From the NCBI RefSeq assembly GCF_024713945.1, contig NC_134680.1, forward strand, positions 2,008,001-2,072,000: 64,000 nt of DNA, given 5' to 3'. Shown here in pieces: positions 1-64,000 of this stretch. Both the position numbers and the translations under genes were made by a program. The DNA comes from Dermatophagoides farinae. Lineage: Eukaryota; Arthropoda; Arachnida; Sarcoptiformes; Pyroglyphidae. Below the pieces are notes generated by a model. It saw only the letters and a list, made by a program, of their open reading frames with translations. It searched no databases and was not told where the DNA came from. Positions within the stretch are counted from its first letter, which is position 1, and the number at the start of each line of letters is the position of its first letter.

Positions 1-255
1 CTTGCAAAATTGTTCCAATTCAGCATTGTTTGTCGGTAGAAAACGGCCACGTTTACCAACGTTTGCTAAACGTGATGCATAAAGATCAATTTGTTGTGCA
101 TATTTCATTGAACATTTTGATTTGGTTTCATTCGAAATACAAGCTGCTTGAGTTTGATGATTCGATGAATTGAATGAAATTATCATAAATACAATAATCA
201 TATGATGTAAAAATTTTGTATTCATCGGATTCGATCCATATCCAAACATTTTCAT
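1..255 (-). CDS. Secreted Cys-containing protein, paralog 1 (3' part outside window)
   Basis: An open frame runs from ATG at 255 off the left edge (85 codons). It begins with MKMFGYG and continues to a hydrophobic stretch (MIIVFMIISF) followed by polar, Cys-containing sequence, as in a signal peptide and mature secreted protein. A second possible start is the Met at 225 (MNTKFLHHM), which gives a more compact signal peptide. The mature part ends in KRGRFLPTNNAELEQFCK, which lines up with GRKFPANIDEVRSYCR at the end of exon 1 of the neighbouring gene (799-1755). The two are therefore tandem paralogs, and the splice site may lie at or just past the window edge. The function is unknown. The coding assignment rests on the paralogy and the signal peptide. 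Confidence 0.65.
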   Translation of the reverse strand, partial: MKMFGYGSNPMNTKFLHHMIIVFMIISFNSSNHQTQAACISNETKSKCSMKYAQQIDLYASRLANVGKRGRFLPTNNAELEQFCK

Positions 256-798
256 TTTCGAACACACAAATATATCGATTCAAGTATGAAAAAATTTAAT
301 AATTCAAGGGTTGTTTGCAATGATTTTATATCAATGTTCTCTGATTCCAATCAACTCTCATCGATAATGTTTTTTGTGGATCGATATCACACGCAAACAC
401 GCACAGGTAGTGTAGTGTGCATTTCTTCTTTTTTTTTTTTTTTTTTTTTTTTTATTCACAAACACACACACACACACACATCCTGAAAAAGTGATCATTT
501 TAAACCTTCAAATTTTTCAATATTTTTTTTTACTGAATCTACCAAAGAAAGAGAGAGGGAGAAGTGCTAGAACAATTTAGTGGAAATTATTTTAATTGAA
601 AAATGAATTGATTAAACGCAAAGTAAATATTTATTATCAAAGATCCGGTTTTTTCCTTTTAAAATTGCCAATTTTTTTTTTTTTTTTTTGATTTCGAAAT
701 TCCATTATTGCATTCAAACAAGTTTATTATCAATAATTGGGATGTGTGAAAAAAAAAATTTATTCGTTTTTTTTGGACAAGAAAAAAAAAATCCAATC
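256..798. other. Short intergenic spacer between the two paralogs
   Basis: No gene is visible. The spacer contains a T tract (about 427-453), a (CA)n run (463-480), another T tract (670-689) and the candidate polyadenylation signals of the upstream-lying minus-strand gene (759-764, 723-728). Confidence 0.6.
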
Positions 799-1755
799 TC
801 AGGCTAATGAATCGAATAATTCTAATGCTGCAATCATGAATGAATTAAATCGTTTATCTATTTTAATTGATGCATTTCGACGATTAAAATCTGGTTCATT
901 GATTGTATCACAACGATCCGTTTGTTCATTATAATCACCACAAGCAAAATTTAATGAATCTTCATTCATTGAACGTATTAAATCAATCCATGCATTACGA
1001 CCTTCCTGTTGTGAACACGGTAATTGACTATAGAAACGTTCTTCACATCGTAACATTTCTACATAATAGCTATAAATATTGATGATTCGATTAGATAATA
1101 ATGAGAAAAAGAATTTGAAAAATTTTTAAAATTTTAAATTTTCAAAATTTAAAAAAAAAATTTAAAAACCTTACCAACACATAAAATTTATTTTATCTTT
1201 ACCAATATTTAATGGTATTAAATTTTTTGTTTGATTAGTAACAATAGCTAAACATTTATCATTGGAAACGATTCGATTATGACAGGCAGCATTTGCCAAC
1301 ATCAATGTTAAACGACGATTTTTACGTTTTGAACACATTTGTCTAGTCATACGTTTCAAACCAAATATAAACAATTTAGCAATATTACCATTTTCAATTG
1401 AAAAACATTCATTTGTAACTTTTTCCACATATCTGGTCATTTCAGTTGTTTCACTATATATATACAATATATATGTGTAGATTTAAATAGATTACAAATA
1501 ATTAGAAAAAAAAACATGATAAAAACAATAAACTCACCGACAATATGATCGTACTTCATCAATATTGGCTGGAAATTTTCGTCCCATTTTACCTATGGTC
1601 ATTATTTTCATAATATTTCGATCAAATTTCAATAGATTTTGATCATTACAATTGGATTTTTGTTTATTTAATAAATGATGTTTACAATTAATAAAATCTA
1701 TGATGATAATTATTAAATAAATAACACGAAACATGATAAACGTTGACATTTTCAT
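799..1755 (-). CDS. Secreted Cys-rich protein, paralog 2 (three exons, complete)
   Basis: Exons at 1755-1538, 1453-1175 and 1069-799 join in frame (768 nt, 255 residues). Introns are 84 and 105 bp with GTGAGT..AG and GTAAGG..AG ends. Residues 1-25 form a signal peptide (MKMSTFIMFRVIYLIIIIID) followed by a mature protein with about a dozen Cys. Segments include GKMGRKFPANIDEVRSYC, NECF, RQMCSKR, a CC pair created across the second splice (NFMC|C), LPCSQ and a C-terminal FACGDYNEQTDRC. The Cys spacing recalls secreted arthropod haemolymph-glycoprotein-like families, but I cannot name the family with certainty. AATAAA-type signals on the minus strand lie just past the stop (759-764 and 723-728). 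It sits tail-to-head with its paralog at 1-255 on the same strand. No enzymatic motif is visible. Confidence 0.75.
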
Positions 1756-4088
1756 ACGATGATGATGATGGTGAATGGATATAAAATCAAGCCAAAAAAA
1801 ATAATTCAAATTCAATAGAATTCGATCCAAACACAAGCATTTCTTTTTTCGATATATACAAATAAATAAGAATCCTTTCAAAAAACATAGAAAGCAAAAT
1901 ATTCTAAACAGGTTTTTTTTTGGTATGTGTGTGTGTGTGTGTGTGAGTAAAACATGAAATTTTATCTGACTTAGTTGATTGCTATTGGCGATAATAATGA
2001 ATATAATGACAATGAATATATTAATTTAAAAAAAAAATAAACGGTATAAATCAAGTTCGTAAATGTAAAGAAACAAAAAAAAAACATTGTGTACTGGTAC
2101 AACCTGAAAAATTTATACTTTAAAATGAGAATAATTATTGCTTATTGCAAGAAAATTACTACGATGAAAATATATCATCATCACAAGTTTGCAATACTTC
2201 AATTGAAGTGGATGGATTTCCTCCTGAATTAAATCGTTACATTTTTTTTAATCTACATACTATCAATCTATGATGAACTAAAAAAAAAAAATATCAGAAA
2301 TTTCTCAGGAATTACTAATTGGAAATGAAATTGGAAGAAAAGTAAAAAAAAAAATTAAAAAAATGGTTGATTGATAATCTAATATTTTTCTTGGAAATGT
2401 ATTTTATTTTTTCTGACAGAAGCTTGCAATCAATGTTTGAATATTTGAAATGGATAAAGAAAGAGAAAAAAACCCAAATTGACCTTGTATAATCATCAGT
2501 ATATTAAATGGAAAAAAATTCTAGTTTGAATGAAAATTAATTCAGTTTTGGGAAATTCGAAATAAATTTTCGTTGTTATAATTCAATTTTCCTTACTTTT
2601 TTCGATTGTAAATATTATGAGATTGTGACAAAACATTTGTCAACATCATCAATATAGCAAAAACAAATGAACAATAAACAAGATATACAATGTACAAGTA
2701 AAAGAGTGTTGATAATTTATTACATTCAATTAATTTTCCACAAAATTTCGATCGAAATTCTTTTCAGCATCACTATCGTCTTTATTATTGTGAACGGCAG
2801 TTGTTGACCCACTAATAAACCCATGATCACAATTTGGAAAATTTAATGCTCATTGTTGATAATTAATCTTTTCTTTTTTTTTTTTTTTTTTTTTTGCTTG
2901 TTAAATGTTCGAACAAAGTGTTTCATTTCATTTCATTTTTTCTTTCAGTTACATCATCACCATTTGTGATGATGAAATTGAATGAATTCATTTTCAAACT
3001 ATAGATGGTGCCACGTAAATCATTATTTTTTTTTATTGAAAATTTTTCAAAAATCACAAAATCAATTTAAATCTATCTATACTATATATTTGATCTAAAC
3101 CATACGATATGAATAAATGTGTTGAAAAACAAAACAAAACAAAACAAAAAAACAGAATTATCCGAATGAAACTTTAAACAGAAATATGTTTCGTGATTTT
3201 GTTTCATAAATTATACAGAATCATATATATGCCATAATGGACCGAAAATTACTATTCCATTAATCAAAAATAAATTCATATTGCCTTTGACTGTGTGTGT
3301 GTGTGTGTGCGTGCGTGTTTAAATGTTTGTTTAATCATATCATCATCATATCAGATTATGATATTATTATTTTATCTTCGTGGTGTGATGCCAGTGTGTG
3401 TGTGTGTGTGTTGAAAGTGGTAAATATATTTATGTGTGATATGAAAACAATTGAAATGATAAACAAAAAAAAAATCCAAACATAAAATGATCACCATTCT
3501 TCATACTTCCTGTTTCCATTCTGTTCGTATAATAAGATGTACTTGTAATAAGTGGAATAATAGATAAGTAGTAGTGTTATAGTCACTTTCTGAATGACTG
3601 GAGTTTGTTTTTTTTTTTTTTTTGTCGTTGTTGACTCGAATTTATCACTGGATATTTTTTTTCTTCTATTTCTAGCCAACAGAGAATGAATATAAATGGT
3701 ATTCACAAACATACAATTCCAAAAAAGAATTATCCATATTTCAATCGTAATAATAATAATAATAATAATAACAACAACAACAATGATGATGATGATGATG
3801 AGATTCTTGTCGAGCTGAAATGATCATCATCATGAAGATGATGTAAAGAGAACAAAAAAAACAATAAAATAGAAAAACCTTTGCCGCATCGTTGATTTTT
3901 TTTTTCATTCATTCATTTCATTTCATTTTTTCCATTTATTATATCAATGAATTTTTTCTAGATTCGGTAGATGAGTTTTTTTTTATATTTCGGGTCGAAA
4001 ACATTTATACACACATACGACATTCAAGTGTGTGTGTGTGTGTGTGTGTCATATTTCTAGAGTGACAATGAATCGAAAGTTTTTTTTT

Positions 4089-4213
<125 letters not shown>

Positions 4214-4472
4214 AAAACAATCAAAAAAAAGTTTGAGTTAGTTCGCGCGATACCATAATGAGAGAAAGAAATAAATATTTTGTATTTTTGTTTTTGTGTT
4301 CCAAAGAAAAAAGAAAGGGAAAAATCACACAGAATTCATTCAAACATTCTAAACACACAGAGAGTGATATTTTTCACCAGAAACAAAGACCAGAAATTAC
4401 CCCTCTATAGAGAGAATGAGAGAAAAACTCTAAAATAATCGGTGGTTAACCAAGTGTGTAACTGATAAATTT

Positions 4473-4513
4473 TTTTTTTCGCTAAAAAAGTTTCAATTTT
4501 TTAGCGAAAAAAA
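4473..4513. repeat. Perfect inverted repeat, 17 bp arms, 7 nt loop
   Basis: Left arm 4473-4489 (TTTTTTTCGCTAAAAAA) and right arm 4497-4513 are exact reverse complements around the loop GTTTCAA. The AGCG core inside the A/T arms argues against simple low complexity. The role is unknown. Confidence 0.85.
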
Positions 4514-5739
4514 TGAATTTTTCAAAATTTCGATATTCATTCATTGCTCATGAGATTTATTCGATTGAAAAAATAATTGTTTTTTCTTTGTTTTTTTAAA
4601 GAGAATTCATTTAATTTTTTTCAATTTTTTTTTGTTTTAAGTTTTTTTCATTCCATTAGCCAATTTTTGTTTGGTTTTTTTTGTAATGATACACAATTGT
4701 CATATTTTCATTATTATCAAATCAAATTTTTATTCAGAAATTCATTTTGGCTGCTGTTATCAATTAGTTGTGTTTGTTTTCATTTTATTTTGGCCCATTT
4801 TGCTATATACACAAACATTAGGCTAATCGATTTCAATTTACAGAAATGTGTTTTTAATTGATTTTTTGTTGTTGTTGTTGTTGTTGTTGATGTTTTTCTT
4901 TATTTTTAAGTCGATTTGATCTGTTTTTTGTTCCGTCTTTCTGGTGAAATACAGTGTGGTATTTTTTTTTTCTTCATCTGCCAACAAATAATATGGTCAT
5001 GATTCATTCACTGGAATTTCAAGTCACTGAAATTCAGCCTGTGATGGACATTGACTTTTTTTTTGGTTTTATATGGTACATTTTGGTTTTTTGCCATTTC
5101 TTTATCAACTAGACAGCAGGAAACAATGAAAAATTTCAATGACAATAATGAGGATGGTGAAAATTTTTTTTTTTGGGTGCGACAAAAAAGAAAATCCCAA
5201 AAGGATATCAATTAGCGTTTTTTTTCTGGTAGAATCGTAGAAAAATAAAGAATTGAATTTATTTATATTTGACCTTATTTTTTCCAGTATCGTTCATTAT
5301 TATTATCATTATTGTTGTTGTTTCTAAAAAGAGAAGAAAAGAAAATTAACTACTAAGTTAAATGAAACTAGAAATAAACCTACCATGATCATCAACATCA
5401 TCGTAATCATCACAAAGGCCTTGTTGGTGATGATGATGATATTTTTCAAGTATCATCGTCATCATCATCATCATCATCAGTATTTTTGTCTGTGCAAACA
5501 AAATATGATAGAATAAAATTCTTCACCATTTCAGTAATGATGGCGTGATGTAATTCCTTTTTTTTCATTATGAATGATGATGATAGCGTCGGCAACCACT
5601 TGATTTATAAATCAGAATGTTGACTGTAGGTACTTTTCAAAGTAAAATAATCGTGAATGCATCATAACTGTAATGTTCATTTCCATATTATTATTATTAT
5701 TAGTTGCGTGATACACTTGTATGTTGGATTCTTGTGTTT

Positions 5740-6317
5740 TCAGACTTCTGAAATAGATTGATGATGATTAATACCGGCTAAATTGTTGCTGAATGTTGCT
5801 GTATCGGTGGTGGTCAACATTAATGATGGTGATGTTGTTCCCGATTGTTGTTGTTCAATATTGGAAAATGTTAAATATGATGCCATTGATGATTGTGGTA
5901 ATGGTGGTGATGTTGATGATGGTATTAGTTGTACATTACCACGATCGACAGCAAGATCAAGAAACCCGGATGTACCCGGAGTAGCCGGTTGATATAGAAA
6001 TTCAGTAGTCATTGGCGGTTGTTGTTGTTGTTGTTGTTGAATTAATGGATTTAAAAGATTCATTGTTGTCGTTTGTTGTTGTATCATTGATGTTGCCGGT
6101 GATGTTGATGATGATGGTGGTGATGATACAAAATCACGATAAATCATCATTTGATGTCTTGTTGGTTGTTGTTGATAATGATGATGTATTGGATTATTCG
6201 ATAAAATTGAATCTGTTGGATGATGATGATTATTATTATTGGAAGTATTGGAACGGGTTGTATCCAATATGAAAACACCGGTAGAATAATCGTCCAATGG
6301 AAATGTTTCCGTAAAAC
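5740..6317 (-). CDS. Sidestep-like gene, coding exon 13 (cytoplasmic tail)
   Basis: Continues GFTETFPLDDYSTGVFILDTTRS and is rich in Gln, His, Ser and Thr. It contains the conserved-looking block EFLYQPATPGTSGFLDLAVD and ends QSISEV before TGA (5742-5740). S-E-V at the extreme C-terminus fits a class I PDZ-ligand pattern. Confidence 0.88.
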
Positions 6318-9300
6318 CTGATTCATGAATAATGAGAGAATTTTTCTCAAAAAAAAATAATAAACATTAAAGACTTTACCTGAATCAAGAATTCTCGCCT
6401 TTTCACCATCGATTTTATTTTCATTATCGCTGCCATTATTACAATTACCATCATCATCATCACTGAAATTATCATTCAATTTTCCTTGATCAAATAATGA
6501 TTGATTCTGTTGTTGTTGTTGTTGTTGCTGTTCTTGTAATTGTCTTTGATGTAATTCAATTAATTTATTACGTTTACGACGATATAAACATAAACCGATT
6601 GCAATCGATAATAATGTTGAAAATGCTATCAAAACAATAGTGAATATGATGATGATAATCAATACGAAACGATTCTGGCTAGTTGTAGAATTCTGACCAA
6701 TACCTAGGCCAAATTCATTATTAAGGATATCATCATCGATATTCGAATGATGATCATTATGATGATGATGATGTTTATCATGATGATGATTCGATGATGA
6801 TGACAATGATACTGTTGTAGAAAATGGACCATTAAATGGATTATGATGTGAATTTTGTTGTTGATGTAGGTCTGCTTTACCCATTGTCATTGATGGTGAT
6901 GATATCAATGAATCATCATCAACATCATCATCACCATCAGCGTCGTCATATTCCGGATAATCAAAACTATTCATATCCGGCCAATCATCGTATGATGATA
7001 ATGAAGGTGAATATGGTGAAGGCCATTCAAACGTATTATGATGATTATAATCATCAACATCATTACTATAAAAGCCATTCATTCCGGATGTTTTGCTCAT
7101 CTTCAAAGTTTTTGTCGTCGTCGTATTGGCGGTCATTTTGATAATTATTCTGGTCTACGATTTTTGTTTGAATCAAAAAAAAAAGAATTCATTTTTAAAA
7201 AGTTTTCTTTTCAAAAATCAGAATTATATACACACTTACTTGATCACTAAAACCAAAATCATTTGAAACATAAATAATAGCTTCGTAAACAGAATTCGCC
7301 CGTAGATTTGATAATAAAAATATCGGTTCAATAGGATTTGATTGATTGGATATGAAAATTGGCCATCGGTTCTTAGAGATTCGAGTTTTCATATCTTTTT
7401 TCAATTGATTTGAATCGTGTGATGATGATAATTCTTTTAAAATCAGATGAAATTGTAGATTACGATCGGCAATATCATCATCATCAGTATCAACTTCATG
7501 GCCAATCGATGATTGATGATTAATCTTTGTCGTAGTTCGATGAAATATCGATGAATAACTGGAATAATTATAATGTCGACAACGAATCGATAGTAATGAT
7601 GCGATCAGGAATGTTGTCGTACAATTTGTAACCGGATGTGGAAGTTTTGATTTTTGTTTCAATACATTACGTATGTTGGTGGTTGTATTTTTCCAAACTG
7701 ATTTTTGATGATTACGTTGTTGTTGGTTACCATCAACATCGAAATCATTGTTTGTCAGATTAAATAAACATGGTTCATAACGATTTGAACCGAAAATATT
7801 TTCTGCCCAACATTGATATAAACCAAAATCTATATTTGAACGTGGTATGATCGTCAATCGTGATCGTACATCATTCGATGCTAATGTTATACGACGATAA
7901 TCATTAATATCTGGTTGTTGTTGTTCATCATAGCCAACATTATCATTATTATTATCATCATCATTAAGATCATGCAGATCAAGTAGATCGGCAACTTGTT
8001 CATCAAATAAACGATTTTCATCATCATTTGTATATGATGACAATATTGGTGGTGAAAATTTTTCCCGTAATTTCCGGAATTGATCAAAACGTTTCATTGG
8101 TATTCGTAATAATTTTCCATGATGATCTATTGTCAATATATAATGATTATTTGGTAATTGCCAATAAATCCATAATCGATCATCAATCATCATCGATGAT
8201 GATGATGATGATGATGGCATTGTAGCATCAACTTGACAGAATAAATTTGCCGGATAATTGATTACCGAATCAATCTTTGTCACATGTGTTGATGTTGTTG
8301 TTGATGATAAACTCATCGTCGTAGTAGATGACGATAGATTCTTCGTTGATGGTGATTTAAAGGCACATTTTGGTGGTCCTATTTTTAATATTACAAAATA
8401 TATTTTATCCAAAATTCATAACGATGATGATAATGATAATGATGATGAAATGATATATCGAATCAATAAACCGGAAAAAAAATAAAAAAGAAAAGAGTTA
8501 AAATTGTTAAATAATGGGGAGGAAAAATGTAGAATGATGAATGAAATGGACGAATTTTGTTTTCTGCATATAAATTTTCTTTTTTTTCATTCATGCAAAT
8601 TTTTGTAGAATATTCTGTTCATTTATTTATTCTTGCCGTTGTCATTATTATAAATTTTTTTTTCATTTGCCATCATCTTATTCATTGCAAGTTTTAAAGA
8701 AAGTAATATGATCTTAGTGTGAATTTTTTTTCACAATTTGTTTTTTCTTTTTTTTCTAAAACAAATTATCACAAATTATATAACCGCACGCGGCAGCAAC
8801 AAACCGCATAGACACGTCATCACCAAACATGCAACAAAAACGACAATGGCGACAATAATGACGCCCATTTGAATTCATAATTTGTTTTACCAACAACACC
8901 AAAAAAAAAAAAAAAAAAAAATAAAAACCGACAACTACGACTTATAACGAATAAGAATTTTTTTTTGGATCGACGAACCAGAAACAGGAAAAAAATCTTT
9001 TTTTTTCGTTAAAAGATGAAGAAAAAATTTATTCAATTAAAACATAAATCCTTTGTTCAGTATATATGTTGAAACAGAAAGAGTAAGGAAAAAAAATTCG
9101 CACACAACATACACACATTTTGGATATTGAGAAACAAAACGCCCACGCCATTTGTCATCATCATCATCATCATCATATATAATTAGCCAATATGTGTTCC
9201 AAATGGAATATAAATATTGGTTTATTGGTGAGGGAAAAATAAATTCAAGCAATAAACCAGAAATGAGAAAAAAAATGAAATTCATTAATAATTCCAATTT

Positions 9301-12300
9301 TCATCATCATCATCATAATAATCATTTTCGTTTGCATTTCCTTAATTCTTTTTCCGCTTTTATTCGAATAAATATAATATATTCTTTGTTCTCTCAATGT
9401 ATTTGTATTTGCTTTGTGTCTGTGAATGAATCCATTTCAATTCAATTTGATTTCAATTTCATCATCATCATCATTTTTTTGCTTCGTTCGACGCCGTCAT
9501 ATATATTGCATAATATATATGAATTTCGGATTTTTTGTTATTAGTATTATGATTATATAATGCAAGTACTTTTGCTTGGTGTAAATTTGGCAACAAATAA
9601 GCAATTTAATCAAATAGGAAATAGGAATAGGATTCTGGATTCATTTATACATATGCACAGGATTTATTATCATAATCATTGAAGATGCTTTCTCTTGGGA
9701 TTTTTTTTTTATTTGAACAACATTATAATACGACCTTTTTTTCTTGGATAGATACTCAATTCTATTAATTCTTCTTCTTCTTCTTCTTTTCAGATCAAAC
9801 AGACACCAACATACATACATCAAATGTGACATTTTGATCAGAGAAAGATTATGGAGAGAATTTAGTAAAAAAAAAAATTTTTTGGTCAAACATCATTGCC
9901 TCATTCTGGCTCCAGATTCGTTATAGTTAGTCTATTTATTTCATATTACAAAAAAAAATTTCTTTATCATTTTTAAGATTTAATATAATTAAATTTCTGA
10001 ATTTTTTTTCTTACTTTGAACAAAAACAGAATTATAATTTAAAACAAAGTAATGATAATTATATATGATATCATTCTTTCAACTAGAAAAAAATAGTAAC
10101 AATTTGTGATGATGATTAGGATTCCCATGATATATCATCATAATCATTATTATCTGGTGGTTTCAAGATACACATACTTGACTTGTACAAATCCAATGAA
10201 AATGAAAATCAGACTGATGATGATAATGATAATGAAAAAATTAATTATCATTAGAGATAATAAGTCAAATGTACACGGAAATTGTTATATGAGATACCTA
10301 AACATTACAGGGTATATTATTTTAATCATAGGAATAAAAAGAAGAAAGAAATTCCTGAGATAAAAAGCATCATAAATCATAACAGGTAACTAATTTTCTT
10401 TTCGTCTAAAAAAAAATCATAGAAGAAAGTATCTGAGAATTCAGAGAATCGAGTAAGTATAATAAGATTTTCTTCAAGAAAAAAGTATTCTTCATTTTGT
10501 ATCATTGATTCAAATAGCCACAATTATGGTCAATTATCGTGAAATTATCATCGATTGGTTGTTGAGAAAACTTTTTTCTCTTTTTTTCACTCCGTAACAA
10601 ATTATTATTTATTATTGACAATACACAATTGGTGTGAGAATCCAAAATCAGTCAATTACATGTTCAAGTTATTATCAACACAGCAACAACAAATTAAACA
10701 TACATAAGGTGTGAAAGTGAAATTGAAAAATAGGAAAATCGCCAGAAATTTTTTTTTTTCAAAGGAAAATCACAATTTTTCCAATGATAATTATAATTTG
10801 ATTTTTCTCGAATAGATGGATTCTGCAATTTTTTTTTATTTATTTTTTTTTTTTGATACGATTTTTCATCATCTGGAAAAAAATAAAGAATCAAATGCGA
10901 AAAATAAATTTGAATTTTGTCTTGGTGATCGAATTAAATCTTTTGAAGCTTAACGTCAGAACCATTACCAAGTAATGAGACAGAAATTCTCGAAACATTA
11001 AAAAACACAGAGAGAGAGAGAAAGAAAGAATTAAATGTGACAAAAACATCGGTCCAAATTCTAAACACACATACATTCACACACACACACACACAATATA
11101 TAAAAACTTGTATAAGAAATCGATTCATTTTTTTTTCTTTCAGTTATTCGTTAGCCGTAGAACAAATCTTTGTTGTCGTAGTTCGATCGAATTTTTTTTT
11201 CATTTTATTTCTGTAACTTTTTTTCCCATCTCGAAAGGATCGAAAAACAACAATTAGTCATCAGCATCAGTATTTTGTGAAAACATTGGAAACCAACTAC
11301 TACCACCAACTACTAACGATGACAATGCATTTGTTTATTGTAAAACATCACCATCATCATCATTCATCAAATCAATCAATATCAATAAAACTATGATGAT
11401 GGGCACATGCGCGACATCAACAAAAAGGATTTGAATTGAATGTAACCGAAAAAAACCTTTGTTGAAAAAAAATAATGATAAAATAATTCATTTTTCTTTC
11501 AATGACAAAAAAAACACGAAAACAATGTTTTGTGGCACTTTTATCCACTGTTTCCAGTGTGATAAATCGACTTGAAAATATAAATTTTGTTTTAATTGTT
11601 TCAATGAAGCAGAGGTGGGAACGTTTCGTTCATTCATTAAAACTGAATGAAAAAGGTGAAAAAAAATAATTATGAAAAAAAACACCTGGAATTTTGTCGT
11701 TTTTTTTCTTTAGAAATACCTGGAATAAATCAAAATTAAAACAAAAAAAAAAGTTTTAAAAATTACAACCAACCAACAATGGATGAAAATAATTGGAATT
11801 TTTTTTATGAAAACTTTCTACTAAATATCCACTACTCACACACACACACACAATTAAACAAATTCTAGAATTTTGTAAAAACAATACCGGAAAAAATTCA
11901 ATGCAAAAAAAAGTTTGAAAATTCTATGTGTGTGAACAAAAAAAAACAATGGTTGATTTTTTCTTTTACACAAACAACTTACGTAGAACAGAAATGATTA
12001 GCTCGGATGAATCACCACGGCCAAGTTTATTATATGCTGAACATTGATATTTTCCTTCATGTTTTCGACCTAGACTACCACCACCGCCACCACCGCCGCC
12101 GCCATCGATTAAAAGTGTACGATTTTTATCCAATAATTGATATTCTATAAAGCAAAAATGATGAAATTAATTTCTGAATAAAAATGTGTGGTTTTCGTTT
12201 TGTTTTTTTTTTGCAATTCTCTTTTCTCTTACCATTCGATACGAACAACAAGGTGATATCACGATGATTCAATAGCCAACGAATACGATATGGTTCCGGA

Positions 12301-15300
12301 TTCGAATCAATAATACAACGTAATTTTATACGATTTTTGACAAATACTTTCCGGTTCCTGTTATTACGTTTATTATTATTGTGGAATGTAGTTCCGGTAG
12401 TAGTAGTAGTAGTAGTAGTTGCTGTTTTTTTATCATACAATGTTCGATTGTTCAATTTCTGTTGATCGAATGTTGTTGTATTTGAATTCATTGTTTTAAT
12501 ATCATTATTATCAACGTTGACTATTCTATTCTGATGATGATGTTGATGTTTATGATGTTCCTGGATAGTCATCATCATCATCATTGAATTTCCATCGTAT
12601 ATTTCCATTATATCGATTGTTATGTTTGGTAAATCTATAATCGATATTGAGTAATACACCATAACAACAACAACAACAACAACAACCACAGAAACCAATA
12701 ACCATCAAGTTATGTCGATCCAGAAAAAAAAGGAAGAAAACATCGATATATCACGTATCCATAACCACAACAACATCAGCATCGGCAAAAGACGTTCCAA
12801 AGACGATCAAAAAAAAAAAAAAAAAATAGTGACAAGAAAACCAAAAAGAAAAAAAAAGAAAAAAAATTTCAATCAAATTGATGATGATAAAACAAAAAAA
12901 AACGGAAATCTTGCCAAACTTTAAAATTATTTTTTCCATACACATACACATACATGCACACACTTTATTAGCTCAAAAAAAAATCTGTTCATCGTTCAGG
13001 AAAAAAAGTTTCGAAATCATAATAATATCCTTCAATATTGTACATTTGCACGTTTCATTCATTCATTTTCATTCGAATTTGTTCACAATCTTTATTTTAT
13101 AGAGAAATCATCAAATATTGTTTGGCAACGATTTCTCAGTTGATTTTCAGTGTGTGTGTGTGTGTGTGTGTGTCTAAGAAAAATGAGTAATAAGGAATCA
13201 AATAACAACAAAAACAAAAACATTTATAAGTTCTCATGAGCGTCTTAATAAGAATCATCTTAAAAATGCATGTGCGGTATATAAACAACTACTAAACATT
13301 TATGTTTTGAAAAAATTTTCCTGGATTTTTTTCGATTCTGTAATTCTAGATTGATGGTGATATACTTAAAGCGGCTGGAATTTTTTTTTTCTCTCTCTCT
13401 CTCGTTTCTGACACTTTCCGGATTCGTGACTATGTATGAGTGATTCAATATTCAGTATCGAATCGATTATTAAGATAAATGATTCGAAAATAAAATTTTT
13501 AAACAAAGTTGTCATCTTCGAAGTGAAAGTAAAAAAAAAAATCTATCAATATGAATGAATCCAGATTAAGATGATTGAGAATCCATATTTATCGTTGATG
13601 TTTTAGAAGAAAAAATATTAGTTTCAATTAGCTTTTTAGTTTAAGAGTATTCATGTACCGAAACAGAATCAAAATTTGTAACAAATCTTTTTGATGTTTA
13701 AAAATGAAAATCATTTTTAAAGTTACAAAATTCTATGATTCTTGTTAAGTTTTCTCACTCGAAAAAAAAACAACCGAAAAAAGAATTGATTTTTCTTTCA
13801 TATAATCAAAAGAAAAAACACTAAACTTACATTCAACAGTCAATGTAATTTGATCATAAACATAGAAATTAAAACGATAATTATGAATCATTGAGGTGAT
13901 GGACGTTGTTGTTTTCGTTGTCATCGATTTCGTTGACGATAAAAAACGTGGTATATGATGATAATTATTATTTTGAACAAGTTGATAATCATTACCATCA
14001 TCATCATCATCAATATTATTGCCACTACTATTATTATCAATATCACCATCAGAAGAATTGTCTATAATACAATAAAAAAAATTATAATGACCATCATTAT
14101 CATATAGAATTCAGATTGTTATTATCGATAAAATTTACCATTGATATCGATCGTTGTTTTGGATCGATTCATGTTATTGCCATGATTATTATTGATATTG
14201 CCAATAACAATGTTGTTCACATCCTCATCACCATCACCACCATTTTGAGTATTATTTTGATTTTCAAGTTGTTGTTGTTGTTTTCTACGTTTTTTGATAA
14301 ATTTTTTTGTTTGTTGTTGAGATTCTGTGGACAATTTTTCTCGTTGTTCTATATTGATCCACGAATTTTTTTTACTATTCATACGATATGATGATGATTG
14401 TTGTTGTTGAAGAATTTCTGCAATGATTATCGTTTCGATTTTATTTGTATTCGGACGTTGATGATCATTTTGTTGTTGTTGCTGTTCCAGATTTAATTCG
14501 GGCTCAAAATCGTATGAATTCCGTAAACGTAAGGCAATACAAGTTAATTGACGACCATTATCAATTGATTGTAATTGAAAATGAACCTGTGATTTTGTCG
14601 TCATATTTGTATCGAATATAATTTCACTAATAAAAATTGTAGGCAGAAAAAACATTAAAATTAATTCAATAATTAAACATTTTTTTTTTAAAAAAAGTCA
14701 ATTAATTAATAGCAACAGAATATTCATGCATAAAAGTCCTAAATATCTCAATTATCTGTTCTGAATTTTTTTCCAGACTCAATTCAAGAACCGAAGATAA
14801 CAAAAATGTAAACATAATGGGCGTGTGAAACGGAAATTTGCGGAATTTTTTTCTCCCAAAGAATTTCCGGCAATTATTGTATACTAATTACAGATGAAAT
14901 TAGTCTATATTGCAATTGTAGTTGAAAATTCGCAGTTTTTTTAATCTACATTTTTCTTCTTGCCATGTAATTTATGAATGAATGAAAATTTGAATAATAA
15001 TCATGGTAATGATTTACCTAATATCCGATAATGGCCGATCATGTATGAACCAGAATATTTTAGCTGGTGGTTTCGATCCCCATGTAAGACATGTAGCATG
15101 TACCATACTACCAATGGTCATACCATCACGTCTTACATCAACAATCTGTGCTTTTGTTGGATTCACTAAAAAAATAAATTCAAATTCAATATGGAATTCA
15201 GCATCATCATCATAGATAAAGAGATACATACAATTAACATTAATTTTGAATAATTTATTCAATGATTTTGATTGAGGCACTTGTGGTGAATTTGTTGATT

Positions 15301-18300
15301 GACAACGAATGATTGTACCTTGATCCATACGTTCTATATGTCGTATAAATAATATGCTTAGTATTCGATGTTTTGAATTATTTTCAGATGTTGGTAATTT
15401 TTTTGTAACATTAAATAATGATGATGATGATGAATGTCGAATAATAATATGATCATAAATCGTTTGATTCTTAACAAGGCCAATATTGATCACATTGAAT
15501 CGTGAATCATTATTTTCCATTGATGATGATGATGTTGATCTCAATGTAAAATTTTGCCATTGAAATATCGTTGAAGTCATTCCCATTGTATCTAATCGAC
15601 GATTATTCCAATACCAATGTATTGTTGGTGATGGATTACCTAGCGATGAATAAAATTTAATGAAAAAAAATCATAGATTAAAAAAAATTGAAGCCATAAA
15701 AAAAACTAAGCAATTTTGAAAAACAAAAAAAAAACTGCAAAAACAAAAAAAATCAATAAATAAAAAACGAAGAAAAACATCAATCAGCTGGATAAAATTT
15801 TTCATTCGTTTTTTATATGGATAAGAAAAACACAGACATTATTTATTACCCATACACACACATACACCAAAATAACGGTGTTGAAATTGTCCGCACATAT
15901 AATTATGTTTTCTGTGTGTGTCATCGTTTGTGCGTGTGTGTGTGTGTGTGTATGGATCAATTCCATTTTTCTTTCGTCACTAGATCACTAAAATCTTGTA
16001 CCGTGAAACGTGAACAGGAGAGAAAATTCTTTTTTCGATTCTGATGATGTCATTTTTTTACACGGAGGGAGATGTGGTGAAAAAAAATTCGGGTGGAAGT
16101 AAAATTTTATTTGAGCTGATGGCCAACCATTCAAGATTCGGGATTCGAATTTCGATTCATCATTTATCATTGTGAAATCGATTGGATTCGATCGTTTCAT
16201 TTCGGTTTTTTTATATATATATTTTTTTTAGCTTGAAATTCTGTTTGTTTCTTAAAGAATATCAGTCAGTTTGGATATCATTCATATAAGTTTGAATTTA
16301 GTGTTTTGAATCTAGGGAATATATTTTACTTTTTTTTCGTATCGAACCATTTCTCAAAAAAAAAGAAAAAAAACGATTTGAAAATTGGTAAGAAATTCGG
16401 AAAAAACCATCAATGCTGTGTGTGAGTGTGCTCACAATAGGTGGGAGTTTTGTTTTTTTTTCTCACTTTTTTCACTACTCACATTTCATTGGACGGGACT
16501 TCAATCGTATTGATCATCATTGATCAATCCGATTGATGAATTATTGATGATGGTTATTATTATTGAAAAAAATGATCAAAAAAATGAAAATTCATTAATT
16601 TCCATTATATTATATTATTTCAATTTGTTGTTACAAATGACGATCTCATAATGAAGCAAAGATATGAATATCTGAAGAAAAATGGTCGAAAATCAATAAA
16701 AAAAATCAGAATTTGAATATTTTCAGTTTGTTTGTTTGGATATGATAAGAATCTGAGCACGAGAAAGAGGCCAAAGTAAATAAGACTTTTACTTTTAGAA
16801 TATTCGTTCTCTCATCATCATCATCTACAGAATATCTAATAGAATAAACAAATAATGATTATGATTATGATCCAATTGGATCGATCTTCTTCCAGTTGAT
16901 TTTTTTTCTCATGATGATTGCGTGCATTTGGTTTTTTTTGTACATTTAAAAAATTGATTTTTTTTTTGAATTGAAAATTTTCCGAAAACAAAAAAAAAAA
17001 TCGTAAAATTCACAAAATTCAATGATGGAAAAAAATTCGTGATGTAATCATCGAGAATTCAAGAATGAGAAAAAAATTTGCTTCAGAAAAAAAAACTTAA
17101 ATATTCGTATAAATGCCCATCGCGTGAATGTTTGAATCGAATTCCCAGTTTAAAAACATTAAATGAATGGGAAAAAAAAGATTAAATCAGAAAGATGTTC
17201 AAGTTTCTTTAGATTTTTTCACGAATTTCTCGGCGAATTGTTTTGATTTTTGCCCATTTCAACAATGCCTCAAGCAAAAAATGAAAATTGATTCAATGGA
17301 ATAGGAACAAGAAAAAACATCATACTATTCCACACCAATATATAAATGAATTTGTGAATGCCAAAAATCAGAAAAAAAAGCAAAACAAACTGCAGCAATT
17401 AAGAAATTCTTTTACAACTATAAAATGTGTGTCTATAATGCACGTAGGTGTGATCATCAAGATCATCATTATCAAAAACCAAACAACAACAACAACAACA
17501 ACAATAACAATAGGTCTGTCTTCATTAAGAATAGATTCTTGTTTTGTGAAACACCAGAAACGAAAACCAAATCAAACTATATGTAATGAATGATGACAAT
17601 AACAACAACAACAACAACAACAACAAAAACATTCACGACAAATAAATTCAAACATGCAAGTAAGTAAACACACAAAACATATCATCGTATCAATGGAAAA
17701 TAAATCAAGCCTAAATGAAAATAAATTAGATCACAACATATACACAACAACGACGACGACGACAGAAAAAACGATTCATCTTTAGAACAAAAAAAAATCC
17801 TGCTGGTAATGTTGTAAATATTACAATGTTACCAAAATGAATGAGGTAATGATCGTAAAGAGAAAAAAAAAGAATATAGATGTAATCAGAATCAGAATCA
17901 TTATTTAAGAGAAAAAAAAAAATTCGAAAAATGTTTGAATCACCTGTAAAAAGAGTTGTTGTTGATAGTAAAGTTTTGTTTTATTGTTGAAAAACTTTGG
18001 TTTATGAAAATTTTGCTATGATATATTAACAATTGCGACAAGTAAACGGCTATATATATGATGATCATAATCTGAAAATTCATCTATTCATTCATTCTGT
18101 ATGTTTGTGGGTGTTATATATTAATCGGGATAATTTCTTTGGCGCTTTTCATCAATGGTTTTGTTATATTTCATCAATAATCATTAGTAAAAGTGAAAGA
18201 GAGAGAGAGAGAGAGAGAGAAATAGTGTTGACTAGGCTTGTATTGTTCAAAGACAATGTCCCAAGACATATATTTGTGAAATATTTTCCTTATTATGTTT

Positions 18301-19773
18301 CCTGGCTGCTTTTTCATTGCTATACATTTGTTTTGTTGTTGTTGTTGTTGTTGTTATCATTTTATTATTGCTGTTGTTTCGATACATTTTTTTCTGGTTT
18401 TTTTTTTTGAAAAAAAATAAAATTATATACATCTGGTGTTCATCATCTTATCAACAACAACAATGATGAAAATGCCAGAAGAAAATACAAAAATTTTTAT
18501 GAAAAAGTTTTTTATACATCAAAGCTCGGGGCTTTATATTTGTGTGTGTGTGCAAGTGATGTACTATAGTGAAAAAAAATAGCTAGACTGAATATTGACA
18601 CAGGTCATATTGATGATTGAACAATAACAATGACAAACCGGTGTTTTTGTCACTGTTGTTCGATGATGGTCATCGCATAAACAATAACATCATCCAATTA
18701 TGTTAGAATAATAATCAAATGATGAAAAAACAGAAAAGAAAACGAAAACGATAAACATCAAAGACTCTTGAATGTCATGGAATAAAATATCAGAAGAAAA
18801 AAAAACATTGACTCATTTGGATATAATATATGGATCGATCTGGTCTATTGGATATATGGTGGAATATCTAAAATAACCGAAAACATGTTTATGTTTGATT
18901 TCGTTTAGGTTGACATAGAACACCAAAGAATATATATATACCCGCAAACATACACATAATACAAACCGGTAAATGTTATCGTTCCATCACACTAACTTAC
19001 AATAATTGGAATAAAAAGGAAAATCTTGTACCTTATGGATGAATAGAAAAAAAAGACAAAAAGATTTATTTGATTCTCACTTGGATACATTATTATCTTT
19101 TCCCTGCACTAGACAATGATTTTAAAAACAACAACGTTAAATGAAACATTCAACACTACAGGTGATCTAACCGTAGAAATGCGATGCGACGAAAACAGAA
19201 AGTTTATTATAATAATAATCCAATATATAACAAAAAATATTCAGATTTTTTAAACAAAAAACAAAAACAACAAAAAAAAAACATTAATATTTTCATCACT
19301 TTATTCAGAGAAAAATTTCATTTGGTTTTTCATCTAAAAATGATGATGATGATAATAAATTTCAATTCATTTTTTTTTTTGCTATCAAGTTTTGTTATTG
19401 ATTATTTGTGTTACTGTTGTTGTTGTTGATTTCAAGTTCAATTTGTTTTTGAACCAAAGAACAAAACGAAAAAAAAATCGTGAATCAAATTCTTATTCGA
19501 TATATAGCAAAAGATCGCTTATAAGTGGATTATGTTTTCAGAATTTGTTCTGTTTTCCACACTCACACACACACACACACACACACCGATCGACAAAAAC
19601 AAAACAAAAAAGGAAAAAAATCCCAAAAAAGATCAAGACGAAAAAACGTTTTCATAAAATATGAAAAATATAACCTAATCTCTTTTCAGCTCCTCCTGAC
19701 CAAACTCAACTAAAGATAAATAAATCCTCCCCACCCTTCCCCCACATACACGTTTCATATTTGTTATAAATGG

Positions 19774-19825
<52 letters not shown>

Positions 19826-22800
19826 TATAATCATCATATCATTTGTTTCAAAATTCAGCCAGTCACACATACACAATGGATACAATGTGTGTATTGGATG
19901 GAAACGTGAAACAGAAAAAAAATTAATTTAATTCAATCCAATTTAATATCGTTGTTGTTGTTGTTGTTGTTGATGTTGAGCTCAATATTAGGTTGGTTTT
20001 ATGTTCATTGTATGTGTGTCGAGGTATTACGATTTGTTCTATTGTATTTTTTTTTGTTTATTCTGTTTTGTTTAGAAACAGAATTCACAGTTTTTTTGGC
20101 ATTATTTTCAGACTTAAAAAATTTTTTTTTTCATCTTTTTATAAAGCCAAAAAAAAAGTTTGTCAATACACACAACACACCCTTTGTCAAAGCTATTTGT
20201 TATTATTATTTTTATGACCAAAAAAAAAAAAAACAAAAAATAAAATTTCATCACATAACCAAAAAAAAAAAAACAAATAAGTGCCAGATAGCGAATCGAA
20301 AAAAAAATACCCGAAACACACTGGTTGTTGTTGTTGTTGTTGGTTCACAATCGTTTCATCTCCAATAGGTTCTGTTTGTTTGTAACAAAAACAAAGAAAA
20401 AAAAAGTTCCAGAATCCTATAGGATCTTCTCATAGTCGATAAGGCGACAACAACAACAACAACAACAATAGCAGTGAAAAATGAAAGAAAAAAGCCAGAA
20501 TTAGATGGTGGAAAATGCATTTTTTTTGTCCATTTCTGTATTATATAGGTATATATCTCTGTCGTTTATCATTTGTTATTTATTCTTATATTTTTGGTTT
20601 GTTTGTTTATTTCAAAAAAAAAGTTTTGACACAATGTATGTGTGTAATGAAATTTAATGAAATAAATATTCTCTCACTTTCGCTTTTTTTTCATTCGTTG
20701 ATTATCATTTTTTTTGTTGTTGTTGTCGTTGTTGTATTTGGCAGGAAACAAATTTGAATTTAAAAAAAAATTTATTTATTTCACGGAAAAAAATGTTGAA
20801 TGAAAAAAAAAATTCCTGAATAGTAAAAACAACAATAGAAAAGGGAAAAAATAATAAAAAAAAACAAAAAGAAAATTACCGATCATTATTGAAATAGCTG
20901 TGTGCAGATGTGTTTTCCTGGTTTTGAAAAAAAAAACAACCGACCATTGAAAAAATGGATAACCAGGTTATATGAAAGCTTGTTGAACAAATGCTAAATC
21001 CTAATAAATGATCAGACCTGGTCAGCTAAATTGTTTTATTTTCAAAGAAATTCATCGTTAATTTCTCCAAACAAAGAGAAAAAATGGCTGATTGTGTGGA
21101 AAAAAAAGGAAATCCCAAAGTCCACCTATCCACTATCTTTTCCAAACAATGCTTTCAAAATCTCATTCAGAAAAAAATAAACAGGGAATGATGATAATGG
21201 CATCTTTTTTTTCGTTGTTTTCATTTTCTCACAGTGTTCACGCTGTAAACGAAGCAAGGTTAGCAATGGAGCAATGGTCCAAACATGAAATGGAACTAAA
21301 AACTGGATAAAAAAAATTGATGATCATCATAAAAATGGAAATAGTCAATTAAAATAATTATACTTCAAAGATGATGATTTTGTTGTTGTTTTTTGATACC
21401 GATACCAAAATTTATGGCAACTTATCCGTTTCATATAAATCCATTTTGTTTGGGTTTATGAACCAAAAAAAAAAAAAAAAAAATTCTTGAAATTCATTTT
21501 TTCATTCAATTTTCTTCGGAAATGCAATTGAATACCACCAATAATAACACAATATATTAATTTAAAGTACAATGAACTTTCGACAAATGCAAAGGTCAAA
21601 CGGTAATAATAATAATAATAATAATTTAGAAAAAGGTAAATATTTAATAATATTTTAGGCCACATTATGAATCATCATCATAATCATAATGTTCATAAGT
21701 GTATGTATATTATATGTGTGTGTGTGTGTGAGTGTTTGGCATCATCAATCCACTTGGTCATGTATTGTCCATTTAAACTAACAAAAAAAAAATAATATTA
21801 CTACTATATTCGTGTATCACTCATGGATCACATACGATGATGATACTTGTCTCAAGTATATAGAATTACACACATCCTTGGTTCAAAAGTGAAAAATTTA
21901 TTCATTTGAATTAGACATTTACAACACATATATAAACACAACACAGTAATTGAGAAACCAAAAAAAAAAAAAATCAAAAATCAACTTGGTTGATTGTTAT
22001 TCGTTATAATAACATTATTTACAATATAAATCTTCATTTCACACAATTATTGTACGAGAATTTTTACTCAACACTTTTTACTGTTTTAGTATTGTTTTTA
22101 GTGATAGAATCTACCACTGTGATGTTGTTGCAAAAGAAAATTATTCCATTATTATTGTAATGTTTATAAGATTGTAAATTAGATTAGATTTTACAACAAC
22201 AACAACAACAACAACAACATAGCATAAGCAATTGGTTTTGGTTAACGAAATTTATCAAGTATAGTGTTTGAATGTTTTCTCTTGAAATAATTATAGTGGT
22301 GAGTGAGGGGGTAGGGCATTTGGTCAGAGAAATGGTCAGAAAAACAACATTTATTTTACTACACACACACATATATATCACTGAACAAAATCACGTATTA
22401 TATGAATATACAAGTTCCGGTTCATTCAAGTTATTCACAACCAGATTTCTAGGTTATGAATGAATGAAGCCAAATATATATTTTTTATTCTCGTTAAACA
22501 ATTTTACTAATTTGTTTTTCCATTTGTTTTCCCATAACACTAATTTGTTTTTTTTACTCATTGCGTTTTTTTTACGGACATGACATTAGTCGATGTCATG
22601 CATGGCAAAAAACAAAACAAAACAAAACAAGAATTTTGTTACAAAATATTATTATACGTTTTATTTCGTCGTTACAAATCTCTTACACAGGAGTATGTAT
22701 AACACAACCGATTAAATAATTCATGAATAATTCCATTACATGATTTTCATTCATTCACATTGAGAATTACATGGAATAGAATCAAAAAAAAATGTTCAAA

Positions 22801-25800
22801 TAAAAAAGCAACGACAACATCAGCTAGAAACAAACAAATGAAAAAATAACCATATAACTTTACGTTCGTTGTCTCACGGGTTTACGTGTGGAAAAAAAAC
22901 ACATATAAAACACTCATTATCAATGTTTAAAGAGGATGATGGAAAATGAATCCGAAAAAGATAAATCTGGTTAATAATAATAAGGTCGGATAATTGATCT
23001 CAAGGGATATATTATTCAACGTAAATCTGGATGATGATAAACACACGATGGACGAGTTTTGTGTCTTTTATATTTGTTATATATATACAACATAGAGGAA
23101 ATAAGAGCTAAAAAAAATAAAACAACCAAAATTCCAAATAAAAAAAAATAGCCAAATAGAAAATAAAACAGCTGAACAGATGACCAATTTACACAAAACA
23201 AGATGTGATGAAAGAAAAATGAATGTCTTCATATTTGAAACAAGCAAAATGTTTCGAGATGTCCTTTTTCTGTTTTTATTTCATTCCATTTTGTTCAAGT
23301 TTTGATGTTGAAATCAAAATAAATGAATGAATGTGAAACTTGGAAAGGACTTGTGTATGTTCAAGCAAGTTTATACACCATTCTAATGTTTAATACGTGA
23401 TGTAATGAATTTTATTTTATTTTCGTGTTCGATTAAAATACATGTGTAACAGTGGGGAAAAAAAATTACCGAAAATGAAGAAAAAAAAAAGATTCCGATT
23501 CCAAATGTTTGGTGTTGACTTGATGATTATATGAATTTTCCTATTTTTTCCTGTTGTTTTTTTTTGGGGGGGTGGGGGAGTGTGAGGGTAAATGGAAAAA
23601 GATACTGGTGGCGTATGTATAAAGTGAAAAAGAAATTTTCCATCCACATATGAACATAGGGTCATCGAAACATTTAGACGATGTAGAAATTTTTTTTTCT
23701 GTCTGCTTGTCATCATCATCATTATTTGCAATGATGACATTGGTCTGCACAAAAGAAAAAAAAACTTTTCAAACCAAATTTTTTTTTCGTATTTCTTCCA
23801 CAAAAATTTTTTTGATAATAATTTTCTTATTACAACAAGTATCTTGTTACATTCAACACCAACAATTGTTGAGAAAAAAAGTGAAAAAACTCCATTTCCA
23901 TACGGAAAATACCAGAAACCGATCTGATGAAAGATTTAATAATCCGAAAAATAAGATGACGATCGTCATTCATTCATTCAATGATGATGATTAGAAAACC
24001 GGGAAAGAGATAAAGAAAAAAAATGTATACAGAAAACGAAATTTCTTACTGACAATTGATGGAAACATGGTTATGGAACATTAAAAAACATCTCAGGATA
24101 TGGACATGGATGGACAATTTTTGAAAACAAAAAAAAAATTTTGTCCATAAAATACGACCGAAAACAACTTGACTGAACAATGTAAAAGAGAGAAATGTGG
24201 GGGGGAAGGGAGAGAAAAATAAAAAAAAATGTCAACAAAGAAAAACCAAGCAAAGGAAAAAATATTTAGAGTGAGTGAACATTAAAAAAGAAAAATTGTC
24301 AAAGCAATTCAAGAATAACAAGATGCTCAAAAAAATACTAAAACTGAAATGTTTTTTTTTCTGTCTCTCTTATTCGAAACGAAAACTTTTTAAATATAAA
24401 AATTTCCAGAATTCTTTTGTTCAAGTTTTACTCACTCTGAAAAAAAATGGAACGAGAAAAATAGACATTTATTGAAGATTGTTGTTTGAGCCACACACAC
24501 ACACAAATGGAATTTTTTTTTTCATCTCGGTTACTCGATCACCGGATCGATCTCTCATTCACAAGAGTGAAACACTTAAGGAAACAAACAAACAAACATT
24601 TTCTATTACCTTACTTCGTGTTGTTTAGTTACAATAACAAAATTTAAAAAAAAAAATTTTCAAAATGCTCAATTGAATAAATTGAATTGAATTTGAACAA
24701 ACAAACATTGAACTCATCATCATCATCATCAATTTTTATATGATGGTCAATCATCCTTTGATGTTGTTGTTGTTGTTGTTGTTGTTTATCTGGACAAATA
24801 TATCACATGTTATATATCAGATATGAGAGAATTTTTTTTATTGAGCATTCAACAAAGTTTTTCTAAATCATAAAAAAATATATAACATTTGGATACCAAA
24901 AATAAAACTTGAAATTTTTATCTGTATATTTTTCATATCTCAATGAACACAAATACTATGCACACACACAACAATTTTGTATACAAACTATTCACTTCAC
25001 CACTCAAATTTTTGACCAAAAATTGAGATGAAATGAATTTGGAGAATAAAAAAAAAATGGAACCAAGAAAAATAAATTCCATCCTCATCATCATCATCAT
25101 CAAATTGAATGGAATTGAATTTGGATTCGATGAAAAACAACAACAACAACAACAACAAACAGCCATGATCGAAAATGAATGAACGAACGAATCGATTTTG
25201 ATTTTGATTTTGGATTCAGATTCAGATTTTTTTCTCTGTTGAAATAAATTTCAATTTACAAATGTGAATATAAAGAAAATATAAAATTTTATTTTCTTTA
25301 ATTTTTTCAACGAAAAAAAATGGTTCGAGATGCTGAAAAGTATATCTGAATTATTGAGATCGAGAAAGAGAGAGAATTTTTGAATTATTTTTCTGGCAAA
25401 AGAATCGATATGAAATGGACAACCATGCACCATTCAAACATTTGGGCCAACTAGGCCCTGAAGTAGTACATCATAATATTTTTGAAAGTTTTAAGTATGT
25501 GTGTGTGTGTGTGTGTGTGTGTTTGTGTTTGGATTGTTTATCAAGATATTTACACAGACCAAGACATGTTTTCTAATACAAAATATCAAAAATTTTGACT
25601 TTTCCCAACCAATGTTCCAAATAAAGAGATGTGTAGTAAAAGCAAAATGAATGAATTTATTATCATTTTATTTGCAATAAAACAAAACAAAACAAAACAA
25701 AAAAATTACTTTGGGCTCTCGAGTTTTCAAACAACAAATGAATAGCAACAATAACAATGGGAAAAAGTAAGAATTGTTTGAAAATGAAATTCAATTCTTG

Positions 25801-28800
25801 ATTGTATAAAATTATTCAAATCAAATAAATTTATTATTATTATTATTCATTGAAAATTCATATTTTTCATTATGTTATTGTTGATTAATTTGTTTGGCCA
25901 GCTTAGAATCAATGTGATTTTGTATAAATATAAACATTGAATCGTTACATTAAAATCACATTCACAACACAACTGAATTGAAAGCAAATTTATTAAAACT
26001 ATTGAATCATTTTTTATAAACAAAAGTAAATTTTCTAATCAAAAAAAAAAAAAAACAATGGGTAAACCAGATGAAGATTGGGGATACTTTGGCATGTCAT
26101 TAGATACAATACATGAAGAACCAGAAAAAGAAAAGGAAGAAGAAGAAAAAGACAAAAAAGAAAAAGAAAAAGAAAAAAAAAAGAAAAAAAAAGATGATGA
26201 AGAAAAAGAAGAAGATAAAAATGAAGAACAAGAAGATGATGATGAAGAAGAAGATGAAGAAATTCCTGAACAAAATGATCGACGTTATTTTCCAAGAACT
26301 TTGTTCTCATTTAAAAGTTTTCTGGCATTAAAATTACTCATGGCCATTATTGTTTGTTGGTTTGTTATCATTACTGATTTATTGAAAGTGTTGGCAATTG
26401 TAATCGGTGTTGGATTATTGAGTTATTTTATCATTGTTTTCGTGCATATTACAATCTTCTTTACCCGTATTTATATGTATGGATCGAATATGTCGTTTGG
26501 TTTTCATTGAATGAATTTTTAATCGTGAATGTCACTCATTTTCATATAAATGTTTTTTTTATGTTCGTATTTATTATAAATAAAATTTTATAAATTCTTT
26601 AAAAAATCAAATTTTTAATTCTACTCACCACCCAATGATTCACATACGAATATTGCATCCAAATGTTCATCAACATTGATAATCGGTATATATTGTGTAC
26701 GTTGTTGTTGATATGAAGATTGTTGTTGTTGTTGTTGTTTATTAGGGGCACTTGAATCAATCATAACATTAATTGATTTAATTTCAATCACTTTCAATGG
26801 AAAAAATGATGATAATGATTGCCAACGATGGTGGTTAAATAATGTTTGATAATGATGATTCTTATTATGACTTTGATTCAACAATAATGTTTGTTGTTGA
26901 TAAAGAATTTGTTGTAATTCAAGTTTAAATTGTTCAAATAAATCAATTTCCGTATTGTTTTTATTATTAAGAAATTCTGATGATAATGTTGGTGATGATG
27001 ATTGATGATGAATAATCGATGTAAATGACCAGTAATAGATTGTCAACGTTTTTGGTGGAACTAAATTAAAAATGTGATGAAAAAAAAAGAAATAAGAAAA
27101 CGGAAAAAATCAAAACAAAAAATTTATTATGTTTTTTTTTTGTTATCATCAATTAGAATTGAATGATGAATTAAATTCAATTATGTAGTTCAATAATTAA
27201 TTTTTCATAGTATATCTTTTTATGTTCAAAAAAAAATTACTAACCCAGAAATATACCCTTATTCCAAGCACAAACACAAAAGAGATCAAAAACAAAATAC
27301 AATTGTTTGTTTGTTTGATTTCAAATAGGAAAATAAAATTTTTCATCATAGAACATCAGCAGAAATATTGTTTGAAAGAAACGAGAGAAAAACAAAACAC
27401 TGTTCATTGGGTTTATTATAATTATGGGTTATCATCATCATCATCATTATTATTGTTATTATTTGCAAAAATATTCTAAGCTATAAAAATGAAATAAATG
27501 AGTAAATTCTGTTCATTTTTGTTTCACATTCGTTCTAACCAAACAAACAAGAAAAAAAGGAAGGAAAACGAAAACGAAAACCAACACCATCACCATCATC
27601 ATCATATGAATGGATTTAGATCTGAACAAAAAAAAACAACAAAATAACATCCGTATATAATGATAATGCTAATAATAAAGAAGATTCTCATCATCAACAT
27701 TGGTGATTCCCTGTGATACAAACACACACAATGATTGTGGTTATATGAATGAATAATGATTGTGTGTGTGTGTGTGTGTGATTATGTAGAAAAAGGAAGA
27801 GAACCACCACCACAACCAGCTCAACTGACATTTAAATAATTTTTTTTTCATTCAATGTGTAATGTACTGCTGTTCTATTGTTTTTTTTTTTTTTTTTTTT
27901 TGGTTTCGATTCTCAATCTGGATTTCTCATGCTTTATATCTAAATATATGTTTGTGAATTTGACGATATTTTTAATGTGAATCATAATGATAATGTTGAA
28001 TTCAAACATAAAGATTCTTTATGGTTTCCATCATCAGTATTGACTTGAATGTGGAAAAAAACACATACCATATACATTGAGCTTTACTTTTGAGATAGTT
28101 GTACGGGTCCAACGATAATCAACACGACACCAATAAAGGCCTTGATCTTGTTCCTGTACCGGATCAATAATCAACATAAATGGATTGATTAAAATATTTC
28201 CTGATTGTTGTTGTTGTTGTTGAAAATTGTCAAATATTTTTTTTGTTGTTTGTTCTTGTTGTTGTTGATTACTATAAATAGTATGATGATTAACAACAAA
28301 TTTGGCACGTTCATTATATGGATCCATTAGAAAATGTTTCCATTGATTTGTAATTGGATTCTGTTGTTGTTGATTAGTATTGAATGAATCATTCTGATTA
28401 TTCATCAATGATGATGATGATGATGGCTGTTGCTGTAAACGGGCATCAACACTATAGAATGGTGAACCGGATATATCATCACCATGATACCAAAGTATCA
28501 ATTGTATCATATCTAATGGCTGTGATGATTGTATATTTGTTTGTGACTGTTGTTTTTGCTGCTGCTGTTGCTGTAATAATATTTCAGGTGGTGGATCATC
28601 TTCCGATTCTTGTACAGGTTCTTTATCATCGAAAAATTGATGTCCAGCCAAATGACATGGTAAATGTGCTATACGACCGACAAGTACATTTTGATCAGGA
28701 TATGCTAAATTGGAAAAATAGTGAAAAAGAAAAAAAGTTAATATAATCAATACATAGAATGGAAATAAAGTGGACAAATTTCAATTTTGTAACACTGATC

Positions 28801-31158
28801 ATAACATGGATAATGATTGACACTAAGTAAAATTTTCATTTTTTTCTTTTAAATCGATAAAAACGTTCGATAATGATAATTCATGAATAAACAGCAGAAA
28901 AAAATCATCTAAATTGAAAAGTTTTCTTGTTTGAGCCCGTTTGTTCACCAGCAGCACATCCTCATTGAATCAAACAGATAACACAACAATCCGACCGGAT
29001 ACTCACCCACCACTAAATGGATGAAATGAAATGTGAACAAGCTATTTTCGAGAATTTGTTTTCGAAAACAAAAAAAAAAAATTCTATAAAGACAATTTCC
29101 AAAACGGAAAACAAAATAAACACCAATGGAACAAAAGATGAGAAATGTGAAAAAATATTAATTTAATACGATATAAATGAAATAATAAATTAGAATTTTT
29201 AATTCATTTCATTTCATCACCATTTCACGATTTGATTTGGCCGATTTCCTTCGTCGCCTTTTGTTTTTTTCTCTATCTGGCTATAGGACACACACACACA
29301 CACACATGATAAGCAAATTTTCATCAATTTTAGAATTGAAAATCAAATTGAATTTATATTGTTTGTGTTATTGTCATATGAATCTTGCGAAATACGATTT
29401 GCATTGTTGTTGTTGTTGTTGCTGCCGCTGTTGTCATCATTCATAAATCTATTATATGAGATTAAATGAAATTGGAAATTACAATTTTCTACAATTTGAT
29501 GGTTGATTATGATGATGATGACATGATATTGTTCAATTTTTATTCAATGTTTCGATCAACATAAAACGAAAAAAACTCGGATAAATAGACTTTGAAATTG
29601 AAACCATCCAATATGCCGGAACATAGATAATCGAAAAATTGATTCATAAAAAAACAAGATTTTTTTCAGATGAAAAAAAAGGAGAGAAAATTGAAACACC
29701 AACCAGAATTTTTTTCCTATGAATTTCAACATTGGACATTCAATGTCTATTCAAATATGATGTTGATGGTGATGACAACCAAAACACAGAACATGTTATA
29801 TTATTCATTTGTGGAATTTGAAATGTCATTTAAATGGGTCTTTTTTTCAGAATAGAGGTGAATTTCATTGTTAACATATTGCTCTATTTGTATTAGGAAT
29901 GGCAAATCTTTTTTTCAAAAAATTCAAGAATTTTTTTTCTTCCTCTCATTTTCAATATAGAATCTTTAGCTTTTGACATGAATCGTGATATCATGATCAT
30001 CATCTTTTTGATAAACGATAAGATTTTGAACTCGGGATTCTTTTTCAAAAGAAAAAAAAGAACTTTAAGCAATGTATTGCAAAAATTCTGGAGAATTTTT
30101 TTTTTTTGAAGTGCTCGTTTTTCTTTCTTTCATCAGAATTATCAATAGAAACATTGAACTCGATGATGATAAAAAGACGGCAAATCATTTCCTGGAAAAA
30201 CAGATTATTATAGAAAACGAAAACTTTTTGCTTAAATTTTCGTAACAGTAAAAGATTCGTCTGCATCGTCGAATTCGTGACCAAGCGAGACCTGAGTAAT
30301 TAGTCAACAAAATTAAAATTAATGAAAATGTAAAAAAATAGATCGAACAAAATGAAAACATTTGTTTCAACAAAAAAAAAGAACGAAAATTTCGTTTATT
30401 TCAACACACAAACACACGAGTGAAGCACGCCGAAATATTGATGGAATCATGCATTTGTGTATGTGTGTGTGGGTGTACCAGCGGAAACATTTTGTGCTTA
30501 TTAAAAAGTTTTTTCCCGTTTTTTTTTGCTTTCTCATGGAATTCCAGTGCCGAAACAAACAAACGAAAAAAAAAACGAAAACACAATCCAAAAACCCAAA
30601 GAAATTTCGACAGTTTGACTTGAATATTTTATTTTCTTCATTGGACATTCAAAAGTTTTTTCTTTTCTTTTCTCAAATGCAATGCCATTTATCAATTGTC
30701 AAATTTACATTTGACAAATTTATTCTCTGTTTTGTTTCATTCATATTTTTCTGTTTTTTTTCATTGAATAAAATGAAATGAAATAAAACAGCCATCGTTG
30801 GACACTTACTTTTATGTTCAGGTTTTGGTGCTAATGTCGTCGTCTTTGTCGTCGTTGTCATCGTGGATGGTATCGTTGATGGCAACAATAGTATCGATGG
30901 TAGTTTTTGTTGTTGTTGTGAAAAAAATCGTGATGGATTCATTGATGATGATGATGATGATGATGATGATGAGATCAATTGTTTTGCATCACAGTATCCT
31001 AATTAGATTCAAAACAAATAAATAAACAGAGAATGAGAATTTTTGTTTGAAAGAAATTGCCAATTGAAAAAAAAGAATAATTTAATTAAATTACCATATT
31101 GGAATGAATAATCAATAAACACAATTGTAAATGATAAAAATATTAATAAATTTTTCAT
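5740..31158 (-). CDS. Sidestep-family immunoglobulin superfamily receptor (13 coding exons)
   Basis: Thirteen exons with GT..AG junctions join without a frame break (5,652 nt, about 1,883 residues). Order: signal peptide (MKNLLIFLSF, residues 1-22); Ser/Thr/Gln stalk (to 84); Ig1 (85-296) with the Sidestep signature ILWYHGDDISGSPFYSVDAR and GLYWCRVDYRW; Ig2 (about 297-576); Ig3 (577-865); Ig4 (866-1053); Ig5 (about 1060-1240); FN3-like region (from HPVTNCT to GFSDQ); acidic linker; membrane span about 1596-1622 followed by YRRKRNK; cytoplasmic tail of about 260 residues ending SISEV. Drosophila Sidestep (five Ig, one FN3, one span) is a ligand on muscle that guides motor axons through Beaten path receptors, so a neural guidance or adhesion role is inferred here. 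It is about twice the usual length because of Gln/Asn/His/Ser/Asp insertions. Nearly all introns are phase 1, as expected for Ig modules. An upstream in-frame ATG at 31308 would add 50 His-rich residues; I prefer 31158 because it starts a clean signal peptide. Confidence 0.88.
6380..7154 (-). CDS. Sidestep-like gene, coding exon 12 (acidic linker, membrane span)
   Basis: Encodes a long Asp/His/Ser-rich extracellular linker (DDWPDMNSFDYPEYDD) and the single membrane span (FVLIIIIIFTIVLIAF...IGLCLY). A basic stop-transfer stretch RRKRNKL, a Gln run and an acidic cytoplasmic start follow. The 62 bp intron after it is spliced at GTAAAG. Confidence 0.9.
7240..8378 (-). CDS. Sidestep-like gene, coding exon 11 (Ig5 and FN3-like region)
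   Basis: Largest exon (1,139 nt). Ig5 has NLFCQVDA, RLWIYWQLPN and IDFGLYQCWAENIFGSNRYEPCLFNL. The FN3-like part has HPVTNCTTTFLIASLLSIRC and ends with LRANSVYEAIIYVSNDFGFSDQ. Low-complexity Ser, Asp/Asn and Gln insertions enlarge both. The donor GTAAGT follows 7240 in phase 0. Confidence 0.92.
8379..11982. other. Sidestep-like intron 10 (3.6 kb)
   Basis: No exon or nested gene is visible on either strand. It is AT-rich with (ATC)n, T and A tracts, a (CA)n at 11080-11094, a 10 bp-arm inverted repeat near 9498-9523 and one less AT-rich patch at about 8783-8876. Confidence 0.6.
11983..12144 (-). CDS. Sidestep-like gene, coding exon 10 (Ig4, second half)
   Basis: Encodes YQLLDKNRTLLID, nine consecutive Gly, then KHEGKYQCSAYNKLGRGDSSELIISVL, a textbook Ig C-terminal half. 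It is flanked by an 88 bp intron and a 3.6 kb intron. The Gly run sits in an Ig4 loop. Confidence 0.9.
12233..12634 (-). CDS. Sidestep-like gene, coding exon 9 (Ig4, first half)
   Basis: Starts YLPNITIDIMEIYDG, carries Met, His, Asn and Thr runs, then NRIKLRCIIDSNPEPYRIRWLLNHRD with the first Cys and the Trp of Ig4. The donor is GTAAGA. Confidence 0.86.
12635..13830. other. Sidestep-like intron 8 (1.2 kb)
   Basis: No gene is seen. It contains (CAA)n at 12664-12685, A-rich tracts and a (GT)n at 13150-13173. Confidence 0.6.
13831..14061 (-). CDS. Sidestep-like gene, coding exon 8 (linker to Ig4)
   Basis: Encodes DNSSDGDIDNN, an Asp run, then NYRFNFYVYDQITLTVE, the final strand of Ig3. It is bounded by ATTATAG and GTAAGT and keeps the phase of both neighbours. 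The content is low-complexity, so the call relies on splice logic. Confidence 0.75.
14139..14626 (-). CDS. Sidestep-like gene, coding exon 7 (Ig3, second half with insertion)
   Basis: Encodes SEIIFDTNMTTKSQVHFQLQ then NGRQLTCIALRLRN, the second Ig3 Cys, followed by about 120 residues of Gln-, Asn- and Lys-rich linker. The frame runs through without stops to a GTAAAT donor. Confidence 0.83.
15018..15165 (-). CDS. Sidestep-like gene, coding exon 6 (Ig3, first half)
   Basis: Encodes NPTKAQIVDVRRDGMTIGS, then MVHATCLTWGSKPPAKIFWF and HDRPLSDI. The first Cys and the core Trp of Ig3 are present. It is flanked by a 66 bp intron and a 391 bp intron. Confidence 0.87.
15232..15639 (-). CDS. Sidestep-like gene, coding exon 5 (Ig2, second half)
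   Basis: Joins exon 4 in phase to give GGNPSPTIHWYWNNRRLDT, the typical Ig core Trp region, and continues to RMDQGTIIRCQSTNSPQVPQS with the second Cys, then FKINVN. Acceptor GCTAG, donor GTATGT. Confidence 0.88.
25923..25930 (+). promoter_or_regulatory. TATA box of the nested intronic gene
   Basis: TATAAATA lies about 130 bp before the ATG at 26058, on the same strand and with no other candidate gene nearby. This predicts a transcription start near 25955. Confidence 0.55.
26058..26510 (+). CDS. Nested intronless gene: charged N-terminus, hydrophobic membrane C-terminus
   Basis: 150 residues on one exon, transcribed opposite to the host Sidestep-like gene. Residues 1-20 (MGKPDEDWGYFGMSLDTIHE) are normal sequence; 21-70 are almost only Glu, Lys and Asp; 71-80 are QNDRRYFPR-like. 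Residues 84-136 form one or two membrane spans (LLMAIIVCWFVII and VLAIVIGVGLLSYFIIVFVH), followed by a short tail MYGSNMSFGFH. ATG context is AACAATGG. A TATA box (25923-25930) and AATAAA (26579-26584) frame it as an independent unit that ends within about 50 bp of exon 4 of the host gene. I do not recognise the family. The hydrophobic half plus the flanking promoter and poly(A) signals are the reasons for calling it real. Confidence 0.72.
   Translation: MGKPDEDWGYFGMSLDTIHEEPEKEKEEEEKDKKEKEKEKKKKKKDDEEKEEDKNEEQEDDDEEEDEEIPEQNDRRYFPRTLFSFKSFLALKLLMAIIVCWFVIITDLLKVLAIVIGVGLLSYFIIVFVHITIFFTRIYMYGSNMSFGFH
26579..26584 (+). terminator. Polyadenylation signal of the nested gene
   Basis: AATAAA 69 bp after the stop codon at 26510. 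Cleavage 10-30 nt later would fall almost at the exon 4/intron 4 border (26628/26629) of the opposite-strand Sidestep-like gene. Confidence 0.6.
26629..27060 (-). CDS. Sidestep-like gene, coding exon 4 (Ig2, first half)
   Basis: Starts VPPKTLTIYYW after an ATTTAG acceptor, as at Sidestep Ig1/Ig2 borders, and ends IFVCESLGG at donor GTGAGT. VCES carries the first Ig2 Cys; a long Gln/Asn/His insertion precedes it. The other half of the domain is 11 kb away in exon 5. Confidence 0.85.
27061..28068. other. Sidestep-like intron 3 (1.0 kb)
   Basis: No gene is seen. Contains (CA)n/(GT)n around 27720-27780 and a 22 nt T tract near 27880-27901. Confidence 0.6.
28069..28704 (-). CDS. Sidestep-like gene, coding exon 3 (Ig domain 1)
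   Basis: Encodes YPDQNVLVGRIAHLPCHL ... LILWYHGDDISGSPFYSVDAR ... QWKHFLMDPYNERAKF ... DPVQEQDQGLYWCRVDYRW ... KVKLNVY. The two Ig Cys are in LPC and YWC. Three poly-Gln insertions interrupt the domain loops. The donor GTATGT follows 28069. This exon is the strongest evidence for the family. Confidence 0.92.
28705..30809. other. Sidestep-like intron 2 (2.1 kb)
   Basis: No exon or nested gene is visible; (CA)n at 29290-29306 and a (GTT)n tract at 29405-29421. Small frames here are A/T-run products. Confidence 0.6.
30810..30998 (-). CDS. Sidestep-like gene, coding exon 2 (Ser/Thr/Gln stalk)
   Basis: Acceptor ATTAG before 30998 and donor GTAAGT after 30810. Encodes YCDAKQLI, a run of ten Ser, then Gln- and Thr-rich sequence ending APKPEHK. 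This low-complexity, probably O-glycosylatable segment sits between signal peptide and Ig1. Confidence 0.75.
31095..31158 (-). CDS. Sidestep-like gene, coding exon 1 (signal peptide)
   Basis: Encodes MKNLLIFLSF through FQYG and ends at a GTAATT donor (31094-31093). The 96 bp intron that follows is short. The same frame is open upstream to ATG 31308 (a His-rich stretch), so the true start could be further 5'. Confidence 0.75.
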
Positions 31159-33373
31159 TTGTATTAGAAATAAGGCCACATTTTTCCTGGAATGATTTCG
31201 ATGTCGATGACGATGATGATGTTGATGATGATTGTGATGATGAAAATCTTGGGCTGAAATGATAACAGTATTTATGACGGGCATGAGCGTGGACATCATC
31301 ATAATCAATTTATTCGAATAGACTGATTGAAATTATGTTTGTCATTCGATTAATCTGGATGAGAAAGCGAAAAGAAATAATTTCCGAAAAAATGAAAATG
31401 AAAATTCGCAAACATAATTGACGATTTGATTTCTTGGAACAATGTTCATACTAATGTATGTGTCGGCGCATTGGTGGTTGATTCGATTCGAGAATTTTTC
31501 GTAATTTTTCTTATTAGTTATTCGAAGGTTTTTTTGATTTATTAATAAAACATGAATCATATCATATCAATTGAGTATGGTTCTAATCGAAACCAACTAT
31601 CAAAACCGAAAAAACATTCACACGCATTCATTCACACAGATACAATTTGAATGAAAAAGATGATAGATGGAAAAAAAATTGGACATCACCACACAAACAA
31701 CACAATTCTATATGGTTTTTTTCTCCAAAACGATGATCATGATGAATGTTTTGATGGTTATTTTTTGTGGGAATTTGGCACACAACAAAAATGAAACATA
31801 GAAAAAAAAAGAATTTGATGAAATTTTTTATTTATGGTTGTTTTTTATTGCTAACGTTTGTTTCTAAATTGATAATCACAGTAAATGAATTTACACGATT
31901 TTGTTGTTGTTGATGATGATGGAAAAAATCACAAAAAAACACACACACACACACACACAATTTGTGGAATCTTGATTCGACTTTCTGAGCCACAAAACAA
32001 ACAAATCATTTCAACAATTTTTTTTTACTTTCACAAAATAAATTGAGACTAAATTATTCATAAATGATGTTATGCTGTGATGATGAAACTAAATTCAAGG
32101 AAATTTATATTTCATAATATTTATCTGGTTGTTGTCATCAATCAATCAATTATTTATTATGCTTATGAATTTTGAAATTTAAGTTTATTTTTTTTTTGTT
32201 TGACAACGATAATGATGTTCGGTGCTTGATGGTTTTCGAATATGTTTGTTATTTTGTCAATCAAATTCGATTAATTGACTGCCAAATTATTGATGATTTT
32301 TGTTGTTGTTGTTGTTGTTGTCCATCCCCATAAACATTTCCATTCAATTTGATTTGGTGGATTTTAATCGTTGATCTGACCTATATTTAAATGAAACAAT
32401 GAAACAGGAAAAAAAACAGATGAAAAATCAATCAATAATAGTAGACATTAATGTCACAAATTATAATTGAAAAATTTCTAATACGATTCTTCGATACAGA
32501 ATTGAATTAAAACATGGAAAAAAATTTCGTTTTTTTTCCTATATCTGTTGGAATGGAAATTTTGGAAAAAAACCAACGATGCCTAGTAGTTGTCCATTGA
32601 CCATTATCTAGACATCTTAGATTAATGAATGAATCAATGAATCATATGCGACAAAAACTGTGTGTGTGTGTGTCTGTGATGGAAAAAGATGAAATTTTTT
32701 TTTCAGACAATCTAAAAATGATCTATTGCAGTGTAACCCGAAACATAATTCTCTCACTGTGAAATATCATTTTCGAATCATCCATTCACCACCACCACCA
32801 CCACCACCATCGACAACAACAAACCATATATGGCCATTCATTCATTCATTTTATGAGGTCAGAATATATATCCAATATATGGCAATATGGTGTGGATTCA
32901 CTTTCATTTCATCCAATATCGAATTCTTCTTCTTTTTTTTTTTGCTAACAAAAAAAAAGTTCAGTTCATTGTTTGAGTTGGTTATTGCCATTATCATCAT
33001 CATCATCATCATCACAAATGACAATAATGTTCGCACACACAATTCATTCGAATTATTATAACTGATGTGATATCATCATCATCATTGTAAGCGATCCATA
33101 TCGTTCCATCATCATCATCATCAACAGTAGTTGCAGCAAACGATGATAATCATAATAGCGAGATCAAAAAACATACATTTTTCTATAGTGGGTGGAAAAA
33201 AATGTATACGTAGACGATAAAGAATAAAAGAAGTATGATCAACGACAACATCAACAACAACAACAACAAAAAGTTAACATTGATGATGAAAATTATAATT
33301 TCATATATTTTCATAAGATTCATTCTAATACAGAACATTCAATAGATTTTGTATTTCAATTCAATTCTGAGAT

Positions 33374-33410
33374 TCATTTATTCAGTTTTGACTCAAAACT
33401 GAATAAATGA
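33374..33410. repeat. 37 bp perfect palindrome centred on TGACTCA
   Basis: Arms of 18 bp (33374-33391 and 33393-33410) are exact reverse complements around a single central C at 33392. The centre reads TTTTGACTCAAAA, so TGACTCA (33389-33395) is an AP-1 (Jun/Fos bZIP) type site. It lies about 2.2 kb upstream of the Sidestep-like start codon. Confidence 0.8.
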
Positions 33411-36400
33411 CCTCAAATGATGTCAAAGTTGAATGGTTGAATCAATAGGATTTTTTTCCCATCAAAAAAGTTTCAGAAAATTATTATCATCATTATTATG
33501 GTAATTCATCACATTCATATTGATTGATGACATCGATCATATACAAATGTGATCAAAACATATTGATAATAATTTCATCGATTCAAAGGTGTTCATCATA
33601 TAAATACTTTCATTCTTTCATCTTGGTGTTTTGCTTACTGTTGTGTATGATGATGGAATAAAACGGAAATAATGTTATCAACAACAACAGCAACAACAAC
33701 AAAAAATGGATAAAATTGACTTTGATGTATGGTCTTTATATAAATATAAATATATAAAAAAAACATGGGAATTTCCGGTTCATTTTTTTTTGCTTGATTC
33801 TTCACTTGACTTTACCGTTTCATTCATCATATTTTCTGGCAACATAAAAAAAATGAATGAATGAATGAATCAACTATTTTCGAGAAAAGAAATTCATTCG
33901 GGTACATCAAAATAAAATTTTTTAAGAAAAAAAACAAGTCAAACCATCAGGCCATTTATTCACAGAAAACATATTACGAAACCTTGCTCCAAATCAAATC
34001 TACCTTTAACCTTGGTCCAGGAAATCTTTTCGTGAAATTTATCCATGAAAAGATTATTATCGTAGAAAGTAAATGAAAAGTTTTTTTTTTAATTTACAAT
34101 GAATATATATCATATATATATGTTAAAATGAGATTATAATCTAGTCACATAAAGTCCATATATATATATTGTTATTATTATTGTAAAAAAAAGTTGTTTT
34201 TGTGTAGGTTACTCTCTTTCTTTCTTTCTTTCACATATACAAACACACATTAAGAATTAGATAAAAATTATAAAGATGAAAAACTTGATTTTTATAGAGA
34301 TGAGAGAAAGAGTGAGAGAGAAAGAGAGAGAGAGATTCATGTTTAGTTCACTGAACAATCATTGGTCTTAACACTATATATATGTATACATATGAACAAT
34401 GATGAAAATCTACTTTGATGATGATGATGATGATAATAATGTTTAAGGATACATTATTCTCTATCAAGGTTTAAATCGAATGGAATTAAAAGCAAATGAA
34501 TAAAGTAAAAGTAAAAGTTTACATTGAATAAAATGAATGACGTTGGATCACGAAATGAAACGATGATGATCGTTCTTGAATCAACTTTGAAGTTTTATTT
34601 TTTTTCGCTTTACTTTTTTCTTCTTCGGATACTTGTTACAACATCAACATCAACATTGACGATAACGACAACGTCTTCAATGTCCAATGTGTGTCTGAAT
34701 GTTTCATATACACATTCATAAATAACTTCAATGGATTCTAACTTTCTCGTCCATTATTACTGTATTATTACTTCCTGATTTTTTTTTCGTAATTCTTTGA
34801 ATTCTGTAACAACCACCAACATAACAGAGTATCAGCATGGGAAAATGGACACTAGATCATTTATTGATGATGATGATGATGATGATGATGAAAGTCATTC
34901 TTCACCATCTGATGATCAAAACACAAGAAAATAAAGATTTGGTCATATAAAAATATGTTATTCAATGATCACTACTAGAAAGAATATTCAATTGGTAAAG
35001 TCGTTTGTTAGTTTTTTCTACTTTACTTTCGTTCAATCTCATTCACTAAACAAGAGATATTAGAGTACATGATGATGACAGTGTAAATATAATAATCTTC
35101 TTAAAATCTCGCCATGTGTGTGTGTGTGTGTGTGTGTATGTGCGAATATTCTTATGGGACCCGGCAGTTTTTTTTCCTGATCATTTTTCCAAATTCATAG
35201 TTTGAATGAATAAATGAATGTGAAAAAGTTTCTTACTAATCAACTTTGCTGTCGATGATGATGATGATGGAATTATTCATACGGTTAATTAATATGATTG
35301 TCTGTGTGTGTGTGTTTGTGTGATTAATATAGAACAGAATAGAACAAGATGGAAAAAATACTTTTCACTTGCAGAGTGCAGTATTATCTTGGTTCCTGAA
35401 TAACCAATGTATATAACCCGTGTATTTTGGTTGGAAAAACACATTATATTCAATTAGATTCGATACTAATTTTCTGTGTTATTATTTGTTATATCATTTA
35501 TATTGCGACATCCAAAACGTTGACCCGAAAAAGAAATCTTTGGTTTTTCCTCTTATTTTTTTTCTATTTTCTCGATTTGTTCGATGATTTTCAATATTGA
35601 TAATTAAATCTTAGGCGACAAGTTTTTTTCTTTCGCTTTTTTTTGTTGGTAACATCAAATGTCTTACACGTCTAATCAAACACATATAGTTTTCGGGATT
35701 TCTTTTTCTTCATTAATTCTGAGATTTTTTTTTTCAATGCTTTTTTTTCGTTTTTAGTGGGCTGAACCTAGAGGCTATTTTTTCATGTTAGGCTTGTTAC
35801 TACCGATGATGATGGTGAATGGCTGGTCATCTGAATCTAATAACAACAACATTTCATGTCTCTCACTCACTATGTGTGTATGTGTGTGTCATATTATCTA
35901 TATTAGATTCTAGACAGATATAAGAATCGTAAATTACTATATATGTCCAATATTCGTGATTATCATCCAATTCAATTATTATTATTATTATTATACAACA
36001 ACACAGATATAAATATATTTGATTTCAATTCAACTATTGATAATAATAACATATATATATTCACATACATTGTATACATTGAATGGGTTGACCTTGTTGT
36101 TTTTTTTATCTCTATGTTGCTAATAATAATAATAATAATAGAAATAATCACATCGTAGAAAAATTTGTCCAATAATAACTGTCAATTGAAAACAGTAACT
36201 TTTTTTTGGATAAATAAATTATAATAATAGTCAAAGTATTTCATAGATTAGATTTTTTTTGCTTTTTCATTCAAAAAAAAAAAAAAATTGTATGGCATCA
36301 TCATCATCATCATTATTATTATTATTAGCATCTTGCAAAATATTGTTGATTGAAATGCCATTGTTGTAGCTGATATTGTTTTTTTTTTTTTTTTTTTTTG

Positions 36401-36624
36401 TTAATCATATCGAGTGCTTCATTGAAATGAAAATAGATACCATATATTCGTCATGTTTCATTTCATCATTATATATCGTATATATTAGTTTTTACATTGC
36501 TTTCAAATTAGCAATTTTTTTTTCGGGTTAATTTTCATTGGATCCTTTAGTTATTCATATGATTTTGATGATGATGATCATGATGGAATTCCATATATGA
36601 ATCTCTACAAGCATCATTTACATT

Positions 36625-36626
<2 letters not shown>

Positions 36627-36652
<26 letters not shown>
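36627..36652. repeat. (CA)n microsatellite
   Basis: About 13 uninterrupted CA units in the gene desert. Confidence 0.9.
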
Positions 36653-36656
<4 letters not shown>

Positions 36657-39600
36657 TCTATTGTTAATGGTGAAAAATAAATAAAAATTGATTAGATAAT
36701 GTAAAGCAATGATGATGAGCACACGTTTCTACAACGATAAAACACAAAGAATAAAAAAAAGACTGTCTATTTGTTTGATGAACATCATCAAATGTAGACA
36801 TAGAGGAATGATGATTATCAGGTTTCCTTGCACAATCCTCATATGTGGATTATAATTAGCAATAAACATACTGCAGGGAAAATTTTCACAAGATTATGTG
36901 GGCGAACAAAAAAAAAAAAAATCAAAAATACCAAAAATAAAAATTCAATTCACAGAATGAAAATTTCTTTCCCAATTTCTGATTCGATAAAACGATTAAA
37001 AATGAATCAATCATTCATTTAATAATGTATCAAGACCAAAAAAAAAAATCTCTCGTTTATCTGTTGATTGTTTATGCAGTGTGGAGTGTTATCTAACAAA
37101 ATTAAGAAGAAAAAAAATTAACTTTTGGCAAAATCACACTGTGATGGTGAAAAAACGCTAAACGATCAGTCCAAGTCAATGAATTTGACTACTACGCGAT
37201 CGGTGAATCTGTGAATTATTGTCGATCTGAACATAGATTCATTTAAAGAATTTTGTTCCCTTCAATTTTTGCCGTCATAAGATAAGACCAAAAATTGTAA
37301 TAGAAAAACACTAATATTAATAGTGTAATGGCAATGATGAACACAAAAATCACAATTGTTTGAGACCATTTTTATCAAACTTTGTCAGTTCCGGAATCGA
37401 TTGTACATTGAATTCATCCAAAGCGATGCAATCAACCGTTTCAAGGTCGTTTTTGTTTTGTTGTTTTTCTCATTTGAAAATTTTCAATTCATTCTCATAG
37501 TTTATGGTTTTAATTTTGATGAACTTCTAATGATTATGATGATGGGATGTTTATATACACCAAATGAAACAACAACAACAACAACAACAACAAAAGTTAT
37601 TATCATGATAATTTATTAAATTAAATTAAATCCATTATATCCATTTTTAACACATCATCATCATCATCATCATCGTCAATAAAATTCAGTCAGAAGTCTA
37701 GTAAATCGATGAAAATCATTATTGTTGGACTAATAAAAAATGAATGGATAGATAAAAAGGAACTATAAAGCAACCAACAGTAAACAGAATAACCAAAATA
37801 AACAGATTCAGCAAATTGTGAATAATTTATAATATTGGCAAAGCTATTTTACACCGATTTAGGACATTCAGTGCAAAATAAAAAAAACCGTTTTATTTAT
37901 TTATTCAATGAAATGACTGGAAATTCCTGACAAAACGATATCAACAAAAACAATCACAAATCAACAAACACGGCAAAATAAGAAACAAAGCAAAAAAAAA
38001 ATCTTTATTTTCAAATCGAAAACAATTGTCTTTATCTTTTTTTTCAGAATACGGGCGATGTGAATGAGTGAAATAAAAAAAAACCTCAATCATTGAAAAA
38101 TGGAAATAAAATTCTGTTATACAACAACAACAACAATGATGAATAATGCCCAGAATGAAAATAATTTTCCATTTCGAGTTCATTTTGTTCGTTTCCCGGC
38201 AATATATTTGTGTGTGTGTATTATGAAATGTTCAACGATTGTATATTTTTTCGAGAATATTTTCATTTCATTTTTTTTTCTTCATTTCTTCAAACATCAG
38301 CCGAAATAATAATATAAAATGGAAATAAAGTGTGTAAACGAAAATAGTGTTTCTAACACCAGAAGAAAAAAAAATCTTTTTTTTTCACAGGAAAAAGATG
38401 ATAAAGTAAAAGAGTAGAAAATTCAATAGAAAATGAATGAATCATGAATAAAGGCGAAATGAAGAAAATGTGAATGTGAATAAGTTTTATCCGTAATCGC
38501 AGACACACATACACGCACACACAAACACAGACATGTATGTATTAGATAAATTGAGAGATAGAATCGATCCATTCAAGATAGATATACATCATCGTTCCGG
38601 AACAAAAAGTTCCAGATGCAGACAAACATACACATATGAACAATATAAGAAAACGTGCATGAAAAAAAAAGAAAATCGAATACAAAATGAAATCTATCAA
38701 TATTCACACCAAAAAAAAAAAAATATTATCGTTATTTTTGCCTCATAGGAAAACAGAATAGTGAACAAAATTATTTGAATCATGGTTATGAGAGATCAAA
38801 AACACAAAAATCAAAAAGAAATAAATTAAAAATAATTGTAAAAATTAAAAGTTTACCAGTCAAAATAGCCGTGATATTTTCGTATGAAAAAATGACAAAA
38901 TGTTTTTTGAAAAGAAAAAATTCTATCATCATCATCAACAAATACAATCAAAATATATAATCGGAATCTAAACTAGAATTTAAGAATTCTAATTCCCATT
39001 CAACCATTATATGGGCTTAGATACTTTGAATAACAACATTTTAAAAAATTCTGCATTGTTTACGAGGCCTAGAAAAAAAAGTTATTTTTGTATATTTTTT
39101 TTCGGAAAAAATCGTTTTTTCCAATGATGATCATTTTCATTGATAAATAAAATATTTTTCTTTACAATTTGTTTTCATGTTTGTTTTTTTTTTGTATCAT
39201 TTCACACAAACATTGCGTTGAAGAAGGAGAAAAATGTATCAAATAACCTAGATAGATGGTCGATGAAAATGGAAAAATTTTCATTTTTTTTTTACAAAAC
39301 AAAAAATAAATCTATTTCTCATTGATTTAGTCCATTATCGAATGTAAAAAATATAAATTTAAAAAAATGAATCAAATTCTTTTTTTCATCCGATATTCAA
39401 AACTACATCAAACAGCTGGACTGTCCATCAGACAATATAAATTGATGTTTTTTCTTTTCATTCTTTTTGGATCGATCGAATTTCATTCAGTCATTCGTCA
39501 TTATTATTATTATTAGTATCCTATGTTCTTCTGTTTGATATTCCACTATTGAATTTTTTTTTTCAAAGTCTAGATTTGAATTCAAAATAAAACCTTTCGG

Positions 39601-41528
39601 GCAAATTACATGATGATCAAATGACAAAAAAAAGTTGCCCAAATGAAAAAAAAAAATTTACATAATATATCAAAACACATTAGAAACAACCAACCAACAC
39701 ACACGATGGCAAATGTAAGACAAAGTAACCCCAAGGAAAAAATTATCATAAAAACTCAGTGTATTACAAAAAAAAAAATTTGATTATCGTACGTTAAATG
39801 AAAAATTCAACAACAACTCATTGGATAATATCATCATCAATGTCAAATAAGATTTTCATTCCTTTCTTTATTTTTTTTTTCAAAGAATTGATTTTAGAAT
39901 CATCATCAACATTATTATTATTGTTGTTGTAATCTATATCTTTAGGCCAAAGGTAATTTAATTTATATTCAGTTTTCTTTTCTAATCACGAAAAACATCA
40001 TTAGTATTTGTGTTGGTATGTGTGTGTGTGTGATCAGAATGAATAGATGGATGAAGAAATATAGTTTGTTTCACTACTAGTAACGGTAATTTTTCTTTTT
40101 TTTCCCGTTGTATTTCATCATGAATCATTTTTAATAAATAAATTTTCTTTTAGTTAAAGGCAGGAAATTCGATGACACATCTATTGCATTGCTATGTGTG
40201 TGTGTATGTGTGTGTGTGTGTGTTTGCATGAAAAACATTGAACATTAAGCCAAAACAATGGAACAAATGAAAAAAAAAAAAACAAACGAACAAACAAACT
40301 TTTCTATATTACATAAAAAACTTTCTTTTCGATGATTAATGATCCGAAAATGATGTCGTTTTCATCGGTAAAAATTATTCCAATGATGATGATGATAGAG
40401 GTCGGCTTTTTTTCCAAGTCGGGAATTATTTTTTAACTCTAAAAAAATATGAAAAAATAATTCTAACCGCCGTTAAAGTTGAAAAGATTCAAACCAAAAA
40501 AAAAAAAATTCTTTATACGGATGTAGCAGGTTTTTCTTTGTAGTCAATGTTTGTCATTATCATTATTGACCAACAAAACATTAAAAATAGTGAAAAAAAA
40601 ATTTGCGACAACATATTTTGTTTAAAATGTGAAAAGTTTTGAAGCGAAAAAACCAGAAACCGAAATTAGAATTCTGTGTAGCAGTTGTGTACAGTAGTTT
40701 CTACTCAACATATTATGAATGGTTTTTTTTTCGTTATTGTCGTGGTTATTGTCGTGGTGATCATTGAAAACATGTTTTTTTTTTCTTTCTCAATCATCGA
40801 CAACATCTTGTCCACTTTTTTGTTGTGAGATTCATTCATTCATTGTGATGATGATGATGAAAATCAGTGACCACAAAATGGCTAGAAAAATAAACAATTA
40901 TTATGATCCATTGAAACGATTCTATGATACAAAAGTTTTAATTAACTTTAATACGTTTTTTCGCTGTTTTTTTTCTTTTTTTTTTTTTTTTTTTTGGTTA
41001 AAAATTGAAGAGATGTAGGCAAAGTGAAAAAAAACAAACAAAAGAAAAAACAAGTTGTCCCGGAATTTGGAACAAATAAACAAACAAAAATCACATTTTT
41101 AAAAAGATTTATTGAAGCATGTAAAAAGACAACAATGCAAACGGATAAATGATAAATGAACAACAAGAATCATGAATAAATGTTTTTTTTTCTTTTAAAT
41201 ATTTTTTGTGAAAAAAAATTTGATTAAATAGCAATGAGATTGATTAACAGATTGATTGATTGGTTGATTGAAAAATTAAATATATCTGGACAACATATTT
41301 CCATTCGAATCGCCAATATAAATGAACGAAACAAACAATTCAATTGGTTTTTGTTTCGAAAAACAAACAAAGCTTCTTAAATAAATCAAATCTGATAACA
41401 TTAATAACAATAGATAGATAGATAGATATATCATCGCTTGAATCAAAGAATCATTCCCTAGACGAATCGATACAATTCATTGATTGAATTGAAATAGAAA
41501 TTATCATCAGTTTTATACACAAACACAT

Positions 41529-41571
<43 letters not shown>

Positions 41572-41613
41572 TATTTTCAATTATTAAACAGAATTAACTT
41601 GCACAAACACACA

Positions 41614-41651
<38 letters not shown>
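41529..41651. repeat. (CA)n then (GA)n microsatellite cluster
   Basis: (CA)n at 41529-41562 and (GA)n at 41617-41651, separated by about 55 bp that includes further short CA runs. Confidence 0.9.
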
Positions 41652-41653
<2 letters not shown>

Positions 41654-44600
41654 AGACTATTTTTAAATCTTTTTGCCAATGATTTTTTTGAGTATAAAAA
41701 AAAACAAAATCCAATGACCATCGAATTGAACCAAAAGAAAAATTGATCCAATTTGTGTGCAAGAACAAAAACCAAAAAACCAAAAAAAAAAATCAAAGCC
41801 ATTCTTGAAATGAGAAATAAGAATTAAGAAAACGAAAGAAAAAAAAAACAGGACAGAAATGAAACGAAATAAATAAATAAAAATGAGCACAGAAATCATC
41901 GACACTGAAACTGAATCAAATACAAAAAAAATGAAGAAAAGAATTCAGGCCAAAAAAAAGAAGAAAGAATTTTTTTTTTGCTTTGAAAGCTGCAAATAGC
42001 AAGAAAAAGATGAATGAAATTTATTATTTTCAAACTGAATTTTGTATTAGTTCTTAAAATGAAGAGAAAAATGAAAAAAAAATAATCTCAGTAGTGATGA
42101 TCGCATCAGGAATAGAAAATGAAAAAAAAATTTCAAACGAAACGATATAATAATAAACGGGTTTCGAACCAAGTTTACGCCCACATCCACAAACACACAC
42201 ACACATACAAATAAATCAACAAAATCCACAACAATAATAATAACAACAACGATATATCGAACAAACGAAATATCATTTGAAGTTTCAGTGTCTGAACAAA
42301 ACAAAACAAAAAAACCTGAAACATTTTTTTCAAGACCATGGCAAAAATGAAATCTTTGTATTTCCGATTTGGTTTGAATGCGAAGAAAAAAAAATTCAAT
42401 TTTGTCATCATCATCGTATTCGTACCAGAGAAGTTCTATATTTCACTAATATTTTTATACAGTTAAAACCAAAAAAAAACAACGATAATAATAATAATGG
42501 AATCTTTTTGTAAACTGAAAAGATTAAAAGCGATAAAATTCAATTTTCCAATAGATATTATTCCATGAAAAATTTAACCAAGAATAAGAGAAAAAGAAAG
42601 AAATTTGAAGAAACAAGTTCAAAGTCTGAATTTCAAATTGAAACAGGAATTTTAGATATGATTAAATAGATGAAAAAAAATTGCTACCAATCGTATAGCA
42701 ACACAGCCAAAAAAAACCACCGACTATAAAAAGGATCTCAGGTGTTTGTTAGATTCATATTTTTTTTTATTGACAATTTTTCGGTTACAAAAAAAAATAA
42801 ATAAATAAATACGATTTAAAGTAAACAAAACAAATAAAATGATAAAAAACAAAGAATTTTTCCAAGGAAAATAAAACATATTTTTTTTTTGTTTTAAAAC
42901 AAATGGTCTTTCATCATCATCATCATTGCCAAGACGTTCCAAATGTTGATTACTTTCATAAAAAAAATAGTCGATTTTAGATGCTTATGTAATTGTTTTC
43001 TGGCGAATATTTTCCATTCACACACACACACACATACACACATACACTAGTGATCAATGTTAGAATCGTTTTCCAATTTCCAGAAACAAAATAGGAAAAC
43101 AAAAAAAAACATTGATTGAATGTTACGGCCACCATTGCACACAACAACATTATTATTATTATTATATAAATCAACTTGGAAAATAGAAAAAAAACAACTA
43201 AACAAGTTGGTATAAAACATAACCGGATATAGAAAACATAGACACATAAACAATACTTGAATACAATAAGAATTAAATGGAAAACCGTTATAAAAGATAC
43301 AAGAATAAAATGAATAATGATTGAAAACAACAAAAACATTGGAAAATTGGACTTTTATTTGCCAACTACTGTTGTCTTATGGGTTTCGATTCGTTTTTTT
43401 TTCGTTTCGTTAGTTCGGTACAAACAACAATAATAACAATGTTGTTATCATCAAACCAAAAAGAGAAAATTGTGGACGAATATAGTTGTTGTTGCATGTT
43501 TGCACCATCTTTGATCTGGAACACATACACACACACACACACACAAATTAGACGATGATGATGATGATAAAAGGATGGAAATTTCTTTTTTTCTTCACAT
43601 TTCCAAAAGTGAAAAAAAAATTTGAGAAAGTTTTGATTCATTCAATCAATTCAATGTTGATGTGATCATATGTAAAACAACGACGACAGTGATTCCACAA
43701 CTGTTTGATTACTTTATTGTTTTTTTATTCATCCAGGGAATTTGATGTTTTTTCACGGTTTTTTTGCCTTCCGGCTACAACAACAACAAAAACAATACAT
43801 TCAATTTTTTTTCGATTCATATTTTTTTCCCCAGTTTCTTTGGTAAATATTTTCTTTTTTTCCGGTTCTGAATAAATCAAAATGGAATGCAATTTTTCTC
43901 GTTTGTTTTATTTGTTCAAAAATTTACAATTGTTCTGCAAATAACAAAAATAAAATTGGTTCAACAACGAAAGCAAACGAAGAATGTGAAAAGAACTAGC
44001 CATTATTGTTTTGGTTCGTTATGATTATAGTTTAAAAAAGCATTGGTTTTCTTTGTGATGCGGGTTATTATTATATGTTCATACAATGGTTGAGGTTTTT
44101 TTTTCGTTTGTTTGTTTGTTTGTTTCACCATCAAACGACCTAACCAATAGATTGATTATTGTAAATCGAAGATAATTGATAACGATAATTTCTTTCGAAG
44201 AATTTACTTATAAATTACAATAACCAACGAATAATAATGAATTCATAAGAATAAAGAAAAATATAATGGAAAATTTCATGTATCTATGTGGATCAATTCT
44301 ATGGATGAATCGACCAAGGTTCGATGAAAAAAATAAACTAACCAAGAATTCCAAAGTTTCAACCAAACACATCAAGATTATAATAATGAAAACCAGATGA
44401 GAAAAAGATTATTCAGAAAGAGATAGATAAAAATATATGTGAAAGAAAGATTTTCTTGTCTCATTATTTTCTCTCTTTATCACTATTTCATTCACTTTCC
44501 TCATCCTTTATCCACGATCTCCTTTTTCTGGATCATTGTTATAGATGATGGTGATCATTTTTTTTTCTTTTTTTCTCTTTTTCTTTTGACAATATTGTAT

Positions 44601-45195
44601 CGTAAAAAAATGTGACAACCATCACCAAAAAAAAATAAAGGAATCTGAAACAAAAAACAATGAAGTGGTTGATCACAAATGATGTGTCTGCTAATCTAGT
44701 TCTATGAGGTCTATTCTTCAAATGAAAATCTTGGCTTTTTTGTTGGTTTTGTTTTTTTTTTGGTTGACTTTGTTCTTTGCAAGCCAAAACATATTATTCA
44801 TGATCGTAAATCCTTTGTCGTAGCTAAAGATTTTTTTTTTTTTGATATCGTATGATGTTGGTTATTTGGATGGACAATCGTTACATTTTTCATTGGAAAA
44901 AAATAATTTCACAAGATTCGTATTGTGTATAAATAAATTTTTCCAAAGTTCTTTCAAGTTTAGTTGAGGTTTTTGTTTGTTGTCGCGAGTCGGTTCATTT
45001 TTCGTTCAATTAATTCGATACTTAATGGTCGGAATTTTTTTTTTGTTTTTGTTATTTTCGGTCATTTTTGTTCGAATGAAATCAATTGGTTCAACTTGGC
45101 AATAAAGAATTGATAATCACTTTTTATTCCACCATTAAGAATCAATTATTGGTTGGTCATCAAAAATAGTAAGGAAAAGTGAGTATGAACCGATC

Positions 45196-45220
45196 TTTAC
45201 CGGTTAAAATAACCGGTAAA
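45196..45220. repeat. Perfect inverted repeat of CCGGTTA motifs
   Basis: TTTACCGGTTA (45196-45206), AAA, TAACCGGTAAA (45210-45220). The two 11 bp arms are exact reverse complements, and each carries a CCGGTT half resembling Grainyhead/CP2-type binding sites (AACCGGTT). Confidence 0.75.
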
Positions 45221-48200
45221 CAATGAAGAAAAAACAGAAACAAAATAGAAGAATTTTCATTTTAGCTTAAAGGCAATATGACATGTATGTTTGAAAATGA
45301 CCATTATTAATTAATAAGAATTTATGACAATTTAAAAATCTATTGAGCCATTGTTTAAAGCAAAGAAAAAAAACGAGACGAAAAAAAATTCATTCCAATA
45401 CTGATAACTTCTTTGATGAAATGAAATAAAGAAAAATGAAAAAAAAGAAAAAAATTTCAAGTCATTTTAAATTCTTAATTCAGAACAAAATGTCACGAAT
45501 TTCATTTGAATCAATGAAAATTCAATGCTGATGACGATCATCATCATTGTGAATCCTAATGGTTATTATTATTATCTGCACAAGAACAAGTTGACTTTTT
45601 TCATTTTTGACATAATTTCATTATATTCATCATCATCATCATCATTAGCCATTGAATATGAAGAAAAATGTCTATAAAAAAAAACAAAAAAAAAAAAATT
45701 CTAAAACCATAAGATGAAAATGGAACGATTCATTTCTGTGTGTGTGTTTCGTTCCAAATAAATAAATATGCTTGTCAAACTAAGAAAATTTTCACGGGAA
45801 AAAATTCTGAAAATAATGGACCAAAGTTACGAGAATGAAGATAAGATTTTGATGTGTGTGTGTGTGTGTGTGCGTGTTTGCTACTTGGAAAACACATCTC
45901 TTCATCATCATCTTGAATGAATCATATATCTTAAGAGAAACAAAAAAAAAAACATTGACGATTGTCTTTTTTCGCCATTCATAAAAAAATATATATTGAA
46001 GAATCTCCTATGGGAAATCTTTTTTTTGTCCTGTTCCTTACCGTTTTTTCTATTCGTTCATCATCATTCTTATTCCGGGTACCAACTGAATATAAAGAAA
46101 GTTTAAATAACAACAACAAACAACAGCCAAATAACCAGAAAGCCAAACCAATCTCACATATAGTATTAATAAATATTTCGAAAAAAAACTAGTTTCAATA
46201 AAGCCCAAGTACCAAAGTAAAGAAGATGATCAACGTCTATAAACGACCAATATGAAAAAAATACGACAAAAAACAAAAATTTCCATTTTTAATAAGTTTA
46301 AAAAACTTTGAAAGATTGGCCATAAAAAAATTAACTATGACTATGGATCATACAAATATGCTATCTATTCGGGTTGAAATTTAATTTTTTCAAAATTTTT
46401 TTCCTTTTTCTTCACTATTTGATGAAATAAGAAATTAGAATTCATAAATTATTATTCAAAAAATAGTGATTTTCTCTACGCTCAGCTTATCATCATCAGC
46501 GAATTTTGTATTAGGATTTCACCATGATAATTATCATCATCATCATCATCATCAATGAATCAATTTTAATACAAATCTTCATTTGAAATTCTAATTGAAT
46601 TCATGGAATTCTATCTATTTGAAAGGAGTGAAGAATTTTTTTCTTATTGATGCAGTACAAATGTCAAAGATTTTAATTCAGAATAACCCAAGAAAAAAAA
46701 AGAAAATTTGAAATTCTTGAATTAATTTTGATCAATTCTGTGTATAGGGTGACAATAATGAATGTTGTATTTTTTCTTTCTCATATTGTAACAATTGTTA
46801 TTTCTTTTCCAATCAATGAATAAATTATGAATGAAATGAAATCCAACATCCTCGGGCTTCTGGATAATGATGATGATCCAACGACCAAACGGGAGAAATA
46901 ACTCAATGACATACGTTCTCGTAGAATATACGGAGAAAGAAAGTGAAAAAAAAACATCAATGACAATTTGTGTGTGGGTGGAAGAAATTTTTTTTTTTTT
47001 TGTTGATTTCACCCACCAAACCACACAATAATGAAAAAACCAAACAGAATTGTTTTCGGTAATAATCGAAGAAAAAATGAATTTTCTTTAGGAAAAAAAA
47101 ATAAACTATAAGAAAAAAACAACAACTAAATTTTACTCGAGGCTATTCTCGTTATTTATTTATTTATTTCTGTGTGTCATTTAGTTTTTTTATGGGGATA
47201 AGATCTTCTATTTTTTTTTTGTAATACAAATGATGATGATTCTAGCCAGCTAGCCTAACTATACACAAACAAAAATAGAACATAATAATAATTATAAATA
47301 ACGAATCAAACTTATTAGATCTGGATGACCAACATAATATAATGATGATGACAAATAAAATGGAACAGAAGCGGAACAAAAAAATATTCATCAAATAGCC
47401 GGAAATGAAAGTCATCATTATGAACTTTTTCTACTCTATCAATTGAATTTCGACGGTAAACGACGGCGAAAATTACCAATATTGAGTTTATGGTTTTGAA
47501 AGTCATATTTTTTCACTTAAAATCGAAAATAAAAGTAAAATATTGGAATCGAAAATCCACCTTACCTTATATTTGTGACAAGAAATTTCAATTTCAATTT
47601 TAATTAATAAATAAATAATGAATGATTGTATGACAGCGATGTTTTTTTTCGTTGTTACAAAATCATTAACCATCACAATAAACAAAAACAAAACACACAC
47701 ACACACGGATAAATAATTTTGCAATTCACAAACATCATACACTATGTGCAAACCAAAAGAAATAATTTAAAATGAAAAAAAAACTTTAGAAAAATTTAAA
47801 AAAAATCTCAAAGAATCGATAGTCTTTTTCACAAAATTATTATTCGCATAATAATGATAATGATGATGATGGCTGGTGGTTATGGGGATGTCAAATTCAA
47901 ATCAACAAAAAAAAAAAAAAATTCCGCCGTCGCTTTGTTGATAAGATTATAAGTGAATGTACATATGTCTATGAATCTGGATCTACATTTGTCTGATTCT
48001 GTGTTTGAACCAAATGTTTTTCTCTAGTCTGATCAGAATCGCACAATAATGGTAGCAGCATTATTCTCGTAATGCGTAAACCGTAGCGGGTTATTTTTCA
48101 TCATTTTCATAATACACCAAACACACATACACAAGAATTCCAAGAATCGAAATGCTAGTGGTGTAATTTTTTTTTCATTGGAAATTTTGTTTTTCAACAC

Positions 48201-49456
48201 AATGGAGTCGACTCAATTAAATAGACTTATTTTCGTAGAAATGATATAAATGAATTCTTATTTTTGAAAAACAAAATTTCTTTAAAAAAAACTTGATTCA
48301 ATGAAATTCGACCCAAGAAAAACATCAACAAAACGGAATTTTAAACCATTTTTTTTTAGTTTTGATTGATCAACACGAAAACAAACTTTAATATTTCATT
48401 GTTTTGTCTAAAAAATCGACCGAAAAAAATGACCATAAAAAAGAATCGAACCAAAAATGATAAAGCTTTTGTAACAAAACGACAACAAAAAAAAACTTGA
48501 GGCTTTTTGAAACTTTACACTTTAGAATGTTCGAGTAAAAATGGCTCGTACTCCTATTTTTATTTGTGTTTCGAGTATCTTCGAATATCAAAAAAAAAAA
48601 AAAAAAACAAAAAATAGAAAAATTTAAGCTACTACTGTTTCACTAAAGAATTTGGAAAAATTTCAATAACAAAAATGATAGAATCATCACCATCAAGGAT
48701 TATATGTCAGATAGATTGTGTTCGATTGAATAATGGATAATGCATCTACAATGTAAACGTAAAAAAAGAAATGACCATTACATATTGTTTTGTAAGTTTT
48801 TTTCAATGAATATTTTATGCCAAATATTACTTCAATTCATAAACAAAACAAAACAAAACAAAAAAATTGAATAATAAGACAGCATCGAGTAGTCAGTTGA
48901 TTTATACAAAGGAAAAAAAATCAATCAATCAATTAATTAATTAACCAAATACCATTTACACATGACAATTTTGAATTAAGATTATGTAATACAATAAAAT
49001 TAATGACAAAAAAAAGACGAATAATAATAGGAAAACTTGTTTTTTTTGTTTGTCATTTTTTTTCGTAATCAATATTTATTGGTAAAAATAAAAATTTCAT
49101 ACAAATTTCATCATCATAATCATGATTATATCATTCAATGAAATTATTGTTGACTGTCTATTTAGATTAAATTAGTTATTGAATGATGAATTTGACTATT
49201 TTTTTGTTTGTTTGTTTGCTGGAACTGTCTCTGAAAATAATTATTTGTCATAGACATGTGAAAATTGAAAAAAAGGAAATTGAAAACTTGTGATTGAATG
49301 AATGAATTAATGTAAATTGTTTCTTATTATTACAACTAATAGAAAAAAAACTTGAAATGTAAATGTTTATCAAGGTTACCAAAATGCGAAGGGATAGAGA
49401 AAAGGAAAAAGTGAGAAAGAGAAAAAAAATGACATCTAAACACAGGTATATGTGTT

Positions 49457-49458
<2 letters not shown>

Positions 49459-49492
<34 letters not shown>
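49459..49492. repeat. (GT)n microsatellite
   Basis: About 17 uninterrupted GT units; frames through it give only Cys-Val repeats. Confidence 0.9.
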
Positions 49493-49496
<4 letters not shown>

Positions 49497-51208
49497 GATT
49501 TGTCAGCAACCATTTTGTGACGATCGAATCGGATATGATTCAATCGAATGTACCCAACATCATAGTCAAACCTATTCATTTATTTAGATTCTAGATTTTT
49601 TTCTCATTTCATTTAAATTTTTCACATACATTGTAAATAAATCATGTTACTTAAACAAAAAAAAAAGAAATCGATTAAAATGAATCCACTGATTTTGACA
49701 ACATCTTCAATGAATCTCGATCAACTCAAGATCAAATCATAAAAACTTGATACAACCAAAATATATTGTGAAAGATGCTGATGATGATAAGAATGTAATG
49801 TGATTACGTTCATTTTTGATCACATGATCATGAAATTTGCTTTCAATTCTACCATTCGAAGACGATGAAGACATTATCATTGTGATTATTTAAAGAAATG
49901 ATAATCATTTTGATTAATTCAAAATTGAAATCAAATTTTTCCAAATTTAAATCATTTTGTCTGGCGATTATTTTTTTTTTTTTTTGTTCAATAATGCACA
50001 AAGCATCATCATCATCATCATCATCATCATCATTCATATATTTTGCAGCCTGTTTGATATATGTGATAATATTATTTTCTTTCATTAGACAATTTGTCAT
50101 ATATTGATTTTCATTTACATCAAAAACAATTACAGCTGTACAATTTTTATTTTTCCACTTGTTGCTTGTGTGTGTGTGGGTATGTTTGTATTCAGCCAAA
50201 ATTCACAATCATCACCATCATCGCTTATAATGTACGTTATGTGTATTTTGTATATGTTTGTGTGTTTGTATGATCATCATATGTCCATGAGAGAAAGGAA
50301 ATGATTATCTATGCCGTAAACAGAAATTAAATGAATGCAAAAAATATTTATTGCAAATAAAAAAAAAAAACATTGACAAAGACGAAAAAATGAATATACA
50401 ACAACAACAACAACAACAAAAACAAATGTAAGCAATTTTTTCCGTTGTTATTGTTGTCATTTGTAAATTTTGAAATAAGAAAAAAAAAGAAAAGAAAATA
50501 TTTTGTTTGCATTTGATTCTCTCATTCAACTTGAATTTTTTTTTTTTTACTTGGATTCATTTGGACCCAAAAAAGTAATGTTTTTCTGAAGTTTTTTTTT
50601 TTTGTTAAAAAAACTGGGTAATCGTCGAATTATATATTGATAAATCACTAATTTCAACAATAACTAATCATCATTTTTTTTGTCTACTTTTTTTTCATTT
50701 CATGTCTTCAGAATCAAATTATCATCATCAATGAAAGACAAAAAAACCGATTGATTGATTTTTTTTTTTTTGTACATCATCACTAAGTTTGACACACATA
50801 TCACGCACAATCGATTTTGTTTGTTTGTGTTAGATTTATTTATTTGGATGTGTATGTGTAAGATTAATAAAGAAAAAAAAATTGGTGCGAAAATATCGAT
50901 ATCAATCAATCAACTGATCGATCAATCGATATGTTTAAAAAAGGCATGAAAATTAAAACTTGAATGGCTTTCACTTCTTCATCATCGTGTTTGAAATTGT
51001 ATATGTGTTCAAATATATAGAAGATAGAAATTGATATCATCATTTATTGATCCATTCGATTGATTTGTTCCATCGACAATAATCATCATCGTTCACACAT
51101 TGTAAAAAGACAAACTTAACATCTAAGTATTTGTCGATTAAAATTTTATTCAACGTTTCTATTAAAATCAATCAACAAGTGGTCAAAAAACAAAACAAAA
51201 CAAAAAGA

Positions 51209-52210
51209 ATGGACATTGAAAAAAACCTTAATAATAATTTAATAATCGCCAATAATAATGTCATCAATGTTGATGAAGAAAAACCTCAAATTAATAATGA
51301 TGAAAGTGACCAGAAGACAATTCAATCGATTGGACAAGAACAACAACAACAACAACAAAAACAACATCTAAAACGACATCGACAATTCTATGCATGGATT
51401 AAACGGCATTTATGGATTTTTCCATTAATTCTTAGCACATTATTGATTATACTCTGTATTATACCGTATATTATGTCAATCCATTATGGTAATGTTGATC
51501 CATTATTACCATATGTAAGTGATACTGGTGGTTTATCACCGGGTTCAATGGTATTCTCACAAATTATCGATTTTATTGCCATTTTAAGTAAGTGTTAATT
51601 AATAATTTCTGGTTATGATTGTGTCATTAAAAAAAAAATTTCTTTTTCATTTAAATTAGTATTCATTACATGCTGGATACGTTATAAACAGATAAAATTC
51701 TATTTGAATAATAATTTTATTGGAAAAAATCTTGATTACCTCAATCGTTTACATCGTATGAATAGACATTCATTTTGGTTGATGATCATTTCTGGAATAG
51801 GTGCTATTGGTGTGGGAAATATTCGTACGACTGAATTTTATCCATTACATGTCGTCAATGCTTTAACAGTTTTTATAAGTGCATGTATTTATGCATGTTA
51901 TAGTACACATTTAGCCCGAATATTGTATCGAGAATATGGTATTGAATCACAACCAATTACAATGATGTTTTGTGCAATTATAACATCAATATCAATGGTA
52001 ATGGTTTTAATATTTGAAAGTATAAATCGTTACCAGGTTGGTAATGAAAAATTTGAAAATAATAATCAATTTCGTATGCATTGGCCACAAACGGATAAAG
52101 AATCCTATTATGTACATGTAACTGCCACAACATTTGAATGGATTATGATATTTACATTCGCCATATTCATTCTATGTCTTTGTCGTCGTTTTCGAATGAT
52201 TGGCTCATAA
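51209..52210 (+). CDS. DRAM/FRAG1 family six-span membrane protein (two exons)
   Basis: Exons 51209-51587 and 51660-52210 join across a 72 bp intron (GTAAGT..TTAG) to give 309 residues. After a 55-residue Asn/Gln-rich cytoplasmic N-terminus come about six spans (near 68-90, 116-134, 166-180, 188-208, 228-246, 285-303). Family hallmarks are the first-loop PLLPYVSDTGGLSPGSMVFSQ (about 98-118), WIRYKQ, and the last-loop MHWPQTDKESYYVHV followed by FEWIMIFTFAIF. DRAM1/DRAM2 proteins are lysosomal membrane proteins that modulate autophagy; that role is inferred from the family. The ATG (context AAGAATGG) is the first in frame. The nearest gene downstream is the phytanoyl-CoA hydroxylase on the same strand, 1.6 kb away. 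Confidence 0.9.
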
Positions 52211-53780
<1,570 letters not shown>

Positions 53781-55110
53781 ATGCTTATGAATCGTTTACC
53801 TTTGACGTTTTTTGGTTTTCGTTCAATTCAACAACAATGTCCACCAACATTGTTGAAAATGACAATGATACAATCATTGAATCAACGAAAATTTCTATCC
53901 ACAGCAAAATCAATGGCTAATAGTAATGAAAAATATCGTTTTTCATTTACAAACGGTGCGAATGGAAAAATAACCAATGAACAACGTGATTTTTATGAAG
54001 AAAATGGTTATATTCTCGTCAAAAAATTGTTAACCGATCAAGATATCGATCGTTATTGGTAAGTTTTTTTGACAATTTTTTTGGGTTTCAAAACACAACA
54101 TATTCATTTTTATATTTGAAAAAAGGCAACGATTTCAAGATCTAGCCACTGGTAAAGTTCAACCGAATCCATTATTATTATTGCAACGAGAATTAGCAAC
54201 GGCTAAACAAGCCATACATGAAAGAAGTCTTTATAAAGTGCAAGAACTTTATGCTGATGATGTCCTATTCGAATATTGTTGTCATCCATCAGTATTGGAT
54301 ATTGTTGAAGCATTTGTTGGTAGTCCAAATATTCTAGCCATTCATTCAATGTTAATCAATAAACCACCAGATTTGGGTACAAAATCTTCTCGACATCCAT
54401 TACACCAGGATCTACATTATTTTCCAATGCGACCAGCCGATCGTATTGTAGGTACATGGACAGCAATGGAAAAAATTACGAAAGAAAATGGATGCCTTTC
54501 GGCTGTTCCTGGATCACATAAAGGTGAACACTTGGAACATGATTATCCCGAATGGGAGGTAAGTTTCAAAAGCCATAGCAGCAAAGAAAAAAATTATTAA
54601 AATCTTATTTTGGATATATTCTCATATATTAACAGGGTGGTGTTAATAAATTATATTATGGAATTAAAGACATGTCAAATGTGGTCGATAATCGTGTACA
54701 TATCGAAATGGAACGTGGTGATTGTCTATTCTTTCATCCATTACTTATTCATGGTTCTGGAATGAATCGTACGAATGGTTTTCGTAAAGCAATATCATGC
54801 CATTATGCATCATCAATCGATTGTCATTATATTGAAATCGAAGGCACTATACAGGAAAAATTGGCTAAAGAAATCGTTGATGTTTATCATAAACGTGCAC
54901 GTACAATCATAGGCGGAGATTCAGATACAATTACCTATAAAGTAAGTGGATTTTGTGTTCATCAATTGAATAATTTCAAGTGAAAACATTCATTCACAAG
55001 ACTTAATGAGAAATAATGAAAAATTTTTCGAAAAATTTTCACAGGATTTATGGCGTATGCGTTCACGATTAGTACGTGGAGAGGATAAAATTGGTGCAAC
55101 AATTTTTTAG
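53781..55110 (+). CDS. PHYH: Phytanoyl-CoA 2-hydroxylase (PHYH-like), four exons
   Basis: Exons 53781-54058, 54126-54558, 54636-54941 and 55045-55110 join in frame (1,083 nt, 360 residues; introns 67-103 bp, GTAAGT donors). The enzyme is an Fe(II)/2-oxoglutarate dioxygenase that 2-hydroxylates phytanoyl-CoA in peroxisomal alpha-oxidation. Fe ligands are His186 and Asp188 (LHQDLHYF) and His276 (HPLLIHGSG); the 2-oxoglutarate Arg is Arg287 (NGFRKAIS). These sit exactly 11 residues later than the corresponding human positions. Other matches are [16 protein letters not shown] and [23 protein letters not shown]. The C-terminus (GATIF) is not a PTS1. The N-terminus is basic with RLPLTFFGF (residues 5-13), which resembles a PTS2 spacing but lacks the His/Gln, so the organelle address is uncertain. 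Confidence 0.95.
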
Positions 55111-57155
55111 AAACCTCTCATCCTTCAGAAAAAAATTCCATGTCACTGGTCAAGTAGAATTTAAAATTTTTTCTCATTTCATTTTCTACTAATCCAAAGA
55201 ATCAGTTTCAATGCAAATGAATGTATGACTGAAATAATAACTGAAGCTAATAACAGCAAATCACGCAATAAAATAAGTTGGTTTATTTTTAGACGTTTTT
55301 TTTGTCTATGGTGGTAACGAAAGGGTTAAACACTAGATACACATGAATTATCTCACTAATAACAATAACAAAAAACTTTTTTTCGCTCGTGTAAATGATG
55401 ATGACAACATCGATGGGTCATTCCGAGATGGAGATGAAATTGTTCTTTTGGAACATTAAATTCAGTACAAACTGGAAATATAAAGTTGTGTAAAGTTTTA
55501 GAAGTTAATTTGATCATCATCATAAAATGGCTGGCGGAATTTTTTTTTTTTTTTTTTTTTTTTTTTGGTGCCACGAATTCTTGTCACGAAATATTTTTTT
55601 TTGTCGTTCAATTCTTTTGATCAATATTATTGTGTTTGGCTGTTTGTCAGTTTGAATTCATAACAAACAAAAAAAATCAAGATCAAAGATGTGCATTTAT
55701 GCCATCTATATATCTAGCCGATAAATGGATATAGCGTTTATTGCATTTTTTTTTAGTCCCAAATGATTTCAGATGATTTTCCTATTGAAAAGTTTTTTCA
55801 TAAATTTTTCAAGTTCATTGGAAACAAACAACAGGAAAAAATAGTTTTTTTTTCTCATGGCAAAAAAATCATCACCAACATTGACAATCGTTCACATCCG
55901 GTGAAATGTTCAATTATTATAATGGCCGAAAACAAAACAAAACAAAAAAAAATATTGAATGGCTAATCACGTATATTATTGTGTTTCAAGTATGAAAGAC
56001 TGATTTTCGAAAAAAAAAAATTTTTTGGAACATGTGGCTGTTTGTCGATTATCTTTATCTGATCTATATATATATATATATGAAATCATCATCATTTTTA
56101 TGTGATTTTTTTTCACCCCATCGTTAATTCATTGAATTTGTTCAAATGTCGGAAAACAAACCGATTTTTTTGAACCGGGAAAATCATATAGTGTTTATAT
56201 CAGGTTTTTTTTCCACTGAAAACATTTTATTCTTTGTTGTTGTTGTTGTTGTCATCAACGACAATTTCAATGTGTGTGTGTGTGCGGATTATCAGGTTTC
56301 AACAAAAAGTTGTGAAACAATGATAAATAAAAAAAAAATATTTACTCTAAATAGAAACAGACATACTTCTTTCGGAATTGATAAGATTGATGAACCTTGA
56401 TACATCCTGTTGATATTGAACATTAATATTGATGATGATGATGATAATTATTATCGATTATGCAAAACAAAAATAAGACAGGGCTTATTTACTTTTTTTT
56501 TTTGACGGAAAAACACGATGGTAGGATGTATTTTAATGATAATAAAAGGAAAAAAATTGAACGACAAACAAGAGATGAAAACAAACATATTTCAGCAAAA
56601 TTAAACAACAAAAATGATGAGATCAAGATAAAATGCAAATTTTTCTCATCATTATTTTATCGATAAATGTCAAAAAAAAAATTTGTATCGAAAATTAAAA
56701 CAAAATAAAAGTCACACTCACACGTTTTGGAACATACAGTAACGCCTCGCTTCTATTGCATTTATAAGTATTTTTTGTATTATGGATAAATCATGGTGAT
56801 CATTTTCTTTTTCGAGAAATGATAAATGAATCGATCCATAAATTACATTTATTTTGTTTGATTATTTTTTTTCATGTTATTTACAATGGTGGTTAACTCT
56901 CGTGTATTATCATTTGAATCATCGAAAAATGATTATGATGATGATGGTTATGGTTTGTCAATACGATATCAAAGATAAGTTTATTATTCATAATGATGGA
57001 TCTTGATCCAAATAAATGACACAAACGAACAACGAAAAAAAAAATTACGAATTTAGCCAATCAACACAATAATAATCTACATTATAATTATGGTTTTAAA
57101 CAAATAAATACTATACGATCGATTATCGACGTATATATTTATTGATGACATGAAT
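55111..57155. other. Intergenic region before the retrotransposon
   Basis: No gene is seen. It includes a T tract of about 27 nt (55540-55566), short (GTT)n and (GT)n runs near 56236-56285, (GAT)n at 56431-56445, and a 19 bp string shared with the interior of the retrotransposon (57004-57022). Confidence 0.6.
57151..57155. repeat. Target-site duplication, left copy (TGAAT)
   Basis: TGAAT directly precedes the 5' LTR and is repeated at 61089-61093 directly after the 3' LTR, as expected for a 5 bp staggered integration. Confidence 0.9.
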
Positions 57156-57398
57156 TGTTAGAGAAAACGATAGACGATGTCTCATGTTTGAACTATGTCT
57201 TCTAACATCTTTGATTGAACCCTAATCATTTTAGATTGAACATGCTTATAAAAGCAGATGTACATAGTGACACATACACTCTCATTCGTTACACACATCT
57301 CTGGCTACACATTATTATTATTATTATGATATTTACATTGTTTCTTTTATCCACATCCATCTTTTCTTGTTCTGTTTAATAAACTAAAATCTCAAACA
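57156..57398 (+). repeat. 5' LTR (243 bp)
   Basis: Begins TGTTAGAGAA and ends CTCAAACA. It contains a TATA box (TATAAAAG from 57247), an initiator-like TCATTC (57282-57287) and AATAAA (57379-57384), so U3, R and U5 can be outlined. By direct reading it is identical to the copy at 60846-61088. Confidence 0.95.
57247..57287 (+). promoter_or_regulatory. LTR core promoter (TATA box and initiator-like site)
   Basis: TATAAAAG at 57247-57254 with TCATTC at 57282-57287, close to the arthropod initiator consensus and at roughly the spacing expected for a retrotransposon transcription start. Confidence 0.6.
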
Positions 57399-57411
57399 GG
57401 TTATGGGTCCA
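57399..57411 (+). other. Primer-binding site, copia type (internal tRNA-iMet half)
   Basis: GGTTATGGGTCCA begins immediately after the LTR. Drosophila copia uses GGTTATGGGCCCA, complementary to the anticodon-region half of initiator tRNA-Met; this copy differs at one base. This supports the copia lineage and half-tRNA priming. Confidence 0.8.
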
Positions 57412-57506
57412 CATGCTTAACGCTGTGATATATCCAGATTTATTTTATTTTTGTGATATCAATTTTTTGAATTTCATCAATTTTTAAAATCTGCGATATA
57501 TGAAAA

Positions 57507-57719
57507 ATGGATTTGTGCTTAAGAAAGAAAGCCAAACGTTTTGCTCAATCATCATCATCCCGCATCACCAATACTTCATCAATGAAGAATCAATCTAATG
57601 GTACATCGATGGTGTTTGCGAAGAAGACAAAAGTCTTAAGCCCGAAAAGGCGTTTTCAACATGTTGATAAATCGATTCGATTGATGAACAACAACGGTAC
57701 GATGATGAAAAGAAACTAA
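57507..57719 (+). CDS. Short basic ORF of the retrotransposon
   Basis: 70 codons rich in Lys, Arg, Ser and Asn (MDLCLRKKAKRFAQ ... RMNNNGTMMKRN-like) ending at TAA 57717-57719. It is in the same frame as the protease-like ORF that follows; only this stop separates them. It may be a Gag remnant, but no CCHC zinc knuckle is present and it is far shorter than a copia Gag. Whether it is translated is unknown. Confidence 0.45.
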   Translation: MDLCLRKKAKRFAQSSSSRITNTSSMKNQSNGTSMVFAKKTKVLSPKRRFQHVDKSIRLMNNNGTMMKRN

Positions 57720-57746
57720 AAGAGAAAAGTTTCTCTGATTGCAGCA

Positions 57747-59177
57747 GTGTCAACGATTGAGTCAGCTGATCTGTCAACACCACCAACGCCAAAATTTTAT
57801 GCTGGATATGGTACAAGTAATCACATGGTGAACGACCAAAATCTATTGATTAATCAGCGTCGTACTGAACAATCAATTCAATCAATGAATGGATCTGTTC
57901 GAAATACCATCATCGGCGATCTTCCTTGTGAAGTTTTCAATGGCAAACAGTGGATCAAAAGTGTAATTAGCGATGTATTGTTCATCCCAGATCAACCATT
58001 TAATGTCATTTCAATCGGTCAACTTTGCCGCGAGAAGGGTTTTAATGGCGAAACTGATAGTGAAGGCATGATCCTTTACCGCCATGATCAACCAATGATG
58101 ATAGCCGATTGGAGCGATCAATATGTCAACATGTTTGAGCTTCGTTTACGTGTCGAGCAAAATACAGCGCCACAAACTATTGCTTCTAATCAAAACGAAT
58201 ACGTTTCAAAACAAATGTGTGCTGCTGAATCATCACCAGATACCATCACCTCAACTATTGAATCAGAGGTTGATGAAGTTGGCCGCAATATCGTCGATGA
58301 ATCTATTATTTCTTGTTTACCTGGTATTTCCAGAAGGGTTGCTGATGATCAACAGCTTCCAAACCGACATATTGGCATCTATGAATCAAATTTTAACGGT
58401 GATACGACACAATTTCCATCCGAAAAGATGATGAACATCGGCGTAAACAACAAAATTCCCTTCTTTGGTTTTAAACGAATCGTGAACGAACATTATGTTC
58501 TTACCGGCAACAATGATATTTTATCCTGGACAAGTGTTTCCAGAGAAGCCGAGATTTTATTGAAAAGTTTTGGATCATTTCCTATTGATGTTTTTAAATC
58601 ATCGTTTTCAAATCGTGGTATTTTTAATGAAATCGGCCATATTATCGATCCGCCACGTAATTTTTATGATTTCAATTATCATTATATCAACATGCAGCAT
58701 ATTGCTCATAGTGTCATGGCTTACCATCAGTCTGGTTCGAAACGAACTGAATCTGATGATGTTTATCGAATCAACGATTTGCCTCTATTGATTAAATCGG
58801 ATGAAATTTTGTACAATTGTCAGATGAAGATGTACCGTATTGGCTATGATATTCCCGATCTCAAATATAAATTTTCTCGTATTGTTACCAAAATTGAATC
58901 GGATGACAATTTTCTTTTGAATTATCAGCCTATTTTCAAATGTTTAATTCCTGACAAATATCCCGATTTGAATCGTTTATCAATTTTTAACAAAAGTGAA
59001 TCGAATTTTCATTTCGTCAATCATCAGATGTTTTCCCATTCTTTTCCTGATGAATTTTCTGGATTTAATTATTCACTTTGGCATCATCTGATTCGAAGCT
59101 CTTTTATTACATTATTTATGAATATCATTTATACCCCCAAAATACCTCAAAATTTGATTTTCATTTCTTATTTCTGA
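57747..59177 (+). CDS. Copia-type protease-like ORF of the retrotransposon, C-terminal part unknown
   Basis: The frame is open for about 476 codons (start not evident; 57747 is a GTG in the same frame as the preceding ORF). Residues about 16-130 match the copia retropepsin region: FYAGYGTSNHMVND, then SVISDVLFIPDQPFNVISIGQLCREKGF and EGMILYRHDQPM. The usual D-S/T-G-A active-site triplet reads G-Y-G-T here, so the catalytic Asp is missing and protease activity is unlikely. The remaining 340 residues match nothing I recognise; a LWHHLIRSS near the end faintly recalls the pre-integrase LWH motif. Confidence 0.6.
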   Translation: MSTIESADLSTPPTPKFYAGYGTSNHMVNDQNLLINQRRTEQSIQSMNGSVRNTIIGDLPCEVFNGKQWIKSVISDVLFIPDQPFNVISIGQLCREKGFNGETDSEGMILYRHDQPMMIADWSDQYVNMFELRLRVEQNTAPQTIASNQNEYVSKQMCAAESSPDTITSTIESEVDEVGRNIVDESIISCLPGISRRVADDQQLPNRHIGIYESNFNGDTTQFPSEKMMNIGVNNKIPFFGFKRIVNEHYVLTGNNDILSWTSVSREAEILLKSFGSFPIDVFKSSFSNRGIFNEIGHIIDPPRNFYDFNYHYINMQHIAHSVMAYHQSGSKRTESDDVYRINDLPLLIKSDEILYNCQMKMYRIGYDIPDLKYKFSRIVTKIESDDNFLLNYQPIFKCLIPDKYPDLNRLSIFNKSESNFHFVNHQMFSHSFPDEFSGFNYSLWHHLIRSSFITLFMNIIYTPKIPQNLIFISYF

Positions 59178-59467
59178 TTATTAAATGGTACGGGGATTTG
59201 ACACAATCATGATCACGTTGTTAAATCTATGATCGATCATACAATGATATGGTTATGCTCTTTATTGTTTGAGCAAACGTCTTAATACACCAACAGGAAC
59301 CATATCGTAAGTTTTTACCTGAAACAATTTCTTGTCTCGTTAAGATGATTATGGACGATGATTTTATGGATCCAAATAAATGACACATACGATTTTGAAC
59401 GTATCAAAAATATCTCCGTAGTCGATACCGACTATGATGTTTCATCTACCCGGACAGACCATCATCT

Positions 59468-59872
59468 GTGATATTTGCCAAGGATGCTGTTTTGTGTCAC
59501 AATAATGAATTGCCATTGCAATCTACGAAAAATTGCGAGCCAACCATTATTATCAAAATTCATGGTATAACAATCAACAATCATATGATCATTTCAAATT
59601 ATTATTTTTCTATCAATTTTGGACGACGAATTTATTTAACAAATTTCCATATTTTCACATTTATTGAATATTCCACGAACAATCGTGATGAAAACATTGT
59701 TAAATCAGTGAAAATCAAGTTTCTAATGATCGGATATTTTATCGAAAATTATTTATGTTATCGTTATTATCGACGCATTGAGCTATCCGATCCTATCACT
59801 ATTTATGAAAAATCTCATGAAATGATCGTATTTAAAGATTTTTACAGCTATCAATCCATCGTTTTAAGGTAA
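59468..59872 (+). CDS. Retrotransposon interior ORF, unknown
   Basis: 134 codons in the 3' half of the element, rich in Ile, Tyr and Asn, no recognisable domain. It could be a decayed pol segment or captured sequence. Its composition resembles the C-terminal half of the previous ORF. Confidence 0.3.
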   Translation: MIFAKDAVLCHNNELPLQSTKNCEPTIIIKIHGITINNHMIISNYYFSINFGRRIYLTNFHIFTFIEYSTNNRDENIVKSVKIKFLMIGYFIENYLCYRYYRRIELSDPITIYEKSHEMIVFKDFYSYQSIVLR

Positions 59873-59924
59873 ATATGATCAATACAACGTAAAGATTATC
59901 ACCATCGATTCCGGTGGAAACGTT

Positions 59925-60302
59925 TTGAATTTTCTCGACACAAATTGTGGTGGAAGCAGCATATCTTTAATTTTCGAAAAGTTTTCTGGTACTGGCAATT
60001 TGATCATTGCTCAAATTATTTATGAACAGTCTTATAGACGTTTACCAGCAGCTGCTAAGTTTTTCCGTAGACAAAACGACATATTTTTAGCATCATTTGA
60101 AAGAAGTCTACTGACCACCGATCATGTATTGTCAAATTATTCACCATTACTATTCGACATAGCTGGTAAAATCGCAAAACCAAGATTGGTTGACCCACCA
60201 CCAAATGAAATTATTGTATCACGTAAACGGGTTGACTTGAAGATTCGATTGTATCGAACCATACGATTTGATGATTTGATCATATCTCAAATATTTATTT
60301 GA
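59925..60302 (+). CDS. Retrotransposon interior ORF, unknown
   Basis: 125 codons, beginning MNFLDTNCGGSSISLIFEKF and containing YRRLPAAAKFFRRQNDIFLA. No catalytic motif of reverse transcriptase, integrase or RNase H is visible. Translation is not demonstrated. Confidence 0.3.
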   Translation: MNFLDTNCGGSSISLIFEKFSGTGNLIIAQIIYEQSYRRLPAAAKFFRRQNDIFLASFERSLLTTDHVLSNYSPLLFDIAGKIAKPRLVDPPPNEIIVSRKRVDLKIRLYRTIRFDDLIISQIFI

Positions 60303-60327
60303 TCCTTTAGACGAAACCTTTTATTGG

Positions 60328-60915
60328 TTGAATTTAACCTACGAAGTAGATTTACGTTTGTATTTAGTTTCATTTGATCATATCGTATCTGTCCTACAAA
60401 CAATGAACAAACCAAAATGGTACAATTTTATCTCTTATTTGGACGTATTGATCAATTTCTACAAATCTACTTCGATTGGACGAAACCGATTACAAAATAA
60501 CTTGGATTTTGAAAATATCCGTATTAAGTTATATTTATTGTTCATCAAGCGATTGATATTCGCACGCATCGTTTTACTCGCTCATTTTCTGCTCAACACA
60601 TTGGTCAATATCAAAACGGTAAAACGATTATATCGATATTTTGATTGGATTTCAATCGAACTTCTGGATTTATTATCGATGGATTACTTGGTATCATTGA
60701 AGCCCATTTCCATGGCATTTAAATTATTGGTCCTTTCATTTGTGGACATATTCATTCATCATATCCATCGTTACAACATTCAATTTGTTTTTGATCACAT
60801 TTTTATTTCCAGGAGCTGCATGACCATTCGTCAATCGGGTGGAAGTGTTAGAGAAAACGATAGACGATGTCTCATGTTTGAACTATGTCTTCTAACATCT
60901 TTGATTGAACCCTAA
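60328..60915 (+). CDS. Retrotransposon interior ORF running into the 3' LTR, unknown
   Basis: 195 codons; the last 23 lie inside the 3' LTR. The product is strongly hydrophobic and basic (RLIFARIVLLAHFLLNTLVN, FKLLVLSFVDIFIHHIHRY). It could be a membrane-spanning product or a chance frame in AT-rich sequence. No homology is recognised. Confidence 0.3.
   Translation: MNLTYEVDLRLYLVSFDHIVSVLQTMNKPKWYNFISYLDVLINFYKSTSIGRNRLQNNLDFENIRIKLYLLFIKRLIFARIVLLAHFLLNTLVNIKTVKRLYRYFDWISIELLDLLSMDYLVSLKPISMAFKLLVLSFVDIFIHHIHRYNIQFVFDHIFISRSCMTIRQSGGSVRENDRRCLMFELCLLTSLIEP
60837..60845 (+). other. Candidate polypurine tract
   Basis: GGGTGGAAG lies directly before the 3' LTR, the expected place for plus-strand priming. 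One T interrupts the tract, so the call is positional. Confidence 0.45.
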
Positions 60916-61088
60916 TCATTTTAGATTGAACATGCTTATAAAAGCAGATGTACATAGTGACACATACACTCTCATTCGTTACACACATCTCTGGCTACAC
61001 ATTATTATTATTATTATGATATTTACATTGTTTCTTTTATCCACATCCATCTTTTCTTGTTCTGTTTAATAAACTAAAATCTCAAACA
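60846..61088 (+). repeat. 3' LTR (243 bp)
   Basis: Same 243 bp sequence as 57156-57398, with no difference found on reading. AATAAA at 61069-61074 would serve polyadenylation. Confidence 0.95.
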
Positions 61089-61093
61089 TGAAT
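61089..61093. repeat. Target-site duplication, right copy (TGAAT)
   Basis: Matches 57151-57155 exactly. Confidence 0.9.
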
Positions 61094-64000
61094 ATGATAT
61101 GATTTTTTTTCCATCTGGTTGAATATAACTACACAAAATAAAAATAAAAATTAAATAGGAATCATTCAGATTGATATATTTTTTTTGCTCTTAGTTCATA
61201 TTTGAAAAAAAAACAAAATCAAATTAACTAAATTGGTGTTTACATTGCGAACAAAATGAATGAATGAATGAATGAAATGGTGGAAAAAAACGAAAGAATG
61301 ATATGAGATTAGATTATCACTTCGATGAACAATGAATGTAAATGTTTGCGATTAAATAAAAAAAACAAAAAAAAACGAAAGAAAAATCTGATAAACGAAA
61401 CGACAGGACAAAAAGAAAAAATATAGACAGAACAATTTGGTTAATGGATCAAGAATAAATGTGGAATCCAAATGATAGAATGGCAAAAAAAAACGAGAAA
61501 CGAAAAAAGATGAGATAAGATTTTCAAAGAAATGTATGTAGTTTTTGCGTAAAAAAAAAGAAAATTTACATTTCAAATTTTTTTTTTGTCAAATTTTCTA
61601 GCCAAATTCACCTGTACTGTTATAATAGCAGAATTCTTAAAAAAAAAAAAATTTTTTATCAGAAAAAGAAATTCATATCCAACATTACAGACAGGCATAA
61701 TCAATTTTTTCTCGAAAAAAAAATCTAGATTCTATACACTAAGAACGCTGATAAAACACTTTTTTTATGGAATCAGTTCATTCAGTGAAAAAATTCAATG
61801 AAATGTGAAAAATCCAAAAAAAAAAAAAAAAAAAATGACAAAATAGATTCGCTCATTGGAATCGTTCTCTGAGTGTATATATTTTATGGATGTCATTTCA
61901 AGGCCCGGCAAGGATAACAAATGAAATGTGTTTTTTTTTCTTGACCAAACAAAACACATTTACACAACGAAAAAAGAATCCTATCACAATAATAGTATAT
62001 ATACTCTAGTTAGTAGTGTATTCAGTAAGTTAGTCCAAAAGTCAGTTATAAACAGGAAAAAAAAGTCACGTGCCCAACAAATGCCAAAATTTTTATCGTA
62101 TTTCCACCATAATAGTATGAATAAAATTTAGTTTGATTAATTAATTAATTATCTCCAATGAACATACACATGCACACAGGACAGAGACACGCCGTATATG
62201 TTTAATTAGATTTTTTTCATTCTATTTGTACCATTCATTCAAAACACACACACACAGTATGAGAGAAAGAAAAACGACAAAATCAAAAAAAAAAATCCAA
62301 AATTCATTCTATAGTGAATCATTCAATGATGATCATCATCATCGTTTGAAAAAAATGGATAAAAAAAAACGAGAATTAGATTCATTCAATATTCATAATA
62401 TTTAAATATGATTTCCATTCATAAGAAACGAATGAAACATTTATGAAGACAACATACAACAAACAAGAATCAAATAATAAATATTTCTGGGTGAATGGCC
62501 AATGATCATGATGATGATCATCAGATAATAATATTGGTAAATTGAACCAAAATAAAATCACACATTTTCATATATTAACCACACGACAACAACAACAACA
62601 ATAACAACAAAATTTGTATCACATATCGGATATTATATAATATATAATGTTATGTATTTCGATATACATGTATATATATGGATAACAAGAGATTTGACAA
62701 CCAACGGGACAATCATTAATCACCAAAAATATCAACATGAAATGAAACAGAATGAAATGATTCATAACAAGAATGAATAGAAATAAAAAAACAAACAAAC
62801 AAACAAACATACAACAATAACAACTATAGTGGCACAGCAATCTTATTTTGGGATTTATAGTTTAAAAAAAAAACAAAAATTTCAATTTTAAAAATAGACA
62901 AAAAAAAGAAATTAACTGGATTCAGAGAAAATAGAAAAAAAATTAAACAAAATATCCATTGCCATTATTCTTTATACGCTCAAATTTCATCAACTTTATC
63001 ATTTATTAAAACAGAGAAATTCTGATTGCCAAAAAAAAACAATAACAACAACAACAACATTGAAAACATCGACATTAACATATTCTTTCACAACAACGAC
63101 AACAACAATGACGAACCATAATAATCGTTTAATTTTATTGATGATAATTAAAAATTATGACATGTAAAATGTGTTTTACTATGTGTATTCAACATTGAAT
63201 TCACAATAATAAAATGGCAAAGTTTTCATCAACAACATTTCTGATTCAGGAATATTAGGGAAAAACGAAAAGAAAGAAAGAAAGAAAAAAAAAACAGTAG
63301 TAGTAAAATGTGTTCGATAAACATTTAAGTTTCAAATAATAATAAATTTTCGCATCTAAAAACTTGTATCCGAATATCATACAAATTTACTTTCATCGAT
63401 GTAAATAATCTGAAAAAAATAAAACAATTCTCAAGAATGGAATCATCATTAAATTTATCGTTGATTTTCGAATGTGTATATGTTATACAACCATTATTAT
63501 CACGATGACAACGAAAATTTCATACAAAAAATAAAAGTTGAAATATTTTTGTTGCTATAATGGTAGCAATGATGACAATAAATCTCATCATCATCACCAT
63601 GTGTTTGTGTGTGTGTGTGTGTATCGTTTTTAAAAAGTTTTTCTTCTTGTTGTTCGGAAGAATTCGGGAGAAAAATTTTTGTCTTAATCTTATTCACAAT
63701 TATTCTTTTCTCTACTGGCTCATTGTCAAAGTTGTGATTGTGAAAATTGTAGCCAATAATAACATTATAATCATTGATGACGATTCCAGATTGACTGATA
63801 TTTCCTCGTGTAATAGGCAAATGGATGGTGTGTGTGTGTGTGTGGGAATGAATTGATCTGGATCATCGTTTTCATTTCGTTCACACTTGTCACACTAAGA
63901 TATTAAACACAAACTTTATTTAAATTATTCTATTTTTTGTTTTTATCGATCAAACTCGAATTCCGAAACCATAAGTGAAAATATCCTCTTTTTTTTGGAA
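61094..64000. other. Intergenic region, right end, no gene seen
   Basis: A- and T-rich with short (CA)n, (GT)n (63600-63622, 63827-63843), (CAA)n (62586-62610, 63040-63058) and TTAATTAATTAATTA near 62136. No frame has protein-like composition or a splice chain. Confidence 0.6.

What the first reader, a model, noticed from the sequence alone, without database searches (positions are those of the whole stretch)
57156..61088. Young non-autonomous copia-type element with identical LTRs but no recognisable polymerase
LTRs of 243 bp appear identical, the TGAAT target duplication is intact and the primer-binding site is one base from copia's. Yet the interior lacks Gag zinc knuckle, integrase, reverse transcriptase and RNase H motifs. 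A recent jump by a copy that cannot encode its own enzymes implies trans-mobilisation by an autonomous relative, and points to a possibly undescribed non-autonomous copia family in this genome.
Basis: partly seen in the sequence, partly recalled or inferred. Interest (0 to 1): 0.8.

Follow-up and report, generated by a model that had tools for sequence, protein, structure and literature searches.

The report
Non-autonomous copia family with dead Pol
This is a recently inserted copy of a small family of mite copia-type jumping genes that carry a long protein frame built from dead enzyme parts and must borrow a relative's enzymes to move; the damage seen in this particular copy looks largely like an assembly error.

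Summary
The window holds an LTR retrotransposon with identical 243-bp LTRs, a TGAAT target duplication, a copia-type primer site and no RT. No RVT_2 match lies in any of the four, so they must be mobilised in trans; 19 RVT_2-bearing frames of 1,247-1,399 aa in the same genome are candidate helpers.

Two corrections. First, the interior is not unrecognisable: it holds a copia protease domain (Pol_BBD) whose catalytic Asp is lost. The other three copies have one unbroken 1,244-1,259-codon frame with that protease, weak and clear integrase relics, a weak second protease relic and an unrecognised C-terminus. Among these three, codons evolve almost neutrally, yet no stop or frameshift has appeared.

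Second, most of the 'breaks' in the window copy are probably not biological: bases that no intact copy explains follow the host flanks in order. The likeliest cause is a consensus that blended inserted and empty alleles, which would make this insertion polymorphic.

Class: new variant of known non-autonomous LTR elements.

The parts
57151..57155 (.). Target-site duplication TGAAT, left copy
   Evidence: Sequence; same five bases at 61089-61093
57156..57398 (+). 5' LTR (TGTTAG...CAAACA); TATAAAA at 57247, AATAAA at 57378
   Evidence: Identical to the 3' LTR; signals at LTR positions 92 and 223
57399..57416 (+). Primer-binding site GGTTATGGGTCCACATGC
   Evidence: First 12 bases equal those of four of 11 other copia elements of the genome
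57504..57719 (+). Open frame, 71 aa: start of the family's long frame
   Evidence: corresponds to the start of the 1,259-aa frame of L009
57720..59177 (+). Open frame, 485 aa: protease relic, degenerate integrase relic and following sequence
   Evidence: collinear with the L009 frame
57807..58043 (+). Copia protease domain Pol_BBD (PF22936) without catalytic Asp
   Evidence: E 4.3e-11; D in 14 of 14 other copia loci aligned, G here (aligned as)
57664..57725 (+). Stretch that differs from all three intact copies; possible chimeric stretch 1
   Evidence: fits the flank series only in the permissive alignment
59108..59890 (+). Chimeric stretch 2: intact-copy blocks interleaved with host-flank bases in flank order
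59438..59872 (+). Open frame, 144 aa: remnant of second integrase relic
   Evidence: matches to the L009 frame
59868..60302 (+). Open frame, 144 aa, C-terminal part of the family protein
60280..60915 (+). Open frame, 211 aa: unrecognised C-terminus running into the 3' LTR
   Evidence: C10 counterpart
60837..60845 (+). Polypurine-tract-like GGGTGGAAG before the 3' LTR
60846..61088 (+). 3' LTR
   Evidence: Identical to the 5' LTR
61089..61093 (.). Target-site duplication TGAAT, right copy
56850..57155 (.). Host left flank whose bases recur, in order, inside chimeric stretch 2 (with about 61094-61117 on the right)

Best explanation
The feature is a recent insertion of a four-copy, non-autonomous copia-superfamily LTR retrotransposon. 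Shown: the four copies keep the cis signals looked for (LTRs with TATA and poly(A) signals, primer site, purine tract, 5-bp target duplications), and no RVT_2 match lies in any. Three copies carry one frame of about 1,250 codons made of a protease domain without its catalytic Asp, a weak integrase relic, a weak second protease relic, a clear second integrase relic and an unrecognised C-terminus. Inferred: an ancestral copia element lost gag and RT and duplicated its protease-integrase part; its RNA is now packaged, reverse transcribed and integrated by autonomous copia elements of the same genome. The frame stays open while its residues drift, so being translatable, or a weakly constrained structural product, matters more than any enzyme activity. 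Also inferred: the window copy is one of these, assembled as a blend of inserted and empty alleles, so the insertion was probably polymorphic in the sequenced sample.
For: Four LTR pairs, each identical (243/243, 243/243, 260/260, 293/293), each with a 5-bp duplication; 8 LTR matches in the genome, all in these pairs. Of 45 RVT_2 matches in the genome none lies in the four elements, while 19 lie in open frames of 1,247-1,399 aa. Unbroken frames of 1259, 1259 and 1244 aa against at most 178 aa in 300 shuffles of the C10 interior. Pol_BBD in the window copy and in L009. Protein similarity to the copia element L073/L029 in four collinear pieces, two clear and two weak. Catalytic Asp of protease present in 14 of 14 other copia loci (two of the rows, L051 and L073, are one element), replaced by G in the four copies (alignment). 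Mosaic: the window copy's LTR equals C10's over 243 bases, but it sides with C8 at 9 of 9 two-to-two sites from 58533 to 59413 and with C10 at 6 of 6 from 59751 to 60403, as co-packaged RNAs would give. Chimera: a 24-base word inside the element (one base A or T) recurs in the genome only in this insertion's own left flank; unexplained bases match the empty site in order, score 32.4 against a best of 21.4 in 500 other stretches of the window and 23.7 in 500 shuffles (gap cost 4).
Against: No helper is identified: the LTRs of the 11 elements laid out share only short termini and the primer-site core with the family (by eye). Selection on residues is not shown: dN/dS is 0.54 to 0.89 and synonymous counts do not significantly exceed the neutral simulation (P 0.42, 0.08, 0.79). 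The absence of stops has nominal P 0.03, 0.02 and 0.05 in three comparisons that are not independent. The first integrase relic and second protease relic are weak alone (hhalign E 0.001 at probability 21% and E 0.009 at 4.5%), though both beat 200 of 200 shuffles, narrowly (71 against 69, 73 against 66). Residues 1-100 and 400-520 are no clear match (7 and 51 of 200 shuffles reach them). On the chimera: the 16-base core of the 24-base word also occurs once on C1. In the unmasked test the intact C8 stretch itself scores 39.3 against the left flank, the window copy 45.9; the excess of 6.6 only just passes the best of 200 controls, 6.1, and the right flank alone shows no excess (23.3 against a mean of 28.8). 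At gap cost 3 the best shuffle (47.3) comes near the empty site (49.4), and with the 24-base word masked 1 and 7 of 500 shuffles reach it at two gap costs (0 of 500 other stretches at either). The empty-site junction is not elsewhere in the assembly. Single two-to-two sites at 58380, 59558 and 60558 side with C3, and some of the sites counted lie in the chimeric stretch.
Confidence: 0.75

Rival explanations
1. The breaks in the window copy are real. After insertion the copy was shattered in place by repeated double-strand breaks or serial template switching that used nearby host DNA as filler.
For: The 24-base filler recurs only in this insertion's own flank, which fits local templating. The breaks are clustered, and outside the two stretches the copy has only 3 of its 62 private substitutions.
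Against: The unexplained bases follow the flank in order over about 300 bases (56806-57131) and in the permissive alignment pass the empty-site junction; controls. Repair fillers would not be expected to form one ordered series. The other three copies show no such breaks.
Confidence: 0.12
2. The whole family is a decayed copia lineage carried passively. The long frame is open only because all copies stem from a recent master that happened to be open; the frame has no role.
For: dN/dS near neutral; catalytic residues lost; few copies.
Against: Shuffles of the interior reach at most 178 aa. Parts at roughly 25-43% identity to another copia Pol are still in one frame. 4 of 4 indels inside the frame are multiples of three, against 1 of 6 in LTR and leader of the C8-C3 pair and 2 of 10 in the LTR of the C10-C8 pair (counted by eye). 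No stop where 2.9 to 3.8 were expected per pair.
Confidence: 0.35
3. The element is autonomous, with enzymes too diverged for profiles to see.
For: Long frame in Pol order; the second integrase relic keeps two of three acidic residues.
Against: The same Pfam scan finds gag, protease, integrase and RVT_2 in its nearest copia relative but only the protease domain in L009. The protease lacks its Asp, the integrase zinc-finger residues are not kept in the first relic and the third acidic position is D for E in the second. The C-terminus is no better than shuffles (65 and 28 of 200 reach its score).
Confidence: 0.04

Closest known systems
LARD (large retrotransposon derivatives; length over 4 kb seen in a passage of PMC6696364; further detail recalled)
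   Same: LTRs, primer site and purine tract with a long interior and no enzymes; thought to be moved by autonomous partners
   Different: Interior is one long open frame with Pol relics rather than non-coding DNA; three copies are 4.3-4.4 kb and the assembled window copy is 3.9 kb; 4 copies only
BARE-2 and TR_GAG (named as non-autonomous classes in a passage of PMC6696364; their gene content is recalled)
   Same: Non-autonomous LTR elements that depend on a relative
   Different: BARE-2 keeps pol and lacks a working gag, TR-GAG keeps gag; here neither a recognisable gag nor RT was found
Tos17 of rice (abstract of PMC3977881)
   Same: Copia element present in few copies, reported as active yet non-autonomous, and lacking gag
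   Different: The abstract names gag as what is missing; here RT is missing too, and protease and integrase are degenerate
TRIM, Helenus and Ajax (abstract of PMC10886601)
   Same: LTRs, with primer site and polypurine tract stated for Helenus; fungal and plant Helenus and Ajax make 5-bp target duplications; thought to depend on autonomous elements
   Different: TRIMs are short and Helenus and Ajax carry tRNA or 5S sequences in the LTR; this family has a frame of about 1,250 codons
Other copia elements of the same genome (loci L073/L029, L050/L028)
   Same: Primer-site core, LTR ends, Pol order; protease about 40% identical
   Different: They have long frames with RVT_2; in L073/L029 also the active-site Asp and gag, integrase and RVT_2 by Pfam

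Membership tests
Copia-superfamily LTR retrotransposon | Paired LTRs TG...CA with 5-bp target duplication | tested here: met
   4 of 4 copies
Copia-superfamily LTR retrotransposon | Copia-type primer site and polypurine tract | tested here: met
   against 11 other copia elements of the genome
Copia-superfamily LTR retrotransposon | Pol domains in copia order with copia-type sequence | tested here: inconclusive
   Protease then integrase relics match copia elements; RT, whose position defines copia, was not found
Non-autonomous LTR retrotransposon | No functional enzyme set but structural evidence of transposition | tested here: met

Non-autonomous LTR retrotransposon | Mobilised by an identified autonomous partner | not testable with these tools
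   Candidates exist but none of the 11 laid out shares the LTRs
TRIM | Very small (a few hundred bases to 4 kb in PMC6696364), no coding capacity (recalled) | tested here: not met
   Three copies are 4.3-4.4 kb with frames of 1,244-1,259 codons; the window copy as assembled is 3.9 kb
LARD | Longer than 4 kb | tested here: met
   Three copies are 4.3-4.4 kb; the window copy as assembled is 3.9 kb
LARD | Interior non-coding (recalled) | tested here: not met
TR-GAG | Encodes gag (recalled) | tested here: not met
   No gag Pfam match in the window frames or L009; no zinc knuckle in six frames of four copies
BARE-2-like | Keeps RT and integrase (recalled) | tested here: not met

The most novel reading that the evidence does not exclude
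A copia-derived element has replaced its enzymes with a long, non-enzymatic Pol-relic protein whose frame, not its residues, is under selection. The product, or the act of translating it, would help its RNA survive or enter a helper's particles: a parasite of a parasite with a protein of its own.
Probability: 0.2. Interest if true: 0.6.

Novelty: new variant of a known kind. Interest (0 to 1): 0.38.

Why it matters
Non-autonomous LTR elements are usually described as having lost a gene or all coding capacity; a family that keeps a 1,250-codon frame of dead protease-integrase relics does not fit those classes neatly, and would allow a test of whether an open frame in itself helps such RNAs to move. 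The chimeric assembly matters practically: part of a transposon's apparent decay can come from a consensus that blends inserted and empty alleles, and such a blend can itself flag a polymorphic, hence recent, insertion.

Tried and rejected
Spliced introns as the cause of the gaps in the window copy: rejected, the gaps are of many sizes down to one base and do not look intron-like (by eye). Gradual decay: rejected, 59 of 62 private substitutions of the window copy lie in the two stretches 57666-57685 and 59177-59883. Reverse-transcription errors before insertion: rejected because one 24-base filler recurs only in this insertion's own host flank; its 16-base core also occurs once on C1. In-place shattering: kept as a rival only.

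RT relic in the C-terminus: a weak 41-aa similarity to the RT end of L029 (E 0.08) was no better than shuffles and weak in profile comparison, where one of three column-shuffled controls scored about as well. One structure prediction of the 211-aa C-terminal frame gave mean pLDDT 50 and was not used. A PDB search with the N-terminal 304 aa of L009 found 0 matches at E up to 1. Pfam also listed MAM (E 0.086) and Pox_A14 (E 0.026) in two window frames, both below the curated cut-off and ignored. The sigma-70 promoter scan does not bear on a eukaryote. Paper searches returned 141, 6, 1 and 0 papers, seen as listings except for the papers named in the report.

Rows and data dropped: the first C1 row was printed in the wrong orientation and is ignored; of 12 elements paired, C5c was left out for lack of a clear LTR pair, leaving 11. 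In one search the C3 element began one base late, so its LTR test read 'False'; one search corrected it, but the same file was used, so C3's private count includes misaligned LTR-start columns. In one search the weak-domain test used 5 of the 14 'five' and 5 of the 18 'three' loci. One search used 13 of the 14 unexplained runs that one search lists in 59160-59900 (59751-59754, which matches C10, was left out). In one search, 132 of 153 unexplained bases matched the empty site, but that alignment is permissive and no control was made for this count; its score was 113.5 against at most 97.4 in 500 other stretches, 92.4 for the reverse complement, 71.4 reversed and 99.7 with the two flanks swapped.
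Full report
What is there. The window is part of contig C4 of an unnamed 62.4-Mb genome in 22 contigs. The genome carries three matches over the cut-off to the mite allergen family Blo-t-5 (best E 2.6e-53; 0 of 14 control genomes ring), so it is very probably a mite. The element at 57156-61088 has identical LTRs (243 of 243), TGAAT on both sides, a TATA box and a poly(A) signal in the LTR, the primer site GGTTATGGGTCC and a purine-rich tract before the 3' LTR.

Family. The LTR finds 8 places in the genome, which form four pairs, and the interior finds the same four elements: C4 (window), C10, C8 and C3. All four LTR pairs are identical within themselves (243, 243, 260 and 293 bp) and all four have their own 5-bp duplication. 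No solo LTR was found, but the search states that its counts are lower bounds. The window copy's LTR equals that of C10 over 243 of 243 bases. Ungapped identity between elements is 0.972 to 0.983, so the sources had diverged before the recent insertions. At two-to-two sites the window copy is a mosaic: 9 of 9 sites with C8 from 58533 to 59413, 6 of 6 with C10 from 59751 to 60403, and single sites siding with C3 at 58380, 59558 and 60558; some of these sites lie in the chimeric stretch described below. Template switching between co-packaged RNAs would give this (inference).

Coding content. C10, C8 and C3 have a single frame of 1259, 1259 and 1244 aa that starts about 100 bases after the 5' LTR and ends in the 3' LTR. 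Three hundred mononucleotide shuffles of the C10 interior reached at most 178 aa. Compared with a profile led by the copia element L073, the frame holds, in order: a clear protease domain (C10 residues about 104-233; hhalign E 1.1e-32), a weak integrase relic (about 330-397; E 0.001, probability 21%), a weak second protease relic (about 541-604; E 0.009, probability 4.5%) and a clear second integrase relic (about 667-862; E 1e-8 and 7e-7). All four pieces beat 200 of 200 shuffles against five loci, the two weak ones narrowly. Residues 1-100 (7 of 200 shuffles reach the score), 400-520 (51 of 200) and the C-terminal pieces 930-1100 and 1090-1238 (65 and 28 of 200) show no clear match. Pfam sees only Pol_BBD over its cut-off in the window frames and in L009 (L010 and L011 were not scanned), whereas the same scan of L073 and L029 sees gag, protease, gag-pre-integrase, integrase, SH3 and RVT_2. 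The catalytic Asp of the protease is present in 14 of 14 other copia loci aligned, two of which are one element, and is G in the four copies (alignment). The zinc-finger residues of integrase are not kept in the first relic (by eye), and the third acidic residue is D for E in the second. No zinc knuckle and no YVDD occur in six frames of the four interiors; the looser pattern is met by FIDD on the minus strand of all four and by YGDD in the three intact copies, in a plus frame that is not the long frame.

Is the frame under selection? Between the three intact copies dN/dS is 0.69, 0.54 and 0.89, and synonymous changes do not significantly exceed a neutral simulation (P 0.42, 0.08, 0.79). By part, the first 250 codons give 0.32, 0.31 and 0.79 and codons 520-930 give 0.98, 0.71 and 1.65, on few changes and without a test. 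Residues are thus nearly free. Yet no stop has arisen where 3.3, 3.8 and 2.9 were expected (P 0.03, 0.02, 0.05; comparisons not independent), and the four indels inside the frame are all multiples of three, against 1 of 6 in LTR and leader of the C8-C3 pair and 2 of 10 in the LTR of the C10-C8 pair (counted by eye). The data favour a retained frame with little constraint on sequence; they do not prove it.

Who moves it. None of the 45 RVT_2 matches in the genome (40 over the cut-off) lies in the four elements; 19 lie in frames of 1,247-1,399 aa. Eleven elements whose LTRs were laid out share the primer-site core GGTTATGGG, and four share all 12 bases with the family. The trans-mobilising partner is therefore probably in the genome, but the LTRs do not tell which it is.

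The window copy's breaks. Against the intact C8 copy the window copy shows many small gaps and odd bases in 57664-57725 and 59108-59890, plus one gap near 60288. Fifty-nine of its 62 private substitutions lie in the first two stretches. A 24-base word at 59369-59392 occurs twice in the genome (A or T allowed at one place): there and at 57005-57028, in this insertion's own left flank; its 16-base core occurs once more, on C1. Aligning 59060-59950 to the left flank gives an ordered series from 56806 to 57131, score 45.9; but the intact C8 stretch also scores 39.3, the excess of 6.6 only just passes the best of 200 controls (6.1), and the right flank alone shows no excess. When only bases not explained by an intact copy, plus four on either side, are aligned to the joined flanks, the series appears to pass the insertion point and the score is 113.5, against at most 97.4 in 500 other stretches. 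Restricted to 59160-59900, the empty site scores 82.5, 49.4 and 32.4 at three gap costs, against best scores of 70.5, 36.5 and 21.4 in 500 other stretches of the window and 74.5, 47.3 and 23.7 in 500 dinucleotide shuffles. With the 24-base word masked the signal is weaker: 0 of 500 other stretches at either of two gap costs, but 1 and 7 of 500 shuffles, reach it. Ordered interleaving of two unrelated sequences is what I would expect when reads of an empty allele are forced onto an inserted one by a consensus caller; I know of no repair process that does this (inference; a paper search on such chimeras returned none). The empty junction is not elsewhere in the assembly at up to 2 mismatches, as expected if haplotypes were merged, but also if there is no empty allele. 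The insertion was therefore probably polymorphic in the sample, and its open-frame damage should not be read as biology without the raw reads. The gap near 60288 was not tested.

Literature. Searches for non-autonomous copia elements with 'mite genome', for 'house dust mite' with copia and retrotransposon, and for insects 'lacking reverse transcriptase' returned 0 papers. A Dermatophagoides/copia search returned 3; in the scabies-mite genome paper (passages, PMC4641413) copia is only named among repeat types. Known classes were compared from passages of PMC6696364 and the abstracts of PMC10886601 and PMC3977881. The library holds open-licence papers only and Repbase was not searched, so the family may be described elsewhere.

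Verdict. A new variant of a known kind: a young, low-copy, non-autonomous copia family with an unusual long Pol-relic frame, seen here through a probably chimeric copy.

Noticed in passing
window 59108-59890 and 57664-57725: Element sequence interleaved with bases of the empty-site allele in order (second stretch; the first only in a permissive alignment); probable haplotype-merging artefact of the assembly, which would make the insertion polymorphic.
   Followed up: yes
L009 (C10 copy), stretch corresponding to window 58785-59289: 27 of the 42 private substitutions of C10 cluster here, and C10's second integrase relic scores higher against copia profiles than that of C8 or C3; possible recombination with another lineage.
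   Followed up: partly
L050/L028 (C1:3694267) and L051/L029 (C8:454634): Copia elements with identical LTR pairs and open frames of 1,355 and 1,354 aa with RVT_2: they look recently active.
   Followed up: partly
G000:C4:4170433-4171937: Two strong Blo-t-5 family matches lie about 0.8 kb apart on opposite strands, indicating a mite genome.
   Followed up: no
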